Below are positions 1 through 64,000 of a DNA stretch of 64,000 nt, piece after piece. Both the position numbers and the translations under genes were made by a program. Below the pieces are notes generated by a model that ran no database searches, was not told the DNA's origin, and saw only the letters and a program-made list of their open reading frames with translations. The DNA comes from Nitrospirales bacterium (GTDB lineage Bacteria > Nitrospirota > Nitrospiria > Nitrospirales > UBA8639), in NCBI GenBank assembly GCA_029261295.1, contig JAJDBP010000017.1, positions 1 through 64,000 on the forward strand, written 5' to 3'. Position 1 is the stretch's first letter, and the number at the start of each line of letters is the position of its first letter.

Positions 1-79
1 TGGATTCGCCACGCTGCCAGCGATCCCATATGTCCGCTCGTTGTTCAGCACTAAAGTAGATGCGGGTTCGGTGTTTCAT
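1..79 (-). CDS. IS30-family transposase, N-terminal fragment (continues beyond window)
   Basis: Reading the minus strand from the ATG at 79 gives 26 residues beginning MKHRTRIYFSAEQRADIWDR. This is the typical start of IS30 transposases, a short basic stretch entering the N-terminal helix-turn-helix that binds the element ends. A purine-rich GGAGTG lies about 6 nt upstream of the ATG. The catalytic DDE domain would lie outside the window, so whether the gene is intact is unknown. Confidence 0.65.
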   Translation of the reverse strand, partial: MKHRTRIYFSAEQRADIWDRWQRGES

Positions 80-141
80 CGTCACACTCCATTTCTACTA
101 GGTAGAATAAAGTGTTGCGTTGATCAATTGAACTCACAGCC
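1..141 (-). mobile_element. End of an IS30-family insertion sequence, cut by the window edge
   Basis: The left edge carries the 5' end of a transposase gene read leftwards, preceded by a terminal segment at about 101-141 that resembles IS30-family ends (on the minus strand it contains CAATTGATCAACGCAACACT). IS30 elements have one transposase gene flanked by inverted repeats of about 20-30 bp. The exact end and any target duplication cannot be fixed because the other end is outside the window. The element abuts the copper-resistance genes. Confidence 0.65.
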
Positions 142-335
142 AAAGCGGGCATTTAGGTAAAGGCGCAAGAAGCCTTCGCCTGGGTAATGCTTCTCCATTT
201 CTGATTCCATTGCTGGAGCCGACACCCTTAGCGTAATTAGAGCCATTCCTTAAAGATGGTGGAATCCCGTTTGCTGGATTTTTCTACAAAAGAGGTTTAG
301 GCTAATAGAAGAGGAGGAAGGGTATCGTTTCACAT

Positions 336-704
336 ATGAATGTACAAGATCTATCAACAATGAAAGGCTGTGTGCCTCTCATCCTTTTGGCCTTTGTGCT
401 TTGCGGAGTAGGCAGTTGGTATTGCCCCATGTCAGCCTCCGCCACCGATATACATCACTCGCAACCAACTTCTCATCATTCCTCTTCTTCCCAAACAACA
501 GGAGATTGTCCCGATCAATTCATCACGTCTGCAGGATTTTTCGAAAAGGAGAATGTCTCCGTTGGCATTCTTCCCGCAGCAAGTGTTTCCTGGTTCCACG
601 ACATCCCTAGCTTCAGTCAATTCAAGTTTCCCTGGGATGCAAGGACACCCAGCTCCACCACCTATCCTCTTCTGTTTCTTCTCTTCTCTGTTTTTCTGAA
701 TTGA
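336..704 (+). CDS. Small exported His-rich protein upstream of copA
   Basis: The 122-residue product has a hydrophobic N-terminal segment (about residues 12-36, ending in an Ala-rich stretch) that looks like a signal peptide. A His/Ser-rich patch follows (about 40-52), with a few Cys (residues 12, 23, 30, 58) and a hydrophobic C-terminus. A strong purine run (GAGGAGGAAGGG, about 310-321) precedes it; the ATG at 360 is an alternative start closer to the signal sequence. The family is not recognised. Its place ahead of copA-copB and its His-rich region suggest a periplasmic copper-related accessory protein. A metal role is inference. Confidence 0.5.
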   Translation: MNVQDLSTMKGCVPLILLAFVLCGVGSWYCPMSASATDIHHSQPTSHHSSSSQTTGDCPDQFITSAGFFEKENVSVGILPAASVSWFHDIPSFSQFKFPWDARTPSSTTYPLLFLLFSVFLN

Positions 705-774
705 GCTTCCCGAACAGTTAGACGGCCAAAGGTTCCGGATCGCCACCTGCGTGTCCGAGCTCAGGTTACCTGTT

Positions 775-795
775 CCCCTCATCATGTTAGAGGGG
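775..795 (+). terminator. Short GC hairpin after the small exported gene
   Basis: CCCCTC (775-780) and GAGGGG (790-795) form a 6-bp stem with a 9-nt loop, 70 bp after the stop of the gene at 336-704. No T-run follows, so a weak terminator or pause site is the most that can be said. Confidence 0.25.
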
Positions 796-995
796 CATCA
801 TGCAAGTATTTAGCTTCAACGTTAGTCATTTGGCAGTGATGTAATTGGGTTAGATGTCTATCAGCTCCCTGCTCGTAGGCGCCTCAAATCCACGAGTGTT
901 CACGCTGGTAAGGAGCGTAGGGAAGAGGAGGTAAGAAAAATCACCCGAGAGTCAAACGTCATCACTCAGAGAACGTCATCAAAAGGAACAGAATC

Positions 996-2858
996 ATGGA
1001 TAGTCAGAATCACAAGATAACGCGGCGTGTGTTACTAGAGCGCCTCGGAGCGATGGGGCTCATGGCGACCCTAACTCCTCTCATTCCTTCCTATGTTCGG
1101 GCAAGCGCAGTGATCAATGGAGCCACATTTCCTTCACCGTTGCAAGGGAATTCCATTGATTTAACGATTGCCGAGACTCCGTTTCGAATTGGAGAACAAC
1201 TGGGAATGGCCAAGACCATCAATGGCACCGTACCCGGCCCTTTGATCCGCCTTCAGGAAGGCCAAACCATCACCTTCAACGTCATCAACCGTTTGAAGGA
1301 AGATACCTCGATTCATTGGCATGGATTAATTCTTCCTCCAAATATGGATGGCGTGCCGGGCGTTAGCTTCGCTGGCATCAAGCCAGCCTCAACCTTTACC
1401 TACCGCTACCCGGTTCGGCAAAGCGGCACCTACTGGTACCACAGCCACTCTGGAGGGCAGGAGCAATTAGGAGTCTACGGACCACTCATAATCGATCCGA
1501 TGACGCCGGAGCCGTTTCAGTATACCCGTGAATATGTCGTGGTGCTCTCGGATTGGACCTTCGACTCGCCGGAGACGGTCTTCGCGAATCTCAAAAAATT
1601 ACCTAGCTACTATAACTTTCAGAAACGTACTGCTCACGAGTTGTTTCACGACATTGGACGAAAGGGGTTGTGGCCTACATTACAGAGTTATTTGATGTGG
1701 GACAGGATGCGGATGGACCCAACGGACTTCGCAGACGTCAGCGGCTACGCCTATACCTATTTGATGAATGGGCTGTCCCCCGAAAGCAATTGGACTGGGC
1801 GCTTTCGTCCAGGTGACAGGGTCCGTTTGCGAGTCATCAATGTGGGCGCGATGACCTTCTTCGATGTGCGCTTGCCTGGTCTCAGGATGACGGTCGTACA
1901 GGCAGATGGTCAAAACGTGCAACCCGTTGTTGTAGACGAATTTCGCATCGGACCGGCGGAAACCTATGACGTCATCGTCAATCCTACCGAGGACCGTGCC
2001 TATACCATTTTTGCTGAGACGATGGATCGAAGCGGATACGCCCGCGGCACGTTGGCACCGCGCGCGGGAATGAGTGCTCCGCTTCCCGAACGTCGTCTGA
2101 GGCCACTCCGCACAATGAGTGATATGGGTATGGGTATGGAAGGAATGAACATGGCCGCTGTGGACGAGTCTTCTCATGGGAACCAAACTCATTCGACTCC
2201 CCAGGAAATGAACATGCTCGGGAACCAGGACCCACAACATGTATTAGACATGGACAAGCTGTCAGACATGCCGATAGATGCTCCACCTCATTCAACGATT
2301 CCGGGCATTGAGCCGGTCCGGCATGGCCCTGACCATCACGGGACCGGCAATCAAGCTGTGCCGGAGTATTCGCAGAATCGTAGTGGGGAACCCGGGAGAG
2401 GACTGGGAAACAAGGAGAGACGCGTGTTGGTCTACACGGATTTAAAGAGCCTTGCGCCCTATCCTGACCAGCGAGAGCCGGAGCGTGAGATCGAACTCCA
2501 CCTCACCGGCCACATGGAACGCTATATGTGGTCATTCGACGGTAAGAAGTTTACTGAAGCCAAAGATCCCATTCAATTTCATTTTGGGGAGCGTCTGCGC
2601 CTGACCTTCGTGAATGACACGATGATGGAGCATCCCCTACACCTGCACGGTATGTGGATGCACCTCGAGAACGGCACGGGTGCCTACCTGCCGCGTAAGC
2701 ACACGGTGGTGGTCAAGCCGGCTGAACGACTCTCCGTGGCCATCACCGCTGACGCACCAGGACGTTGGGCGTTTCACTGCCATTTGCTTCTTCATATGAA
2801 GGCGGGGATGTTTCGAATCGTGGAGGTCACTGACCAAGAGCAGGCGATACAATCATGA
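996..2858 (+). CDS. copA: CopA-type copper-resistance multicopper oxidase
   Basis: The 620-residue protein has a twin-arginine-like leader (TRRVLLERLG near residue 9), indicating folded export to the periplasm by Tat. The four copper-ligand blocks of multicopper oxidases are present in order: HWHG (107-110), HSHSG (149-153), HPLHLHG (about 546-552) and HCHLLLHMKAGM (about 594-605). Between the second and third cupredoxin domains lies a Met/His-rich insert (about 375-455), typical of CopA/PcoA and thought to bind Cu(I). Family members oxidise Cu(I) to Cu(II) and limit copper toxicity. The stop overlaps the start of copB by 4 bp (ATGA), so the two are translationally coupled. Confidence 0.95.
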   Translation: MDSQNHKITRRVLLERLGAMGLMATLTPLIPSYVRASAVINGATFPSPLQGNSIDLTIAETPFRIGEQLGMAKTINGTVPGPLIRLQEGQTITFNVINRLKEDTSIHWHGLILPPNMDGVPGVSFAGIKPASTFTYRYPVRQSGTYWYHSHSGGQEQLGVYGPLIIDPMTPEPFQYTREYVVVLSDWTFDSPETVFANLKKLPSYYNFQKRTAHELFHDIGRKGLWPTLQSYLMWDRMRMDPTDFADVSGYAYTYLMNGLSPESNWTGRFRPGDRVRLRVINVGAMTFFDVRLPGLRMTVVQADGQNVQPVVVDEFRIGPAETYDVIVNPTEDRAYTIFAETMDRSGYARGTLAPRAGMSAPLPERRLRPLRTMSDMGMGMEGMNMAAVDESSHGNQTHSTPQEMNMLGNQDPQHVLDMDKLSDMPIDAPPHSTIPGIEPVRHGPDHHGTGNQAVPEYSQNRSGEPGRGLGNKERRVLVYTDLKSLAPYPDQREPEREIELHLTGHMERYMWSFDGKKFTEAKDPIQFHFGERLRLTFVNDTMMEHPLHLHGMWMHLENGTGAYLPRKHTVVVKPAERLSVAITADAPGRWAFHCHLLLHMKAGMFRIVEVTDQEQAIQS

Positions 2859-3748
2859 CCGTGGCTCGTCGAACCATTCTTTTTCTAGCCATGATAAGTT
2901 TCCTGATCCCGACACTCGTCGAAGAAGGGGCGTCTGCCAAGACGATCTCCCTGGGTGTGCCCACTCTTTCGACTCCCAGAGTATATGCAGAGATACGGCA
3001 GCAGACTCCATCGAGTGAATCCACAGGAAATGGAAAGGCCATGCCAAATGTTACCTCCCAGTCTGATTGGCCCAGTCCGGTAGACGACCAAAAAACCCAC
3101 TTCTTTTTTCTTGCTGACGTCCTGGAATATCGTCCGAAGATCGGTGGATCAGGAAGTGGTAACGATTACCGGTGGGACGTTGAAGGCTGGTATGGCGGAG
3201 ACTATAACCGCCTCTGGTTTAAAACTGAGGGGCAACAGAACAGTGCATTTAAAGCCGACTACGATGTAGATTCTCAACTACTCTATGGCCGTTTCTTTCA
3301 ACAATATTACGATTTTCAAGTTGGTGGCCGTCTTGAAACGCAGTCCTTTCGGGATCGCAATGTGACGCGAGGGCTGGCGGTAATCGGACTACAAGGACTG
3401 GTACCTTACAACTACGAAATTGAACCAGCCCTTTTTATGAGTCATCGCGGCAACGTGTCCGCTCGCTTGACGACGACCAAAGACCTTTCCTTGAGTCAGC
3501 GACTGATCTTCCAACTTCGTTTTGAAGCCAACGCCGCTATACAACGCGTCAAAAAATTCACAACTGGTTCTGGGCTCAATAACGTGGAAGGAGGTGCACG
3601 TCTGCGCTATGAAATTCGGCGTGAGCTTGCCCCATACGTGGGAGTTTCCCTAGATAGAAGTTTTGGAGAAACCGCTACCCTCGTCCGCCAAGAAGACGGA
3701 GACACCAGTCAAATTCGATTTGTAGTGGGCGTACGAGCATGGTTCTAA
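2855..3748 (+). CDS. copB: CopB copper-resistance outer-membrane protein
   Basis: The 297-residue protein has an N-terminal signal peptide (about residues 1-28). The body matches the CopB/PcoB family: a block starting FFFLADVLEYRP, then alternating beta-strands (WFKTEGQQN, VGGRLETQSF) and a C-terminal aromatic residue (RAWF), as expected of a beta-barrel. Many CopB proteins have a long Met-rich N-terminal repeat, which is nearly absent here. It starts inside the copA stop codon, so it belongs to the same transcript. It presumably works with CopA in copper sequestration or export across the outer membrane. Confidence 0.9.
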   Translation: MTVARRTILFLAMISFLIPTLVEEGASAKTISLGVPTLSTPRVYAEIRQQTPSSESTGNGKAMPNVTSQSDWPSPVDDQKTHFFFLADVLEYRPKIGGSGSGNDYRWDVEGWYGGDYNRLWFKTEGQQNSAFKADYDVDSQLLYGRFFQQYYDFQVGGRLETQSFRDRNVTRGLAVIGLQGLVPYNYEIEPALFMSHRGNVSARLTTTKDLSLSQRLIFQLRFEANAAIQRVKKFTTGSGLNNVEGGARLRYEIRRELAPYVGVSLDRSFGETATLVRQEDGDTSQIRFVVGVRAWF

Positions 3749-4018
3749 TTTGTCCAATGGGTGAAATGTCACAAACGAGGGCATTCAAATTAGCATCACT
3801 CCGATGTCTTTCCTTGTACCAACCTATAGACTTCCTAAGGTCCGCTTTGGGTCGGGTGCGGACAGTCGCACTTATCGAATGCCCCCCCTACAATAATTGC
3901 TTTTTACAAAAGCACCAATAGATGTCCACGGTTGGAGTTCGCAGGAACCTTCCTTAGTCATTGATTTTTCCACCATTGTTAGGCCCTTCAAGACGGGTAA
4001 CTATTTGAGACTTCTGTT

Positions 4019-4669
4019 TTATTGTGTCTTTAGAGCATCCTGATACCGAATCGCCACCTGCCACGGTTTCCCTTTTATTCGACTCCCAATCTCCCCTTCA
4101 GGAGATTCGACCATGAATTCCTGCGGTTCATAGGTTAATCGGCCTGGCTGGGGATCCATTTGTTCAAGTGGGCGGTTTCGATACGACGCTTCATACTGTT
4201 CATTATCTTGCCAAATCAAAGTTTTCACAGAAAAATTACTCAATATAAAATGTAGATTCCCCCCCGCGACAAACAAGCCGCCCGAAGTCGTGAGTTGATG
4301 ATCTTCCCCAAGTTGGACTGTTTCAAAAAATGTCACCATTTCCTCTCCGGTCGCTTTTTCTAACGCATTCACAAAATGTGGCGCAAAGAGACGAATCTCG
4401 GTTTCACTCAGGGCAGCATGTTGTGTGGAAGACAGCAGACCACGCCGAACTCGTACACCTTTTAAGACACGACTCATCTCTTCTGTGGTCAATGACATGG
4501 GATGATCAAACCCTTTTCCGTTATTCGCATCTGGCATGGCACGTAACGCAACCACGCGATTTGGACTATCAAAAATTTTGAGGGTTTGAAATTGAGGGGC
4601 ACTGCATGCCCCAAGCAGTAAAGATAGAACCGTAAATGTCAGGGGCAATCCCGTTCGTTTCATACGCAT
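4019..4669 (-). CDS. Lipoprotein of unknown function
   Basis: The product of about 216 residues has a signal peptide ending in a lipobox (LLLGACSAP, Cys about residue 22), so it should be a lipoprotein. The body (DNNEQYEASYRNRPLEQMDP region) is soluble and not recognised. GGAGG lies directly against the first possible ATG (4675), so the second ATG at 4669, with a 6-nt spacing, is the better start. It is monocistronic and divergent from the CBS-psiE unit. No function is proposed. Confidence 0.75.
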   Translation of the reverse strand: MRMKRTGLPLTFTVLSLLLGACSAPQFQTLKIFDSPNRVVALRAMPDANNGKGFDHPMSLTTEEMSRVLKGVRVRRGLLSSTQHAALSETEIRLFAPHFVNALEKATGEEMVTFFETVQLGEDHQLTTSGGLFVAGGNLHFILSNFSVKTLIWQDNEQYEASYRNRPLEQMDPQPGRLTYEPQEFMVESPEGEIGSRIKGKPWQVAIRYQDALKTQ

Positions 4670-4776
4670 CAACATCCTCCTTCAAAAATCTTAGCAACGA
4701 CATCTTTTTGACAAGTCAAAAAATTGTACCGGAAATCATGACCCGACACACCTTCTCTTGAAAAATTTAACAGAAA

Positions 4777-4815
4777 TGACATCTACTTGTGATTGATTAG
4801 TCATATATCCAACAT
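4777..4815 (+). promoter_or_regulatory. Putative PhoB-box array upstream of CBS-psiE
   Basis: Four degenerate half-sites occur at an exact 11-bp period: TGACAT (4777), TGTGAT (4788), AGTCAT (4799) and CAACAT (4810). The E. coli Pho box is built of TGTCAT-like units repeated every 11 bp. An AT-rich -10-like stretch (ATATAAAG, about 4823-4830) follows, then AAAGGAGGA and the ATG at 4859. The downstream PsiE-like gene belongs to a family that is Pho-controlled in E. coli. The spacing is seen in the sequence; PhoB binding is inferred. Confidence 0.55.
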
Positions 4816-4858
4816 ATGATTCATATAAAGAATAATTATTAAAAGGAGGAAAAGAAAA

Positions 4859-5242
4859 ATGGTACGTGTCGAACAACTCATGACTCGAGATTTAGCCTGT
4901 ATTGAAGCAACCCAGTCCGTCTCTGCGGCATCAAACATGCTGCGCATCAAAAACATTGGCAGCTTATTGGTGATGCAAGGATCTGAAATGGTTGGAATCG
5001 TGACGGAAAGCGATATCGTCCGTAAAGTTGTCGCGTTTCATCTTCAGGCAGAATTTGTGCAAGTGCAACAAATCATGAGCACTCCCATCGTGAGCATTGA
5101 TGAAACAGAATCAATTTTCGAAGCCGCTGGCATCATGAAAGCATCTGGAACCCGACATCTCGCAGTCGGCAATGAAGAGCAGGTCCTTGGCATGTTGTCC
5201 GTCCGTGATCTCTTGGCCCCCATTTCACGAGATGAGTTGTAA
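4859..5242 (+). CDS. CBS-domain pair protein
   Basis: The 127-residue protein consists almost wholly of two CBS motifs (about 8-60 and 70-125). The typical pattern VGIVTESDIVRKV ends the first and LGMLSVRDLL ends the second. Such stand-alone pairs bind adenine nucleotides and act as energy or nucleotide sensors. The SD AAAGGAGGA lies 8 nt upstream. The stop lies 1 nt before the ATG of the PsiE-like gene, so the pair is co-expressed. It lies under a Pho-box-like array, which suggests a link to phosphate status. Confidence 0.9.
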   Translation: MVRVEQLMTRDLACIEATQSVSAASNMLRIKNIGSLLVMQGSEMVGIVTESDIVRKVVAFHLQAEFVQVQQIMSTPIVSIDETESIFEAAGIMKASGTRHLAVGNEEQVLGMLSVRDLLAPISRDEL

Positions 5243-5243
5243 G

Positions 5244-5762
5244 ATGAAAACCATCGCATCTCGAATCTCACCAAATGTATTTCAGCCGGCCTTGCAAGAA
5301 TCTTCTTCTTGGATCACCCAGGCTCTCACCGCCGATCTGACGCACATGTGGATGAAAGGCATTAAAATTGTTCTCAGTCTCCTTATTATTACGATTCTAC
5401 TGGGACTGACAGGAGGCGTGTTTCGAATATTTCTCAATCTTCAAACAATCATGAGCCATCCAATAGAGCAGGTCTTGCGACACTTGATTGTCGACACCCT
5501 CATCATTCTCGCTATCGTAGAGGTCTTCAAAACAACTCTGACCTATTTTTCTGAAGGGAGAGTCAAGGTCACCTTTATTGTGGATACGATATTGGTCGTC
5601 ATGTTGACAGAAATTATTTCCAAGTGGTTTTCAGAAGCGCCGGCATCCCAATGGCTCACGCTTGGCGGAATTATCATGGTATTAGGTATTATTCGCATCG
5701 TGGCCGTTCAATGGTCTCCGACAAAAGCAGAACAACAACTCGAGTCCACAATGACAGGTTAA
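5244..5762 (+). CDS. psiE: PsiE-like phosphate-starvation-inducible membrane protein
   Basis: From the ATG at 5244 (an in-frame ATG at 5232 overlaps the CBS stop) the protein has about 172 residues. After a soluble N-terminus it shows four hydrophobic segments, beginning IKIVLSLLIITILLGLTGGV, then LIVDTLIILAIVEVF, VDTILVVMLTEII and LGGIIMVLGIIRIVAV. The order and the Val-Glu-Val-Phe-Lys-Thr stretch fit the PsiE family (PF06146). PsiE has no proven biochemical role but is induced by phosphate starvation in E. coli. Its place after a Pho-box-like array supports the assignment. Confidence 0.75.
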   Translation: MKTIASRISPNVFQPALQESSSWITQALTADLTHMWMKGIKIVLSLLIITILLGLTGGVFRIFLNLQTIMSHPIEQVLRHLIVDTLIILAIVEVFKTTLTYFSEGRVKVTFIVDTILVVMLTEIISKWFSEAPASQWLTLGGIIMVLGIIRIVAVQWSPTKAEQQLESTMTG

Positions 5763-5881
5763 CGCAAAGGTTTGCTCATGGAATGAGAGCACCACGAAAA
5801 AAAGTACCAACTCACGTCTCGTCAACCAAACAATTTCTGCACTCCATTCTGTTATACTCGCTTTTGGATTGAGGACCCATA

Positions 5882-6385
5882 ATGCATTGTCTCCTTTTCA
5901 GACATGGAATTGCGGAAGAACCAAGGACCTGGTCTGGAGATGAAAATTCCCGCCCCTTAACCAAGGAAGGTGAGACCAAAACCGAACACGCAGTGGAAGG
6001 ACTCAAGAGAATTGGCGTTGAGCCAACACACTTACTCTGCAGTCCCTTGACTCGAACACAACAAACGGCATCCATTGCCAAAAACATTTTGAGCATAGCC
6101 TCGGAAATACTCATAACCCCAGAGCTCGTCTACGACCAATCACCCACCCTTCTTTTCCCCATTCTTCAATCGCTTCCGCCTACAGCTCTCGTGATGTGTG
6201 TAGGGCACGAGCCACATTTAGGGCAAACAGCTGCACTCATGCTCTATGGGGATCATTCTCCAAGCCTTTCATTCAAAAAAGCCGGTAGTGCCCTTATTGC
6301 TTTTCACCAAAACGTCGCCATTGGGAGGGGAACACTAGAGTGGTGGATTCCCCCTGCGCAACTTCAAGCCTTGCGCAAGGGGTAA
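5882..6385 (+). CDS. sixA: SixA-type phosphohistidine phosphatase
   Basis: The 167-residue histidine phosphatase has the RHG signature at residues 7-9 (catalytic His8), the second arginine block (CSPLTRTQQTA) and the second catalytic histidine in VGHEPHL. Length and motif spacing match the short SixA branch, which removes phosphate from histidine phosphotransfer proteins. SixA homologues are often found beside polyphosphate genes, as here. It stands alone on the plus strand, convergent with the bactofilin gene (28 bp gap). Confidence 0.9.
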   Translation: MHCLLFRHGIAEEPRTWSGDENSRPLTKEGETKTEHAVEGLKRIGVEPTHLLCSPLTRTQQTASIAKNILSIASEILITPELVYDQSPTLLFPILQSLPPTALVMCVGHEPHLGQTAALMLYGDHSPSLSFKKAGSALIAFHQNVAIGRGTLEWWIPPAQLQALRKG

Positions 6386-6413
6386 AGAATAAAAGGAAGG
6401 GAAATACTGGATA

Positions 6414-6806
6414 CTACTGTAAGGTTGGCTCCATGGATGACATTTTCAACGTCCCATTAACGAGGACCCCCTCTTCAAGCAAAAACACCGGAGAATCAAT
6501 CGTCCCTTCAACCTTCGCCGGGGCTAACAGCTCAACCTTTTCCCGAGCCACGATATCCCCACGCAGAGGACCTTGAGCCACAATGTGTTTCGCTTTTACG
6601 GTTGCCTCGATGATACCCTCTTTGCCAACCTGAATCAGATCACTGCCAAACACTTCTCCTTCCACAAATCCATCAATGCGCATCATACCTTGCACTTTGA
6701 GGACACCGGTTAATCGGCATTTTTGTCCTAAATACATTTGATACCCTTCCTCTGCTAACACGGCGGTAGCAGGGGTCAGTGGGGTCTGGGCTTGAACATC
6801 TTCCAT
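6414..6806 (-). CDS. Bactofilin (polymer-forming cytoskeletal protein)
   Basis: The 130-residue protein has the bactofilin core (DUF583): LTGVLKVQGMMRIDGFVEGEV followed by short beta-helix repeats (IQVGKEGIIEATVKAKHIVA, GPLRGDIVAREKVELLAPAK), flanked by short disordered ends. Bactofilins polymerise without nucleotide and scaffold envelope or chromosome-positioning proteins. Two ATGs are adjacent; GGAGG is 5 nt from the second (6806) and only 2 nt from the first (6809), so the second is chosen. It is monocistronic. Confidence 0.88.
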   Translation of the reverse strand: MEDVQAQTPLTPATAVLAEEGYQMYLGQKCRLTGVLKVQGMMRIDGFVEGEVFGSDLIQVGKEGIIEATVKAKHIVAQGPLRGDIVAREKVELLAPAKVEGTIDSPVFLLEEGVLVNGTLKMSSMEPTLQ

Positions 6807-7005
6807 CATATCCTCCTCTGTTCTATAAAATATGACATGTCATCAGGCGGGAACAATTCTTCTCCAACCAAGTGCCAACCTGCTGAATCATGGTTATATT
6901 TAGGCTATGGAAGATGACAAAGCGGTTCTACCCTCCTTTTGAGGGGGCAACCCAAATCAGATATTTGAGGATGAAATGAGGGAAAATAAGAGAGATTGAG
7001 AAGGG

Positions 7006-7998
7006 CTACAAGATCACAGTCAAAATGGTATACAGCAGAATAGCTAAAAGAGCTGCGCCAGGAAGCGTACAAACCCAGGCATAGACAATTCGACGGGTCA
7101 CCCCCCAACGAACCGCGGACAGACGATTGACTGCGCCAACTCCCATAACTGAGGACGTAATCGTATGCGTGGTACTCACAGGAAGTCCTATATGAGCCGT
7201 CGCCATTAATACGGCTGCCGCCCCGGTTTCAGCGGCAAAGCCATGAACCGGTTCGAGCTTGGCGATACCCATCCCTAACGTGCGAATAATCTTCCACCCA
7301 CCAAGCGCTGTGCCCAAACCCATGGCCAAGGCACAGGAGACAATCACCCATTGTGGGACTTCGGCCGAGGGGATATGACCAGCTGACAGCAACGCCAAGG
7401 TAATTATTCCCATGGCTTTTTGCGCATCATTTGCGCCGTGGCTCAAAGCCATAAACCCTGCCGAGACTAATTGCATCCTGCGAAAGAGCACCATCGCAAC
7501 CCCACGTTGGGTCCGGAAAAACATCCAACTCAAACCCACCATTAAAATGAACGCAATAAGAAATCCAAAAAACGGGGAGAACACCATGGCCTTCAGCACC
7601 TTCAACAGCCCAGCCAGCTGTAACACCTCTACCCCACCATGAATAAACCCCGCACCCACCATCCCACCAATCAAGGCATGGGATGAACTAGACGGCAAAC
7701 CCATATTTAGCGTAATAAAATTCCAAATAATAGCACCCCCTAACGCCGCGATAATCACCACATCATTCACGGCCCCGGGATCGATAATACCCTTCCCCAC
7801 CATTTTGGCCACCGCAGTGGACATAAATGCCCCAACAACATTGAGCACTCCAGCAAATATGACTGCAGTCAGAGGGCTGAGTACACGGGTGGAGATGACG
7901 GTGGCCACCGCATTGGCGCTATCGTGCCAACCATTTGAAAAATCAAACAGCAGCGCCAGGCCAATAACTAAAAACAATAAAATACTAAAATCAGCCAC
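7006..7998 (-). CDS. pit: Pit-family low-affinity inorganic phosphate transporter
   Basis: The 330-residue inner-membrane protein has about ten hydrophobic segments and the duplicated PiT signature: FSNGWHDSANAVATVIST in the N-terminal half and SHGANDAQKAMGIITLAL in the C-terminal half. Pit proteins (PF01384) move metal-phosphate by proton or sodium symport. It lies 71 bp downstream of a DUF47 gene on the same strand, the usual pairing. The high-affinity Pst system is encoded 14 kb away, so the organism carries both uptake routes in one region. Confidence 0.93.
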   Translation of the reverse strand: MADFSILLFLVIGLALLFDFSNGWHDSANAVATVISTRVLSPLTAVIFAGVLNVVGAFMSTAVAKMVGKGIIDPGAVNDVVIIAALGGAIIWNFITLNMGLPSSSSHALIGGMVGAGFIHGGVEVLQLAGLLKVLKAMVFSPFFGFLIAFILMVGLSWMFFRTQRGVAMVLFRRMQLVSAGFMALSHGANDAQKAMGIITLALLSAGHIPSAEVPQWVIVSCALAMGLGTALGGWKIIRTLGMGIAKLEPVHGFAAETGAAAVLMATAHIGLPVSTTHTITSSVMGVGAVNRLSAVRWGVTRRIVYAWVCTLPGAALLAILLYTILTVIL

Positions 7999-8069
7999 GA
8001 GTGGTGCAAGAAAATGGAGTGGATTGAAGGTTAGGTTTGGGGTCTAAATAAGGCACAATCATCAATCGT

Positions 8070-8687
8070 CTAGCCATGCTTCAAAGCAATTCGCTCAAGG
8101 ACATTAACGGCATCTTCACAGCAATCCGTGCCAATCTCGAATTTTTCGTAAATTTCTTTCCATTTCATCACCATTTTTGGATCAGGTTCTTCCTCAAACA
8201 ATTGAGAGATGGCTTCACGACTCACTTCATCCGCTTCATTTTCTAAACTATTCACCCGGATTGCACAATCTTTAATATCCCAATTTTTCTCTAGGAGCAT
8301 GGAAATGCCTTTTCCCACTTCAATAGCCGATTCATGAAGAATTCCAGCAAGCTGGCAAGCCGTTGGAGTGGGACGAGTAATTTTAAAGACGCGAAATAAG
8401 ATCGCCACAGCATCGATTTCATCCAAAATATCATCTAGCGAACTGGCGAGAGCATGAATATCTTCGCGGTCCAAAGGAGTGATAAACGTTTTATTGAGTT
8501 TGAGAATGAGATCATGGGTGAACGCATCCCCTTTATGCTCGAGATCCTTAATATGCTTAATTTGCTTTTCTGAGTCCTCAAAATTGTTCATCAAATTTTT
8601 GAGACATTGCCCCGCATCCACGACATTGTCCGAGGCCTGTTCAAATAAATCAAAAAACGCCGTTTCGGTAGGCATAAAACCCCACAT
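8070..8687 (-). CDS. DUF47 (PhoU-like) partner of Pit transporter
   Basis: The 205-residue, highly charged, all-helical protein matches the DUF47/TIGR00153 family: an early EQASDNVVDAGQ region, DLEHKGDAFTHDLI, the acidic metal-binding block SSLDDILDEIDAVA and ENEADEVSREAI. The family is structurally like PhoU and is encoded next to pit genes, probably regulating them. AAGGAG lies 7 nt before the ATG at 8687. It is the first gene of the DUF47-pit operon. Confidence 0.9.
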   Translation of the reverse strand: MWGFMPTETAFFDLFEQASDNVVDAGQCLKNLMNNFEDSEKQIKHIKDLEHKGDAFTHDLILKLNKTFITPLDREDIHALASSLDDILDEIDAVAILFRVFKITRPTPTACQLAGILHESAIEVGKGISMLLEKNWDIKDCAIRVNSLENEADEVSREAISQLFEEEPDPKMVMKWKEIYEKFEIGTDCCEDAVNVLERIALKHG

Positions 8688-8912
8688 ACGCTGTCTCCTT
8701 AAACCAGAAGGATGAAGGAAAATTCTCTTCGCATACTATCTTGAAAAACTGCGAGCACTCGATCCAACGCCGCAGAATTAATCAACATTCATAAGTACTT
8801 GTGATCCGACAATTCAGAGGGCAACGTGTAAGTTAAGGAAAGGTGTAAGGCACGAAGTTGTTATACACTTTGCATGGATGAGATAGCTGGAAGAAGTATT
8901 CCATAAACCGCT

Positions 8913-8943
8913 GGGGAATTTCTATAGGCCTTGAAAAATTCCC
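8913..8943 (-). terminator. Hairpin just after ppx
   Basis: GGGGAATTT (8913-8921) and AAATTCCC (8936-8943) give an 8-bp stem with a 14-nt loop, 6 bp beyond the ppx stop. No clear T-run follows on the minus strand, so termination is plausible but not strong. Confidence 0.35.
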
Positions 8944-8948
8944 ATGAG

Positions 8949-10508
8949 TCACGCTGAAGCGCTTTTAGCCAGAACGGGAGCCGGGTGCAATTCTACCGAA
9001 CAATGAAAAATTTTCTCAAAAAGTCTTTTCCGGCGTTCAGTTGTCCACAGCTCTAACTCTGGATCATAGCGACAGGCCACTTTGAGGCGAAGAGATTTCC
9101 CCAAATCCGCACTCACCGCTTTCACGACGGAAAAATGCGTTCGATCTAACCCGTCGGCAATTCGAAGAATGGCACTCAACCCTAACACCGATTTTCGTTG
9201 TTCAGCATTCAATTGTTTAAAGCCTCGGTGCTTCACTTTTGGTAAGCCACGACGATGATAGCGCGCCACATTGGCCACAATAGCAATTTCATCAAAGGAA
9301 AACCCTGGCAAATCGGCATGCCGCATCAAATAATAGGTATGCTTATGATGTTGATTCTCCTGGATATGATGTCCAATATCGTGAAGCAAGGCCGCATACT
9401 CCAACCATTCTCGTTCAACTTCATCCATTCCATGAATCGACTGCGTCTGATCAAACAAACTTAACGCCAGTTTAGCCGTATGGTGAGAATGCACTTTCGG
9501 ATATTGGTAGCGTCGAGCCAGCAACAAGATTTGCCGTCGTCGCACATTGGGAATTTCCTGCTCTGCCACTAAACCTTCGTGATGTTGCTGAATAAAATCA
9601 TAAATCACGCCTTCTCGGACCGCTTTATCGCTAATTCGAACCTTCTTGGCCCCAAGGCATTCCATTAAGACGCGGAGCACAAGAACACCTGGATACAAAG
9701 TATCGACACGTCGAGGATCAAGCCCAGGAATTTTCAATCGGCCTTCGGCATCTTTGGTCCGTAACAATTGTTCGACTTCTTTAATTTCTGGCAGAGCAAT
9801 CTCAGCCATATCAATTTGCGAGAGGGCTCGGCCCGTTCGACTTAAATAAATGATTTCAGCCAAATTACCCGCCATACCGGAAGTAGCAATAAGCGACCCC
9901 AAGGAAAGAGGTTTTTTCTTGGTCAATGATTTTTTCAGGGACTGCGAAACAGCCTGTTCCATCCGTTGAATCATTTTTTTATCGGGCGGGTCGACCTTGA
10001 GATACTGATCCTTCAAACGAATCGCGCCTAACTTGAGCGTTCGGACAAACTTGAGCCTTTTCGGAGTACAGGCCATCAGTTCGACCGACCCCCCACCAAT
10101 ATCCACAATCATGGCAGGGGAATCAGATAAATCCATACTGTGTCGAACGCCTAAGTAAATAAGTCGCGCTTCTTCCTCCCCGGTGATGACCCGAATCTTG
10201 AGGCCCAATTGCTTGCGAACCAGCTTGATAAAATCTCCCCCATTTTTCGATTCTCGGACCGCACTCGTCGCGACAGGAAGAATCGTGTCGAATCCCTTAT
10301 TCTTCGCTAAGAGGGAAAACCGATTCAACACAGCTAGCCCACGATCCATGGCATCTTGGGACAGTCGATGCGACGTAAAAGTTCCATCTCCAAGTCGGGC
10401 CATCTCCTTAATACGATCCACGATTTTATAGGAGAATTTTTTCCCGATTTCCGCCAACACCATATGAATGGAGTTCGTGCCAATATCAATGACCGCCAAA
10501 CGTTGCAT
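8949..10508 (-). CDS. ppx: Exopolyphosphatase / guanosine pentaphosphatase (Ppx/GppA)
   Basis: The 519-residue protein starts with the ASKHA phosphate-1 loop (IDIGTNSIHM) and has the second loop VDIGGGSVELM. Together these form the Ppx/GppA catalytic domain (about 1-300). The C-terminal part is HD-like, with ALLHDIGHHIQENQHHKHTY around residue 390. Ppx hydrolyses long-chain polyphosphate from the ends, releasing phosphate; some members also act on pppGpp. The ppk1 gene is 1.1 kb away on the other strand, so synthesis and breakdown of polyphosphate are encoded together. A GAGGG motif precedes the ATG. Confidence 0.93.
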   Translation of the reverse strand: MQRLAVIDIGTNSIHMVLAEIGKKFSYKIVDRIKEMARLGDGTFTSHRLSQDAMDRGLAVLNRFSLLAKNKGFDTILPVATSAVRESKNGGDFIKLVRKQLGLKIRVITGEEEARLIYLGVRHSMDLSDSPAMIVDIGGGSVELMACTPKRLKFVRTLKLGAIRLKDQYLKVDPPDKKMIQRMEQAVSQSLKKSLTKKKPLSLGSLIATSGMAGNLAEIIYLSRTGRALSQIDMAEIALPEIKEVEQLLRTKDAEGRLKIPGLDPRRVDTLYPGVLVLRVLMECLGAKKVRISDKAVREGVIYDFIQQHHEGLVAEQEIPNVRRRQILLLARRYQYPKVHSHHTAKLALSLFDQTQSIHGMDEVEREWLEYAALLHDIGHHIQENQHHKHTYYLMRHADLPGFSFDEIAIVANVARYHRRGLPKVKHRGFKQLNAEQRKSVLGLSAILRIADGLDRTHFSVVKAVSADLGKSLRLKVACRYDPELELWTTERRKRLFEKIFHCSVELHPAPVLAKSASA

Positions 10509-10606
10509 CGTACAATTACCCTCTCAGCTAGCCACGTAGGTGCTTAGTGAAAAATGTCTTGAGGATTCATGCGGAACATGGTTGGGAGATTTCCTCAAGC
10601 TTTGCC

Positions 10607-11407
10607 TTAAGAAAAAGAGAGCTCTCGAACAAGTTGGTCTACCACAGTCGAATTCCCAAAAAGGGCATCAACTTTATCAGGCACTGACGATGGAAGACAT
10701 ACCATCTTGCCATTGGCCTCTTCAATCAACACTTGCGTGGCCAGAATATCCCATGGATTGAGGGCTGGATCCAGCATGGCTCCGAGAGATCCACTCATGA
10801 CCAAGCTATGTCCAAAGCAATCCGTATATCCACGCACATAACCAGATAGCTGTTGCAAACGGGCATAATCAGACAAACGATTCGCACTAAAAAACTGGGC
10901 AATATCCCCCACACCCAAGATGACCTCATCCAAAGAACGAGCCCCGGAGACATCCATCCGGGCTCCCTGAAAGGTGGCTCCCAATCCTTGGGCAGCCGCA
11001 TAGGTCTGGCCCAACATGGGAAGATGAATCACCCCCACCACAGGCCGGTTTTCTTGAGTATCTAACAACGCAATGATGGTCCCAAACAAAGGAATTCCAT
11101 GAATAAAAGACCGAGTGCCATCAATAGGATCAACAATCCAGCGCCATCGGGTACCAGCCCCTTGCAAGCCATCTTCTTCGCCTAAAATATCCAAGGGGCC
11201 AAGCACGGATTCCGAAAGAAGGTGCGTTCGAATCAACGCTTCGGCTTCCTGGTCGGCCAAGGTCACTGGAGACCCATCGCCCTTCTGCTTCACCTCAAGT
11301 TGCGACCCACCAAAATAGGCTTGAATCGGTACAGCCGCAGCTTGAGCTGCGTTGATCGCTGTGGTCCGTAATTGATCGAACTGTTCCGTGGTCAATCCAT
11401 TATTCAC
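10607..11407 (-). CDS. Inositol-monophosphatase-family phosphatase (HisN/CysQ-like)
   Basis: The 266-residue protein shows the family motifs in order: LGEEDG (metal-binding Glu), WIVDPIDGTRSFIHG (catalytic DPIDGT) and the C-terminal WDILATQVLIEEANG. These enzymes remove phosphate from inositol phosphate, histidinol phosphate or 3'-phosphoadenosine phosphate with magnesium. The WRWIVDPIDGTRSF form is common in HisN-type histidinol phosphatases, but the substrate cannot be decided here. The start is GTG at 11407, with GGAGGAACG about 7 nt upstream. It is divergent from ppk1. Confidence 0.85.
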   Translation of the reverse strand: MNNGLTTEQFDQLRTTAINAAQAAAVPIQAYFGGSQLEVKQKGDGSPVTLADQEAEALIRTHLLSESVLGPLDILGEEDGLQGAGTRWRWIVDPIDGTRSFIHGIPLFGTIIALLDTQENRPVVGVIHLPMLGQTYAAAQGLGATFQGARMDVSGARSLDEVILGVGDIAQFFSANRLSDYARLQQLSGYVRGYTDCFGHSLVMSGSLGAMLDPALNPWDILATQVLIEEANGKMVCLPSSVPDKVDALFGNSTVVDQLVRELSFS

Positions 11408-11625
11408 AGGCTCGTTCCTCCAATATTTCTATCAGGACACAATATAAACAACACCACTTCTCGGCCGTTATCCCTACCGAACATTGATTCTGCTAACAAT
11501 TGTATAAGAAGCCTCATCCTCTGACCATAGATAAAGTCCATCCCCTTCTCTCGGCAAAATAAGAACCGTCTGGTAATATAAGAACACAGAGATCCTCTGG
11601 CTGAAGATAGGAAACGCCCGCTCGC

Positions 11626-13785
11626 ATGAAACAAGACATACGCATTCCGCATAATGGGTCCCTTAACACTATCACGAACTTAGAGGATCCCAAGCTTTAT
11701 CTGAATCGGGAACTGAGTTGGCTGGAGTTCAATACGCGTGTACTGGAAGAGGCCGAAGACCACAGTAATCCCTTATTAGAACGCATCAAATTTCTCGCCA
11801 TTTTTTTCAACAATCTCGACGAATTTTTCATGATTCGTATTTCCGGCCTTCGGGAACAATTGTCCAGTGGAGTCCAAGAAGCCTCCCTCGATGGTACCAG
11901 CCCGTCTGAACAATTGGGAAAAATTCGAGAAGTGTTGCTGAACAGCTTTAGACGAATCTCCCAATGCTTACAACAAGAATTACTCCCGAACCTTGAAGAA
12001 ACGGGCATCCACATTCTTTCCTATGAAGACATCAAGCCCAAACAACGAGGCTTACTGCGTCGATATTTTCGAAAAGAAATTTTCCCGGCACTCACACCCC
12101 TAGCGTTTGATCCCAGCCACCCCTTTCCACACATCTCTAATTTAACCCTTAATCTCGCGGTCGTCGCGAACGACCCGGATCGGGGAGAATGTTTTGCGCG
12201 CATTAAAGTGCCGTCAAATTTTTCTCGCCTGATCCCAATTCCTCATGAACATCAAGTGGAAGAAGATCAGGTATTGGGACGAGAGAATGAACAAGAGGCC
12301 ACAAATTTCGTCTGGCTCGAAGACATTATTGCAGCCAATCTTGATCTGCTCTTTCCAGGCGTGGCGGTTCAAGCCGCCTACTTTTTTAGAATTACCCGCG
12401 ACGCCGACTTTGAAATCGAAGAAGACGAAGCCGGAGACCTGCTAGCAGCTATTGAAGAACAAATTGATCTGCGGCAATACGGGTCGGTCGTCCGGCTTGA
12501 GCTAGCGCAAGATACCCCGGACTTCATCAAAGATATTCTCGTCCGCAATCTTACCCTCGCTCCGTATCAAGTCTATACCTATGACTTTCGTCTGGGCCTC
12601 TCCAATCTTATGGAATTAGCCAGCATTGAACGGAGCGACTTGAAATACCCGCCCCTCTATCCGTCAGGTCTAGGAGAACCCGGGTCCAAGGAATCATTAT
12701 TTTCGCTCATCAAAAAAGAAGACATTCTCCTTCATCACCCCTATGACAGCTTTACACCAGTGGTGGACTTCATCCGGCAAGCCGCGCTAGACCCAAAAGT
12801 CTTAGCCATCAAACAAACGTTATATCGTGTCGGCTCGAATTCGCCCGTCGTCTCGGCCTTAATGGAAGCGCGGCAGAACGGCAAACAAGTCGCCGTCCTC
12901 CTTGAACTCAAAGCACGCTTCGATGAAGAAAACAATATTGAATGGGCAAGAAAATTAGAGGATGAAGGTGTCCACGTGGTCTACGGCGTTCTTGGCCTGA
13001 AAACCCATGCGAAAGTCTGCATGGTCGTCCGAAGGGAAACAGAGGGCATCTATCGATATCTGCATCTCGGCACCGGAAATTATAATCCTACCACCAGCCG
13101 AATCTATACGGATTTCAGTTTTTTTACTTGCGATAAAGTCATGGGAGAGGATGTCACTGATCTCTTTAACGCCCTAACTGGATATTCCAAAAAAGACACC
13201 TACGCCAAATTACTCGTGGCACCAGGAGGTATTCGCGAGCAACTACTCGCACGAATCGACCGCGAAATGGCCAGGCAGCAAGAGCACCACGACGGATATC
13301 TGGTTTTTAAAATGAATTCCATGGTAGACAAGGCCTGCATTCAAGCCCTCTATCGAGCCTCCCAAGCAGGCGTGAAAATTGATTTATTCATAAGAGGCAT
13401 GTGCGGACTCCGCCCTGGAATTCCCGGCTTGAGCGAGACAATTTCTGTCACCTCACATGTTGGACGTTTTCTTGAACATTCCCGCTGTTTCTATTTCAGG
13501 AATGGGGGCAATGATGAACTGTTCATCGGGAGCGCCGACCTCATGACAAGAAACTTAGACCGCCGCGTAGAACTCTTATTCCCCATCGAGAACCCAGAGC
13601 TCCGAAGACATATTGTGGACAATATCTTAATGCCCTATCTCAAAGACAACACTCAAGGACGACGGTTGGAATCAGATGGCTCCTACACACGAATCACCCC
13701 CAAGAATGGAGACCACCCCTTCCATATCCAAGATTGGTTTACCTCCCAACCAAAACACAAACCGATAAAACTCCCATCAGCCTAA
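11626..13785 (+). CDS. ppk1: Polyphosphate kinase 1
   Basis: The 719-residue protein has the usual PPK1 length and architecture. It has an N-terminal helical domain (LYLNRELSWLEFNTRVLEEA), a head domain, and two phospholipase-D-like C-terminal domains. The autophosphorylated histidine is in LKTHAKVCMVVR (His461). The second conserved block is HLGTGNYN, and FIGSADLMTRNLDRRVEL lies in the C-terminal domain. The enzyme reversibly moves the ATP gamma-phosphate onto polyphosphate. It is monocistronic and divergent from the phosphatase gene; no convincing Pho box was found in the 218-bp spacer. Confidence 0.97.
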   Translation: MKQDIRIPHNGSLNTITNLEDPKLYLNRELSWLEFNTRVLEEAEDHSNPLLERIKFLAIFFNNLDEFFMIRISGLREQLSSGVQEASLDGTSPSEQLGKIREVLLNSFRRISQCLQQELLPNLEETGIHILSYEDIKPKQRGLLRRYFRKEIFPALTPLAFDPSHPFPHISNLTLNLAVVANDPDRGECFARIKVPSNFSRLIPIPHEHQVEEDQVLGRENEQEATNFVWLEDIIAANLDLLFPGVAVQAAYFFRITRDADFEIEEDEAGDLLAAIEEQIDLRQYGSVVRLELAQDTPDFIKDILVRNLTLAPYQVYTYDFRLGLSNLMELASIERSDLKYPPLYPSGLGEPGSKESLFSLIKKEDILLHHPYDSFTPVVDFIRQAALDPKVLAIKQTLYRVGSNSPVVSALMEARQNGKQVAVLLELKARFDEENNIEWARKLEDEGVHVVYGVLGLKTHAKVCMVVRRETEGIYRYLHLGTGNYNPTTSRIYTDFSFFTCDKVMGEDVTDLFNALTGYSKKDTYAKLLVAPGGIREQLLARIDREMARQQEHHDGYLVFKMNSMVDKACIQALYRASQAGVKIDLFIRGMCGLRPGIPGLSETISVTSHVGRFLEHSRCFYFRNGGNDELFIGSADLMTRNLDRRVELLFPIENPELRRHIVDNILMPYLKDNTQGRRLESDGSYTRITPKNGDHPFHIQDWFTSQPKHKPIKLPSA

Positions 13786-13788
13786 GGA

Positions 13789-13857
13789 AAGGATGTTCTC
13801 AATCGAACAGAAAATTGCTTTGTACCTGTTCCATGCGAATTCGATTTGAGCATCCTT
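13789..13857 (+). terminator. Long imperfect inverted repeat after ppk1
   Basis: The arms AAGGATGTTCTCAATCGA (13789-13806) and TCGATTTGAGCATCCTT (13841-13857) pair over most of 17-18 positions with a loop of about 34 nt, starting 3 bp after the ppk1 stop. There is no immediate T-run. It may be a terminator or an RNA-stabilising 3' structure. Confidence 0.4.
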
Positions 13858-14016
13858 ACCAAACTATGCCTGTGGGCCAGCCTTTCTTAAAATCAAAATA
13901 AAACAATCGACTCCCTATTTTTTCAAGTTTGATGAAATCTCTTTCAGTATGGAACGCTCAGACCTGATTGTAGCCATTAACGACCTTCCTCACCTCATTA
14001 CAGGTAGACTGATAGA

Positions 14017-14463
14017 CTAATTAAATATCCGTGTCACTCTGATGGCGTTGAGATAGCCTTGGAGTACATCCCGCCTAGCCACGACCCCAATCAGCTTCCC
14101 CTCTTCATTGACCACAGGCATCCGAATCAAATGCTTTGATTCCAACGATTGCAAGATGTCCATCGTTGGAGTCTCTGGCGACACAGTGATTGGATTCGGT
14201 GTCATGAGGTCACCGGCCTTGACGGAGGCAAGAGGCTTTTCCTCATTTAACGCTTTGAGTAAATCAAACTCACTGACAATTCCAAGGAGATGGCGGTTGT
14301 GGTCAACAATCGGCACACTACCAAATCCCCCTTCAGTCATCGCTTGAGCCAACCTTTCTCCATCATCCTCTGGTCGATAGGCAAACACATTATCTTCCAT
14401 GAATTGTTCAGCTATTAGAGTTTTAAAATCCCTCGCCCCAACAATATAATCTACACGTCGCAT
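14017..14463 (-). CDS. CBS-domain pair protein
   Basis: The 148-residue protein has two CBS repeats (about 15-75 and 85-145), with the characteristic ends LLGIVSEFDLLKALN and LIGVVARRDVLQGYL. It is presumably a nucleotide-sensing regulatory protein; the target is unknown. It differs from the CBS protein at 4.86 kb in length and in a 20-residue N-terminal extension. AAGGAG precedes the ATG. A 46-residue membrane-peptide gene lies 81 bp upstream on the same strand and may be co-transcribed. Confidence 0.88.
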   Translation of the reverse strand: MRRVDYIVGARDFKTLIAEQFMEDNVFAYRPEDDGERLAQAMTEGGFGSVPIVDHNRHLLGIVSEFDLLKALNEEKPLASVKAGDLMTPNPITVSPETPTMDILQSLESKHLIRMPVVNEEGKLIGVVARRDVLQGYLNAIRVTRIFN

Positions 14464-14544
14464 GGCTTGAATCTCCTTCTGCTAGAAGGTTCTCTGATGG
14501 ATTATTTCCTCTTTCAAAGAATAATCGATTCCTCCTTCTGGCCT

Positions 14545-14685
14545 TTATCCCCAAGAACCTCTCCACGCAACCCAGGCCATAAGGCTGAAAAATACACACT
14601 CGGCCACTCCCTCTTCCCAAATTGGCGCCTGGTGTCTGACTAGCCAGGCTTTTAATCGCATAAATTCATTGTGCTCTTTTTGCAT
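14545..14685 (-). CDS. Small (46-residue) membrane-type protein
   Basis: From the ATG at 14685, preceded by GGAGGGAAAGCC, the minus strand reads 46 codons starting MQKEHNEFMRLKAWLVRHQA and ending AWVAWRGSWG, then TAA. The first half is charged. The second half has one Trp-rich hydrophobic segment (about 29-41: CVFFSLMAWVAW), consistent with a single-pass inner-membrane peptide. The strong ribosome-binding site and amino-acid composition argue that it is real despite its size. It precedes the CBS gene on the same strand. Function unknown. Confidence 0.6.
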   Translation of the reverse strand: MQKEHNEFMRLKAWLVRHQAPIWEEGVAECVFFSLMAWVAWRGSWG

Positions 14686-15150
14686 GGCTTTCCCTCCTTC
14701 CGTTTGGTCATTACGGCTCTTTCTCTTAGTTCAGAGCGACTTCTTTAATGTACCTACATTTCAAATCCCTGATCTTCCTTTTAAAAGCAGAGGGGAACTT
14801 CAATTGGATACTCGGCAACAAATTTTCGGAATTGTTCCCCTTTGTTTGCCCCAAAAACACAAAAGCCTCTCAGGCAAATAATTGCCCGAAAGGCCTTCCC
14901 CATCGATATGTCCATGTGGCTCTACAAACCAGCGTCCTACCCCATGGCTACCTCAGTATGTTTGATCTAAAAACATACTGTGCTCCTTTCTGAATAAAAA
15001 GTAAAGGGCCTGCTTTTTTACGTTCGACGCGTGACGGACAGTATTTTCCACAATTGGGTTCCACTACCCATCTCCAATGGTTTTTAAGCTTGATCCATCT
15101 TCCTGATTAGCCGAAAAGGTGTAGAATAGAGATGAAAGGGAAGGTGGCTT
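14686..15150 (+). other. Gap upstream of putA
   Basis: This 465-bp spacer between divergent units holds no convincing gene. It contains an imperfect hairpin around 14863-14897 (GGCAA/TTGCC core) and a perfect inverted repeat at 14954-14980 (listed separately). The putA translation start is preceded by GAAAGGGAAGG. Confidence 0.6.
14954..14980. promoter_or_regulatory. Perfect 10-bp inverted repeat upstream of putA
   Basis: CAGTATGTTT (14954-14963) and AAACATACTG (14971-14980) are exact reverse complements separated by 7 bp, 171 bp before the putA start. No T-run follows on either strand, so an operator for a dimeric regulator is more likely than a terminator. The regulator is unknown. Confidence 0.45.
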
Positions 15151-18135
15151 ATGGCCTCTCATGACCTTTTAGATCCATCAATTCGACTGGTAGAACACGC
15201 ACTTGCGAAACAAGCGCAAGACCATGCCCCGCGCATGTGGGGCCATCGCTGGTGGACGCGGCTTCTGTTGGATTGGGGCACTCGCGATGAACAGTTCAAA
15301 ATTCAATTATTTCGCTTTATTGATGTTCTCCCCGCACTACAGACTGATGAACAATTTATCCGTCTCCTGCATGAGTATTTTCACGATGTGCGCTCACTCC
15401 CGACAACTCTACGCTGGCTCCTCACTCGCGGGCTAAAGAACCCCATCATGGCTCGAGTCGGCACTCGGGTGTTGCGATACCAATTTCTAAAAATGGCCTA
15501 TACCTTTATGGCCGGGACATCCGTTGAACATGCCCTCCCCACCCTCACGCATTTGTGGGACCATCGCTGTGCCTGTTCCATCGATTTGTTGGGAGAAGCC
15601 ACGGTGAGCGAAACCGAAGCCGATCATTATCATCAACGCTGCCTTCAAACCCTCACCTATCTGAAGCAAGCCACAGTGCCATGGACGCCTCAACCCATTT
15701 TAGAAAAAGACCACCTGGGTACTCTCCCTCGCATCCAACTCTCCATCAAACTCACAGCCCTCTACTCTCAACTGGATCCCATTGACTTCCCAGCCAGCTA
15801 CGAAGGCATCGCCTCTCGGGTACGATCAATTGTGAAGAAAGCCCAATCCATCCCTGCGGCCATTACCTTTGATATGGAACAGGCCGAAGTAGGACCACTT
15901 ATTCTCTACGTGTTCACACGCCTGTTTTCAGAACCATCGTTCCGAAACTACCCTCATGCCAGCATTGCGCTCCAAGCCTATCTCACACAATCCACGCATA
16001 TGCTCGACACATTGGTGGATTGGGGCAAAACACGAGAAGTCCCTTTTGGTATTCGATTGGTAAAAGGCGCGTATTGGGATTCCGAAGTCATTCGCTATCG
16101 ACAACGAGGGTGGCCTGTTCCCGTTTATCTCAACAAACATGAGACCGATGCGAACTATGAAGCCCTCGCGAAGACTATCTTGGAGCATCATTCTTTCATT
16201 CGACCAGCATTTGGTTCCCACCATATTCCGACCCTTGCGTATGTCCAAGCATTGAGCACCCAGCTCCAGTTGCCGCACGAGACCTGTGAATATCAAATGC
16301 TCTATGGGATGGCTGAACCAATACGAGATTCGGTCGTCGAGCAAGGGTTCCGCTTCAGAGTCTACACCCCAATTGGAGAACTCATTCCCGGCATGTCCTA
16401 TTTGGTACGCCGCTTATTGGAAAACACGGCGAATGAAAGTGTCATCCACGGTCAATACGAAACATCCGATTCTCAATCTGACGCCCTGGTGTTCCCGACT
16501 CCCACCGAACAAGAGAAACCCGACGACTCCTTAGCTACAACTGTTGTGTCCACAACCATACCAGCGACCAAAGAGCGTTTTTCTAATGAGCCGCATACCG
16601 ATTTTTCATCTGAGGCCACTCACCTCCCCATTACCCAAGCACTCGCTCAAATTATGCCACTTCTGGGACAAACTAAAACCTTTCCCGTTGCTGGAAGCGT
16701 CCCCTGTCATGGCCCCGAATTGGTGTCTAAGAATCCCAGCCAACCGGAACAAGTTATCGCCACCTTTCCAACAGTACTCCCAGACGATATCGATCCTCTT
16801 GTTCAAGAGGCCCAAGCACACATGGCATCTTGGCGTCGTGTTCAGGCACAAACTCGTGCAAGCTTTTTATTTCGCACAGCCACACTCATGCGAAACCAAC
16901 GCGCTGAGTTGACCGCATGGGAAATTCTGGAGACCGGCAAACCCCGGCGTGAGGCCGATGTAGATGTCGCAGAAGCCATCGACTTTCTCGAGTTTTATGG
17001 TCGGGACATGTGCCGCCTGGGCCAACCCCTACGCCTTGGGACCGAACCTGGGGAACTCAATCACCGGGTCTTTCTTCCCCGAGGACTGGCACTTGTACTT
17101 CCACCCTGGAATTTTTCCTTAGCCATCCCGACTGGACTCGTGTCTGCCGCCTTAGTCAGTGGCAACATCGTGCTGTTTAAACCCTCGGAACGTGCGACGA
17201 TGATGGGATATCAGCTGTACCGGCTGTTTGTAGAAGCTGGTCTTCCTGAAGGGGTGTTACATTTTCTTCCTGGTGGGCCTGAACTCGGCAAAAGATTAGT
17301 TCAACATCCCGCCATCCAGGTCATCGCCTTTACCGGCTCGCAAGCGGTGGGAGTGAACATCCTGCAAGAAGCCACGCAGATTGCTCCAGAACAGCGGCAT
17401 ATCAAACATGTCATTGCTGAAATGGGCGGAAAGAATGCCATCATCGTGGATGAGACGGCCGATTTGGATGAGGCCATCACAGGAGTCTTAGACAGTGCCA
17501 CCGGCTATCAAGGCCAAAAATGTTCGGCGTGCTCTCGGGTGATTGTGCTGGAAAGTGTCTATCCACTATTTCTTGAACGCTTGAGACAAGCGGCTTCTAG
17601 TATTCCTATCGGTCCCCCGATCCAGGCCAAGAACCGCATGGGACCACTCATCGATGCTCGTGCGCTCGAGAGAGTACGCCAGTATGTGGAACTCGGGAAA
17701 AAAGATGGGACCTGTCTCTTGGATAGACAAATCATGGGACCCGGCTATTTCCAGGGACCGGTCATCCTGACAGATCTGCCACCTTCCCACCCAGTGGTTC
17801 AAGAAGAAATTTTTGGCCCAGTCATGGTGGTCTTCCAAGTCCCAACGATCCATGAAGCTTTAAGGCTCGCGAATGATTCGCCGTTTGCCCTCACGGGAGG
17901 AATCTATTCCCGCAGCCCAACCAATATTCAATTGGCTCGCGAAGAATTTGAGGTCGGCAATCTCTACATCAACCGACCCATTTCAGGGTCATTGGTGGGG
18001 CGACAGCCGTTTGGAGGGCATCGGCTGTCTGGAATCGGCAAGAAAGCTGGCGGGCATGGGTACCTTGAACAATTCATGGTGGAAAAGATCATGACGGAAA
18101 ACACCCTCCGTCGAGGATTTGCTCCTACTTCATAA
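15151..18135 (+). CDS. putA: Bifunctional proline dehydrogenase / P5C dehydrogenase
   Basis: The 994-residue PutA carries an FAD-dependent proline dehydrogenase barrel (about 60-450; RLVKGAYWDSEV and YQMLYGM are typical). An aldehyde dehydrogenase domain follows (about 520-980), with PWNFSLAIPTGL, AEMGGKNAIIVDE and GYQGQKCSACSRV (catalytic Cys791). It oxidises proline to glutamate, feeding electrons to quinone and NAD. There is no N-terminal ribbon-helix-helix domain, so this is a non-DNA-binding, short PutA. The residues between the two domains (about 450-500) are low-complexity. It is monocistronic. Confidence 0.96.
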   Translation: MASHDLLDPSIRLVEHALAKQAQDHAPRMWGHRWWTRLLLDWGTRDEQFKIQLFRFIDVLPALQTDEQFIRLLHEYFHDVRSLPTTLRWLLTRGLKNPIMARVGTRVLRYQFLKMAYTFMAGTSVEHALPTLTHLWDHRCACSIDLLGEATVSETEADHYHQRCLQTLTYLKQATVPWTPQPILEKDHLGTLPRIQLSIKLTALYSQLDPIDFPASYEGIASRVRSIVKKAQSIPAAITFDMEQAEVGPLILYVFTRLFSEPSFRNYPHASIALQAYLTQSTHMLDTLVDWGKTREVPFGIRLVKGAYWDSEVIRYRQRGWPVPVYLNKHETDANYEALAKTILEHHSFIRPAFGSHHIPTLAYVQALSTQLQLPHETCEYQMLYGMAEPIRDSVVEQGFRFRVYTPIGELIPGMSYLVRRLLENTANESVIHGQYETSDSQSDALVFPTPTEQEKPDDSLATTVVSTTIPATKERFSNEPHTDFSSEATHLPITQALAQIMPLLGQTKTFPVAGSVPCHGPELVSKNPSQPEQVIATFPTVLPDDIDPLVQEAQAHMASWRRVQAQTRASFLFRTATLMRNQRAELTAWEILETGKPRREADVDVAEAIDFLEFYGRDMCRLGQPLRLGTEPGELNHRVFLPRGLALVLPPWNFSLAIPTGLVSAALVSGNIVLFKPSERATMMGYQLYRLFVEAGLPEGVLHFLPGGPELGKRLVQHPAIQVIAFTGSQAVGVNILQEATQIAPEQRHIKHVIAEMGGKNAIIVDETADLDEAITGVLDSATGYQGQKCSACSRVIVLESVYPLFLERLRQAASSIPIGPPIQAKNRMGPLIDARALERVRQYVELGKKDGTCLLDRQIMGPGYFQGPVILTDLPPSHPVVQEEIFGPVMVVFQVPTIHEALRLANDSPFALTGGIYSRSPTNIQLAREEFEVGNLYINRPISGSLVGRQPFGGHRLSGIGKKAGGHGYLEQFMVEKIMTENTLRRGFAPTS

Positions 18136-18537
18136 GGCTCACTAGTGAGCAAGAACACCATTTCGGGTGACCTCTTTCGATCCTCCAACTCCTGCTCCCT
18201 TTTGAAATGAGTCATGGGGCCTGAGAGTGGTGATGCAGGATTTTGAAAACACCAAGGAAACTCGCTACTTAGATGGGATATGCCGCTGACATAAATTACA
18301 GAACACATTTTTTGGAGGGGATAGGTACGACAATAGCGATGGCATAAATCGCACCAGAGGCTAATTTCAAAGAGTAGAACGCAACCAATGACCCCCGCTT
18401 ATTTGCCACAAGAGACAAATCAATTGACATCTTCAAAGTAGAGGCATACCATTTCACGTGAGGCAAATGTACTGTCCTGGGACTTCCGAAATACGTCAGT
18501 ATCCGCAGTCCCAGATTCAAACAAGAGGAGGTTACGT

Positions 18538-18643
18538 ATGAACGACCTCAGTCCACCAAAAAAGTAAGGCCCGTGGCGAGCGCCGGCATGAACTTCTCGT
18601 CCAGGCGGGTGAAGAACAATTGCTGGAACGGATGTCTCCCTGA
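18538..18643 (+). pseudogene. Possible frameshifted small gene
   Basis: AAGAGGAGG stands 6-7 nt before the ATG at 18538, but the frame closes after 9 codons (MNDLSPPKK, TAA). Removing one A from the A6 run at 18558-18563 opens a frame continuing KARGERRHELLVQAGEEQLL and ending RMSP at 18643. This has a natural-looking composition. It could be a decayed gene, a sequencing error in the homopolymer, or a leader peptide. The -1 frame from the A AAA AAG heptamer also stays open, but its product looks less protein-like. Confidence 0.3.
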
Positions 18644-18909
18644 AACACCGTCCATGCCCTAGGCATGCAAAAGGTCACAGAGACCTCCTCACGTTCCAAA
18701 GACATCCAGTAAGAGCAAGAAACGGGTGGATCACACAGTCCATCAGAAGATAACGTAAAAAAAAGGAAACACGATCAGATAGGAAACCACCCACAAGAAT
18801 CTACTCTACGGCAACTGATTCTTCAAAGAACTTTTCGAAGAGGAAGTTCCGCAGCCAGCGGGTTAACAGAACAATGAGAATTTTCGGCGCATGATGTGCC
18901 GGGTCGAGT

Positions 18910-18941
18910 GCGGGCCCTCTTTCGTAGGAAAGAGGGCCCGC
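18910..18941. terminator. Perfect 14-bp hairpin
   Basis: GCGGGCCCTCTTTC (18910-18923) pairs exactly with GAAAGAGGGCCCGC (18928-18941) around a GTAG tetraloop. It is very stable, but neither flank has a clean T-run. It probably ends transcription from the decayed region before the TPR lipoprotein gene, or is a processed RNA end. Confidence 0.5.
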
Positions 18942-19061
18942 GTTGCTTGAAGTCCTTTCCCCTTTCACCGGAATATTTTCTTTCATGCCTTTTCTTATGA
19001 AGAGCCAATATCAATCTTTCTATTTCTTCATGCCCTTTACCATGTAATCGAGGAGAACATA

Positions 19062-19511
19062 ATGAACGCACAATCGTTAGGTCTCGGAGCACTGCTTCTA
19101 ATGGGGTTACTATCGAATGGATGTGATTCAGGTCAGTATGGGGAATCCACCACGACAGAGCCTAAAACTGAAAGTGCTCTTATGCTCACGACCGAGACTC
19201 CAAGCTCAGGAGAACCTTCAACGGTGGAAGGGGCGCTGTTGGCCGCCCAAGAGGCTGCTGGTGCTGGAGACAATGCTGAAGGGGTGAATCATTTTCAGCA
19301 AGGTCATTGGGATGTGGCCTTAGAGCACTTCACGAAGGCCTTAGCCGCAAATGCCAATCTTCCCGAAGCCCAATATAACCTGGCGCTCACATTGGATAAA
19401 CTCGGGAATCATGGTGAGGCCACGAAACATTTCAAAATGGCCTTGAATTTGGCTCCAGAGGATTCACGTATCAAAGATTCTGGCATTCTCAAAGCCCATG
19501 TGGGTGGATAA
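19062..19511 (+). CDS. TPR-containing lipoprotein
   Basis: The 149-residue protein has a signal peptide with lipobox-like LLSNGC (Cys21), a low-complexity linker rich in Thr, Glu and Ser (about 25-75), and two TPR repeats (about 78-145: GHWDVALEHFTKAL, PEAQYNLALTLDKLG). TPR lipoproteins are envelope assembly platforms; the partner here is unknown. GGAG lies about 7 nt before the ATG. The small winged-helix-like gene follows 79 bp downstream on the same strand. Confidence 0.8.
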   Translation: MNAQSLGLGALLLMGLLSNGCDSGQYGESTTTEPKTESALMLTTETPSSGEPSTVEGALLAAQEAAGAGDNAEGVNHFQQGHWDVALEHFTKALAANANLPEAQYNLALTLDKLGNHGEATKHFKMALNLAPEDSRIKDSGILKAHVGG

Positions 19512-19590
19512 CGCGCAACCGTCAATGAGGATACATTCTATGGCCACAGCATAGGCTTCTAAGTCCAATGATTTGATGAGAGGAGGTGCG

Positions 19591-19872
19591 ATGAATCTTC
19601 ATCAACGAGGTTCAGATCTCATTACACAATTAAAGGAACATGTGTTAGAGGTCCTGCGCAGTCATCCGGACGCAGGACCTGAGGGGAATGGCGTTCTCCA
19701 AGAGGAAGTGGCGCGCCGAGCCGGGTTACACAGTATGGAATGTGTGGAGTTAGATCATACCTGTGGCGAGATCCTAAAGTTCCTCAATCGGGAAGGCCTG
19801 GTAGAACGACTAGACCGTGATGGGAAAGATGACCAAAAGAAGGTCTGGCGACTGAGCAAGACGAAAACATAG
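19591..19872 (+). CDS. Small winged-helix-like protein
   Basis: The start at 19591 is fixed by AGAGGAGGTGCG directly upstream. The 93-residue protein is predicted to be helical, with a C-terminal pattern EILKFLNREGLVERLDRDGKD then KKVWRLS. This looks like the recognition helix and beta-wing of a winged-helix domain; the earlier part (LQEEVARRAGLHS) could be the first helix pair. A DNA-binding role is inferred from this pattern only. It is convergent with ppnN (3-bp gap). Confidence 0.6.
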   Translation: MNLHQRGSDLITQLKEHVLEVLRSHPDAGPEGNGVLQEEVARRAGLHSMECVELDHTCGEILKFLNREGLVERLDRDGKDDQKKVWRLSKTKT

Positions 19873-19875
19873 ACT

Positions 19876-21312
19876 TCAGCCAATGATTTCATAACAGGGC
19901 GTGAAATTCTCTTGGTCGATTTTCATGCGGCGTTGATTGACGAATGATTGGAGGAGGCCGTCCAGTAATTTCATAATTGTCGAATCACCATGAATTTTGA
20001 ACGGGCCATTCTGTTCAATGGCATTGAGGGCATGGGGTTTGACATGTCCTGCGACAATCCCGGAGAAGGCTCGGCGCAAGTTCGCAGCGAGCATATGTAT
20101 CGGTTGATCGGCATGAAGGTCCAGTTGCGCCATCGACTCGTGTGTTGGCGAAAACGGTTTTTGAAATTCATGATCAATGGTCAGACGCCAGTTATAATAA
20201 AAGGCATCATGGGTTCGTTTTCGAAATTCCCTAACCTCCTGAATGCCTTTCGTCATTTCATGTGCTCCACCTTGGGGAGCATCAATGATGATGGAATACC
20301 GCTGCGCCGCTTTTTCCCCAAGTGTTTGTTTGATAAATGCATCGATTGCTTCAAAATACGTTGCACTCTCTTTCGGCCCCATGAAAATAAGTGGAAATGG
20401 GACATCCGCATTGTCGGGATGCAGCAGGATACCGAGCAAGTAGAGAATCTCTTCCAACGTCCCCGCCCCACCAGGAAAGACAATAAATCCATGGCCAACC
20501 CTGACAAATGCTTCCAGACGTTTTTCGATGTCGGGCATGATGACTAATTCATTCACAATAGGATTGGGCGCTTCAGCGGTAATAATCCCGGGTTCCGTTA
20601 ACCCTAAATATCGCCCATTTTTTATTCGTTGTTTGGCATGCGCCAGCGCGGCCCCTTTCATCGGACCCTTCATGGCTCCCGGGCCACAGCCTGTGCAAAT
20701 ATCCATCCCGCGCAACCCCAATTGGTGGCCCACTTCTTTGGAATACCGATACTCAATTTCTCCAATAGAATGTCCGCCCCAACACACCACCAAATGCGGA
20801 TCTTCCACTGAATGAATGATTTCAGCATTGCGTAAAATATGGAAAACCGCATTGGTGATTCCGCTCGATGTGGTCAAATCAAATTTTTCATTGTGCTGAA
20901 TTTCGTTGTGGACATAAATAATGTCGCGCAACACGGAAAAAAGGTGCTCTTTAATTCCCTGGATCAGTTTCCCATCGACGAAGGCTCTATTGGGTGCATT
21001 GGTGAGCTCCAGTTTCACTCCGCGATCTCGTTGCACTAAGGCAATGTCAAAATCCACGTACCTCAAGAAAAACGCCTTGGTGTCGTCTGTGTCATTGCCA
21101 CTGGTGAGAACCGCCAATGCACTGTTCCGGAAGAGTTCATGTAAGCCGCCTTCACTGGTCTCACGAAGCTTTTCAACTTCCTGCTGGGACAGCATGTGCA
21201 TGGCGGTATCCGGCGTCACGCTGGCACACACGCCAGGGCCGGAAGATGTCTGTGGAGCTTTTTTTAATTTCATTTCGGCATACGAGGAAAATGTTGTAAC
21301 TATCTCTTCCAT
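19876..21312 (-). CDS. ppnN: Nucleotide 5'-monophosphate nucleosidase (PpnN/YgdH-like)
   Basis: The 478-residue protein has a central LOG-like nucleosidase domain: VCWGGHSIGEIEYRY, the GCGPGAMKGPMKGAA block and FPGGAGTLEEILYLLG. N- and C-terminal extensions match the PpnN family (E. coli YgdH, 454 residues). PpnN cleaves purine and pyrimidine nucleoside monophosphates to base and ribose 5-phosphate, and in E. coli it is stimulated by (p)ppGpp. It is monocistronic, 53 bp beyond the end of phoU on the same strand. A link with phosphate or stringent control is inferred from family knowledge. Confidence 0.88.
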   Translation of the reverse strand: MEEIVTTFSSYAEMKLKKAPQTSSGPGVCASVTPDTAMHMLSQQEVEKLRETSEGGLHELFRNSALAVLTSGNDTDDTKAFFLRYVDFDIALVQRDRGVKLELTNAPNRAFVDGKLIQGIKEHLFSVLRDIIYVHNEIQHNEKFDLTTSSGITNAVFHILRNAEIIHSVEDPHLVVCWGGHSIGEIEYRYSKEVGHQLGLRGMDICTGCGPGAMKGPMKGAALAHAKQRIKNGRYLGLTEPGIITAEAPNPIVNELVIMPDIEKRLEAFVRVGHGFIVFPGGAGTLEEILYLLGILLHPDNADVPFPLIFMGPKESATYFEAIDAFIKQTLGEKAAQRYSIIIDAPQGGAHEMTKGIQEVREFRKRTHDAFYYNWRLTIDHEFQKPFSPTHESMAQLDLHADQPIHMLAANLRRAFSGIVAGHVKPHALNAIEQNGPFKIHGDSTIMKLLDGLLQSFVNQRRMKIDQENFTPCYEIIG

Positions 21313-21365
21313 CTTATCCGGGAAATACTGCTAGGAAAAGAAAACCCGATGGAGCACCAAAGAAG

Positions 21366-22031
21366 TTACGGAGAGGTCATATGGCGGATGATTTTGCCTT
21401 CAACCATGTAGACGACCAATTCGGCGACATTCGTCGCATGATCGGCAATACGTTCAATATATTTCGAGATAAAGGAGAGACGGATGGCACGTGAGATGGC
21501 TTGAGGGTTTTCCATCATATACGACAGAAGCTCGCGAAAAATTTGCTCGTTTAACGCATCAACTTTATCATCATCATCAAGCACTTTTCGGGCAAGGACC
21601 GAATCTCCACGGACAAAAGCATCCAACGCTTCTCCAACCATCTTAATCGCATGATCTGCCATTAGCGGAATGTCGATATACGGTTTCAATTGAGGCTCTT
21701 CATTTAATTCAATCGCTCGCTCACAAATATTTTCAGCCAAATCGCTCATCCGTTCCAAATCTGAAGAAATTTTCATGGCCGTGGTGATAAACCGAAGATC
21801 TCGGGCCGCCGGTTGCTGTAGAGCTAACAATTCAAGGCAAGCCTCATCGACACTCACATCCATGGTATTGACTTGGCGATCATTTTCAATCACTTGTGCA
21901 GCAAGAGCATCATCGCGTTCAATCAACGCTTTAAGCGCCTGCCGGATTTGCCCTTCCACCAGGGAACCCATTCGTAAAATTTGTTGCTTCAGCTCGGCTA
22001 ATTCTTCATCAAATCGTCGCTGAATAGACAT
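21366..22031 (-). CDS. phoU: PhoU phosphate-signalling regulator
   Basis: The 221-residue all-helical protein has two PhoU repeats, each with its acidic metal-binding motif (SDLERMSDLAENICERA in the first, IERIADHATNVAELVVY in the second). PhoU links the Pst transporter to the PhoR kinase and represses the Pho regulon when phosphate is plentiful. GAGGA lies 7 nt before the ATG. It is the last gene of pstSCAB-phoU, 23 bp after pstB. Confidence 0.96.
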   Translation of the reverse strand: MSIQRRFDEELAELKQQILRMGSLVEGQIRQALKALIERDDALAAQVIENDRQVNTMDVSVDEACLELLALQQPAARDLRFITTAMKISSDLERMSDLAENICERAIELNEEPQLKPYIDIPLMADHAIKMVGEALDAFVRGDSVLARKVLDDDDKVDALNEQIFRELLSYMMENPQAISRAIRLSFISKYIERIADHATNVAELVVYMVEGKIIRHMTSP

Positions 22032-22054
22032 AGTGGATTCCTCTTTCTACACCA

Positions 22055-22963
22055 TCAACCAAATCGACCGGTGATATAGTCCTCTGTTCTTCGCTCGGAA
22101 GGATTGGTAAAGATGGTTTTTGTGTCATCAAATTCTATGAGCTCTCCCAACAAAAAGAAACCCGTGAGATCAGAGACACGTGACGCTTGTTGCATGTTAT
22201 GCGTCACAATCACAATGGTCAATCGTTCTTTGAGTCCATGCAGTAACTCTTCAATCCGTCCTGTCGAAATGGGATCAAGCGCCGAACAAGGCTCATCCAT
22301 CAACAGCACATCCGGATTCACCGCTAAGGCACGAGCGATACATAACCGCTGCTGTTGGCCGCCAGAAAGACTCAACGCACTCGTGTGCAAACGATCTTTC
22401 ACTTCTTCCCACAGCCCCGCCCCCTTCAAACTCGTCTCCACCACTTCATCCAGTGTGGCTCGCTTTTTCACATTTTGGAGTTGAGGCCCAAACGCCACAT
22501 TTTGCCAAATGGACTTAGGAAAAGGGTTCACTTTTTGAAACACCATCCCGATACGAGTCCGCAGATCCGTCACATCGACTTCAGGATCATAAATATCGTT
22601 GCCTTCTAAAAGAATCTTCCCTTCGATTCGTGTGCCATCGACCAAATCATTCAGTCGATTCAAGCACCGCAGCAAGGTGGATTTCCCACATCCCGATGGC
22701 CCGATAAAGGCGGTAACTCGGTTCGCTGGAATCGGCATACTGACATTGGTGAGCGCCTGAACACTCCCGTAAAAAAAGTTCATATCTTGAATCACAATTT
22801 TTGGATGGCTGGCTGATAACGGGGGGATGGTCCTATCCATATGTTCGTGCGCTATCCGTTTCGGATTATCTGTTTGTCTCTTCACCACCAATTTTGGTGG
22901 GTGTAATTCCGATTGTTTCCCCAAAGGTTTTTTGGGAATGACCTGATTGGAAGCTGTTTGCAT
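22055..22963 (-). CDS. pstB: Phosphate ABC transporter ATPase PstB
   Basis: The 302-residue ATPase has Walker [10 protein letters not shown], signature [15 protein letters not shown] and Walker [13 protein letters not shown]. The ABC core starts near residue 55; an extra, poorly conserved leader of about 50 residues precedes it, longer than in most PstB proteins (about 257 residues in E. coli). GAGGTACAATC precedes the ATG. A later start cannot be excluded (ATG at codon 42, MDRTIPPL). It pairs with PstC and PstA to power high-affinity phosphate import. Confidence 0.96.
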
Positions 22964-22976
22964 GATTGTACCTCAT

Positions 22977-24623
22977 TTAGACTGAAGAGCCAGCATAGCG
23001 CTTTCGCATACGTGTGCGCAGTGCAATAGCCGCCATATTTAAGAGAATAACGACGAGCACCAGGATAAACGTGGTCACATAGACCATGGGTTTTGCGGCT
23101 TCCACATTGGGAGATTGAAATCCGACATCATAAATATGAAATCCTAAATGCATGAATTTTCGATCTAAATGAAGGAATGGGAAAAATCCATCGACGGGAA
23201 GTGACGGAGCTAGCTTGACCACCCCTGTGAGCATGAGGGGAGCCACCTCCCCTGTCGCCCGGGAGACGGCTAAGATCAACCCCGTCAAAATACCTGGCAT
23301 GGCACATGGCAGCACCACTCGCCATAAGGCTTCTAATTTTGTTGCGCCAAGACCTAAAGACCCTTCACGATATTCACGCGGAACGGCAGACAACCCCTCC
23401 TCGGTCGCCACAATGACGACAGGAACGGTCATGAGAGCGAGAGTTAAGGATGCCCACAACATGCCCCCTGTCCCAAAAGTCGGGTTGGGCAACGATTCAG
23501 CAAAAAATAGGGAATCGAGAGTTCCCCCGACGGCATATACGAAAAACCCCAATCCAAAGACCCCAAAGACAATCGAGGGTACTCCGGCCAGGTTATTCAC
23601 GGCAATGCGAATCATCCGCGTCACTACCCCCTGCTTTGCATATTCTTTCAAATAAATTGCTGCCAACACCCCAAAAGGGACCACGGCAATACTCATAATC
23701 ACAACCATTAACACGGTGCCAAAAATGGCGGGGAATATGCCCCCTTCGGTATTGGCTTCTCGCGGCTCCTCACTCAGTACGGTCCAGAAGTTCTCCCCAT
23801 ACATGACGAGCTTTTCCCCAATTCCCATACGATTGGGCGACCAGACTTTGACCAACGTGCCAAGCGATAGGGTTTTTTCTTCACCAGCAACATCGACAAC
23901 GGTTATTCGAAAGTGTTCAAGTTTTTCATATAAGGCTATCAACGCGGCACTTTGAATCTCGTATAACCCTTGAAGCTTTTGAACATGCTCCTCAATCGAC
24001 ACTCGTTCGTCCCCGCCTTCCTCTTTGCCTAATTCCAGAGAACGCAACTGCAAACGTGCCTGTTCAATGGCGTGATTCAATTCCCCAATTTCATCATGCT
24101 CAATGGCATGAATGTGTTGTTGAATGTCATTCGTTCGCTCCAGCAAGGGAAATAATACCGTCAGGCCCTGTTCATGATCAGAGGCTAATATGGATTCGCC
24201 TTCTTGGATCTGCTTAATTCGTCCGTAAAAATTCCCCCACTCCCGACGCTCAAACGCCATGACATCCGCAGGGAAAGATTCATCCACAATGTCCGCTTGA
24301 TCCACCCATCGAAAATCGAGTCCGTAGAGGTCGCGATTCCCAATTTTAAGCTGAATGCGTTGATGCCCTTTGGGTTTGTCGACCGATTCAGACTCTGGGA
24401 TCGTTTCTGAACCAACCCATTCCCCAAGCACAATCGTGCCGTCATTCAAGGTGAATTGAATGAGGTCTTTCGGCCAAAAATATCCCATCCCATTGACCAT
24501 GATTAACATGAGCAACCCGCCAATCATGAGCAAGGAAATTCCAAGAGCTCCCCCGCACAGCCAAATAAACAGGGATCCCGAATCCAGAAATTTCTTCAGA
24601 GAGAATCTCTTGACGTTTTTCAT
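22977..24623 (-). CDS. pstA: Phosphate ABC transporter permease PstA, extended form
   Basis: The 548-residue permease is nearly twice the usual PstA length (about 296 in E. coli). The C-terminal part (about 275-545) is the permease, with the EAA-like loop (REGSLGLGATKLEALWRVVLP). The N-terminal part has one membrane segment (about 20-45), then a large periplasmic region (about 50-270) containing a coiled-coil stretch (AIEQARLQLRSLELGKEEGG). Long PstA forms are known in other Proteobacteria-like lineages. Its start lies 7 bp after the pstC stop. Confidence 0.93.
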   Translation of the reverse strand: MKNVKRFSLKKFLDSGSLFIWLCGGALGISLLMIGGLLMLIMVNGMGYFWPKDLIQFTLNDGTIVLGEWVGSETIPESESVDKPKGHQRIQLKIGNRDLYGLDFRWVDQADIVDESFPADVMAFERREWGNFYGRIKQIQEGESILASDHEQGLTVLFPLLERTNDIQQHIHAIEHDEIGELNHAIEQARLQLRSLELGKEEGGDERVSIEEHVQKLQGLYEIQSAALIALYEKLEHFRITVVDVAGEEKTLSLGTLVKVWSPNRMGIGEKLVMYGENFWTVLSEEPREANTEGGIFPAIFGTVLMVVIMSIAVVPFGVLAAIYLKEYAKQGVVTRMIRIAVNNLAGVPSIVFGVFGLGFFVYAVGGTLDSLFFAESLPNPTFGTGGMLWASLTLALMTVPVVIVATEEGLSAVPREYREGSLGLGATKLEALWRVVLPCAMPGILTGLILAVSRATGEVAPLMLTGVVKLAPSLPVDGFFPFLHLDRKFMHLGFHIYDVGFQSPNVEAAKPMVYVTTFILVLVVILLNMAAIALRTRMRKRYAGSSV

Positions 24624-24630
24624 GTCAGGC

Positions 24631-26931
24631 TCAAAATTGTGAATACTTCTCTCGAAGACGCTGGCGAACTAACTCGGCCACTGTGTTAATACAAAAGGTA
24701 AACGTAAAGAGGATCAATCCAGAAAGAAATAATACGCGATAGAGGGTTCCGCCATGTGGCGCTTCTGGCATTTCAACCGCAATATTTGCGGACAATGTGC
24801 GAAATCCATTGAAGACACTCCAATCTAAAATGGGGGTATTCCCTGTCGCCATCAACACAATCATGGTTTCCCCTACTGCACGGCCAAACCCAATCATCAA
24901 TGCCGAGAAAATTCCAGGGCTCGCCGAAACCAAGACAAGTCGCGTGAGGGTTTGCCATTGCGTGGCCCCAAGGGCGAGTGAGCCAGCGACAAGATGACGG
25001 GGCACATTGGAAAGAGAGTCTTCTGCAATACTAAAAATTATTGGAATCACGGCAAACCCCATCGCAAAACTAATCACAATGGCATTACGTTGATCATAGA
25101 CAAGCCCGAAATGATCCGTGACCCATTGTTTATAATTTCCCCCAAACACGACCGCTTCAATAGAGGAATTGAATGTCAGGCACATTCCCACCGTTCCCAC
25201 CACCGCCATCATAATGACCAACAAATCTATGCCATACTTATGGGATCCAGACAGGGACCGAGGTAGAAATTGCCAGAGGAGACAGACCACTCCAATGACG
25301 ACGGGCAACAGAAGTGTTCCAGCGACCACTGCGGGGAAAATTTTCTCTAAGAGCGGCGCAAACCACAGACCGGCCAAAAACCCTAAGACCACAGACGGAA
25401 GCGCGGCCATAATTTCCACGCTAGGTTTCACAATCGCCCTCAGCTGAGGATTCATGAACATCGCGGTATACACAGCGCCCATAACGGCCAGGGGAACGGC
25501 TAGAATCATGGCATAAATGGTTCCCTTCAAGGTTCCAAATATGAGTGGCATCATTCCAAACTTGGGTTCAAATTCATCAGATCCACTTGATGATTGCCAG
25601 ATCAGTTCGGGGGCCTCATAGCCTTCATAGGTCACCGGGAAAAATAACGATCGAAAGGTGACTTCCGGATGAGGATTGTCGATAGAAAAAGTTCGCAGGT
25701 TCCCATCGGTTCCTAACCAAGCCCCGCCATTGGCCTTGGGGGCAAAACGAAGAGCCTTGGTCTCAATGAATAACGGAGGAAATTCAATGACGGTCTGCCC
25801 TGTTGTGGCATGGTGCAGGACCACCTGACCTTGACTATCGGCACTCAAAAATCCTTTATCCCGCTGAGACGGCATTATGGCTGTCACCGCTCCCTTGTGC
25901 GACTGAAAGGTTCTCACTTGACGAAATGGGACGAGTGAAGGCGCCTTCCGTTCATTGGAGGGAACCCACGCCATCACCTGCCCAGCGTGTGTCCCGACAA
26001 GAAAGGTTCGCTCACCAAGCAAATAGGTTAAGGCCGTAATGGGATCTCCACCTTGCCCAATCTGAACTCGGCGAACAATCGATTCTTCTTCCTCCCCGAC
26101 TAACCACTCTACAAGCTCGCCCTGCGCTGTCCCAGCCACTAACCGTCTCCCAAAACTATCCAATACCATATGCGTAATCGTGGTCTCTGCAGGAAGCACC
26201 AACTGTCGTTGCGAAATCGTCACCTCATCAGAGAAAGAAAATTCCCCTGGCTCTTTAACGAGGGTCAACCATAACTCACCACTTCGTGTCACAGCGGCAA
26301 TCATCTGTCGCTCATCTTGCTGTGAATGCGCATGATGAACCAATTCCTCACCTTCCGGTGTCACACGAATGGATTCCTTGACGACCATGGTTGGGACAAT
26401 CGTGCGTGTAGCCTCTTTAAAAACCGGTTGAAAATGTATAGTGACCGGCACAACTAACCCTTCCTGAGTGGCCACGCTCATTCGATTCCCCTTTTGTCCG
26501 ATGAGAACTGACGACTTCACGGCTCCTTGAATCTTCAGATCACCACCAACTTCAGGAATAGGCGTGCCCTGAGGCATTCGCCAAAATTTCAATCGTTTTC
26601 CCGTCAGCGCAAATACGACCTCTTGATATTCATCCGAACCAATAACTGTGGGGTTGGCAGCAAAACCTTCCTCTTCATGGACTTGAATCGAGGCCACAAA
26701 ATCACCATTTGTGGGCTGAAATAACGGAACCACTTCCCACATCAAATACAAAAAAATCCCCATGATACTGACAATCGTCGTAATACCCCCTACCCACACC
26801 ACGACACCCGCAGAACGGTCCACGGCATGTCGAAAACGTCGATGAGCAGTCCGCCTAGGTTGTTTCACCAGTGGCCCAGTCCCTGAAGATAGGGAAAAAT
26901 TCGAATCAGAAATAGGATGACCTGTTTTCAT
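24631..26931 (-). CDS. pstC: Phosphate ABC transporter permease PstC, extended form
   Basis: The protein of about 766 residues consists of a first membrane segment (about 43-70), a large beta-rich periplasmic domain (about 75-455) and the permease core (about 470-765) with EAA-like loop SLALGATQWQTLTRLVL. The periplasmic part shows WD/propeller-like repeats (FLVGTHAGQVMAWVPS, FLSADSQGQVVLHHATTGQ). E. coli PstC has only 319 residues. The ATG at 26931 (MKTGHP) is preferred to an upstream TTG at 26943. Expression is separated from pstS by a terminator. Confidence 0.92.
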   Translation of the reverse strand: MKTGHPISDSNFSLSSGTGPLVKQPRRTAHRRFRHAVDRSAGVVVWVGGITTIVSIMGIFLYLMWEVVPLFQPTNGDFVASIQVHEEEGFAANPTVIGSDEYQEVVFALTGKRLKFWRMPQGTPIPEVGGDLKIQGAVKSSVLIGQKGNRMSVATQEGLVVPVTIHFQPVFKEATRTIVPTMVVKESIRVTPEGEELVHHAHSQQDERQMIAAVTRSGELWLTLVKEPGEFSFSDEVTISQRQLVLPAETTITHMVLDSFGRRLVAGTAQGELVEWLVGEEEESIVRRVQIGQGGDPITALTYLLGERTFLVGTHAGQVMAWVPSNERKAPSLVPFRQVRTFQSHKGAVTAIMPSQRDKGFLSADSQGQVVLHHATTGQTVIEFPPLFIETKALRFAPKANGGAWLGTDGNLRTFSIDNPHPEVTFRSLFFPVTYEGYEAPELIWQSSSGSDEFEPKFGMMPLIFGTLKGTIYAMILAVPLAVMGAVYTAMFMNPQLRAIVKPSVEIMAALPSVVLGFLAGLWFAPLLEKIFPAVVAGTLLLPVVIGVVCLLWQFLPRSLSGSHKYGIDLLVIMMAVVGTVGMCLTFNSSIEAVVFGGNYKQWVTDHFGLVYDQRNAIVISFAMGFAVIPIIFSIAEDSLSNVPRHLVAGSLALGATQWQTLTRLVLVSASPGIFSALMIGFGRAVGETMIVLMATGNTPILDWSVFNGFRTLSANIAVEMPEAPHGGTLYRVLFLSGLILFTFTFCINTVAELVRQRLREKYSQF

Positions 26932-26963
26932 TTCGCGCGACAAAACATGGATTTCGATCTACA

Positions 26964-27003
26964 CAAAAAAAGCCACCTCCAAGTTCCAAGACCTAGAGGT
27001 GGC
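26964..27003 (-). terminator. Intrinsic terminator between pstS and pstC
   Basis: Reading on the minus strand, GCCACCTC and GAGGTGGC (27003-26996 and 26979-26972) form an 8-bp stem with a 16-nt loop, followed directly by seven T (26971-26965). It lies 21 bp after the pstS stop and about 40 bp before the pstC start. Partial read-through would give more PstS than membrane components. Confidence 0.85.
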
Positions 27004-27024
27004 AGAGAGGAGTTTTTCACTAAT

Positions 27025-28038
27025 TTATTCAAAATGTCTTTGTTGCTTGGTAATAAGATCAGCACTTAACGGAAAATATCCGTCTTTCATGACCACTTTT
27101 TGACCTTGTCGACTATACACATATTTCAAGAACTCTTTGACAATGGGTGACAACGGTTTATTGGGAGCTTTGTTCACGTACACCAATAAAAAACGAGCCA
27201 AGGGATAGGCCCCTTTGGAGGCATTCGCAAACGTCGGTTCAACAAATGCTCCTCCATTCTTCACCGCCAACGGAATGGCCCGGACTCCAGAGGTTCGATA
27301 TCCAATCCCACTGTACCCCATACCCGCACGATCTTCCGTCACACCTTGAACTACAGACGCTGACCCGGGCTGCTCCTTCACCTGATCGCGGTAATCTCCA
27401 TTTTGCAGCACTTTCTTTTTAAAAAACCCATAGGTACCCGAGGCTGAATTTCGTCCATATAAACTAATCGGCATCTTGGTAAATGCCCCATTCAACCCCA
27501 AATCGCCCCATGAGATAATGTCTTTCTTCAACCCTTGCCGACGTGTCTTAGAGAAAGCCGCATCCACTTGGGCCACACTCATCCCAGCAATTGGATTATC
27601 CTTGTTGACGTAGACAGCTAACGCATCAATAGCCACTGGAAACGGAGTAGGTTTATACCCAAACTTTGCTTCGAAGGCATCCATTTCCTTGCCCTTCATT
27701 TTGCGAGACATTGGACCTAATTGAGCTGTCCCTTCAATGAGAGCTGGTGGAGCCGTACTTGACCCCTTCCCTTCAATTTGAACCTTGACGTTCGGGTATT
27801 GTTTGCGAAAGCCTTCAGCCCAAAGTGTCATCAAATTATTTAACGTATCTGATCCAATACTATTGATATTGCCAGAGACTCCGCTTACCCGTGTATAGCC
27901 TTTCCAATTTGGGTCATCCATTGATTCTTTGGCCCAAGCTATCGACGAATCAAACCCATTGACTCCAGACCAGCCTAAGAATAGACCGACAAATACGGTG
28001 CACATCCATTTGGCTCTTCTTTTTGGTGCTTCCTTCAT
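27025..28038 (-). CDS. pstS: Phosphate-binding periplasmic protein PstS
   Basis: From the ATG at 28038 (preceded by GGGGGAA; an in-frame start at 28131 would delete the signal peptide and overlap the Pho box) the protein has 337 residues. It has an N-terminal Sec signal (about 1-36) and the family phosphate-binding loops [16 protein letters not shown] and [16 protein letters not shown]. PstS delivers phosphate to PstCAB. It is the first gene of the transporter operon, with a putative Pho box 56-83 bp upstream. Confidence 0.95.
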
Positions 28039-28093
28039 GACTATATTCCCCCTCAAATAAGTAAGGCATTGTACATTTGGTAAATTTCTCTTC

Positions 28094-28121
28094 TGTAACG
28101 AGTATGTTACGAACGTGTTAC
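28094..28121 (-). promoter_or_regulatory. Putative PhoB box upstream of pstS
   Basis: On the plus strand TGTAAC (28094), TGTTAC (28105) and TGTTAC (28116) recur every 11 bp. On the coding strand these read as GTAACA/GTAACA/GTTACA units, matching the tandem architecture of Pho boxes. A TACAAT -10-like hexamer lies about 20 nt downstream on the coding strand, so the repeats would occupy the -35 region, as at E. coli pstS. Period and position are visible; PhoB binding is inferred. Confidence 0.65.
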
Positions 28122-28160
28122 ATGCCAGCACATAGCTTTTCCTGAATTTGCGATCAACTT

Positions 28161-28400
28161 CTACGCCTGCTCCTTCATGCGGATTTCTAACAGAGAGCCA
28201 ATTTGATGTACGGATATCAAACCTTCCCGTCGAAACTTTCCCAAAATTGAAAAGAGATCACCCCATTGAATCCATGGAAATCTTTCCATGAGCATCTCAA
28301 GCGTGACGCCTTTTTCCTCAACAAGACAATTTAATACCTTTTGTTCCGCTTGCCCTTGAACAATCGGTTTGGTCCATGCTCTTTCCTTAATTGACACCAT
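28161..28400 (-). CDS. Small winged-helix-like protein upstream of pstS
   Basis: The 79-residue protein starts at 28400 behind GGAGGTGGAAA. Its core fits a winged-helix pattern: [21 protein letters not shown], then [20 protein letters not shown], then LLEIRM. It lies 122 bp upstream of the pstS start on the same strand. A two-unit Pho-box-like motif (28509-28525) lies about 110 bp upstream of it. It may be a local regulator or partner of the Pst system; that role is inferred from position only. Confidence 0.65.
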
Positions 28401-28795
28401 TTTCCACCTCCAGAGTTAATAGAAAGAGGTCCAAAATGAATTCACACGATTTACCACCTTCCTGAGTCCCATCCTACCCACACCATATTGCTATCTAGTT
28501 GGCATCGGGTTACAGCTGTGTAACGTTTTTCACATTTAGCTAGGTTTCTGCTGGGCACGGGCTTTCAGGAGGAAAGAAAGGGGAGGTGATGTCAATACGG
28601 ACTCCATACGAAATGCAGCCTGCCAGGAGCCTTAGGTCTCTTGGATTTTCTGTCGATACATGAAGAGAAAGGTCAACTCGCTACTGAGGGACGAACCTCA
28701 ATTCAATGCATTGGCACAATACGTTCACACTGTAAAATTTCCTTTCAACTTTTTCAGGATTCAGCAACACCAATCCTAGCGCCTCATTACTGATC
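28401..28795. other. Divergent spacer between the winged-helix gene and the PP2C gene
   Basis: This 395-bp spacer holds a two-unit Pho-box-like motif (28509-28525) and two very short overlapping plus-strand frames. One is at 28589-28663 (24 codons, preceded by GGGGAGG but at 2-nt spacing). The other is at 28660-28779 (39 codons, starting in the ATGA overlap). The short frames may be leader peptides or chance. No other gene is seen. Confidence 0.4.
28509..28525 (-). promoter_or_regulatory. Two-unit Pho-box-like motif
   Basis: On the minus strand, CGTTAC and TGTAAC units sit 11 bp apart (plus-strand GTTACA at 28509 and GTAACG at 28520), the same half-site and spacing as at pstS. The motif lies about 110 bp upstream of the small winged-helix gene at 28161-28400 and also forms an inverted repeat with a 4-bp spacer. 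Confidence 0.4.
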
Positions 28796-30514
28796 ATGAC
28801 GAATAATCCCATGCATTTAGGCCTTATTTTAATGGCCGCCTCTGATTCTCCTGATGTTCAAATCCTCATGCACAGTTTCTCTGCCTACGGCTTTGAATTG
28901 CATCTGGTATCAGATGGTGAAACCGCCCTTTCTTCAATTCCAACGCTCAAGCCTGACCTCATTTTCTTAGACGTGACGCAACCTGGCCTCAGCGGCTTTG
29001 ATACCTGTCTGCAGTTAAAAGAACAGGATGAGACGAAACATATTCCCGTCATTTTTGTCACGACACCAACAGATACGGTCAGTACGGTTAAAGGATTCTC
29101 AGTCGGCGCAGTTGATTACGTCACCAAACCATTTCAAATAGAGGAAGTCATTGCACGCATCACCACTCATTTAAAAATTCGCAATCTTCAGGTGTTATTG
29201 GAAGAAATTATCGCCAATCTTCAGACTGAAGTCGCGGAACGCCAGCGTGCGGAAGAAGCACTACAAGAAACGATGCGAATGGTGCAAGAAGCCAATGATC
29301 GAATGAAAAATGACCTCGCGGCAGCGGCACGAGTGCAGCAAGCACTGCTTCCGGATATCTTACCCACGTTTCCAGGTGTGGGCTTTGCGTGGACCTACCG
29401 CCCTTGCTCTGAGTTAGGTGGGGATTCGTTAAACGTCTTTCCGCTCAATGATGACCACGTTGGACTCTATGTGCTTGATGTCAGCGGACATGGCGTCTCT
29501 GCGTCTCTTCTGTCAGTGACCCTTAGTCGAGTGCTCATTCCCCGGCGTGACCCATCCTGCCTTTTCATACAGTCCACTGGCTCTCCAGACACAGAAACAT
29601 TGGCCTCTCCTGCAGAAATTGCCACGCGCTTAAATCGTATGTTTCCCATGAGCGAAGATGGGCGACAATATTTCACCTTGATTTATGGAATTCTAAATAT
29701 TCGCACCGGAGAGTTTCGATATACCTGCGCTGGCCATCCTCCACCCTTATACCTTTCTCCCAATCAGGAATTGCGTTCCTGTGAAATCGGGAATGTGCCC
29801 ATCGGTCTTTTTGAAGATAGCCAGTTTGATGAGGGCATCATTCAACTCGAACCTGGTGGGCGTTTGTTTTTGTATTCGGATGGGGTGCTCGAAGCCAAAA
29901 ATGAATCAAAGGAAATTTTTGGTGAAGACCGATTACAAAAAATCCTAGAAGCCACCCAACGGGGCCCCTTGCAAGCTAGTGTGGATGGCATCGTAAAGTC
30001 GGCGTTGGATTGGACCGGGACTCAACAGGCACAAGATGACTTATCCATCCTTGCCTTTGAGTGGACGCCAGCCGTGAACACAGAGACCCCAACAAAATTG
30101 GACACGCAGGTCATTCTTTCGCACCGATTCTCTGCGAGAGCCACCGATCTAAGCCCCGCCCGAACGATGACCCGAACAGCCCTTAATAATCATGGGTGGC
30201 ACTCCGATATAGTAGAAGACATCGTGCTGGCTATAGATGAAGCATGCCAGAATATCATTCGTCATGCCTACGGCGGGGAATGTGATGAGCCGATCACTCT
30301 CTCCATCGAGCTCCATGACCATAACTTGGTGGTGGTCCTTGAGGACCACGCCCCAACGGTTAGTCCTGATTGTATGAACCCTCGAGCCTTTGATGATATT
30401 CGCCCTGGTGGACTGGGGTGTCATTTCATGCGGCAAGTCATGAACACAGTTTCATTCGAACCATCGTCAACGGGACAAGGCAATTGTCTCCGAATGGTCA
30501 AAAGCGTGGGCTAA
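28796..30514 (+). CDS. Fused receiver / PP2C phosphatase / HATPase regulator (RsbU-RsbW type)
   Basis: The 572-residue protein has three parts. First is a response-regulator receiver (about 8-125; phospho-acceptor Asp59 in LIFLDVTQPG, Lys in VTKPF). A coiled-coil linker (about 127-165) leads to a PP2C/SpoIIE-type serine phosphatase (about 190-395; SELGGDSLNVFPL, LDVSGHGVSASLLS, LYSDGVLEA). At the C-terminus is a HATPase of the anti-sigma kinase type (about 430-570; VLAIDEACQNIIRHAYGG, GGLGCHFMRQVM). One polypeptide could thus both phosphorylate and dephosphorylate a STAS protein. A STAS gene follows 25 bp downstream, then the Mla genes. The sensor kinase that feeds the receiver is not in the window. 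Confidence 0.92.
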   Translation: MTNNPMHLGLILMAASDSPDVQILMHSFSAYGFELHLVSDGETALSSIPTLKPDLIFLDVTQPGLSGFDTCLQLKEQDETKHIPVIFVTTPTDTVSTVKGFSVGAVDYVTKPFQIEEVIARITTHLKIRNLQVLLEEIIANLQTEVAERQRAEEALQETMRMVQEANDRMKNDLAAAARVQQALLPDILPTFPGVGFAWTYRPCSELGGDSLNVFPLNDDHVGLYVLDVSGHGVSASLLSVTLSRVLIPRRDPSCLFIQSTGSPDTETLASPAEIATRLNRMFPMSEDGRQYFTLIYGILNIRTGEFRYTCAGHPPPLYLSPNQELRSCEIGNVPIGLFEDSQFDEGIIQLEPGGRLFLYSDGVLEAKNESKEIFGEDRLQKILEATQRGPLQASVDGIVKSALDWTGTQQAQDDLSILAFEWTPAVNTETPTKLDTQVILSHRFSARATDLSPARTMTRTALNNHGWHSDIVEDIVLAIDEACQNIIRHAYGGECDEPITLSIELHDHNLVVVLEDHAPTVSPDCMNPRAFDDIRPGGLGCHFMRQVMNTVSFEPSSTGQGNCLRMVKSVG

Positions 30515-30539
30515 CCCTACAACCACCAAGTTACATTTT

Positions 30540-30872
30540 ATGGAACACCAGGTATTCGAACAACAGGGTCATCACATTGTCAGTCTCACCGGTGAGATTG
30601 ATCTAGAAACTTCGCCTGCCGCTAGAAAAATTCTACTTGATACCGTCGATACCAGCACCAAACTTCTCATCGATATGGCCTCAGTCACTTATATTGATAG
30701 CTCAGGGATCGCCATCCTCGTGGAAGCCTTCCAACGAGCCAAGAAAAAAGGCGGCCAGGTGGCCTTTATTTCTTTAAACCCAGCCGTGGTCCGAGTGTTA
30801 TCTCTTGCGAGACTCGACAAGGTATTTTCCATCCATGCCGACATGGAAAGCGCCATTCATGCTCAACCCTGA
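30540..30872 (+). CDS. STAS-domain anti-sigma antagonist / MlaB-like protein
   Basis: The 110-residue protein is one STAS domain (about 5-105), with the phosphorylatable serine motif MASVTYIDSSGIAILVEAF of SpoIIAA/RsbV proteins. MlaB of the E. coli Mla transporter is also a STAS protein. The gene is sandwiched between a PP2C/kinase protein and MlaE, so both roles are possible. Its stop overlaps the mlaE start by 14 nt, giving strong coupling. Confidence 0.9.
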   Translation: MEHQVFEQQGHHIVSLTGEIDLETSPAARKILLDTVDTSTKLLIDMASVTYIDSSGIAILVEAFQRAKKKGGQVAFISLNPAVVRVLSLARLDKVFSIHADMESAIHAQP

Positions 30873-31677
30873 CCGTCCTCTTTCACCACTTCTTCACAAA
30901 ATCGAAACCGTAGGACGTGTCACCACTCAATGGGTGGACACCGTAGGTTTTGGTGCATCCTTACTTTACGACTCAGTCTTTTGGGTTTGCTGGGGCGGTC
31001 GTCGGAAACAACCAGTTCGCCTGGCTCCCATCGTGTCACAAATGATGGAAGTTGGGATTCTCGCCGTGCCCATGATTTCGCTGGTTTCGATGACCATCGG
31101 GCTCATGTTAGCCATTCAAGGCATCGATGCGTTGAAAGACTTTGGCGCGGAGCATCAGGTGACCTTTGGAGTGGCGTTATCTGTTGTTCGTGAATTTGCT
31201 CCATTGATAACTGGAATTCTCGTTGCCGGCCGATCAGGCTCTGCTTTTGCCGCGCGCCTCAGTACCATGATCATCAACAATGAAGTTGATTCTCTACGTG
31301 TGATGGGCATCAACCCTGTCCGATTCCTCGTCGTGCCAAGTTTGGTGGCCATGATGATCATGGTCCCTTCGCTCACCCTTTTGGCAGACGTCCTTGCTCT
31401 ATTTGGAGCAGGACTCTATATCTCGACCGAACTCGGCATATCAATGGGAACGTATATCGCACAAACAATCACCTTTCTCGGCACTGAAGATGTCTTGCAC
31501 GGGCTGGGCAAAAGCTTGGTGTTTGGGGCCCTGATCACGCTTGTGGGAGTGATCAATGGTTCATCCGTGAAGGGAGGTGCAGAAGGCGTGGGACAGGTGA
31601 CCACTCGCGCGGTCGTTCATTCCATTTTGGCTATCATTTTGGCTGATCTCCTTATCGTTTTCATGCTGACGAGATAG
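30859..31677 (+). CDS. mlaE: MlaE-family lipid ABC transporter permease
   Basis: Starting at the ATG at 30859, inside the end of the STAS gene, the 272-residue protein shows the MlaE (PF02405) pattern. Early hydrophobic segments hold VPMISLVSMTIGLMLAIQG, followed by the conserved loop LITGILVAGRSGSAFAARLS, EVDSLRVMGINPVRFLVVPS and further membrane segments to the C-terminus. MlaE forms the inner-membrane channel of the phospholipid transporter. The long N-terminal extension of the upstream in-frame start is rejected. Confidence 0.93.
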   Translation: MLNPDRPLSPLLHKIETVGRVTTQWVDTVGFGASLLYDSVFWVCWGGRRKQPVRLAPIVSQMMEVGILAVPMISLVSMTIGLMLAIQGIDALKDFGAEHQVTFGVALSVVREFAPLITGILVAGRSGSAFAARLSTMIINNEVDSLRVMGINPVRFLVVPSLVAMMIMVPSLTLLADVLALFGAGLYISTELGISMGTYIAQTITFLGTEDVLHGLGKSLVFGALITLVGVINGSSVKGGAEGVGQVTTRAVVHSILAIILADLLIVFMLTR

Positions 31678-31684
31678 ATGAACC

Positions 31685-32515
31685 ATGACCTCTAATTTTC
31701 CTGATACCTCTCCCATCATTGAAGTAGTCGATCTGACCACTCACTATGGTTCCCGAAAAATTTTGAACAAGATTTCCCTCACCGTCAACAAGGGCGAAAT
31801 TATGGTGATCATGGGTGGAAGCGGGTCAGGAAAAAGCACGTTATTGCGGCATTTAATTGGCCTCGAACATCCAAGCGATGGGTGCATCAAACTCTTAGGC
31901 CAAGATATCGGACTGATGAACGAACAACACATGACACAGTTTTATCGAAAATTAGGTGTCGCCTTTCAAAGTGGCGCATTATTCAGTTCAATGACCGTAG
32001 GGGAGAACATTATGCTCCCTCTTCGAGAGCACACAAAACTGGATCAAAAGACGATGGAAATCATGGCCCGGCTCAAACTCGAAGTCGTCAATTTAGCCGG
32101 ATTTGAAAATCTAATGCCTTCCGAGCTTTCAGGAGGCATGCTCAAACGAGCCGCGTTTGCTCGCGCCGTGATTATGGACCCGGTTCTCCTGTTTTGCGAC
32201 GAACCTTCAGCGGGCCTCGACCCAGTGGTATCTTCATCTTTGGACGAACTGATTCTCAGGCTCAGGGATGCTCTCGACATGACTATCGTCGTCGTGACAC
32301 ATGAACTGGAAAGTGCATTTCGCATTGCGGACCGGATTACCGTGTTAGATAAAGGCGATATTCTAACCATTGGGACGGTGGATGAAGTTCGTGCCTCCAG
32401 CAATCAACGAATCCAAGACTTGTTGAATCGACATTTTGAAGAAGAGATTCTTGATCCTGATGAATATATGGCCCGCCTCACGGGAGAGCCGCAAGAAGCC
32501 TTTACCCATGTGTAA
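31685..32515 (+). CDS. mlaF: MlaF-family lipid ABC transporter ATPase
   Basis: The 276-residue ATPase has Walker A GGSGSGKST, the MlaF-typical signature LSGGMLKRAAFARAV and Walker B LLFCDEPSAGLDP. The C-terminal tail (LDPDEYMARLTGEPQ) resembles the tail of MlaF that contacts MlaB in E. coli. It is encoded 7 bp after mlaE. It powers lipid movement between inner and outer membrane. Confidence 0.93.
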   Translation: MTSNFPDTSPIIEVVDLTTHYGSRKILNKISLTVNKGEIMVIMGGSGSGKSTLLRHLIGLEHPSDGCIKLLGQDIGLMNEQHMTQFYRKLGVAFQSGALFSSMTVGENIMLPLREHTKLDQKTMEIMARLKLEVVNLAGFENLMPSELSGGMLKRAAFARAVIMDPVLLFCDEPSAGLDPVVSSSLDELILRLRDALDMTIVVVTHELESAFRIADRITVLDKGDILTIGTVDEVRASSNQRIQDLLNRHFEEEILDPDEYMARLTGEPQEAFTHV

Positions 32516-32554
32516 TCATTTATCCACTCACTCCAATCAAACGAATTAAGTCAT

Positions 32555-33481
32555 ATGCGAGATTCGAGAAAAAACTATCTCATTGTCGGAACGTTTGTCC
32601 TCACGATGCTCAGTACACTTCTGGTTTGGTTGGCTGTGCTTTCTGGTAGCATCCAAACCACCACATCCTATTACATTGACTTCGAAAATGTTATTGGCCT
32701 TTCCCCAGGCGGACAAATTCTCTTTGAAGGTTATCCCGTGGGAGAAATTGAGGATATCGTCTTCATACGGCGACCGGAAGGAGCCGTCTATCGGCTCACT
32801 ATTACGATCCGTGAAGGATGGGATATTCCTGAAGACAGTCTTGCCGTCATGACACAAGCGAGCTTGCTATCCGCGATGGTCGTCGACATTCAAGCTGGGA
32901 CATCGACTCGCCAACTCGCGCCAGGTGAACGTATTCCTAGTTTGGGATCGACCAATATTATGACAGCCATGGCCTCCGTAGCCGCTAAGCTAGGGAACCT
33001 GGCGGATACGAGCTTGAAACCTTTCCTGGACAATCTTTCCGGGGGCACAGACTCCCTCACGACGCTTTCTCACGATGCTCCCATTATTCTCAATAATGTC
33101 AAAACCTTCACCCACCAACTGACGACGGCTTCAACTCGACTCAATGGTATTTTGGATAAAAGCGGAGGGAAAATCGAGACGATTTTAGGAAAGACCGAAC
33201 TCGCTTCTGGCAACATCTCGACTCTGACAACAGATTTTCACCACACCCGCAAACAATTAGATGCCTTATTGCACTCTATGCGAAAAATCGTGAGCAATAA
33301 TAGTGGAGAAATCGATCATTCCATTGCTGATCTACACCATGCCTTAGAAGTGGTCGCCAGCCACGTTCAAGAGATTAGCTCGAACTTGGAAGCCACGACG
33401 AGAAATATGAATGAACTCACGTCTGATTTACGACGGAATCCTGGCCTTATCGTACGAGGACGAGATTTCCACGAACCCTAA
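32555..33481 (+). CDS. mlaD: MCE-domain protein (MlaD-like)
   Basis: The 308-residue protein has one N-terminal membrane segment (about 9-30), a single MCE domain (about 38-125; FENVIGLSPGGQILFEGYPVG, the family core) and a long coiled-coil C-terminal part (about 150-300). E. coli MlaD is about 183 residues; the long tail is closer to PqiB/YebT-type or Mce proteins that may reach across the periplasm. It has the usual place after the ATPase. Confidence 0.9.
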   Translation: MRDSRKNYLIVGTFVLTMLSTLLVWLAVLSGSIQTTTSYYIDFENVIGLSPGGQILFEGYPVGEIEDIVFIRRPEGAVYRLTITIREGWDIPEDSLAVMTQASLLSAMVVDIQAGTSTRQLAPGERIPSLGSTNIMTAMASVAAKLGNLADTSLKPFLDNLSGGTDSLTTLSHDAPIILNNVKTFTHQLTTASTRLNGILDKSGGKIETILGKTELASGNISTLTTDFHHTRKQLDALLHSMRKIVSNNSGEIDHSIADLHHALEVVASHVQEISSNLEATTRNMNELTSDLRRNPGLIVRGRDFHEP

Positions 33482-33495
33482 AGGGACAGATACGT

Positions 33496-34134
33496 ATGAG
33501 AATTTCTTATAGAATATGCTTGATTGGTCAGGTCGTGGTTGGAGTCCTCCTCCTAAGCGGGTGTCTGGGAGGACAACCCTCACCCGATTATTTTTATCGA
33601 TTAAACTTACCTGACCCAACAACACGATTAGATACGCCACCCTTGGATGGAACACTCCAAGTTACTCGACCTTGGGCGGATGCCCTCACAAGTGAACGCC
33701 ACTTGGTCTACCGCAAAGAGGGAAAGATTTCCGAGCTCAACCATCATGCCTATCATCGATGGGTAGACTCTCCAACGCTCCTCTTACAACAAGAAATGAC
33801 TCAGTATTTGAGAAAGGTGGGACTGGCGGAACAAGTCGTGACCCCTGAAATGCGGACAAAAGCCGAATTTACCTTATCTTGCCGTATTGCCAGGCTCGAA
33901 CGTGTACTCGATCAATCCCCTCGCGTGATCTTAGAACTTGAATTAGGAATCACGTCGATGAAAAATCGCCGAACCGTGTTATTACGCACGTATCATGAAG
34001 AACAACCCACTACGGACCTTGAGGTTGCGTCTTCTATCGCGGCATACAACCAAGCGCTTTCGACCATCCTCCAGCGGTTTACACAAGACACATCCCAACT
34101 CTCCCTCCTCAAACTCACCGACGCGAAGTTATAA
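33496..34134 (+). CDS. ABC-type transport auxiliary lipoprotein (PqiC/MlaD-associated)
   Basis: The 212-residue protein has a signal peptide with lipobox (LLLSGCLGG, Cys about 24) and the PF03886-like pattern SPDYFYRLNLPDP and LTSERHLVYRKEGKI. It is probably an outer-membrane lipoprotein that docks the MCE protein. It is the last gene of the lipid-transport unit and converges with phoR (15-bp gap). No MlaA- or MlaC-like gene is present in the window. Confidence 0.82.
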   Translation: MRISYRICLIGQVVVGVLLLSGCLGGQPSPDYFYRLNLPDPTTRLDTPPLDGTLQVTRPWADALTSERHLVYRKEGKISELNHHAYHRWVDSPTLLLQQEMTQYLRKVGLAEQVVTPEMRTKAEFTLSCRIARLERVLDQSPRVILELELGITSMKNRRTVLLRTYHEEQPTTDLEVASSIAAYNQALSTILQRFTQDTSQLSLLKLTDAKL

Positions 34135-34148
34135 TTTCTTTCATCAGG

Positions 34149-35531
34149 TTATTTTGTCTCGACAGAGAGCCTTTCTTGAGAAGGCACAGGCAACTCCAAT
34201 TCAACGGTGACTCCTTTTCCCAGTTCACTGTCAATCCGAAGTTCCCCTCCTAATAATTGCACTAAATGTTTGACGATAGACAATCCCAACCCGGTTCCCC
34301 CTTCTTCACGCGATCGAGCTCGGTCCACACGGTAAAACCGTTCAGTAATTCGAGGCAAATCGGTTGAAGGTATTCCTTGACCGGTATCTTTCACTTGTAG
34401 GATAAGTGACTTCTCTGCTCGCTGCACCAAGAAAGAAATACTCCCTCCATCGAATGAATATTTAATGGCATTGTCCACAAGATTGAGGAGAATTTGTACC
34501 ACACGATCACGATCTGTCCATACCACATCTTTTTCATCGATTTGATTCTTAAGGCGAAGATCTCTTTTCTGGAGTTGCGGCTGGAACATCTCGGAAACCT
34601 CATCAACCATATCCTTCAAACCGACGATTTCCCACTGGACTACTACCTGTCTCGATTCAATTTCTGAAAGACTTCGTAGATCGTCCACAAGGCGATTCAG
34701 TCGTTCTGCATGTTGATGGGCTACCTGGACAAACTTTCGATTTTGGGGGGTGTCTAGCGTCGGCTCATCAATCAATGTTTCTAAATACCCAATGATCGCG
34801 GCTAACGGTGTCCGCAATTCATGCGACACGTTATCAATAAACTCTGCCCGCACTTGTTCTAAGCGACGCAATTGTGTCACGTCATGCAAGACAATCACGC
34901 TCCCCTTTTTCTGGTTAGCCAAGGGAAAGGGTAATCCGTAGACTTCAATGGTCATTCGTGCTGGTGCATGGATCACCACTTCAACACGTTGCTGTTCATT
35001 GGGCGACAGATCTCGACATCCTTCGACCAATTCCCCTAATTCCTTATTGCGAATGACTTCCCACACGGACTGCCCTTGCAACTGTTGCTCATTTAAACCA
35101 AGAATTCGGCAGGCACTGGCATTGCTAAAAAGAACATATCCTTGAGGATCAAATGCCACGACCCCTTCCACCAAATTTTGGACAATGGCGGAAATTTTGG
35201 CTCGTTCTTCTTCAAGATTGCCAATCCGTGTTTGTATGTGTTGGACCGTTTGCTGGAGATCAGAACTCAATGACCTCGGTGGGGAGGAAAGAGAGGAACG
35301 ACTCTGTGAGCCATCGGCAATTTGCTGTAATTCGATAAGGCTGGTGCGAATCTCGTCTTCCTGGTCACACGTTTGATCCCAAGCCTTCTGAGTGATCCTA
35401 TACGCCGCGCTCAGCAAGACAATCCCCAGTACCCCTACTGCCCACAATGACCATCCGAAGATCAGACCAACCCCAACCACGAACATCGCAACAACCATCC
35501 AACCGACAAGCATGACCGGAGAATTAACCAT
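34149..35531 (-). CDS. phoR: PhoR sensor histidine kinase
   Basis: The protein of about 460 residues has two N-terminal membrane segments (about 8-40), a PAS domain (about 100-200; VEGVVAFDPQGYVLFSNASA), a HisKA domain with FIDNVSHELRTPLAAIIGY, and a HATPase (DNAIKYSFDGGSISF, GQGIP, EGGTGLGLSIVKHLVQ). PhoR senses the state of the Pst-PhoU complex and phosphorylates PhoB. The start is the ATG at 35531 (a GTG lies one codon earlier). It follows phoB by 32 bp. Confidence 0.93.
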   Translation of the reverse strand: MVNSPVMLVGWMVVAMFVVGVGLIFGWSLWAVGVLGIVLLSAAYRITQKAWDQTCDQEDEIRTSLIELQQIADGSQSRSSLSSPPRSLSSDLQQTVQHIQTRIGNLEEERAKISAIVQNLVEGVVAFDPQGYVLFSNASACRILGLNEQQLQGQSVWEVIRNKELGELVEGCRDLSPNEQQRVEVVIHAPARMTIEVYGLPFPLANQKKGSVIVLHDVTQLRRLEQVRAEFIDNVSHELRTPLAAIIGYLETLIDEPTLDTPQNRKFVQVAHQHAERLNRLVDDLRSLSEIESRQVVVQWEIVGLKDMVDEVSEMFQPQLQKRDLRLKNQIDEKDVVWTDRDRVVQILLNLVDNAIKYSFDGGSISFLVQRAEKSLILQVKDTGQGIPSTDLPRITERFYRVDRARSREEGGTGLGLSIVKHLVQLLGGELRIDSELGKGVTVELELPVPSQERLSVETK

Positions 35532-35563
35532 CACTGGCTCTCACATACAGATACATTTGAGTA

Positions 35564-36256
35564 TCAAGCAATTTCAGCATCAAACCGGTATCCCACACCT
35601 TTCACGGTGACGACCCGTTTCTGCTCGTCTCCTAATTTTTCTCGAAGTCGCCGGATATGAACATCTACCGTGCGAGATTCAATATCTACAGCATTGGAAT
35701 AGCCCCACACTCTTTCCATAATTTGCTCCCGATTGAGCACACGCCCATTGGCCTTCATCAGACCACACAATAAATCAAATTCTTTAACAGTCAGATCTAC
35801 TCCTTTTCCGGCAACCAAAACCTGATGTTTCGCCTCATCCACCACCAAGGATCCGATTTGAGTGACCGAGGGTAGTTCTTGAGCCTGTCCACGCCGCAAC
35901 ACGGCCTTGACCCTAGCCACAAGCTCCCTTGGGCTAAAGGGTTTCACCATATAATCATCCGCTCCCATTTCCAATCCGACGATGCGATCCACTTCTTCCG
36001 CTTTCGCGGTTAACATAATAATGGCCACCGAAGCTGTTTTAGGATCTTTTCGAATTGCACGACACACCTCTAATCCATCCACGCCTGGAAGCATGAGATC
36101 GAGCACCATTAAGTCTGGCATTCGTTCTCGTGCTATTTGAAGAGCCGTTTCCCCATCTCGAGCTTCCAAACATTGCAGACCATCTTTTTCAAGATGATAC
36201 CGAACAAGCTCAACCAGATCTTTTTCATCATCTACGACTAATACCGTTGCAGGCAT
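35564..36256 (-). CDS. phoB: PhoB response regulator
   Basis: The protein of about 230 residues has a receiver domain (DDE acidic pocket, phospho-acceptor Asp in LMVLDLMLPG, Lys in VKPFSPREL) and an OmpR/PhoB winged-helix C-terminal domain (VDVHIRRLREKLG, VKGVGYRF). It would bind the 11-bp-period arrays at 4.78 and 28.10 kb. Two ATGs are available; GGAGAC is 8 nt from the second (36256). It is encoded with phoR, 48 bp after a RecB-like nuclease gene on the same strand. Confidence 0.94.
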   Translation of the reverse strand: MPATVLVVDDEKDLVELVRYHLEKDGLQCLEARDGETALQIARERMPDLMVLDLMLPGVDGLEVCRAIRKDPKTASVAIIMLTAKAEEVDRIVGLEMGADDYMVKPFSPRELVARVKAVLRRGQAQELPSVTQIGSLVVDEAKHQVLVAGKGVDLTVKEFDLLCGLMKANGRVLNREQIMERVWGYSNAVDIESRTVDVHIRRLREKLGDEQKRVVTVKGVGYRFDAEIA

Positions 36257-36310
36257 CACCATGTCTCCTTACAATTACGCAATACCACTCTAGCGATCTT
36301 CAGGACCATA

Positions 36311-37771
36311 TTACTTGCCTGGCTGCCGTTCGAAATACCGTTTTATGGCTGCCATGGCATAGCAATCATCTTCGTTATATTCTAATATTCGATTCATGAC
36401 TGTCTCATTGTTCGGATTCGTTAAATAATCGTTATACCAGGCAATGGAGTTGGCTCCTGACGGATCGAGATCTCGCCAATGAAATCCAATGAACTTCGCG
36501 ATGTGTTTAATGCCATAGGAAAAGGTCGGCCAGTCAGAATATTCCACAATCAGATCTTGATACAAATCAAATTCACAGGCTTTGTACTTTTCAAACGTTT
36601 CAGGATCTAATGCATACTTTTCCATGAGATGCTTCAGGGTCGACCGTTCCTTGTGTGAATACACATAATACACAGCTCGATCCGTCGATTGAATAAATTC
36701 CCAAAAATCCCTCACGGTCTGCTCTTCATCTTCAGGGGTTTTCGCCCAAAAATACGTAAAATGAGAGGGAGCACCTTTGATCTGTATCACCAATCCGAAC
36801 AAATAGGTCACTCCGCGGGTTGGGTCATCCTCAATATCGAAATAGATCTCTTGATCGACATCCGGAAACGCATAGCCCGGCCGAATCACCGGCTTCCCCT
36901 CCAACAAAACCCTTGCTCGTTCTTTCATCCGAGACAGAGAAACTTTCCCCATTCGGGGAATCTTATGAGGAGGCTTGAGATACAGTGACACGTCCATTTT
37001 GGCAATATCTTCAATCGTCCTGAGCCCCTGCTCCCGCAGAGCAAACTTTTGTTTGCCCACAAAGAACAAACCAGTGGGATCAGACTCTTCCTTCACCCAT
37101 CGATAACACCTGCCAAACCACCCACACATCGTACAATGGCTCCCCAGAACGGGTTCTGACGATTCTTCCCCAGCTACTAATTGCTGCACTTCCTGCATGG
37201 CCATATAAAATCGATCTTCAAATAGAGCCGGCTCAAATTCTTCAAGGTCTTTGTCGACATTAATAATCCGTCCTCCCGGCGGAACCGCTCCCTGAATCTT
37301 CTCAAGCAACAATCGATAAAATAAAATCTGAAAAGCATAATGTTCCTTAAACTTTCCTTTTTTGCCATTGACCTCTTCCCACCCTTTTCCCGCTTTAATA
37401 TCGATCGGTTCATAGAGAAATGCGCCAAAGCGGGATGAGCCATCGTTTCGTTTGACGATTAAATCTGGTCGACCCACAAAATTCTCATGAATCAAACAAC
37501 CTTGATAGATCACATCAACCCCCTGCTCCATCGCTAAAAGCGTTTCTTGGAATGCAGGCTCAACAGCCAAATCTTGTATATCCACCACGTCTTGATCGCC
37601 AAGCGACGCAATATACTCCCGCTCCGTTTGTAAACCCACTTCCCATAACAACTTCACAAATGAGCTAACCTCGGATTTCTCCGAAGGCTCGCCATTGGAG
37701 TCCAAATACACGCGATGTAAACACTTCGTATAGTTATAGAGGTCTTGAGCGGTGATGCTATGCTTGGCCAT
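36311..37771 (-). CDS. TM0106-family RecB-like nuclease with Fe-S-type cysteines
   Basis: The 486-residue protein has a PD-(D/E)XK nuclease half (RPDLIVKRNDGSSRF, YEPIDIKAGKG) and a C-terminal RNase-H-like DEDD half (EIYFDIEDDPTRGVTYLFG). Four cysteines are arranged as in AddB/Cas4-type iron-sulfur nucleases: one near the N-terminus (YTKCLHRVY) and three in SHCTMCGWFGRCYRW. The family is of unknown physiological role in DNA metabolism. No cas genes are nearby. It lies just upstream of phoB on the same strand. Confidence 0.85.
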   Translation of the reverse strand: MAKHSITAQDLYNYTKCLHRVYLDSNGEPSEKSEVSSFVKLLWEVGLQTEREYIASLGDQDVVDIQDLAVEPAFQETLLAMEQGVDVIYQGCLIHENFVGRPDLIVKRNDGSSRFGAFLYEPIDIKAGKGWEEVNGKKGKFKEHYAFQILFYRLLLEKIQGAVPPGGRIINVDKDLEEFEPALFEDRFYMAMQEVQQLVAGEESSEPVLGSHCTMCGWFGRCYRWVKEESDPTGLFFVGKQKFALREQGLRTIEDIAKMDVSLYLKPPHKIPRMGKVSLSRMKERARVLLEGKPVIRPGYAFPDVDQEIYFDIEDDPTRGVTYLFGLVIQIKGAPSHFTYFWAKTPEDEEQTVRDFWEFIQSTDRAVYYVYSHKERSTLKHLMEKYALDPETFEKYKACEFDLYQDLIVEYSDWPTFSYGIKHIAKFIGFHWRDLDPSGANSIAWYNDYLTNPNNETVMNRILEYNEDDCYAMAAIKRYFERQPGK

Positions 37772-37948
37772 ACACTTAGTGGAAGGTCCTCTGTCTTATG
37801 GAGAAAGCCCACGCATAAATTCAGCGGGCCAATTCGAAAAAAATCCAGGCTAATAGGAACAGCCTAGCACAGCCAAAATAAGGAAGGAAAAACCAGAAAC
37901 TCTGTTATGAGAAGATGGGATTATACCAAGACGGCCAAGACAGCAGAT

Positions 37949-38806
37949 TTAATCGAACACCACGGTTTTCCGGCCGTAGACCAAGACACGCCGTTCAATA
38001 TGTAAGCGAATGGCCCGGGAGAAAACTAGTTCCTCCAAATCTCGGCCTTTACGAATGAGATCTTGCACTGTGTCTCGATGACCAACACCCACGACATCCT
38101 GGGCAATGATAGGGCCTTCATCTAACTCAGCCGTCGCATAATGGGCAGTTGCCCCGATAATTTTGACCCCACGTTCATAGGCCTGGTGATAGGGCTTGGC
38201 CCCTATAAATGCTGGCAAAAATGAATGATGGATATTGATCACAGGACAACGCACTTCCCGCAAAAACTTCTCACTGACAATTTGCATATAGCGGGCCAAG
38301 ACTACGAGGTCTACCTTTTGCTCGTGAAAAATTGAACGGACATGTTCTTCCTGTTGTGGTTTTGTTTCTGGGGTCACCGGTAAATGATGAAAGGGAATAT
38401 GAAAAAGATCGGCCCACCATGCGGCAGTTTGATGATTAGAAATAATAACAGGAATATCAATCAATAATTCACCTCGTCGGTGACGTTGTAAGACATCCGC
38501 CAAGCAATGGTCATATTGCGACACGAGTATCCCGACTTTAGGCTTTTGATCAGAAAAATACCATTGAACCTGCATCTTGTGAATTTTGGCAAGAGGTCGA
38601 AACGCATCGTCTATTTCCGTACGCGCCAGTTGAAACCCTGACAAATCAAACACTGTCCGCATGAGGAAATCTCCTGTCTCGCGATCAGTGTGGTGGTCCG
38701 AGTCTAGAATATTCCCTCCATACTCGTGGATAAATCCTGATATCCTGGCCACCAACCCCTTTTGATCCTGACAGGCAATTAATAATATAGCTGTCGTCTC
38801 AGACAT
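37949..38806 (-). CDS. purU: Formyltetrahydrofolate deformylase
   Basis: The 285-residue protein has an N-terminal ACT domain (about 5-85; ACQDQKGLVARISGFIHEYG) and a C-terminal formyl-hydrolase domain with the catalytic sequence VINIHHSFLPAFIGAKP and LDEGPIIAQDV. It hydrolyses 10-formyl-tetrahydrofolate to formate and tetrahydrofolate. Length matches PurU. It is monocistronic, with a GAGG motif upstream. Confidence 0.95.
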   Translation of the reverse strand: MSETTAILLIACQDQKGLVARISGFIHEYGGNILDSDHHTDRETGDFLMRTVFDLSGFQLARTEIDDAFRPLAKIHKMQVQWYFSDQKPKVGILVSQYDHCLADVLQRHRRGELLIDIPVIISNHQTAAWWADLFHIPFHHLPVTPETKPQQEEHVRSIFHEQKVDLVVLARYMQIVSEKFLREVRCPVINIHHSFLPAFIGAKPYHQAYERGVKIIGATAHYATAELDEGPIIAQDVVGVGHRDTVQDLIRKGRDLEELVFSRAIRLHIERRVLVYGRKTVVFD

Positions 38807-38961
38807 GCCTTCTCCTCAAGGTAGACTCAAATACGCCAGAAATTATTTTGGATAGATATCTCGTTGTTATCGCCAGGTTAGGAAAAAGGAAGAAGAAGGT
38901 CCCCTTTGTTCCTTGGAAGGGCTTCCATCATATCGAAAGGCAGAGAAATGGTAAACCGCCT

Positions 38962-40359
38962 TTAGCTCATATTTTGGTCGTATTCGGCAGCCTCGACAAA
39001 GAAGTAAGTATGGCAGGCACGATCAATGAACTTTTTAGACAATGTGGGGGGAACACTATTAAATTTGGCAATACTGATGATTTGCTCTAATAAATCTCGA
39101 GGATGACAACTCCGCATATTGAGTTGATACTTTTCATACACATCCTTTAAGAGATAATCGACCGCATCAGAATCAAACGGCACACCTTTCTTCGAACAGA
39201 CCTCTTCAAAGATCTGCTTGAACCGCTCAGGTGTCGGGTCAGCAATGTAAATTTTATTACGGATACGACGAAGGAACGCTTCGTCCGCGAGCTTTGCCGG
39301 CTCTAAATTTGTCGCAAACAGTACAATTGTGTCGAACGGCAGTTGAAAGACTTTTCCGGTATGCAACGTCAGGTAATCTACCCGTTTTTCCAAAGGCACA
39401 ATCCAACGATTTAATAAGTCTCGCGGACGTACCAACTGTCGCCCAAAATCGTCGATCAGAAAGACTCCCCCATTGGCTTTGATATGAGGAGGGGCCTTGT
39501 AGTATTTGGCGGAAGCATTAAAGGACAAATCTAATGTCGCCATAGTTAACTCACCACCCGCAAACTCAATGGGACGTTTACACAAGACCCAACGGGTATC
39601 ATATTCTTTTTTGCTTTCAATCAAGGAGCGTGTGGCTTCTTGTGGAACCTCCACCTTGACATGTGTGATCGCATCAAATACTTGAATGATTTGTCCATCT
39701 ACCTCCATCGCATAGGGGATATAGACTTCTCCGCCTCCCACGGCTTCCAACATTTTCCCAATAGCTTCCGCCAATACCGTTTTTCCATTTCCTGGAGGTC
39801 CATATAAAAAGACGGCCCAGCCAGAATTGACGGCTTCTCCAAGCTGATCAATTGTGCCAGGAGTCAAAACCAAATGTTCCGTGGCAGCAGTGACCGTCCG
39901 ACGATCAATCGTTAATCCATTGACTGGCTGACTTTTCACCATATCGATATATTGTTGTAAGCTCACAGGCGCAGGCCCGACATACCGACAGAGGTCCAAA
40001 TATGCTTTTGCTCGTTCACGCCCCGCTTCGGTTAACACATACCGGAGCAACACACCGAGGGATTCTCCATGCCCTTTGACTTCACAATATTTTTCTTTTT
40101 GAATGAGCGTGAATAATTCCTTCATGACTCCGTACGGCAACTTCATGATCTCCCCGGCGGATCTCTCCGTCAGTTCTCCTTGCGTAAACAATGTCCGCAC
40201 CAACAATTGCACTAGCATTTCTTCTGGAACACCTGTTTCTGCAATTGTCGTCGGGGCAGGAATTAATCGTGGCCCAGTAGCCTTGGGGGGAGTCTCTTGG
40301 ACAGAGATTTCCTCTTCAATGGATTTTCCATAGTTTGGAATGGTAATCGTTCCGCTCAT
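38962..40359 (-). CDS. AAA+ ATPase with N-terminal helical domain
   Basis: The protein of about 465 residues has an N-terminal Pro-rich leader (GPRLIPAPTTI), a winged-helix-like part (about 45-130) and an AAA+ core with Walker A YGPPGNGKTVLAEAIG, Walker B GGVFLIDDFGRQ and the sensor region TNLEPAKLADEAFLRRI. It resembles stand-alone predicted MoxR/chaperone-type ATPases, but no VWA partner is next to it. Start at 40359 follows GGAGA. Function unknown. Confidence 0.75.
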   Translation of the reverse strand: MSGTITIPNYGKSIEEEISVQETPPKATGPRLIPAPTTIAETGVPEEMLVQLLVRTLFTQGELTERSAGEIMKLPYGVMKELFTLIQKEKYCEVKGHGESLGVLLRYVLTEAGRERAKAYLDLCRYVGPAPVSLQQYIDMVKSQPVNGLTIDRRTVTAATEHLVLTPGTIDQLGEAVNSGWAVFLYGPPGNGKTVLAEAIGKMLEAVGGGEVYIPYAMEVDGQIIQVFDAITHVKVEVPQEATRSLIESKKEYDTRWVLCKRPIEFAGGELTMATLDLSFNASAKYYKAPPHIKANGGVFLIDDFGRQLVRPRDLLNRWIVPLEKRVDYLTLHTGKVFQLPFDTIVLFATNLEPAKLADEAFLRRIRNKIYIADPTPERFKQIFEEVCSKKGVPFDSDAVDYLLKDVYEKYQLNMRSCHPRDLLEQIISIAKFNSVPPTLSKKFIDRACHTYFFVEAAEYDQNMS

Positions 40360-40541
40360 GCGCACTCTCCTTGATTCGTTCGGTGGGACGAAAAAATTGT
40401 CATTTTCCTCACCTGAAGGTTTTCTCTTTCATGAAATCTGAAATACCTGTAAAATTAACAAGACGGCCTCTCGCAACTCTCAACAGATTTTTTCATTTTT
40501 GTATTAAGACACCAATTTCACGATGAATTGATAATGAAATT

Positions 40542-42071
40542 GTGACAATTGTCTGGTTGTTCATATTATTCATTTCCATCAGTTTGGGCTGTACTGAATC
40601 CCCGCCAGAGAGCACCATCCGAATTGGGTTAAGCATTGCGCCGACCAACCTCGATCCCCGTATGGCGACCGATGCCCCCTCGGCACGAGTCAATCGACTC
40701 TTGTATTCCACGCTTGTCGATTTCGCCGAGAATGCCACTCCCCTTCCAGCCCTTGCCAGATGGGAAGCTGTTACTCCAACCCAGTATCGCTTTCATCTTC
40801 TTGAACCCCGTCCCACATTTCCGAATGGCGACCGCATCACCGCAAAAGATGTCCAGGAAACATATCGATCTGTACAGGATCCTAAGACCGCTTCACCCCA
40901 TCGTGGGATATATCAAAATATCCAACACATCGAAGTACTCTCAGAATCCACACTAGACTTCTTCTTGTTACACCCAGATTCGTTATTTCCTAGCTATTTA
41001 GTTATCGGCATTCTGCCGGCAAACCTTATTAAGATCGCTCATCCCTTTCATGAGGATCCGGTTGGCAGTGGGCCTTTCACCTTTCACCAAAGACCCGATG
41101 ACACTCGTCTTATTCTCAAACGGCGAAAAGATGCCCAATTGGTTGAATTTATTAGAGTTTCTGACCCCACAGTGCGTAGTCTAAAATTGCTAGCTGGGGA
41201 AATTCATCTTCTTCAAAATGATCTTCCTCCAGAATTAGTGGCCTACCTTGCAGAATCTCCTTCGATTTCCTTGCAACACAAGCAAGGGTCAAAATTTACC
41301 TATCTCGGCTTTAACCATCTTGATCCTGTTGTTGGTCAAAACCTCATCAGAAAAGCTATCGCCCATGCCATCAACCGAGAACAGATCATTCGATTCGTTC
41401 TTGGCGGTCGAGCTCGACCAGCACATGCCCTTTTTCCCCCCAACCATTGGTTGGGGTCTTCTCAATTAGAAGGGTATGCCTACGATCCTCCTCAAGCCAA
41501 AGCGTTATTGGACCAGGCCGGTTTCTCTGGGAACCGATCCCCCGTACTCATTTATAAAACGTCGACAGACTCCTTTCGATTACGATTAGCGACAATTCTC
41601 CAAGAGCAACTGCAACAAGTCGGAATAACAGTGTCCATTCATAGCCATGACTGGGGGACATTTTACGGAGATATCAAGGCTGGCCATTTTCAAATGTATA
41701 GCCTGTCATGGGTTGGCCTCAAAACACCGGACATTTTCCGACAGGCCTTTCATAGTCACTCCGTCCCACCTCAGGGTGTCAATCGAGGACAGTACACTGA
41801 TCCAGTAACCGATGATCTCATTGAACAGGCGGAAGGTGCCTCTCAAAACCAGACACAACAGCAGATCTATGCATCGTTACAACAACGGCTCTTGGAAACC
41901 CTTCCCTATATTCCTCTGTGGTATGAAGACAACGTGGCTTTAGCCACGACCGCCATACGGGGATATACACTCAGAACTGATGGGAACTTCGATGGGTTAG
42001 TCGACGTGCAGTGGACACAATCTCCATCCACTCAACCACAGCTCACCAAAGAAACACGATCTGGATTATGA
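40542..42071 (+). CDS. Peptide ABC transporter substrate-binding lipoprotein
   Basis: The 509-residue SBP family 5 protein has a short signal peptide ending SISLGCTES (lipobox), then the typical LSIAPTNLDPRMATDAPSARV start, FPNGDRITAKDV and LRTDGNFDG at the end. It starts at GTG 40542; the frame upstream is closed, so this is the only start. It is the first of three genes with the two permeases below. Confidence 0.88.
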   Translation: MTIVWLFILFISISLGCTESPPESTIRIGLSIAPTNLDPRMATDAPSARVNRLLYSTLVDFAENATPLPALARWEAVTPTQYRFHLLEPRPTFPNGDRITAKDVQETYRSVQDPKTASPHRGIYQNIQHIEVLSESTLDFFLLHPDSLFPSYLVIGILPANLIKIAHPFHEDPVGSGPFTFHQRPDDTRLILKRRKDAQLVEFIRVSDPTVRSLKLLAGEIHLLQNDLPPELVAYLAESPSISLQHKQGSKFTYLGFNHLDPVVGQNLIRKAIAHAINREQIIRFVLGGRARPAHALFPPNHWLGSSQLEGYAYDPPQAKALLDQAGFSGNRSPVLIYKTSTDSFRLRLATILQEQLQQVGITVSIHSHDWGTFYGDIKAGHFQMYSLSWVGLKTPDIFRQAFHSHSVPPQGVNRGQYTDPVTDDLIEQAEGASQNQTQQQIYASLQQRLLETLPYIPLWYEDNVALATTAIRGYTLRTDGNFDGLVDVQWTQSPSTQPQLTKETRSGL

Positions 42072-42139
42072 GGTTTGGGAACCAAAGTAATTTCTTTACA
42101 CCTGTGGCCCTCACCACAGTTCAGGACTTTTAAATCTTT

Positions 42140-43069
42140 ATGCAACATTTCATTTTGAAGAGACTCATGAGTGCATTGGTTGGGGTACTTGGTGTCATCA
42201 GTCTCGTATTTTTCCTCATTCATATGATTCCTGGTGACCCCGTTGATGTCATGCTAGGCGAAACAGCACTTGCCGCTGATCGAGAAGCCCTCCGCCAAGG
42301 GTTAGGACTACATCTACCACTTCACGAACAATGGTGGAATTATCTTTCTTCGCTTGCCCAAGCAGACTTGGGCCATTCTATTTTTTCCGGTCGCCCCATC
42401 GTGGAGCTTCTACTTGAGCGTATACCAGCCACGCTCCATCTCAGCCTTACCGCCCTAGGAGTTGCGATCCTCATAGGAGTGCCCCTTGGTCTGTTAGCCG
42501 CCACACGCCAACATTCGATTTACGACTACGGCAGCATGGGCTTTGCCTTATTCGGCATGTCCATCCCTAATTTCTGGATGGGCCCTTTATTAATTTTAAT
42601 AGGAGCCCTTTGGCTAGAATGGTTTCCCGTAAGCGGACGAGAAGGCTGGAATGCAGTCATTCTGCCAGCGCTAACATTGGGCACAGCCATGGCAGCCATC
42701 CTGGCTAGAATGGTTCGGAGTAGTCTTTTAGAAATATTGGATGAAGACTTCCTGAGAACCGCTCACGCCAAAGGGCTTTCACCTTTTCAAGCCATTCTTA
42801 CCCATGCATTCCCCAATGCCTTGTTACCGGTATTAACCCTTGTGGGCCTTCAACTCGGGGGCTTACTAGGGGGAGCAGTCATTACCGAAACCGTGTTTGC
42901 CTGGCCTGGCTTAGGACTCCTCATGATTGAAGCGATTCAACAACGTGATTATCAAGTGGTGCAGGCAGCCGTCCTTTGTATCAGCATAACCTACATTTTC
43001 GTGAATCTCTTCACCGACCTTCTCTACGCTTGGCTAGACCCTCGCATTGATTGGCAGGACCCATCATGA
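42140..43069 (+). CDS. Peptide ABC transporter permease (DppB-like)
   Basis: The 309-residue inner-membrane protein has the DppB/OppB pattern: an N-terminal LVFFLIHMIPGDPVDVMLG, about six membrane segments and the EAA loop LRTAHAKGLSPFQAILTHAF. It is 68 bp after the binding protein. The stop overlaps the next permease start (ATGA). Confidence 0.92.
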   Translation: MQHFILKRLMSALVGVLGVISLVFFLIHMIPGDPVDVMLGETALAADREALRQGLGLHLPLHEQWWNYLSSLAQADLGHSIFSGRPIVELLLERIPATLHLSLTALGVAILIGVPLGLLAATRQHSIYDYGSMGFALFGMSIPNFWMGPLLILIGALWLEWFPVSGREGWNAVILPALTLGTAMAAILARMVRSSLLEILDEDFLRTAHAKGLSPFQAILTHAFPNALLPVLTLVGLQLGGLLGGAVITETVFAWPGLGLLMIEAIQQRDYQVVQAAVLCISITYIFVNLFTDLLYAWLDPRIDWQDPS

Positions 43070-43875
43070 TCAGGCTTTGGCTTCCTTTAGGCGTGATCAT
43101 GATGTGGGGAGTCATGGCAATTGTCAGTTACGTTCTTCCCCTTTCCCCCAATGCCATTGACCTCACTCAAATTCTGAACGGACCTAACAAACATGTTTGG
43201 CTAGGCTTTGATGAGCTCGGACGTTCAATTGCCGACCGTCTTATTACAGGCGCAAGCACATCATTTTTCGTCGCACTCAGCGTTGTGGGGTTGGGAATTC
43301 TTATGGGAGGGATCGTAGGGATTTCAAGCGGCTACTTCAGTGGATGGGTGGATCAACTTTTTGTCCGAATTGTCGACATCATGCTGGCCTTCCCAGGGCT
43401 ACTCTTAGCCATTGCGCTCGCTGGAGCTTTGGGACCAGGAATCGAAAACGTCATTCTTGCCTTAGTGATCGTGGGGTGGGTGGGATACGCAAGATTAGCG
43501 CGTGGGCAGGTCTTAGCTCTTAAACATACCGATCACATTGTCGCCGCCCAGGCCATCGGCGCATCATCATGGCGCATCATGGGTTGGCATCTGCTCCCTC
43601 TTATCATGGCTCCTCTCATCATTGAAGCCAGCTTTGGTATTGCCAGCGCCATCATTGCCGAGGCCGGATTATCATTTTTAGGGTTGGGGGTTCAACCACC
43701 TCAGGCTTCCTGGGGGAGCATGATTCGGGATGGGACGCGCTATATGCTCGTCGCACCCCACTTGGTCATCATTCCAGGACTCACCCTCATGGCTGTTGTC
43801 CTGGCTGCCAATCTCCTCGGAGACTGGCTCCGTGATTGGTTGGATGTCAAAGAATCCACAAAACGCCCTTCATAA
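43066..43875 (+). CDS. Peptide ABC transporter permease (DppC-like)
   Basis: From the ATG at 43066, overlapping the stop of the previous gene, the 269-residue protein has an N-terminal membrane segment, GFDELGRSIADRLITGASTS, and the EAA loop AAQAIGASSWRIMGWHLLP. It is a DppC/OppC-type permease. No ATPase (DppD/DppF) follows, so the transporter must use ATPases encoded elsewhere. Confidence 0.92.
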   Translation: MIRLWLPLGVIMMWGVMAIVSYVLPLSPNAIDLTQILNGPNKHVWLGFDELGRSIADRLITGASTSFFVALSVVGLGILMGGIVGISSGYFSGWVDQLFVRIVDIMLAFPGLLLAIALAGALGPGIENVILALVIVGWVGYARLARGQVLALKHTDHIVAAQAIGASSWRIMGWHLLPLIMAPLIIEASFGIASAIIAEAGLSFLGLGVQPPQASWGSMIRDGTRYMLVAPHLVIIPGLTLMAVVLAANLLGDWLRDWLDVKESTKRPS

Positions 43876-43938
43876 AATGATCATGCCACTTTCAGCATGA
43901 GCCTGCGCTCAAAAAATTGAATCCGAGCGACACGGTCA

Positions 43939-46539
43939 TTAAGGAATGGCCATCATGAATATTTTTTTCTCGTTGATTGTTTTTGCACGATCAAAGGTAT
44001 CCATCATCATTTTTTTGATGGCTGGATTCGGCACAATCGAATCCACATAGGCCTCATATTTTTTTCGCATGACTTGAATTTTTGCAGCCTCTTTGGCCTG
44101 GGCAGATGGGCTATGGGCTGACTTGGGACTGGGCTGGTTGCCCTTACACATGTTGAAAATGGGATCACAAAACTGGCAACAAGGAGACTGGGGGTTACTC
44201 TGGCAAAAAACCGGCTCCAAATGACATTGACAATTGTTACATTGTTTTATGCGACCACCTTTTGATTTTTTTTGCTGTTTGTTTTTTTTCTTTTGCGCTT
44301 TCGCTCTGTCCTTCGCCTGTTGACGTAGATCCTCTGTAATCAGTCCAGGCAGAACCTCATTAATATCTTCAACAGTCCGGTCAATAATGGCATCATCACC
44401 CACCTTGGGAGTTGATTGATTCTTTCCCCAATCAATGTCGGTAATCGTGAAATCACCACTGATCGGCCGGGCAACGGGTACCGATCCACAATACTGGACA
44501 CTATTAAGCACCTTGGCGTCCTTGAGATGTGCTGAGAACGTGCCTCGCATTACATATTTCGAGAATTCTTTAATGGTGACCGTTCCATTGGCAGGGTAAT
44601 ATCCTTTCCCACAATCCCCAACATACGCACCAACGGCGCGGTAACCACCATTATCTGAACCATCAGGGTTGACGGCTTTACTGACTGACATATGTGCATT
44701 CGAGATCGTGCCAGTAAACCCAAGCTGTATTTGTGGCAAGGTCATACTAATCATCGCGCCATCTTGTTGAAGGATTTCCATTTGCTGCGCAGTCAAATCT
44801 GTTACGACTTGATCTCCGCCTTTCTGAGCGATGGCACCAAAAACACTCCGCGGACGATCCAATGACATAGGAGGTTGAATGCTCTCTGCAAGATTTTTCG
44901 CCAAATCAGATTCAAGTGCAAGTTCCAATCTCGTGACAGGACCACAGGGCCGAGCTTCAAACGACCAGGCCGAACAGGGTGGTCTCTGCTTCTGATAAGC
45001 CTGACCCATCCAGCTATGTGACTCGAGCGAATTTTCTAATTCTTCTTTAGGCGTCGGGATAGGGCCAGGCTTTTTTTTGGCCTTCGCCATACTGGAGGAC
45101 ACAATTTCCGGCACAATTCGAATACTGGGACTCAATGAGACCGTTTGGCCTGCATCCTGGGCGACGTTGGAGACAATGAAATACACCTCTGGCACCATTC
45201 TATTAGGTGCAGGTGAAACGATGAAATGGCCCAACTTATTTGGGTGTTGTTCCCCAGGATGACGCCGAACGATTTTTTTTCCTCCGGCTGTGCTAATTGC
45301 CAGTGACTCAAGAGCGAGACTTTGATTACCTCCCGATACATTAAAGGTCAACTTAACCCGTTCCCGAACGTTAAAGTTGACCTTGATGCAACGAGCTGCA
45401 ACGGGTCCAATGGGTAATGCTATGGGAGGTACAGCCTTGCCTTTCTTTATCTGCACCTCCATACAGGTGCCAAAAATCAATTTGTTCCACCGTTTTTCTT
45501 TCAGTGCTGCAGTTCCACTCCCTACCGCGGGATAGCGATTTCGTCTTTTGGGCTTCCAATATGAAGAAAAGGTCCCAACAAATCGAGAATAGACGGTATG
45601 AAGCGTACTGCCAAATTGGTTTTTCCCATAGCGTTTACTAAAATACAGGACCTTATCCAGCCAGGCGTACTCCTTGGATTGAGAACCCATGGGATGAGTG
45701 GTATTAAAAAATCTATGCAGGTAACGAAAATCCGGGGTAACAAACTCTTCCGCTTCGAGTTTTTTCTTCACATGTTTACGAGTGATATATTCTCCCAGGT
45801 ACTGCCAAAAAGATTGGGTTTGATAGGGTCGAGAAGCCGGGCTACAAAATGAAATGATGGGACTTCTTTTGGGTTGAACGTACAGCCTTTCGGAGAAGGA
45901 TCGAACCCCCATCTGACAAATATGGTTTGGCGGTATCCCCTTTAGTTTTCTTGCCATTTCAATCCCGACAGCCTCAGCAGTGCCTTCCGAAATCCAACCT
46001 CCTGGCTGAGCATTACAGTCTTGGTTAAACAACGAATAGGAATTTTGTACGGCATGAAACAATTCATGCGCAAAGTCCTGGTAAGCTTCTGATGTAAGTT
46101 TTCCATTCTTAATGATTCGGCCCGAGTCGGCTATCATAATGGGATTGAAATCTTTGTACAGCGTCACTTTTCCAGTTTGATTATTTCTACTAGTATTACA
46201 AACATCTCCCATTGCAGCTTGCGCCCCGGTACTATAGGGGTAGACATAAACCGGAAATACGTCCTTGCTACTTAAAATGCTTTCTTTTTTCTTGCCATAG
46301 GTTGGCTTCTTAAATCCCATCGATTCATATTCTTGGGCGACTCTTTTCAGCCAGCGTTCGATTTCCGTAGCCACCTGACTTGAAATCACCTTCGTGGAAG
46401 TCAGATCTCCTGGCTTTTTTTGAAAGACTTTAAATTCCTTAATCGGCCAGGTTTCTGCTCCCGCAGATAATGGTAACCAGAGCCACACAACCCCAAGCAG
46501 GAGGCTAAGAATCTTGAGTCGTTTCATGACATCTGACAT
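43939..46539 (-). CDS. Large exported protein with an HExxH zinc-protease motif
   Basis: The protein of about 866 residues begins with a signal peptide (about 1-30). At about residues 160-190, FAHELFHAVQNSY followed by ISEGTAEAVGIEMA gives an HExxH plus downstream Glu, as in gluzincin-type zinc proteases. The middle (about 330-500) is beta-rich. A block of about 100 residues (about 610-715) is unlike known families. The C-terminus is basic and then Cys-rich (KQCNNCQCHLEPVFC and CCQFCDPIFNMC). It is the last of three genes in a row reading leftwards (66 bp after the previous stop). Activity is predicted only. Confidence 0.75.
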   Translation of the reverse strand: MSDVMKRLKILSLLLGVVWLWLPLSAGAETWPIKEFKVFQKKPGDLTSTKVISSQVATEIERWLKRVAQEYESMGFKKPTYGKKKESILSSKDVFPVYVYPYSTGAQAAMGDVCNTSRNNQTGKVTLYKDFNPIMIADSGRIIKNGKLTSEAYQDFAHELFHAVQNSYSLFNQDCNAQPGGWISEGTAEAVGIEMARKLKGIPPNHICQMGVRSFSERLYVQPKRSPIISFCSPASRPYQTQSFWQYLGEYITRKHVKKKLEAEEFVTPDFRYLHRFFNTTHPMGSQSKEYAWLDKVLYFSKRYGKNQFGSTLHTVYSRFVGTFSSYWKPKRRNRYPAVGSGTAALKEKRWNKLIFGTCMEVQIKKGKAVPPIALPIGPVAARCIKVNFNVRERVKLTFNVSGGNQSLALESLAISTAGGKKIVRRHPGEQHPNKLGHFIVSPAPNRMVPEVYFIVSNVAQDAGQTVSLSPSIRIVPEIVSSSMAKAKKKPGPIPTPKEELENSLESHSWMGQAYQKQRPPCSAWSFEARPCGPVTRLELALESDLAKNLAESIQPPMSLDRPRSVFGAIAQKGGDQVVTDLTAQQMEILQQDGAMISMTLPQIQLGFTGTISNAHMSVSKAVNPDGSDNGGYRAVGAYVGDCGKGYYPANGTVTIKEFSKYVMRGTFSAHLKDAKVLNSVQYCGSVPVARPISGDFTITDIDWGKNQSTPKVGDDAIIDRTVEDINEVLPGLITEDLRQQAKDRAKAQKKKNKQQKKSKGGRIKQCNNCQCHLEPVFCQSNPQSPCCQFCDPIFNMCKGNQPSPKSAHSPSAQAKEAAKIQVMRKKYEAYVDSIVPNPAIKKMMMDTFDRAKTINEKKIFMMAIP

Positions 46540-46608
46540 CAAATATTCATTCCTTCTAGACCGTCCGACATTTTGAGAGCCCTACTAAGAAGGTCTGTGC
46601 TGGCCTCG

Positions 46609-47913
46609 CTACTTCCCGCAGGTGACCCATATTTCTGGATCAGCGGTGAGATTCCGAAACTCCTTGGCGCGCTGCCCATCCTGCGTACGCAGCTTCGAGC
46701 CCCCGTAATGGACGGCTTGCCCAGTCACGGTGAAGGGGCCATTGCTCCGTGCTGATGGATACCGCATGGTTTTGACTTCTTTCGACACCTGGCTCGACTC
46801 TTTGCCCTGAGCATCCAACAGCTTATTAAAGGGCTCCATCAACGCTTTCATTTTATCTTGAGGTATCTGTTTGCCATATTTTTCCCTCAGGACGGGCATC
46901 TCCATATCGAATTTTTCTTGATAGGTGGCAATTTTGGGATCGTACTTTTTCTTGATGGCCGCATTTTTCCTATTTGCGAAGTCTCCAATTTTCTTTCTGA
47001 GCAGTTCCGCAACTTCAAGCGGGGGTAATATATGTTCTTCCGGCGTGAGCTCTCCCAACAGTAAGTCCATATTCTGAAAGATTTGTTGTGATTCAAAAGG
47101 ATGACTTTTGGACATCAAGAGGATGGCGGAACGCCCACGAAACTTCCCGATGGCTGTGGCTTCGAACTGCACAATTAAATTACCGGTGCGGTATTCTTTG
47201 GTTGTGCAATGCCCAGCTTGAAACGTAAATGACTCTTGCCCCAATTGGAAGGTCACAACATTCGCGGCAGACTTCGGTTTTGGCTTCGACGCCACCGCAT
47301 AGTCTTTCATTTCCGCTCCGCAAGTCATTTGAAATTTCAAGGGCACTTGTTTGCGACTGCCCATGCCCACCAGCCCCTCCCACGCTAAGGTCTTCCCTTT
47401 TAACTGAAAGGTCGGAGACCCGACTTCTTCATAGGGATCATTCTTCCCCAGTGATAATTGCATGTGGTTTCGTGAATGGCCGCCGCCCGAACTGATGCCT
47501 AAGTTGACATTATCCCTGCCTGGCGCCTGGCGAGCATTCATATGGAATTGCCCAGTAGTACGATCGGTAATTTCGCAGGTGATCATCGTGAGGTCGTATC
47601 GCTTGCCTTTGACCTCCACCGTGGCCGACCCATGACCTTTGGTCTCTGCTGCAAACTTATCTTGCTCCCGTTTCAATGTATCAGCCTTTTGCTTGTCTGC
47701 TTTTTGTGACATACCCTTAAACATCTGTTCCATTTGCTTCTGTGTCTTCTCATCCATCCCCTGGCGCTTCAACATTTCTAAGGCCTTTTGCAATTCTTGC
47801 TGTTGTGAGGCCCCGTCACCTCTTTGAGCTTGAGCCCCCTCAATGGGACAGATCAGAAAACAAAGGGGAATCGCAATAACTAATAGCTGTTTAATTTCAC
47901 AAGTCTTTTTCAT
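46609..47913 (-). CDS. Exported protein with two similar beta-rich domains, function unknown
   Basis: The 434-residue protein has a signal peptide and a coiled-coil Gln/Lys-rich region (about 33-90). Two similar beta-rich segments follow (YDLTMITCEITDRTTG and FTFQAGHCTTKEYRTG, each with one central Cys), then a helical stretch (about 290-385) with charged residues. The repeated segment resembles the fold of small surface antigens, but no family is named with confidence. Its start overlaps the stop of the 147-residue gene by 4 bp, so both are coupled. Confidence 0.65.
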   Translation of the reverse strand: MKKTCEIKQLLVIAIPLCFLICPIEGAQAQRGDGASQQQELQKALEMLKRQGMDEKTQKQMEQMFKGMSQKADKQKADTLKREQDKFAAETKGHGSATVEVKGKRYDLTMITCEITDRTTGQFHMNARQAPGRDNVNLGISSGGGHSRNHMQLSLGKNDPYEEVGSPTFQLKGKTLAWEGLVGMGSRKQVPLKFQMTCGAEMKDYAVASKPKPKSAANVVTFQLGQESFTFQAGHCTTKEYRTGNLIVQFEATAIGKFRGRSAILLMSKSHPFESQQIFQNMDLLLGELTPEEHILPPLEVAELLRKKIGDFANRKNAAIKKKYDPKIATYQEKFDMEMPVLREKYGKQIPQDKMKALMEPFNKLLDAQGKESSQVSKEVKTMRYPSARSNGPFTVTGQAVHYGGSKLRTQDGQRAKEFRNLTADPEIWVTCGK

Positions 47914-48353
47914 TTAAATTCATCCTCTACAGATGAGGAGTCATCACAGACATGCTGATTTTGGGTCTTTTCTTCAAAGTCTTCAAAGGGCATTTTGGGG
48001 AGCATGCCGGCAGCTAATTTACTACATTCCCGCATTTTCTTTATTTCAGGACGACTCATCATTTCCCTGCCGTACCCCATGGCTTTGTCCTGAGCCGCAT
48101 CGCGGTTCCCGCTTCTGCACATGGCTGTAATCTCGGCTTCCATTTTTTCCCCTTCTTCCTCCAATCCTTCCAGCGCTGACCGGTCAATATTTTTCATACA
48201 GGCCATGGCCTTCTGCATCTTCCCCATGTCCATCTGCTGCATATTTCTCTGCATCTGCTCCATATCCAGCGGCATATTAGGAGACACCCTTGGATGATCC
48301 TGAGCAAAAATGACGACCGGAAAAAGGATAAAAATGTAAATGAGAAACCTCAT
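47910..48353 (-). CDS. Small exported Met-rich helical protein
   Basis: Starting at 48353 behind GGGGGGTAACACT, the 147-residue protein has a signal peptide (about 1-17), then a Met-rich amphipathic helix (MEQMQRNMQQMDMGKMQKAM) and four Cys spaced through a helical region. The family is not recognised. It is the first gene of the three-gene exported unit ending with the HExxH protein. Confidence 0.65.
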   Translation of the reverse strand: MRFLIYIFILFPVVIFAQDHPRVSPNMPLDMEQMQRNMQQMDMGKMQKAMACMKNIDRSALEGLEEEGEKMEAEITAMCRSGNRDAAQDKAMGYGREMMSRPEIKKMRECSKLAAGMLPKMPFEDFEEKTQNQHVCDDSSSVEDEFK

Positions 48354-48517
48354 AGTGTTACCCCCCATGTAATAAACTAGAAAAAAATAGCATGAAACTC
48401 GTCATAACCAGAAATATTGCAATAGAATATTCATTGTTTCTTGGAAATTCAATGGATTAGAATATCGTCATTAAACAGGAATAGGGAATACGAATTGGAT
48501 TTATAGGAGACGTCAAC

Positions 48518-49681
48518 TTGAGACAAGCACTTATCTGTACAATTGGCTTTTTGGTTATTTTTTCATTTTCTGCATCGGTTTGGGGGGAAGATCAACGGGT
48601 AACAGGCAAAGGTATGGCCACTTTAGTAGAAACCGATACCGTGATTGCAAGAGACCAAGCCATTCAAGATGCCCTGCGGAAAGTCGTGGAGCAATCATTA
48701 GGACTCTTTGTTTCGACGAAGACGCAGGTCCAAGATTTTGAGCTTATCCGAGAAGATGTCTTCACAAGAAGTAGTGGGTTTATAAAAAAATATGCCATAA
48801 CTTCAGAAAATATTTCGAAAGAACTCAATACTTACATCGTAGCTATTGAAGCGACCATCTCCATGGGACAACTGGATCAGGAAATCGCCGCCCTTTTATC
48901 ACCTGCTGAAAAAAGCACCCTTGTCACGCAACAAGGTCAACCGAGGATCATGGTTAAAATCAACGAAAATTTTGTTGGGCTTAACGGAATGTCTGGACAA
49001 TCCTCTTTTCCTATGTCTTCCCAAGTTGGATCCTTAGTCATGAATGAACTTCGAAGAAAAGGATTTCAATTCGTCCAGCCATCGATTCAAGCCCAAGGGG
49101 AATCCCGTGGGGGCTACCAGCACCAGGATAGGGACGCTCATCCGCAAGCCGACATTCTTATTTCGGGAGAAGTCATCGCCTCGAGTGGAGGAGCTATCCA
49201 AGGGACCATTATGAAACCAATTCATGCCAGTCTATTCTTACGGGCAGTTCACATTGATGGTGGGAAGTTTATCTGTGAGGTGAATGACCAAAAAACTGTC
49301 CCCCATATTAGTGCAATGGCAGGAGCTTCAGAAGCAATAAAAGCGGTGAGCGAGAACCTTGTCCCCACATTTGCCGATTTGGTCTTTTCTAATGTGGCTC
49401 AATTTTCTCAATCACCGAAAATGGTTCATATGAAAATCCACGTCAAGGACTTTTTACAACTGCTACAGCTTGAATCCTCACTCAGAAGAAATGTGCAGGG
49501 AATCCAAAATCTATTTCGTCGATCCTATGCCGCCAAGGTGGGAAAAGTAGATATTGAATTCAAAGGCGATGCTATGGCCCTTGCCAATGAACTAAGTTCT
49601 TCCACCCTTGATTCCACTTTGAAGGTTGAAGTCTTGGAAACTTCTAGGAATCAACTTGTTCTAAAAACTATCCAATTTTAA
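48518..49681 (+). CDS. FlgT-like exported protein
   Basis: The 387-residue protein starts at TTG 48518 (GGAG 7 nt upstream; no ATG fits). It has a signal peptide (about 1-24). Its N-terminal domain reads ARDQAIQDALRKVVEQSLG, the hallmark of FlgT-type proteins, and middle/C-terminal domains follow with ADILISGEVIASS. FlgT belongs to the H-ring of the Vibrio sodium motor. No flagellar gene is present within the window, and it is divergent from the exported three-gene unit, so a non-flagellar envelope role is possible. Confidence 0.72.
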   Translation: MRQALICTIGFLVIFSFSASVWGEDQRVTGKGMATLVETDTVIARDQAIQDALRKVVEQSLGLFVSTKTQVQDFELIREDVFTRSSGFIKKYAITSENISKELNTYIVAIEATISMGQLDQEIAALLSPAEKSTLVTQQGQPRIMVKINENFVGLNGMSGQSSFPMSSQVGSLVMNELRRKGFQFVQPSIQAQGESRGGYQHQDRDAHPQADILISGEVIASSGGAIQGTIMKPIHASLFLRAVHIDGGKFICEVNDQKTVPHISAMAGASEAIKAVSENLVPTFADLVFSNVAQFSQSPKMVHMKIHVKDFLQLLQLESSLRRNVQGIQNLFRRSYAAKVGKVDIEFKGDAMALANELSSSTLDSTLKVEVLETSRNQLVLKTIQF

Positions 49682-50050
49682 TGACATATTATTAGCGGTT
49701 GGTTAGAGTTTTAAACCCCCTCCCCCTTACTCCCCTTCAAAGATACTCGATTATTCTTTGACGGTTCTTTGTTAGTTATTCATAATAGTGGAGAAGCTTC
49801 ATTTGTTGAACAATACCCAATTTCAACTTATGAAGGGTCCTTATTTAGATAAGAAGTGAACTCTTTCAGGTTAATTTGAATTTGGTGAAATCTACGAATC
49901 CTAGTGTGAGAGAAGAACCAATGCAGAAAGACGTGCAACAATGGTCAAATAAAATCAGAACTATAAAATAGTTGTGTATATCTTTCTACATTTGTATTGA
50001 GAGCTAATTAGCGTTCGAGAGTTTTTTATTCAAGGAGTGGGGGAATCAAC
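49682..50050 (+). other. AT-rich intergenic gap
   Basis: No gene, hairpin or repeat is supported in this 369-bp stretch. It is AT-rich by eye. AAGGAGTGGGGG just before 50051 serves the following gene. Confidence 0.5.
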
Positions 50051-50692
50051 ATGTTCCGTTATTTGAAATTTAAACTGGGGTTTTATGGATTGTTTGTGAT
50101 CGCGATGACAGGGAGCTTCAGTACTCTCACGATGGTTGAAGAGGTGTCAGGGGAGATCCAATTGGCAATGCAAAATTCCGAGCAAAGCTCCAAGGATCAA
50201 GTAAACCAACGAGAGAAAGAATTGTCATTAGAATTTTTTGATAAAGTAAAGCATTTAGATTCTTTTGAACATCGGAAACAAGCCTTGGTCAAAAAATATG
50301 TCAGTCTTTCACTGAATTTAGAAAAGATGCAGGTTGTTTTACGAGGGCTCAAATCTGCAGATATGGCGTTATCGGTAAACCCAGTGGAAAACACTCTCAT
50401 GCTCGAACATCGAAAAATTATTTCAGAAAGGCAGTTTGTTGTAGAGCGAATATTGGAGGGATTACTCAGCCAATATCAATTATTGGAAGTACTTGAGAAT
50501 CTCCAAAAAGCATCTGGCTTAAAAGAACCCGCGCAAGCGGGCAATGAAGAAGAAATTCGTTGGACAAAGGAAGAACTCAGAAGGTTGCAAGAACGGGAAA
50601 GTTTGAATTGGATGTTGCTAAAAATTAGCGAAGCCCTTCATTACCTCAGAACAGATGTAACCAAAGAACTTAATTTACTTCAAAAGAAATAA
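50051..50692 (+). CDS. Membrane-anchored coiled-coil protein, function unknown
   Basis: The 213-residue protein has a signal or anchor segment (about 9-27: LGFYGLFVIAMTGSFSTL). The rest is almost wholly charged helix (VKHLDSFEHRKQALVKKY, EEIRWTKEELRRLQERES), probably coiled coil. It has a strong ribosome-binding site. It is convergent with the TPR-CsgG gene. Not recognised. Confidence 0.6.
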   Translation: MFRYLKFKLGFYGLFVIAMTGSFSTLTMVEEVSGEIQLAMQNSEQSSKDQVNQREKELSLEFFDKVKHLDSFEHRKQALVKKYVSLSLNLEKMQVVLRGLKSADMALSVNPVENTLMLEHRKIISERQFVVERILEGLLSQYQLLEVLENLQKASGLKEPAQAGNEEEIRWTKEELRRLQERESLNWMLLKISEALHYLRTDVTKELNLLQKK

Positions 50693-50904
50693 TACAACCC
50701 CGAGGTGCCTACATACCATGTAATCTCCTATCGGCATAATCAAGGGGAACTAGCCCAGTTCATTGGAAGGTATCATGCTTGTCAAAGCGGTTGACCTACC
50801 CCACCGGAGAGATAAAACCTTATTTATGACTTAAAATATTTTGCTGAAAATACCAGAAATACCTGATGCCATACCTTCTCAATGAGAAAAGCGGCAACTT
50901 CCGT

Positions 50905-52959
50905 CTACAATGTGCTTTGTATAATCCGCTCAACACATTCAGTGGACTTTGTCGTAATTTCGGTGACCTGTTTTCTTATTTTTTCAAGAAATATCGCATC
51001 CGTGCAACGTTCAACACCTACGGCGAAGTTTCGTCTTTTTTCTTCCAAAATCCCCTGTTCATAATGTTTTTGGGGATTATCTTTGACCGGGGCGAGAGCC
51101 AATGTCACCAACTCATCCGCAATTTTTGCAGACACTCCCTCTAAAAGCTCTATATCAGTTGGAAGTTCAACTGGGTCAAATGAAACATTCGCTAAATCAA
51201 GGCCTTCCGAATAATTATCTTTCACTTCTTTCTTCTTTTTAACCGTATCGGTTTTAATGATTTCTCCAGACCTGGCATCAATAATTTTATAAGAAAAATT
51301 GACGAAAGCCACCTTTTTGTGACTGGCAACTTTGTAAGAAAACAGCTCATGAACGGGATCTGCAATCATGATGGGAGGCGCGTTTCCTCTAGATTTCCCT
51401 GAATCTTCATCTTTATAAGTATCGACCTCGTCTTCTTCATTGACCTCGTCGGGAATAGAGTTAGGATTATTTTTTAACCAAATTTGATAGGCAGGATTAG
51501 GAATTTTCTTTTCGGAAACCACCAGATTGACGGTTTTTTTGCCCTCTTGTATATCGCTTTCTACCGCCCACAGAAGAATGTTCCCTGTTACAAAAATATC
51601 GATCCCAGCAATTTTCCCAACTTGTTTCACCGTATCTGTATCCAATATCCCAGACTGACCTAGCTCAATTTCTCTTAATATTTTGCCTAAGGATGATCGT
51701 TCCACAATCTTGATATCCGGAGTGGCGTGAGCAAATAACGAGGTCACAAGATTGTTCGCAATATTGCGCCCAGAATCCGGGGCTTCATTAGTGGGGATAA
51801 AGTCGAATATTCCCACAAGAGTTTTTACTCGACCTATTATTTCATCCGTGGCCTTCTGTTCCCTAAAAAACAAATTCGGATAGTCTGGGCGAATTTCTTT
51901 AAGGCGTTGATACACAAATAAGGAATTCCCAAATTTTTCATCTTTTTCGTATAAACCAGCTTGCAAGAATAGCTCATCCGATAGTCGATCAATCGTTTCT
52001 TTATATAAATCAGAATCAGGGGGAATAGCCTTATAATTCTGAGCTATAATAAATTCTTGGAAAGCTGTGAACCAACGCTTCTGTTCTAAGGCTTGTTCGC
52101 ATTTTCGAATATGCCCATATGCGGCTTCTTTCTTAGCGTTTTTGAGGCGAACTTGCAGGTTCAAGCTTTGATTCGGAAAGGTAAGAGCTTTGGTATACAG
52201 CATGACGACTCGATCCCAGTCTCCTGAAGCCTCAGCAGCTTTAGCTTCGGCTTCAAAATATTGAGGAGAATTATTGTCTTGGCTCTTCTTGAGTAAGGCT
52301 TCAGCATCTTTATAGGCAGGATAACTTTTGAGCAAAGACATAAAGCTTCCAGTAGCTTCTCTCCAATCTTCTGATTCCATAAATGTTTTTCCACCCTGAT
52401 ACAATTGTTCTGCTCTATTCTCTTGAACCATTAAAAACTGTTGTTGGGAATCCTTATAGTCCGGAGCTAAGGTCACGATTTGTTTAAAATGGGTTTGGGC
52501 TGTCTCCCAGTCCAACTGTCCAACGGCGGTGGTGCCATTCACATATAGATCCTCAACCTCTTGAGAGATTTTCTCCTTTTTCTTCGATAGTTCATCCATG
52601 TAGGATTTCGCTGTTTCATTATTTTCATTAAATTCGAGTGCTTTGCCTATCTGCGCTATTGCGATGTTAAGCGTTGGAAAAGTTAGAAGATTCGTGGAAT
52701 TAACTGTAGATTTAGCTTGATTTTCATAATCGGCAGATGCGCGTTTCCTCAGATCATTCAAAGCAGTTTTATATTCTTCATTTTCGGGCTCCAGGCTTAC
52801 CGCTTTCTCATAATGGGCCAATGATTCCTCCCAGCTCTTCTGGGTCAACATAGCCTGCCCTTGTTTAAAACTTTCAGCACCTTGCCCGGCGCACCCAAAA
52901 CTTAAAGACAGCACAAATAAAGGAATAACAACTGCGAAACTTGTTGGAGGGGGGGTCAT
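50905..52959 (-). CDS. TPR lipoprotein with CsgG-type domain
   Basis: The 684-residue protein has a lipobox (LSLSFGCAG, Cys about 23), five or six TPR-like repeats (about 28-310: SWEESLAHYEKAVSLEP, DWETAQTHFKQIVTLAP), then a CsgG-like domain (about 370-560: VGIFDFIPTNEAPDSG, VERSSLGKILREIELGQSG, AGIDIFVTGNIL). CsgG family lipoproteins act in outer-membrane secretion or envelope assembly. The C-terminal 60 residues are charged. It is convergent with the coiled-coil protein gene. The bacterial substrate is not evident. Confidence 0.75.
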   Translation of the reverse strand: MTPPPTSFAVVIPLFVLSLSFGCAGQGAESFKQGQAMLTQKSWEESLAHYEKAVSLEPENEEYKTALNDLRKRASADYENQAKSTVNSTNLLTFPTLNIAIAQIGKALEFNENNETAKSYMDELSKKKEKISQEVEDLYVNGTTAVGQLDWETAQTHFKQIVTLAPDYKDSQQQFLMVQENRAEQLYQGGKTFMESEDWREATGSFMSLLKSYPAYKDAEALLKKSQDNNSPQYFEAEAKAAEASGDWDRVVMLYTKALTFPNQSLNLQVRLKNAKKEAAYGHIRKCEQALEQKRWFTAFQEFIIAQNYKAIPPDSDLYKETIDRLSDELFLQAGLYEKDEKFGNSLFVYQRLKEIRPDYPNLFFREQKATDEIIGRVKTLVGIFDFIPTNEAPDSGRNIANNLVTSLFAHATPDIKIVERSSLGKILREIELGQSGILDTDTVKQVGKIAGIDIFVTGNILLWAVESDIQEGKKTVNLVVSEKKIPNPAYQIWLKNNPNSIPDEVNEEDEVDTYKDEDSGKSRGNAPPIMIADPVHELFSYKVASHKKVAFVNFSYKIIDARSGEIIKTDTVKKKKEVKDNYSEGLDLANVSFDPVELPTDIELLEGVSAKIADELVTLALAPVKDNPQKHYEQGILEEKRRNFAVGVERCTDAIFLEKIRKQVTEITTKSTECVERIIQSTL

Positions 52960-53215
52960 AAATGCCTCATTATTGTTGTTTAGGCGGACCTAGCTAAAAA
53001 ACATGGGGGGGACAAGCCAATTTCTTACTTAAAAAAAATTGAATGCCGTTGAGTTAAAAGAATTGCCAATTAAAAGAAAGCAATTTTAATCATTATTCAA
53101 CAGCTCTACTAACGAATGCAAGCTACGATCTCTGCAAATAACCTAAAAGTGGCATCACCCATATAGTTGGCCCAATGATGGCTTCCTTGGCCAATACCAC
53201 TCGCGAGGAAAAAAT

Positions 53216-53296
53216 ATGAAACGAAGTTATAGCCCCGACCCAGGAAGGAGGTTAAAATTTAAACAAAAAGAGAAAAAGCCAGGAATCTATTTATAG
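53216..53296 (+). CDS. Possible 26-residue basic peptide
   Basis: ATG at 53216 behind GCGAGGAAAAAAT opens 26 codons (MKRSYSPDPGRRLKF...), rich in Lys and Arg. A start context is present, but length and location in a decayed region make it uncertain. Confidence 0.2.
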   Translation: MKRSYSPDPGRRLKFKQKEKKPGIYL

Positions 53297-53443
53297 TTTG
53301 CGAAGGAACCAGGATGAATGAACGACCCTTGGTCGTGCAATCAAGCAGAACACGCACCTAAGATTCAAGTCAATTTATGCGAACCAAAGGAGTCAGTAGC
53401 CACTTTGTGAACGGTTTTCTTTAGACTTCTTATGTAGTTGAAC

Positions 53444-53490
53444 AAAAAAAGAGGCCGGCGAATAGGCGTAGTTGCCATCTCGCCTACTTC
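53444..53490 (-). terminator. Possible terminator of the gene fragment
   Basis: TAGGCG and CGCCTA (53463-53468 and 53481-53486) can pair around a 12-nt loop, with a T7 tract on the minus strand (53444-53450) about 12 nt beyond the stem. It lies 30 bp downstream of the pseudogene stop and could be its original terminator. Confidence 0.35.
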
Positions 53491-53519
53491 ATGAATATTA
53501 CATTCCCTCATTCTGGAAT

Positions 53520-53672
53520 TTATGGCACTTGCCTTTCAACGATGGGATCGATTGTCACGTCGCCGAGCAATTCCAAGCCAAAACGAGGATTCTCTTCAAT
53601 TTCATTGGCATAGAGACGGCCTTGGAGCGCATCAAATTTGACATTGGACGTCGTGGTTTTCTTGGGGGTGCT
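53520..53672 (-). pseudogene. C-terminal fragment of a duplicated cupredoxin/TTR-like gene
   Basis: The minus strand reads 50 codons ending in TAA at 53520, containing NEIEENPRFGLELL. This nearly matches HEIEDNPRFGLELL at the C-terminus of the intact protein at 54630-55550. A stop codon lies directly upstream in frame (near 53675), so only the last 50 residues survive and no start is present. It is therefore the remnant of a tandem paralogue. Confidence 0.7.
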
Positions 53673-53770
53673 TCAAGTTCGAAATCCCGCAAACAATCTA
53701 TCTTACCGATTCATAGGGCCTTAATGATCTTTTCAATCGCAAAGATTCCAATATCAGTTCTCTGTTGCAC

Positions 53771-53815
53771 AAAAAAAGGCGATTGCAACAATGGAGTTCG
53801 CAACCGCCTTTTTTT
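53771..53815. terminator. Bidirectional terminator
   Basis: AAAAAAAGGCGATTGC and GCAACCGCCTTTTTTT form a nearly perfect stem around a loop of about 13 nt, with T-runs on both strands. It lies 54 bp after the stop of the DUF3365 gene and also ends any transcript entering from the left. Confidence 0.85.
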
Positions 53816-53868
53816 GTCTCACTTGACGAGCATGTTCGATAAACCAAATTCAAACAACCCCTGCAACA

Positions 53869-54489
53869 TTACCCAGGCGATTCAGGGGATTCTTTTTTTT
53901 CAATAGGCAGTGGAAAGGAGATGATGATTCCACCCATGACATCCCCCAATTTAAAGTCTCGTTTTCCACTCAGAATATGTCCATTGTGACAATTCACACA
54001 GGCCTTAGAAACCGCTCGATCCGCATAAATGGCTTTAAAGAACCGTTTGTCCCCTCTGGTCATAATCCCGCTATAGACATCATCGGGATCCTCAGCCACT
54101 ACTTTCAACCCTGCTTCTTCAAAAACGTTACTCGGTCCATTCTCCTCAAAAATGGGCCACAGACTCGCCAGACGATACCTGAGTCCAGACCCACCCATTT
54201 CGACCACTCGTCCTGCCATTAAGAGCATCTGAGCCGGGAGGGGAAGGGCCTTTCGTTGTTTCCAGGATTCGGTCGCCACCACAACGCGCTCTTCCTGCAA
54301 TCGGTCTACGACATGAGTAGCATAAATAGCCCGGTCCGCTGAAATAACCGCATGAATATAATCGGCCACAACTTGAGGTGAGAAATCCACCTCCAACTCC
54401 TCTTCATCAGCAGCAAAGGCTATCCCTATACACCCAAAGAAAATTACGGCACTCAAGACTGACCTGACAATGACATGCTTTGTATTCAT
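53869..54489 (-). CDS. c-type haem protein with DUF3365 (Tll0287-like) domain
   Basis: The 206-residue protein has a signal peptide (about 1-26) and one c-type haem motif (CVNCH near residue 165), in the DUF3365/Tll0287-like layout: YIHAVISADRAIYATHVVD, then the CXXCH close to the C-terminus. Such proteins are periplasmic redox or haem-sensing domains. AGGAGGGG precedes the ATG at 54489. It is the last gene of the minus-strand redox unit and is followed by a strong terminator. Confidence 0.85.
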   Translation of the reverse strand: MNTKHVIVRSVLSAVIFFGCIGIAFAADEEELEVDFSPQVVADYIHAVISADRAIYATHVVDRLQEERVVVATESWKQRKALPLPAQMLLMAGRVVEMGGSGLRYRLASLWPIFEENGPSNVFEEAGLKVVAEDPDDVYSGIMTRGDKRFFKAIYADRAVSKACVNCHNGHILSGKRDFKLGDVMGGIIISFPLPIEKKESPESPG

Positions 54490-54629
54490 GACCGCCCCTC
54501 CTTTCGCTACTTCAGAACCTGTGCAAAGACCTCGAGCCCGATCGAATCAGATTTGAGAATCTCCTGCTGGAACCACAATTTCCACATAAACCTCATGAAC
54601 CTCAAAGGGAAACAAGGTCCATATCTCTT

Positions 54630-55550
54630 CTACGGAATTTGAAGCCTTTTCGAAGGGATAATTTCCTGCCCCTCTAACAGTAACTCCAACCCAAATCGAG
54701 GATTGTCCTCTATCTCGTGCGCGCTCCGTCGACCTTGGGGAGACTGAAAGGTAAACTCTGCCGACGTCGCCTGGTTGGGTTTCACCATGACCCTTTGTTC
54801 CACAAACTTCTTCACACCTGGATGCCAGGCTGCCAGCACATACTCCCCTGGCGGGATATCCGTGATCTGAAATTTTCCATCTTCTTTGGTTATGGAAAAA
54901 TAGGGATTCTCCGCCACTAGCCCCCAGGAAAACATATAGGGATGAAACCCACATTGCATCACAAACACATTCCGGCCCTTGCGCAAGTGAATGCGCTCCA
55001 CCATGGGTTTGCCCGCCATATATTTCTTCCCAAACATGCCCGCAACCTCCAGAAAGGGATTCATAGGCAACGGCCGATTAAAGAGAATCCGTGCGCCCCG
55101 TTCTCTGGCCGTTTCATAGCCTTGAATATCATGTTCCACGGGATCCATATTCACCACTTCAATTTTATCTTTGTCTTTGATGACATTCACAAACGGAATA
55201 AAATCACAGTCGATGGACTCAATCCGGACCTTCGGCAACGCAAACGATTTGCCTTTGGATACTCCCTTGAGCATCACCACCACATCCTTGAGGGTGTTAT
55301 TCGGCCCAATGATAAAATCCTCAACAAGCCGCCACCCCGTCCCAGTGGAAATGGTCCCACAAAACACTGGGTCTGGAATCGTCACAAGATTAAAAGCCAT
55401 GGGTCGAGGTTTTCCACCTTCAATAGTCACAATACCCTGAATGCTTCCCCCATTGGTTACCTTGATTTCGTCATAGGACCAAGCCGTTTGCGCGAAAAGA
55501 GCAGCCAGCCCAACCCCTAATATCCCTTTCCATAACATTCGGCCCTTCAT
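54630..55550 (-). CDS. Cupredoxin-like protein with carboxypeptidase-regulatory (TTR-like) domain
   Basis: From the ATG at 55550 (GAGGGAAGCA just upstream) the 306-residue protein has a signal peptide (about 1-25). Its central cupredoxin-like domain has the ligand set His (VEHDIQGYE), Cys-His (MQCGFHPYM) and Met, the spacing of blue-copper type-1 sites. The C-terminal part (about 220-290: GKFQITDIPPGEYVLAAWHPG) is a transthyretin-like carboxypeptidase-regulatory repeat. It lies between the giant oxidase and the haem protein. A blue-copper electron-transfer role is inferred. Confidence 0.75.
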   Translation of the reverse strand: MKGRMLWKGILGVGLAALFAQTAWSYDEIKVTNGGSIQGIVTIEGGKPRPMAFNLVTIPDPVFCGTISTGTGWRLVEDFIIGPNNTLKDVVVMLKGVSKGKSFALPKVRIESIDCDFIPFVNVIKDKDKIEVVNMDPVEHDIQGYETARERGARILFNRPLPMNPFLEVAGMFGKKYMAGKPMVERIHLRKGRNVFVMQCGFHPYMFSWGLVAENPYFSITKEDGKFQITDIPPGEYVLAAWHPGVKKFVEQRVMVKPNQATSAEFTFQSPQGRRSAHEIEDNPRFGLELLLEGQEIIPSKRLQIP

Positions 55551-55615
55551 TGCTTCCCTCCCCAACATGTATTGATATGAATCCTCAATAACATTCTATA
55601 GAAATATGCCCCCAT

Positions 55616-55651
55616 AAAAAAGGCGGGGAAGTCTGTAGACTTCCCCGCCTT
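55616..55651 (-). terminator. Intrinsic terminator after the giant multicopper oxidase
   Basis: AAGGCGGGGAAGTC (55620-55633) pairs exactly with GACTTCCCCGCCTT (55638-55651), a 14-bp stem with TGTA loop. A T5 run (55616-55620) follows on the minus strand. It lies 27 bp beyond the stop of the oxidase gene. The downstream cupredoxin gene must have its own promoter or rely on read-through. Confidence 0.9.
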
Positions 55652-55678
55652 CTCATTCACCTATTCACCCGTTGCGGG

Positions 55679-58600
55679 CTATTTTGCGACGGTAGGAATG
55701 ATCTTGGGCGTACCCAGATCATCAAGCTTGGCTTGCTTATTTGAAGGCGCGGAACCTGACAACGGCAAAATCCGTTGATCCGTGCTCGGCAATACCCGGA
55801 GATACCCCCATTGTCCCGATTGGGAATAAGGCAACCGTCCATTGCTCCACACATAGTCTCCAGCCATTGACCATGTTCCTCCCGCCGAAGGCAGGAACAC
55901 ATCTAAACCTTCTGAACCCGAGAATTCCACAGTGCTAATCATATCCGCACCCGGCAGGAATGGTTCGATCGGCCATTCATGTTTTTCCACCGTAAACATG
56001 CCATTCTGCTCGCTGCTGGCACCAAAGACATGAATACGGACTTTGTCACCGGCATGGGCCTCAATGGTCGGCGTGACGGGATCCTGAGGATTGTCCACTT
56101 CACAGGGTTGGAACATCCGACCCAACGAACAACCCGTTTCTTCCCGATGCAAGTAGGGTTCTGCTCGATAATTCACGCCGGTTAACCCTGCTACATTTTG
56201 GACATACGGCATAAAGCTGGTACCAATGATGTTGTCCTCGTCTTGGAAATACAAGGCCACATCACGATAGTTGGCTCGGCCTTCATTCCCTTGAATGGTC
56301 CGATCCACAATCACATCGACATTCCAACTATTTTTCAGAGACACATCTTCCCCCGTTTTCGGATCGCGGTAGGTTGATCCCTTAGGACCGATGATGACTC
56401 CACCGAATAATCCGTTGCGAGGATTCACAGACACATTTCCCCAATCCCATACCAACGTTTGCGTTTCACCATTAAAAGGATCCGCATAGTAGGTGTAGGT
56501 TTTGGATTTCCCTGGAGCCACCGTTTGCTCGCCCGCGTTATTCCCTAGATTCACGCCTTGCGAATCTTTGGGATCAAACGCCAACCCAAACGCTGAGAAC
56601 GACGCTTGTCCTTCTTTGAGTTTGTTTGTCAATTTGACTTTAAGACAATCTCCCACGTTGGCCCGAATGGTTAACGGCATGGGTTGCGCGTCACCCGAGA
56701 CTTTTTTCACTTCATCCTCGAGGACATAAATTTTGGCCTCTGGATTGCGCAATTCGATTGTCCGTTCAAAGTCTACTTCGATCGCGTCCGGAGCATTCGA
56801 ATTAAAGCTCATCCCCGGATGATCGATGGCCACGACATTAAAGGCTTTCACTGGGGCATCTTTTGGACACACCGGTAATCGTTCCGGAATCCCCTCTTTA
56901 CCATACGCCTTGTTTGGCAATGGTTGAAGATCACCCACTGGTTTATCGAGGACTCGAATAAGCCCCCAGGACCCTTCTGAGAACTTAGAGCTCCGGCCAT
57001 TAAAGAACATATAATCGCCGGCCTGGTGACGTGGGCCACCGGCCTCTGGAATGACTAAGTCATACCGCTCGGCAATCCCAATATGCAGCGAATGCTTACG
57101 ATTGGCTTCCTGCGCATATCGTTCAGACAAGAATGTATGGCCGGATATCGTAAACACATTACTCTCATTCATCGTCACGTCCAACAGTCGAAACACGATG
57201 GCATCGCCCAAGTAGGCCCGGATCATGGCCGTGCTGGGATCGCCATGCACCGCACTGCTGAAGATCTTCGATGGATCAGGATTATTCACCAATCGTTGCG
57301 CGAATGGTTCAGCTCGGAAATTCAACGCCCCACCTGTCGTATGGGTTCCCCCATTCAAGAACGGCATGGGCGTCATTTTTATTTGATCGTTTGGCGGCAT
57401 AATAAATGACACCGTCCGACCGGCTTCCAAGGCCACATCAATTGGTTGCCCCGGAGGGTTTCCTGCCGTGACGACATTCACGGTATGCGGCACTGTATCC
57501 ATGATATGCACCATCAATTCACGGAAGCTACCAGCCACATCATGGCCAACGCGCTCCACGGCATGAATATCGGCCACAGGACCGGTCCGAATCCGTTCAC
57601 CCGTTTTCGGATCATGCCATGTAGAGCCGAAGGGTTCGGCAATCATCGTTCCCACCGCACCATGTGGCCAGGTGGTGCCACCAAAGGCATGGTCATGCCA
57701 GAACACACTCCCGACATCTGCATCAACCCAGAACCGCTGCCGCACATATTCCACTGTCACAATCTCATCAACCGGATGCTTGAATTTCAGTGGATAAGCG
57801 AACGTCAGAGTCTTGCCATCAATCTTGACAATGCGTCGCACTTCTTTTTCTTTGACATTATCCGCACCGATCAAAATCGGAATACCCACATGATATTGTG
57901 CGGCATTGGTCACTTCGAGAATTTTCGATCCCGCTTTCGCTGCCTTGGAGACCTTGGCATTCATGGGAATCGGCAACCCTTTTTTGGTTGGCTTATCAAA
58001 TTGTGTAAACGGACGCATGGATTGCTCATAGGAGAATCCAGAAATCACTCCGTCTGACGCTTGATTATCAAATTGAAAGAAATGGAAATGTGTATTGATT
58101 TTTGACGATTGGAAATTGGTGATATCATCGTCCAACCACTCACTGGTCAACGTCCAATCAATACAATCATACACATTGGCTCGAACCACCAACGGGAACT
58201 TCTTATCGTTGTCAGCTCGTACCGCTTCTTCTTCTTCATGCACGACATACAGCAACCCATTAGGATCAACAATGGCAGGCTCACTACCCTGCGCCGCAGA
58301 TAATTCAATAGGTAACTTAATGAAATGCACATTGTAATCTTGAGAACCAGCACGATCTGGGCACAAACTCCAAGGGCCGTTTTCCCCTGGTTTCGCCGGT
58401 TCGACCGACCGAGTCCCATCTGGATTTAACCGGACCATTTCCAACCATGGAGCAGGATTATGATCATTAGAGAATGGAACCCGCTTTCCAAAATGCGGTG
58501 TCAACCATGGCCAGGCCACTTTTCCAGTTGAAGGTTCAAACCTAATGGCCCGACGCTCACCCGCCTTATATCCTTGCCACTCCGGACGGTATTTGGGATT

Positions 58601-60592
58601 TTCCCCAATCGTCGGTTCTTTCTCGCTCATAGCCTTTGCGCCGTCCCATACCCAATCAATCACGGTCGCATCATAGGCTTTCATCTGACCCAACTGATCA
58701 TCTTTATGACCAGGCTTACCTTGATTGCTCAGCTGCATTTCTACCCAGTCTTTGATATTAACGACGGCTGGCTCAACCTTCCAGTTACTCTTGCCATCGC
58801 CGACAATTTTGAATTGTTTGCCAAACCAATTCACGGTCTTGCCCACCAGCTTATCGGATGACACTGGTTTGTGAATGCGATCTAATCGATCCGGCAACTC
58901 ACGCAAGGGGGGCATCACATCATTTTGCATGCCCGGCACTTGCATCGTGTTATACACACGCCAGTACCCCCACATTCCTGCGACATAGTGATGCGCCACA
59001 TGGCAATGGAACAGAAAATCTCCAGCCAACCATTGGCACAGACCCGATCCGCATTCCGTTTCTAAATCTAATGCCTCAGATGGTCCGATGACTTCTACGT
59101 CAACGCGATCAGATTTTGTACGAATCACCGGATATTTCACGGGGCCTGTCTGACCGGTATTCCACACGGGCATTTGTGTGGCTCTTGGACTACGTTGCCA
59201 CCGAATGGCACCACCATGAGGATGATGGGAATGGAAGACTTCCGATCCGCCATGCACAATGCGGAACTTAGCAGGATCCCCTAAATAGCTGCGAGGAATC
59301 GTTGGAGCCGCATCCCCAAAGGTATAGGAACTATAGGCCATCGATTCATCTTCAAAACCAAAGTATTCATGTTGCACATGCATATTGTTGATGCCGAACG
59401 GCTCACTACGATAGTTGAGCGCCCGAGCACCTGGACGGTAGGCATCCGTTAATGGATCGCGTTGAGGCAAGAAATCCCCATGCTTGTTGACCGGACGGAA
59501 AGCTTCATCCCCAACTTCATGATAGATGAGGACAAATTCACGAAAATCTGGACCATCCCCATTATCAATCATGACTTGCCAACCACTGCTAGCTTCTGTC
59601 GCGGCTCCGGTTCCTAAAGGTTCATAGTAATTCGATCCCCGGGGTTCCACCACGAACACCCCAAACATCCCCATGACCGTTAATTCCCGATCATTGCTAA
59701 ATGTATGAAATTGGCGACCACCTTCCTGCGTATCAGGATGGATATACCATTCCATTTTAATGACAGGAGATCCGGCAGGTGCCTCCTCATCATCATCACT
59801 GACACCTACAGCGATTGAATCGGGATTGGTGGTCGTTGCGGGTTGGCCCGTCTTGCTCATCACCATATCCGAGCCATTGATATGTAAACTCACTTCTTCT
59901 CCAAACTCTAATTTGTTGCGAAGTGTAATTTTGACGCAATCCCCTTGGTTGCCTCGAATGACCAACGGTTGAATCCATTGATCTTGGATGCCATTTTTCA
60001 CACCGCCCGGGTCGTTGTGCCCTTCCGTTTCACGAGCAGCCGCATTTTTGGCTTCTTCCGCACGAACTTTGTCCATATTTTCTGTCAAGGCATACATATA
60101 CCCTGGATAATAATCCAGCCATTGATTCAAGGTAATTTCAACATTGACGGCCGATATATCATAATTCCGCACTGGGGCCGTCTTAGGACACAAACCCCCT
60201 TTCATCGAAACGGGTTCCACATTAGAATTACTTGCCAGCAAGCCATTCTCTGGCCCACCTCCATATTGATGAATCATCGACATCGAATTGAACGCACCAG
60301 TGTCGGCACCCTTGTGGTCCATGTCCTTCTGCATTTGCTGCATCATCCGTTGGTGTTGCAGCTCAACGAGTGCAGCGCGCTCAGCGCGACCTTCCATGGC
60401 ATCTTCTACAATGGTTTGTCCTTTGAGTTCTTCAGCCCATCCTGGGGATTTGGCAGTCATCCCAACTGGATGCAGATGTTGAGAGGAAGCATCTTCAGCG
60501 CTAACAAATGATGGGATCCCACATAAAGTCGCTCCCCCAAATAGCGCTAAGAATGCCGAAACCGTGAATAAAGTCCGTTTACGGTGATACAT
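55679..60592 (-). CDS. Giant six-domain multicopper oxidase
   Basis: From the ATG at about 60592 (AGGAGG just upstream) the protein has about 1637 residues and a Sec signal (about 5-31). Numbering here is of the mature-length product plus 15. Three large units of cupredoxin pairs recur, marked by RALNYRSEPF (about 405), GALNFRAEPF (about 1104) and GVNYRAEPY (about 1487), and by GDFLFHCHVAHHYVAGM, GDYMFFNGRS and GDYVWSNGRLPY. Copper-ligand motifs with full histidines are FHSHHPHGG (about 468) and HCHVAHHYVAGM (about 544, type-1 Cys plus Met) in unit 1, and NTHFHFFQFD (about 848) and FWHDHAFGG (about 979) in unit 2. Unit 3 lacks them. One complete trinuclear and type-1 site could thus form across units 1 and 2. 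The size recalls MnxG-type manganese oxidases and ceruloplasmin. The substrate is unknown. Confidence 0.9.
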   Translation of the reverse strand: MYHRKRTLFTVSAFLALFGGATLCGIPSFVSAEDASSQHLHPVGMTAKSPGWAEELKGQTIVEDAMEGRAERAALVELQHQRMMQQMQKDMDHKGADTGAFNSMSMIHQYGGGPENGLLASNSNVEPVSMKGGLCPKTAPVRNYDISAVNVEITLNQWLDYYPGYMYALTENMDKVRAEEAKNAAARETEGHNDPGGVKNGIQDQWIQPLVIRGNQGDCVKITLRNKLEFGEEVSLHINGSDMVMSKTGQPATTTNPDSIAVGVSDDDEEAPAGSPVIKMEWYIHPDTQEGGRQFHTFSNDRELTVMGMFGVFVVEPRGSNYYEPLGTGAATEASSGWQVMIDNGDGPDFREFVLIYHEVGDEAFRPVNKHGDFLPQRDPLTDAYRPGARALNYRSEPFGINNMHVQHEYFGFEDESMAYSSYTFGDAAPTIPRSYLGDPAKFRIVHGGSEVFHSHHPHGGAIRWQRSPRATQMPVWNTGQTGPVKYPVIRTKSDRVDVEVIGPSEALDLETECGSGLCQWLAGDFLFHCHVAHHYVAGMWGYWRVYNTMQVPGMQNDVMPPLRELPDRLDRIHKPVSSDKLVGKTVNWFGKQFKIVGDGKSNWKVEPAVVNIKDWVEMQLSNQGKPGHKDDQLGQMKAYDATVIDWVWDGAKAMSEKEPTIGENPKYRPEWQGYKAGERRAIRFEPSTGKVAWPWLTPHFGKRVPFSNDHNPAPWLEMVRLNPDGTRSVEPAKPGENGPWSLCPDRAGSQDYNVHFIKLPIELSAAQGSEPAIVDPNGLLYVVHEEEEAVRADNDKKFPLVVRANVYDCIDWTLTSEWLDDDITNFQSSKINTHFHFFQFDNQASDGVISGFSYEQSMRPFTQFDKPTKKGLPIPMNAKVSKAAKAGSKILEVTNAAQYHVGIPILIGADNVKEKEVRRIVKIDGKTLTFAYPLKFKHPVDEIVTVEYVRQRFWVDADVGSVFWHDHAFGGTTWPHGAVGTMIAEPFGSTWHDPKTGERIRTGPVADIHAVERVGHDVAGSFRELMVHIMDTVPHTVNVVTAGNPPGQPIDVALEAGRTVSFIMPPNDQIKMTPMPFLNGGTHTTGGALNFRAEPFAQRLVNNPDPSKIFSSAVHGDPSTAMIRAYLGDAIVFRLLDVTMNESNVFTISGHTFLSERYAQEANRKHSLHIGIAERYDLVIPEAGGPRHQAGDYMFFNGRSSKFSEGSWGLIRVLDKPVGDLQPLPNKAYGKEGIPERLPVCPKDAPVKAFNVVAIDHPGMSFNSNAPDAIEVDFERTIELRNPEAKIYVLEDEVKKVSGDAQPMPLTIRANVGDCLKVKLTNKLKEGQASFSAFGLAFDPKDSQGVNLGNNAGEQTVAPGKSKTYTYYADPFNGETQTLVWDWGNVSVNPRNGLFGGVIIGPKGSTYRDPKTGEDVSLKNSWNVDVIVDRTIQGNEGRANYRDVALYFQDEDNIIGTSFMPYVQNVAGLTGVNYRAEPYLHREETGCSLGRMFQPCEVDNPQDPVTPTIEAHAGDKVRIHVFGASSEQNGMFTVEKHEWPIEPFLPGADMISTVEFSGSEGLDVFLPSAGGTWSMAGDYVWSNGRLPYSQSGQWGYLRVLPSTDQRILPLSGSAPSNKQAKLDDLGTPKIIPTVAK

Positions 60593-60708
60593 GCGCCGGC
60601 CTCCTTTACATAAGGCGGTTGGTGAATAAAAAATCAAAATTGGATACTGCTATCTGTTGGCCACATATTCTCTGTCCTGATTCATCACGTATTTCCATCA
60701 AGATTTAG

Positions 60709-60790
60709 TGCCGACATTGGCTATCCTCTTTTTGATCCGGAGGTTGGGGATTCCGGAGGCCGGTCCATCACACCCCGCCCAATGTCGGCA
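60709..60790 (-). promoter_or_regulatory. Long-range inverted repeat in the oxidase leader
   Basis: TGCCGACATTGG (60709-60720) and CCAATGTCGGCA (60779-60790) are perfect 12-bp complements separated by 58 bp. Inside lie two copies of CCGGAGG and a possible small CCGGA/TCCGG helix. The whole element is about 120-200 nt upstream of the oxidase start. It could be a closed multi-arm leader RNA or a pair of operator sites; the sequence cannot decide. Confidence 0.5.
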
Positions 60791-60889
60791 ATGAAGGAAT
60801 AAAGCAACATAAATGCCATAAAGATATTCCTGCCCATCTATGCAACATTCAGCCAATGTCCATAAGGGGAAAAAATTTTCATCACCCCC

Positions 60890-61075
60890 TCACTTTCGAA
60901 TAACCGAGAAACCAGTATTCCACAGTGCTAAACACCTAACGACGAATACTACGTTTGCCGTGCATAGAATCAACAACTTACGCGTCCAATTTTTTGGACA
61001 GACTGAGATCAATTCTGTAGGAAAATAGGGCACGACATCATGATTTCCTTCTGGGGAAGCCGCTTCAAAAAACAT
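60890..61075 (-). CDS. Possible 61-residue protein between OMP and oxidase genes
   Basis: GAGGGTG lies 6 nt before the ATG at 61075. The 61-residue product (MFFEAASPEGNHDVV...) is soluble in its first half, with a hydrophobic stretch near its C-terminus (LLILCTANVVFVVRCLALW). It starts 28 bp beyond the OMP stop. No family is recognised; it may be coincidental. Confidence 0.3.
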   Translation of the reverse strand: MFFEAASPEGNHDVVPYFPTELISVCPKNWTRKLLILCTANVVFVVRCLALWNTGFSVIRK

Positions 61076-61103
61076 TTGATCACCCTCTTACAAATATGAC
61101 CAC

Positions 61104-61862
61104 TCAGAAAGCGATGCCGAAATAAGCGCCCGCTGTCCCAAAATTATTGGTAGTATCAGTTTGCCCGGTCGCTAAATGAAAACGCCCATCAACACCCAAA
61201 TGTAGAGCTTTCCACACGCGGACTTGTACTCCAACGGCAAATTGCACCCCAATATCCAACACTGTCGTATCATTAGAGGGAGGACTGATGACATGGAAAT
61301 CTAAGCCAGCCGGGATAATCCATGGTCGAAACCTGCTTCCTTCCATGAACATAATTTTTGGCGCGACATTGACGGTAAGCATGGTAATTTGAACTTTCTC
61401 TTTCCTGACCGAACAGGTAGGAACCGCAGCAGCCCCACAAGTAGACGGCACAGCCTGTGTGACCCTCTTAGAATCAAATCGTTTGAATTCCACGCCAATT
61501 TCCCCTAACACCCACGTGCCTGGGAACAAATCCCAAATATCCCGAGTGAGGACCAAATCCAGTCCAGCACCAACGTAATATCCAGAATCCCCACTATTGT
61601 TTCCCTGAAAGCCAAACACATCAGTAAAGACTTCATTTGATCGATCATTCGTCGCCCAAGCTCCCCCGCCACGGAAAAACACCATATTCCCGGTTTCTTG
61701 CTCCGCCCCGGGTGAGGTAGAGAGTGTTTTTTGTTCTAATCGTTCTAACCGTTCTTCAACTGTCGCAGCGTGAACTACGCTTATGCCACAAAGAACAAAC
61801 AACAAAGCACTGCCAACCAACAAGCCATAACCTTCGCACCTAAATTTCCGATGTCGAGTCAT
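61104..61862 (-). CDS. Outer-membrane beta-barrel protein
   Basis: The 252-residue protein has a signal peptide (about 1-31), a short coiled-coil (VEERLERLEQKTL) and then alternating amphipathic strands (GYYVGAGLDLVL, LHLGVDGRFHL), ending in GAYFGIAF with the C-terminal Phe typical of outer-membrane barrels. The barrel is about 8-10 strands. It is the first gene of the unit preceding the giant oxidase. Substrate unknown. Confidence 0.75.
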   Translation of the reverse strand: MTRHRKFRCEGYGLLVGSALLFVLCGISVVHAATVEERLERLEQKTLSTSPGAEQETGNMVFFRGGGAWATNDRSNEVFTDVFGFQGNNSGDSGYYVGAGLDLVLTRDIWDLFPGTWVLGEIGVEFKRFDSKRVTQAVPSTCGAAAVPTCSVRKEKVQITMLTVNVAPKIMFMEGSRFRPWIIPAGLDFHVISPPSNDTTVLDIGVQFAVGVQVRVWKALHLGVDGRFHLATGQTDTTNNFGTAGAYFGIAF

Positions 61863-62515
61863 CCCACCACCCCTTCATGAAATTTTTAAAAATACTCTGT
61901 GGCCTAAAAATCGCCTTTTAAATGACGCCGGGCCTCTGACAAAGTTCCCTACCTTGTCAATGTTATGAGGAGACCATTGCGCTGACTTTCGTTTCATCAT
62001 TCTCTGTTTGCTGGAATGGCAAAATTATTAGAACCGCTTAGCCATACCCATATATAAGCGTCGCTTTATAATCTGTTAGACTAGGACCGCGGGCTCAAAA
62101 AATATTCACCAGCAATGATGAAAGTATTCGTGTCGCGAGGTATAACCGAAGCCCGAGAGCCACCAATAAAAATCGCATCAGCTCAGAATGGCATGACTCC
62201 AAAAAGAAAAATGGAACATGGCACAACTCCCATGAGGACCCAACGCATCCTTGCGAGACTTGTCATGCTTCAAAACAGCAACAAGAGTGCCATTAAGATA
62301 TTTTCATCAAAAATGTGAGAAGGACCACTAAAGAAGCACTTACCGTGGGAATAACCACATGGAGAAGGAAGAACTATTGAAGTTTAAATTTCCACACTTT
62401 TGGACAAATAGTAAGGGAACATTTAAGACATCAATTTTTCATGAACTTGCGTGTCCGAATACTCAGACAGCAAAAAACGTGAGGTGTAGCATTTAGGGGC
62501 AGGGATACGAAAATA
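61863..62515. other. 653-bp gap between the sigma-54 activator and outer-membrane gene
   Basis: No complete gene is convincing. A plus-strand frame at 62115-62318 and a short frame from about 62360 lack ribosome-binding sites and are treated as chance. Near 62452-62469 TGTC...GACA gives a 4-bp inverted repeat with a 10-bp spacer, too weak to call. The promoter of the outer-membrane gene should lie here. Confidence 0.45.
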
Positions 62516-63940
62516 TTATGAAATGTTGTTATCTCGCAATTTATTGTAAAGGCTTGAACGACTAATTTTTAGAAGCCTCGCCGCACGAGTTTTATCTCCC
62601 TTGGCATTAAGTAGAGCTTGGAGAATCTGGCTTCGCTCAGCTTCCTGCCGTGCAACTTTCCCAATTCTATTCAAATCATTTTTGAAAGGCTGAGTGCTCT
62701 GCCCATGAAATAAATCCCCAGGTTGAAGGATAGAATGTGGGCAAGTCACGACACCTCGTTCAATGACATTTTCCAGTTCGCGAACATTCCCGGGCCAATG
62801 ATGTTGAACGAGCGCCAACTGAGCATTTGGACTCACACTGATTGGAGCACGGCCATTTTTTTGTGCTGCCTCTCGCAAGAAATACTCAACCAATAATGGA
62901 ATATCTTTTTTGCGTTCTCGTAGGGAAGGGACCGTTAAAGGTAGGACAGCCAGCCGATAATACAAATCAGCCCGAAATGTTTTGGCCTTGACTAATCCCT
63001 CAAGAGGTTTATTCCCAGCGGAAAGCACTCGCACATTCACCTTAATAGACTGATTACTCCCGACAGGTTTAATTTCTCCTTCTTGTAATACCCGAAGCAG
63101 TCGGGCTTGAAACGCGTGTGTGGTATCGGCAATTTCATCTAAAAAAATTGTTCCTCCTTCAGCTTCCTCGAAAAGCCCCTTTCTGTCAGATACCGCTCCC
63201 GTAAACGCCCCACGTTTATGGCCAAAGAGTTCACTTTCCAACAAGGTTTCGGGCAAAGCACTGCATTCCACGACAACAAAAGGCTGCGTCCGTCGACGGC
63301 TCAACGCATGAATAGTTTTCGCCACAAGTTCCTTGCCGGTCCCACTTTCGCCCTGAATCAATACGGTGGCCTCACTCGCAGCCACCAATTGAATCATTTC
63401 TACTAAAGATTGGATGGGTTCACTGTCACCAATAATTGATCGAATTGGCCCCTTTGCATCTGATGACGCTTCATGTCTGGAATCCAGGCGTCCTTCATTT
63501 TTCGTCTCTGACTGAGGGGTGACAAGACTTTCAGTACCCCGAACACCCATCATGACTGCTAAATGCGTCTGCCCCGCTTCACTTTGTAACGGCACAGCGT
63601 TAGGCAGGGGACACCTTGAAGAGAACTCAATACTCAAAGGAGACGCAGGCACGACTCCAGAATGTTGGTTTCTGTCCGGAAATAGGCTGGTGGCAGGACA
63701 AGACTCACAGGGAGATACTTGAGAATTTATGGAATGAGAACCGTTTGTTTTTGATCTGAGAATTAAGGGACAGTCCTTCGAAATTTTTTCGGAGGCAGGA
63801 TTGGCATACACCATTTCCATTTTTGGATTAAAAATGACAATAGGCTCTTCTAAATGATGCGCTAATAATTTTAAACCCTCAATGCGGGCACAAACATGTT
63901 CAGGAAGATCAGCTCCCGTTGGCGAATACGATCCGGCCAT
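62516..63940 (-). CDS. Sigma-54-dependent transcriptional activator
   Basis: The 474-residue protein has a PAS-like N-terminal region (about 15-110: EEPIVIFNPKMEMVYANPAS) with a Cys pair (PCESCP). It then has a sigma-54 AAA+ domain with Walker A GESGTGKE, GAFTGA loop (GHKRGAFTGA) and DEIADTTHAFQ, and a C-terminal Fis-type HTH (GDKTRAARLLKISRSSLYNK). The GAFTGA loop means it can open sigma-54 promoters. AGGAGTC precedes the ATG at 63940. It lies upstream of the outer-membrane/oxidase unit and may control it. Confidence 0.93.
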   Translation of the reverse strand: MAGSYSPTGADLPEHVCARIEGLKLLAHHLEEPIVIFNPKMEMVYANPASEKISKDCPLILRSKTNGSHSINSQVSPCESCPATSLFPDRNQHSGVVPASPLSIEFSSRCPLPNAVPLQSEAGQTHLAVMMGVRGTESLVTPQSETKNEGRLDSRHEASSDAKGPIRSIIGDSEPIQSLVEMIQLVAASEATVLIQGESGTGKELVAKTIHALSRRRTQPFVVVECSALPETLLESELFGHKRGAFTGAVSDRKGLFEEAEGGTIFLDEIADTTHAFQARLLRVLQEGEIKPVGSNQSIKVNVRVLSAGNKPLEGLVKAKTFRADLYYRLAVLPLTVPSLRERKKDIPLLVEYFLREAAQKNGRAPISVSPNAQLALVQHHWPGNVRELENVIERGVVTCPHSILQPGDLFHGQSTQPFKNDLNRIGKVARQEAERSQILQALLNAKGDKTRAARLLKISRSSLYNKLRDNNIS

Positions 63941-64000
63941 CGTATTGACTCCTCTCTTTACTTTCCATCACAGAATATTCCCACATGGATTCCCGAGGCA

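Follow-up and report, generated by a model that had tools for sequence, protein, structure and literature searches.

The window analyzed in this work, that is, the whole stretch of 64,000 nucleotides from a Nitrospirales bacterium (contig JAJDBP010000017.1), embeds a block of genes whose order, on the basis of the ORFs and of Pfam/NCBIfam matches, is receiver-PP2C-HATPase, STAS, MlaE, MlaF, MlaD, and PqiC-like lipoprotein:

28711..28738, + strand: possible sigma-70-like promoter, weak, 5' of the switch gene
28796..30514, + strand: switch protein of 572 aa, with receiver, PP2C/SpoIIE, and RsbW-like HATPase_c_2 domains (Pfam)
30540..30872, + strand: STAS protein of 110 aa, with presumed phosphosite Ser54 (DSSG), proposed as an MlaB-like subunit (Pfam/NCBIfam, PDB matches, AF2 model, fold searches)
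30859..31677, + strand: mlaE, permease without an N-terminal STAS domain (Pfam MlaE, 226 bits on a longer ORF; start supported by orthologue alignment)
31685..32515, + strand: mlaF, ATPase with an LSGGM signature and a C-terminal extension with a short helix at 258-266 (Y261, L265)
32555..33481, + strand: mlaD, MCE-domain protein of 308 aa with a long C-terminal part (Pfam MlaD, 46 bits)
33496..34134, + strand: ABC_trans_aux lipoprotein, PqiC/MpcA-like (Pfam PF03886, 44 bits)

An earlier note on this DNA had described a receiver-PP2C-HATPase protein carrying both phosphatase and kinase modules, followed by a STAS protein with a DSSG site and by mlaE, mlaF, and mlaD. These genes and domains are present as claimed; indeed, Pfam recognizes in the switch protein a receiver (aa 17-122, PF00072, 71.6 bits), a SpoIIE/PP2C domain (aa 219-423, 147 bits), and a HATPase_c_2 domain (aa 445-569, 88 bits), the STAS protein reads Y-I-D53-S54-S55-G, and the three transporter genes follow in that order. 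The most likely start of mlaE (ATG, 30859) lies within the STAS gene, with an overlap of 14 nt, and no mlaC was found in the gene block of the window. The gene for the PqiC-like lipoprotein, which falls inside the range of the earlier note, was left unnamed in its text. As for transcription signals, sigma-70-like sites are rarer in the region than in shuffled sequences (4 versus a mean of 7.3). A link with the Pho regulon (pst and phoRB flank the block) was considered and rejected, the promoter having no Pho-box match and the matches in the window being fewer than in shuffles.

The gene order is kept in nine other loci of family f1, belonging to three genera and having differing flanks, as well as in another 57 genomes from the phylum; the check on the co-occurrence of the block in other genomes, proposed by the earlier note, comes out in its favor, and because the order is retained in all these loci, it is not ascribable to chance. 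The search of 395 sampled genomes of the phylum with the HATPase kinase profile retrieved 60 loci, 59 of which are inside a PP2C-kinase-STAS-MlaE cluster, in 13 families. In one genome (G401) the kinase-STAS pair is retained and MlaE does not adjoin it, and in four genomes of genus g64 STAS and MlaE, with DSS, are found without a neighbouring kinase or phosphatase. All three switch genes are missing from the 30 best-scoring canonical MlaE loci (30/30). Outside the phylum, the eight places opened of 350 plasmid records showed either MlaE fused to STAS or MlaE with no kinase listed. The scan of genome contigs with a single MlaE protein returned only four close relatives.

The comparison of the active sites revealed the STAS phosphosite D-S-S in 70/70 proteins, its serine being aligned to the SpoIIAA site. 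In the PP2C domain, Asp210, Asp228, and Asp362 occur in 50/50 sequences and Asp414/415 in 49/50, the remaining one having an X (pieces shorter than 380 aa, L193 and L200, were left out); we take these to be the metal-binding aspartates. Once the split kinase L195 was set aside, the N-box E and N and the G1 Asp were found in 53/53 kinases and GGLG in 52/53, with GGYG in the remaining one, while the G1 Gly is replaced by Ala in 11/53, including the window and all 10 f1 kinases. The window protein retains the N-box and GGLG. Judged by these motifs, the ATP site of the RsbW-like GHKL kinase of the window may be counted as intact despite this replacement; the kinase profile matches RsbW (1e-22) and SpoIIAB (6e-11). 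A 10-base stub, L218, was removed from a set of 60 fetched regions ahead of the counts, and L144 and L159 (genomes G124 and G372), which are complete clusters, lie outside the residue counts.

The receiver of the window is degenerate, the usual acidic pair being missing. The pair is substituted in 8/8 f1 receivers (AS, IE, TA, AE, AA, EH), which retain the Asp (8/8) and have Arg in place of Lys in 4/8 and Lys in place of Thr in the three g5 receivers; the residues expected of a receiver that can be phosphorylated (an acidic pair, an Asp, a Thr/Ser, and a Lys) are not all present in the f1 proteins. Outside the window's lineage, kinase and phosphatase are encoded by separate genes and the phosphatase bears a GAF domain, whose place is taken, in the window's lineage, by the degenerate receiver.

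Concerning the STAS protein, that of the window is nearer to SpoIIAA/RsbV than to MlaB (PDB matches of 1e-12 versus 7e-4), and the MlaB model NF033618 gives 27.5 bits, below its curated cut-off of 90. The Foldseek matches of its AF2 model include MlaB chains; these are absent among the 50 matches listed by a second fold search, which is no argument against kinship. As expected of an MlaB subunit, the gene is encoded together with MlaE and MlaF. Like E. coli MlaFEDB, the block comprises MlaE, MlaF, and MlaD plus a separate STAS protein, whose S54 is the counterpart of Thr52, and MlaF is extended at its C-terminus, with a short helix closing the extension. Unlike in E. coli, the STAS protein is SpoIIAA-like, the block includes a PqiC-like lipoprotein and is devoid of mlaC; moreover, the accessible parts of the E. 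coli reports mention no kinase or phosphatase for MlaB. A single block that combines MlaE and MlaF with a long MlaD and a PqiC-like lipoprotein, and that has no mlaC, recalls the Mpc (Mla-Pqi chimeric) system, described with these four components in Brucella abortus, and, on this gene content, the putative transporter resembles the Mpc type more than E. coli Mla. In Mpc, however, MpcE carries STAS as an N-terminal fusion, and no kinase or phosphatase is mentioned in the accessible part of its description, whereas here MlaE starts at 30859 and STAS is a separate gene. Since Mpc-type systems have STAS fused to MlaE, transporters of this kind include a STAS unit.

A PP2C phosphatase, a GHKL kinase, and a STAS serine also make up RsbU/RsbW/RsbV and SpoIIE/SpoIIAB/SpoIIAA. 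Differently from these systems, the cluster has no sigma factor nearby: a sigma-factor gene within about 48 kb was found in 0/12 genomes searched, and there is none on the window's 494-kb contig. An output through a neighbouring sigma factor was rejected on this basis, and the nearby anti-sigma/sigma pair that the earlier note had set against its own proposal finds no sigma gene within this range in the 12 genomes. SiaC acts directly on SiaD. In the Pseudomonas SiaABCD system, as described, an antagonist-like protein within a partner switch owes its phosphorylation state to a PP2C phosphatase and a kinase, the difference being that SiaD is a diguanylate cyclase, whereas the output here would be an ABC transporter. 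The window switch protein has the receiver-PP2C-HATPase domain order of the HsbR (Pseudomonas) and CrsR (Shewanella) regulators, which are likewise reported with a STAS protein (HsbA and CrsA); their described outputs are FlgM/FliA, HsbD, and RpoS, and they differ from the window, whose receiver is without the acidic pair.

The analysis establishes the gene content, the gene order, their conservation, the catalytic motifs, and the lack of a nearby sigma gene; as to docking on MlaF, STAS phosphorylation, the direction of the switch, and its signal, we infer the following. In a transporter of the MlaFED type (Mpc-like), the STAS protein would act as the MlaB-like subunit; when unphosphorylated, it would dock on MlaF, and the MlaFE complex would need it for activity. 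Ser54, predicted to be situated in the docking face, would be the residue phosphorylated by the RsbW-like kinase; phospho-STAS would then release MlaF and transport would drop, whereas the PP2C domain would take the phosphate off STAS, restoring transport. The input would arrive at the phosphatase via the domain at its N-terminus, which is GAF in most lineages and the degenerate receiver here. We consider it quite likely that this is a partner-switching module with an ABC lipid transporter as output and STAS as its phosphorylatable MlaB-like subunit. Since the gene set recurs across distant relatives, phosphorylation is probably the switch that turns lipid transport on and off. The idea of the earlier note that lipid transport is switched via phosphorylation of an MlaB-like STAS protein finds support in this comparative evidence (linkage in 59/60, no nearby sigma gene in 12/12, invariant STAS and kinase active-site residues). 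Whether a dedicated kinase-phosphatase pair acts directly on an intermembrane lipid ABC transporter by moving STAS between kinase and MlaF, this being the ancestral role of MlaB and the conserved E. coli Thr52 a relic of a phospho-switch that was lost in most lineages or replaced by the STAS-MlaE fusion, is in our opinion an even call. In favor of the preferred reading, E. coli T52E is described as weakening the MlaB-MlaF interaction and T52A as abolishing ATPase activity. We count against it the g64 genomes, G401, the G1 Ala of the f1 kinases, and the E. coli T52A complex, which stays intact but inactive, so that phosphorylation may not be the only way in which the site acts.

Other explanations deserve consideration. 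According to one of them, this might be a classical transcriptional partner switch, in which a sigma factor encoded at a distance, kept bound by the kinase domain or by some other anti-sigma factor, is freed by STAS, the transporter genes being merely co-transcribed with their regulator. RsbV/SpoIIAA and RsbW/SpoIIAB are indeed the proteins that the STAS protein and the kinase most resemble, Sigma70_r2 is matched 16 times in the genome, and HsbR and CrsR, with the same three domains, are described as acting on FlgM/FliA and RpoS; however, the linkage of the kinases with mlaE, the lack of sigma genes around the clusters, and the presence in the same genome of another PP2C/HATPase/STAS module, sigma-linked and located on C14, make it unlikely. 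We regard as quite improbable that STAS, as in E. coli, serves as a constitutive structural subunit, with its serine serving assembly or ATPase chemistry and the kinase and phosphatase acting on another protein. In agreement with this idea, the Ser/Thr is also kept in STAS-MlaE fusions without a nearby kinase, the g64 genomes retain DSS with no kinase next to it, and E. coli T52A is described as assembled but inactive. Nevertheless, the clusters have DSS where the fusions and MlaB have mostly DT, and the kinase and phosphatase follow STAS in gene order and in their distance matrices (r 0.75-0.80, raw values that include shared ancestry, computed without L193, L195, and L200). Finally, the phospho-state of STAS might control the transporter plus a second target, such as a cyclase or a sigma factor, as described for HsbA with FlgM and HsbD. 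A receiver-GGDEF gene lies between STAS and MlaE in G034, but this is the sole such locus among those inspected, and a dual output appears very improbable.

No published report of such an operon was found in our literature searches. The accessible part of the MlaFB structure paper calls the regulation of active MlaB open and proposes phosphorylation without evidence, a guess that also appears in that of a 2016 paper. The clusters supply a candidate kinase and a candidate phosphatase for MlaB regulation; as these are encoded beside the STAS subunit, the question becomes testable with purified proteins. If the transporter is the output of the switch, then partner switching would be extended to membrane transport and to outer-membrane lipid balance.

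Lastly, the C-terminal extension of MlaF is present in 39/39 clusters of the main subfamily. In family f16, 9/9 tails match that of E. coli MlaF, located at the MlaB interface (0/1000 shuffles each), with an HMM match reaching position 266 of 270; outside f16, the likeness attains p<=0.05 in 9/39 (median 0.16, shuffles), which is not significant. The canonical MlaF tails tested were nine, after removal of one with an X (G059). An E. coli-like tail in the window itself was discarded, the shuffles supporting it in f16 only; this confinement and the closeness of STAS to SpoIIAA/RsbV rather than to MlaB were also counted against the transporter reading. The absence of MlaF from the genomes of some clusters was likewise rejected, MlaF of this subfamily being found elsewhere in 9/9.

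The gene order read in the earlier note (switch protein, STAS, mlaE, mlaF and mlaD) was borne out in the window, whose source genome belongs to Nitrospirota (4.06 Mb in 38 contigs). The six genes of the block all run in one direction, and the likeliest start of mlaE (ATG 30859) falls 14 nt within the STAS gene, which suggests that the two genes may be translationally coupled. In the window's genus (g1) the block is bracketed by pst and phoR/phoB genes, as follows (pstS, phoR and phoB named from the sequence):

27025-28131, pst genes, with pstS upstream of the block and divergent
28161-28400 (-), 79-aa ORF, flanked by pstS and the switch gene
28796-34134 (+), the block: receiver-PP2C/SpoIIE-HATPase_c_2 switch protein (572 aa; gene 28796-30514), STAS protein (110 aa), mlaE, mlaF, mlaD and an ABC_trans_aux lipoprotein
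34149-36262, phoR and phoB, downstream and convergent

A simple pattern search revealed no Pho box for the block between pst and phoR/phoB. The flanks vary within the window's family (f1): pst/phoRB were found in the g1 loci with flanking sequence and other genes in genera g5 and g136.

The window's mlaE is present in 9 of the 48 f1 genomes, the window counted; the other eight copies share 69-84% identity with it, the next paralogues 40% or less, and one further f1 locus lies on contig CAKZPV010000004. The HATPase-STAS-mlaE-mlaF-mlaD order is kept in all nine other f1 loci, and the receiver-PP2C part in seven of them. In G322 the contig ends within this part; G299, whose sequence contains a run of N and whose MlaD is short as well, yielded no such part. 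The kinase is encoded by its own, overlapping ORF in the three g5 genomes and in G317.

A profile built from ten MlaE proteins was run against 395 genomes. In all of the 28 best loci outside f1, PP2C is followed by a separate HATPase kinase and then by STAS and MlaE, and PP2C, kinase and STAS were all absent from the 30 best canonical MlaE loci (0/30). Longer excerpts of 59 loci revealed PP2C-kinase-STAS-MlaE in 44, STAS-MlaE only in 4 (genus g64) and no STAS in 11, several of which had been picked as comparisons. The kinase, used as query, matched once per genome in 60 of the 395 genomes (E<=1e-25), and 59 of these matches sit in the cluster: 46 outside f1 already known from the MlaE search, the window, G242 and 11 from family f16, where the cluster occurs in 11/11 and MlaE is more divergent. 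The sole exception, G401, harbors kinase, STAS and a PP2C remnant, with MlaE not adjoining. The co-occurrence of the block in other genomes, proposed as a check in the earlier note, thus extends over thirteen families (f1, f16, f18, f21, f24, f27, f29, f30, f31, f32, f34, f35 and f43).

Local rearrangements were also observed. The g64 loci (L202, L209, L212, L213) have no kinase, phosphatase or MlaF adjoining the STAS-MlaE pair, and MlaF plus other PP2C-kinase-STAS sets are located elsewhere in the genome. A receiver-GGDEF gene stands between STAS and MlaE in G034 (L200, 1350-2357). Unrelated genes, e.g., one of the HlyD family, follow mlaE in L166 (3275-4384, -), L164, L191, L197 and L198, and in several genomes of this kind mlaF is more distant or elsewhere.

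The STAS D-S-S site is present in 58/58 aligned proteins and in 12/12 further ones, Ser54 of the window protein aligning with the SpoIIAA phosphosite and Thr52 of MlaB; in the kinase, Glu and Asn of the N-box and Asp of G1 are kept in 53/53, although the ten f1 kinases and one more have Ala in place of the G1 Gly. PP2C Asp 210, 228 and 362 are kept in 50/50. The f1 receivers retain the acceptor Asp, whereas the acidic pair is absent in 8/8 and Lys or Thr is gone in 7/8; elsewhere, the phosphatase carries GAF in place of the receiver at two non-f1 loci (Pfam scan), and the remaining non-f1 phosphatases show no receiver motifs in the alignment. The input domain has thus been swapped, whereas the phosphatase, the kinase, STAS and the transporter have remained linked.

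The set might instead control a sigma factor, and the structural comparison lends this idea some substance: the window STAS model (pLDDT 89.7) has its closest matches among anti-sigma antagonists (SpoIIAA 1th8_B, E 6.7e-9; MlaB 7ch7_E, 6.2e-5), with 4qtp_D among the matches listed (Z 18.4, rmsd 1.6 over 109). The earlier note would have taken a nearby anti-sigma/sigma pair bound by STAS as speaking against a transporter switch; no Sigma70_r2 gene was found near the cluster in the 12 genomes examined, several contigs being short. The cluster contig lacks one altogether in ten, and in the other two the gene lies ~84 kb (G113) and ~48 kb (G154) off. A sigma-linked module in the same cell has another look: on contig C14 of the window's genome (L095, 82000-90500), a separate receiver-PP2C/receiver-HATPase/STAS set, sigma-linked and probably flagellar, adjoins a sigma factor, a ParA-like gene, an MCP and CheY. 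The block's STAS protein therefore resembles an antagonist in its ancestry, whereas its gene neighbors are those of a transporter subunit.

As for its possible partner, the MlaF model matches MlaF of P. aeruginosa (Z 34.8, rmsd 1.6, 243 aligned) and E. coli (Z 34.0, rmsd 1.4, 243 aligned), and MetN ties with them (Z 34.2, rmsd 1.4, 241 aligned). In the published accounts of E. coli MlaF, the C-terminal extension closes with a helix whose Tyr261, Leu265 and Leu266 contribute to the interface with MlaB. MlaF of the main subfamily has an extension with D/E/N-Y/F near its end in 39/39; such an extension was not seen in alignments of STAS-less and STAS-fused systems, and the loose tail pattern is matched by 2 of 9 canonical tails. 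In the window's MlaF model, a linker leads to a short terminal helix (258-266), a region modelled with low confidence (block means 54 and 57). The main subfamily shows no significant sequence similarity to the E. coli tail, whereas 9/9 f16 tails do, and the E. coli MlaF model matches one f16 protein up to position 266 of 270. The extension is a pointer to STAS-MlaF contact and no proof of it, because Kolich et al. report that its deletion does not abolish MlaB binding.

We favor a switch acting on the transporter, in which unphosphorylated STAS would support MlaF, the kinase would phosphorylate it at Ser54 and PP2C would remove the phosphate. This direction is likely, not certain, because in E. 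coli MlaB T52E weakens binding to MlaF while T52A binds and loses ATPase activity. No kinase or phosphatase for MlaB, nor an operon of this kind, was found reported in the open-licence PMC texts listed by the searches; the texts consulted were PMC7367683, PMC5016091, PMC12436622, PMC6482189 and PMC7647112. As in the Brucella Mpc system, the window has MlaE, MlaF, MlaD (308 aa) and a lipoprotein of PqiC type; unlike in that system, where STAS is fused to MpcE, its STAS is separate and has its own kinase and phosphatase. Since STAS-MlaE fusions also occur in other f1 Mla paralogues and proteobacterial plasmid copies (site DT or DS), this is a third arrangement, beside separate MlaB and fused STAS.

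One Mpc-like fusion operon lies beside IS26 on an 11.5-kb E. coli plasmid (L227, NZ_CP010166.1, 2959-6482), and similar MlaE proteins occur on many enterobacterial plasmid records. In the window's genome, two tandem STAS genes precede a PotA-like-looking ABC ATPase, with MlaE absent there (L011, contig C4, 1447-3273).

Follow-up and report, generated by a model that had tools for sequence, protein, structure and literature searches.

The window, that is, the whole stretch of 64,000 nucleotides analysed here, encodes a real and complete six-domain multicopper oxidase (MCO) of a known kind. It is considered likely that this protein is an exported enzyme in which three cupredoxin pairs are joined in one chain with a single working copper site; this grading extends to the mechanism set out below and excludes the nature of the reductant. 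What is added here is the class-wide distribution of the family, the conservation of its ligands and the frequency of its pairing with a cupredoxin. The features are collected in Table 1.

Table 1. Features of the six-domain MCO and its neighbours in the window
Feature	Position	Strand	Basis
Six-domain MCO, MnxG-like	55679..60592	-	1637 aa ORF; NF041487 121 bits; PDB 9bxa 5.8e-69, profile 1.3e-129
Predicted N-terminal signal peptide, Sec-like, ~residues 1-32	60497..60592	-	read by eye: basic N-terminus, then a hydrophobic segment and a VSA-ED junction
Unit 1 (domains 1 and 2), ~residues 130-570	58883..60205	-	profile alignment with the other two units
Unit 2 (domains 3 and 4), ~residues 738-1235	56888..58381	-	profile alignment
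Unit 3 (domains 5 and 6), ~residues 1236-1612, without complete copper site	55757..56887	-	profile alignment; degenerate motifs
Domain 2, H454 (type 1 ligand) with H457 and H459 (trinuclear ligands)	59216..59233	-	invariant 69/69
Domain 2, HCH H529-C530-H531; type 1 ligands C530, H535, M540	58973..59008	-	invariant 69/69; aligns with MnxG HCH
Domain 3, first HxH, H835 and H837	58082..58090	-	invariant 69/69; aligns with MnxG HIH
Domain 3, second HxH, H966 and H968	57689..57697	-	invariant 69/69; aligns with MnxG HDH
Domain 4, lost HCH/type 1 site	56951..57025	-	alignment of relatives
Domain 6, lost HCH/type 1 site	55793..55864	-	alignment of relatives
Cupredoxin, amicyanin-type loop (H, C-x2-H-x2-M), with C-terminal carboxypeptidase-regulatory-like domain	54630..55568	-	Pfam
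Tll0287-like protein with a single CxxCH c-haem motif; third in the run of genes	53869..54489	-	Pfam PF11845 E 4.7e-14; motif read directly
Sigma-54-dependent (NtrC-type) regulator, upstream of the MCO	62516..63940	-	Pfam

Domain organization

Counted from the ATG, the open reading frame comprises 1637 amino acids; a start at the in-frame TTG at 60637 would lengthen it by 15. The Sec-like signal peptide, read by eye, indicates that the enzyme is probably exported. The initial annotation had described three large similar units, and these were found to be homologous, with shuffle z-scores of 9, 22 and 31 and profile-profile E-values of 4e-29 to 5e-35. Each unit opens with a similar CP motif and contains a cysteine pair (C135/C219, C744/C810 and C1242/C1316) that is invariant in the alignment of 69 sequences.

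Copper ligands

The ligands of MCOs are usually spaced as HxxHxH, HCHxxxHxxxxM and two HxH pairs. In the window protein, unit 1 carries H454-S-H-H457-P-H459 and HCHVAHHYVAGM at 529-540, while H835-F-H837 and H966-D-H968 are found in unit 2, at the very places where HxH blocks had been claimed. Alignment of 69 full-length MCO sequences, all from the window's class, showed that twelve ligand positions (H454, H457, H459, H529, C530, H531, H535, M540, H835, H837, H966 and H968) are invariant in 69/69. As these positions and the cysteine pairs are conserved throughout, the motif pattern is not a matter of chance. We take H454, C530, H535 and M540 to be the four ligands of one type 1 copper and the remaining eight to form one trinuclear centre. 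Judged from its sequence, the protein has one complete MCO active site, divided between domain 2 (unit 1) and domain 3 (unit 2).

Unit 2 is itself half degenerate, as its second domain (GDYMFFNGRSSKFSEGSWG) is without the HCH/type 1 site, and the same holds for unit 3 (GDYVWSNGRLPYSQSGQWG). The ligand equivalents of domains 4 and 6 are lost in the common sequence variants of the relatives. The proposal of one site spread over two units with a third unit degenerate was therefore borne out, the degenerate motifs of unit 3 being seen in the alignment of relatives, with the refinement that the second domain of unit 2 is degenerate too. An AlphaFold model of residues 127-1226 reached a pLDDT of 58.9, and domain 2 (with the HCH motif) and much of domain 4 were unfolded in it. 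The model is therefore uninformative on the copper geometry, and we infer that the HxH motifs of domains 2 and 3 come together in one trinuclear centre.

A separate observation concerns domain 1. Of the 69 sequences, 22 have both HxH pairs (HIH and HSH) there, and these pairs may form a second metal site; the 22 lie among L063-L091, and none of them comes from the window's own order. In the window protein, only H237 and H296 are present at the corresponding residues 237-239 (59876-59884) and 296-298 (59699-59707, both on the minus strand). Such pairs make up half of a ceruloplasmin-type site, the domain 6 half of which is lost.

Relationship to MnxG and other multicopper oxidases

In bacterial six-domain MCOs such as MnxG, domains 2 and 3 hold the trinuclear site between them and type 1 copper is confined to domain 2; proteins were assigned to this group when they exceeded 800 residues and had significant similarity to MnxG (Vasin et al. 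2013, PMC3600357). The window protein, with its 1637 amino acids and an E-value of 5.8e-69 to the structure 9bxa, corresponds to this description, and by sequence its trinuclear ligands fall in domains 2 and 3 and its type 1 ligands only in domain 2. The layout had been regarded as unusual, which does not hold, since it was already published for this group (PMC3600357) and the same motif order (HLHxHQW, HCHxxPHxxxGM, HxH, HDH) is shared by NF041487 and by MnxG-type oxidases of related genomes (L033-L042).

The suggested resemblance to MnxG was supported. The structure 9bxa, the Mnx H340A complex containing MnxG of Bacillus sp. PL-12, was nearest by sequence (phmmer, 5.8e-69; profile search, 1.3e-129), with similarity running along the chain, and it was also nearest by fold. 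The two proteins have in common the six domains, the type 1 site and HCH motif in domain 2 and the HxH pairs in domain 3. With the weak model of the window protein, MnxG was the top Foldseek match (9e-26), and VIA-align gave Z 15.6 over 599 aligned residues for 9bxa, followed by factor VIII (12.0) and ceruloplasmin (about 11); given the model underneath, this fold comparison is supporting evidence only. The proteins differ in that identity is 24% over the 599 structurally aligned residues and the window protein is longer by about 410 amino acids. The window protein also has a cupredoxin neighbour. In Bacillus, mnxE and mnxF stand beside mnxG; three neighbours of the window gene, short ORFs not included, matched no MnxE or MnxF chain when compared with PDB sequences.

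Against the curated MnxG family NF041487, the window protein scored 121.3 bits, compared with a cut-off of 3100. In a FastTree phylogeny, for which the program issued a warning on long branches, the window family fell into a single clade that excluded three MnxG-type proteins of the same order, and the branches leading to either side were very long. By the NF041487 test, the window protein thus falls outside the MnxG family, although its anatomy is MnxG-like. Some related genomes additionally encode larger MnxG-type oxidases (L033-L042), separate from the window family, which reach up to about 1700 bits to NF041487 and so still fall below the cut-off.

The likeness to ceruloplasmin that had also been suggested holds for the six domains; otherwise ceruloplasmin is a looser analogue, as its trinuclear site lies elsewhere, between domains 1 and 6, and it has three type 1 sites. 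A site of the ceruloplasmin/hephaestin kind was not found, the domain 6 HCH being lost in the relatives examined and domain 1 of the window protein being without complete HxH pairs. The three-domain laccase/CueO type, which has all four HxH motifs within a single chain some 500 residues long, does not apply either, since the motifs of the window protein extend over residues 454-968 of 1637 and over two of the three units. CotA has three domains and is a distant MCO. MopA belongs to the haem peroxidases and not to the MCOs (PMC6247904).

Host and distribution

The window genome carries an NxrA on contig C13 that is 87% identical to that of a relative, and Nitrospira moscoviensis and Ca. Nitrospira defluvii are among its named relatives. 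This places the host with the nitrite oxidisers of the Nitrospirales. A second MCO copy, 77-78% identical to the window copy on contig C9, was found on contig C32, and complete genomes contain about three or four copies (G010, G019, G090 and G092). In one single-contig genome, a copy beside nxrA is present in two reading frames of 1123 and 611 amino acids (L049, G019:C1 about 330000).

The NF041487 model matched in 264/270 genomes in a sample of the class. In an even draw from the window's phylum alone, the window protein had a match, among the matches listed, in 163/164 genomes of the class versus 3/232 outside it, those three being weak. On these sequence matches, the family appears nearly universal in the class and practically absent from the other classes of the phylum.

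The genome of Nitrospina gracilis was reported to encode a periplasmic MCO that resembles the Mn oxidase of Bacillus, is highly conserved in Ca. N. defluvii and is encoded, together with cupredoxins, in the NXR cluster; in a brief treatment, protection from oxygen radicals was proposed as its role (PMC3578206). Similarity to the Bacillus enzyme, nitrite-oxidising hosts and the nearby NXR and cupredoxin genes are shared with the window family, and one copy from Ca. N. defluvii (L163) shares 69% identity with the window protein; the published MCO and the window protein are very probably of the same family. Two 'novel MCOs' were described in all analysed Ca. Manganitrophaceae (PMC9040806), and we infer from the class-wide distribution that these also belong to it.

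An accessory role in nitrite oxidation, in which the MCO would exchange electrons with the nitrite oxidoreductase chain, draws support from several genomes in which one copy and its cupredoxin adjoin nxrAB, as noted for Nitrospina and Ca. N. defluvii (PMC3578206). The MCO, however, occurs in 264/270 genomes of the class, other orders included, whereas close NxrA sequences were found in 180/270 genomes of the class, all within the window's own order, and in the window genome the MCO copies (C9 and C32) and NxrA (C13) lie on different contigs. Hence, the oxidase belongs to the class and not to nitrite oxidation as such, and this distribution leaves the accessory role improbable.

Gene neighbourhood and the cupredoxin partner

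The gene directly after the MCO encodes a cupredoxin whose type 1 ligands (H140, C200, H203 and M206 in the aligned fragment) are invariant in 55/55 sequences. Its AF2 model has a pLDDT of 79.6, the nearest folds being auracyanin, plastocyanin and amicyanin. Among the 71 named loci with enough downstream sequence, a strict rule places a cupredoxin directly after the MCO in 54, a count that rises to about 60 when six near misses, which overlap the limits of the rule or sit further on, are added by reading; it is missing nearby in about 11. The cupredoxin is a probable partner of the MCO, though neighbouring genes are no proof of electron transfer.

The Tll0287-like gene is also present at two MCO loci of the same genus, and sigma-54 regulators adjoin many other copies, the neighbours of which include nxrA, nxrB and genes for HEAT-repeat and DUF255 proteins. 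Upstream of the MCO, a 252-residue protein (61104-61862, minus strand) with a signal-peptide-like start and relatives beside copies elsewhere belongs to no Pfam family and is possibly an outer-membrane barrel.

The window further contains, at 996-2858 on the plus strand, an ordinary three-domain MCO with all three Cu-oxidase Pfam domains. This protein is the more usual candidate for a Cu(I) oxidase conferring copper tolerance, a function that could otherwise be considered for the six-domain MCO on account of its signal peptide and its Met/His-rich N-terminal stretch. No CueO or PcoA-type chain was found among the sequence matches of the six-domain MCO, and Cu(I) oxidation is regarded as quite unlikely for it.

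Proposed mechanism and reductant

The reductant would deliver electrons singly to the type 1 copper of domain 2, from which the His-Cys-His motif would carry them to a trinuclear copper centre where domains 2 and 3 meet. There O2 would be reduced to water; the remaining domains would be structural. The enzyme part of this scheme, from type 1 copper through the trinuclear centre to O2, is based on the conserved ligands together with well-established MCO chemistry.

The neighbouring cupredoxin is favoured as the reductant, since a dedicated blue-copper protein with invariant ligands stands beside most copies. The MCO would then be a cupredoxin-fed periplasmic O2 reductase, an assignment that is held tentatively and at somewhat less than even confidence. 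Its main rival is direct periplasmic oxidation of Mn(II), or Fe(II), with O2 in the manner of MnxG, both metals having been suggested in the initial annotation. The Mn(III) so formed may scavenge superoxide, a role put forward for Nitrospina and Ca. N. defluvii. In favour of this reading, the closest relative with a solved structure is a manganese oxidase, a defence against oxygen radicals has been published for what is probably the window family (PMC3578206), and the 'novel MCOs' were present in all analysed Ca. Manganitrophaceae (PMC9040806). Metal oxidation is nevertheless held to be somewhat less likely than the cupredoxin route, as the family score is far below the MnxG cut-off, a very long branch parts the window family from the MnxG-type oxidases of related genomes, and the family extends through almost the whole class and is not confined to Mn oxidisers.

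Significance

The six-domain architecture was already known, and such an MCO had been noted in Nitrospina and Nitrospira. Nitrospira-type bacteria are among the main nitrite oxidisers, and some of them are without the usual enzymes against oxygen radicals (PMC8115632). A large copper oxidase retained almost throughout the class, and frequently as several copies in one genome, is likely to be important for the handling of oxygen or metals. A bolder possibility, and a doubtful one at present, is that the MnxG-like oxidase, fed by a dedicated blue-copper protein and not by metal ions, constitutes a class-defining periplasmic O2-reducing system that has been multiplied in the nitrite oxidisers. 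Because the oxidase is so strictly tied to the class and has a cupredoxin beside it, the hypothesis is a concrete and testable one.
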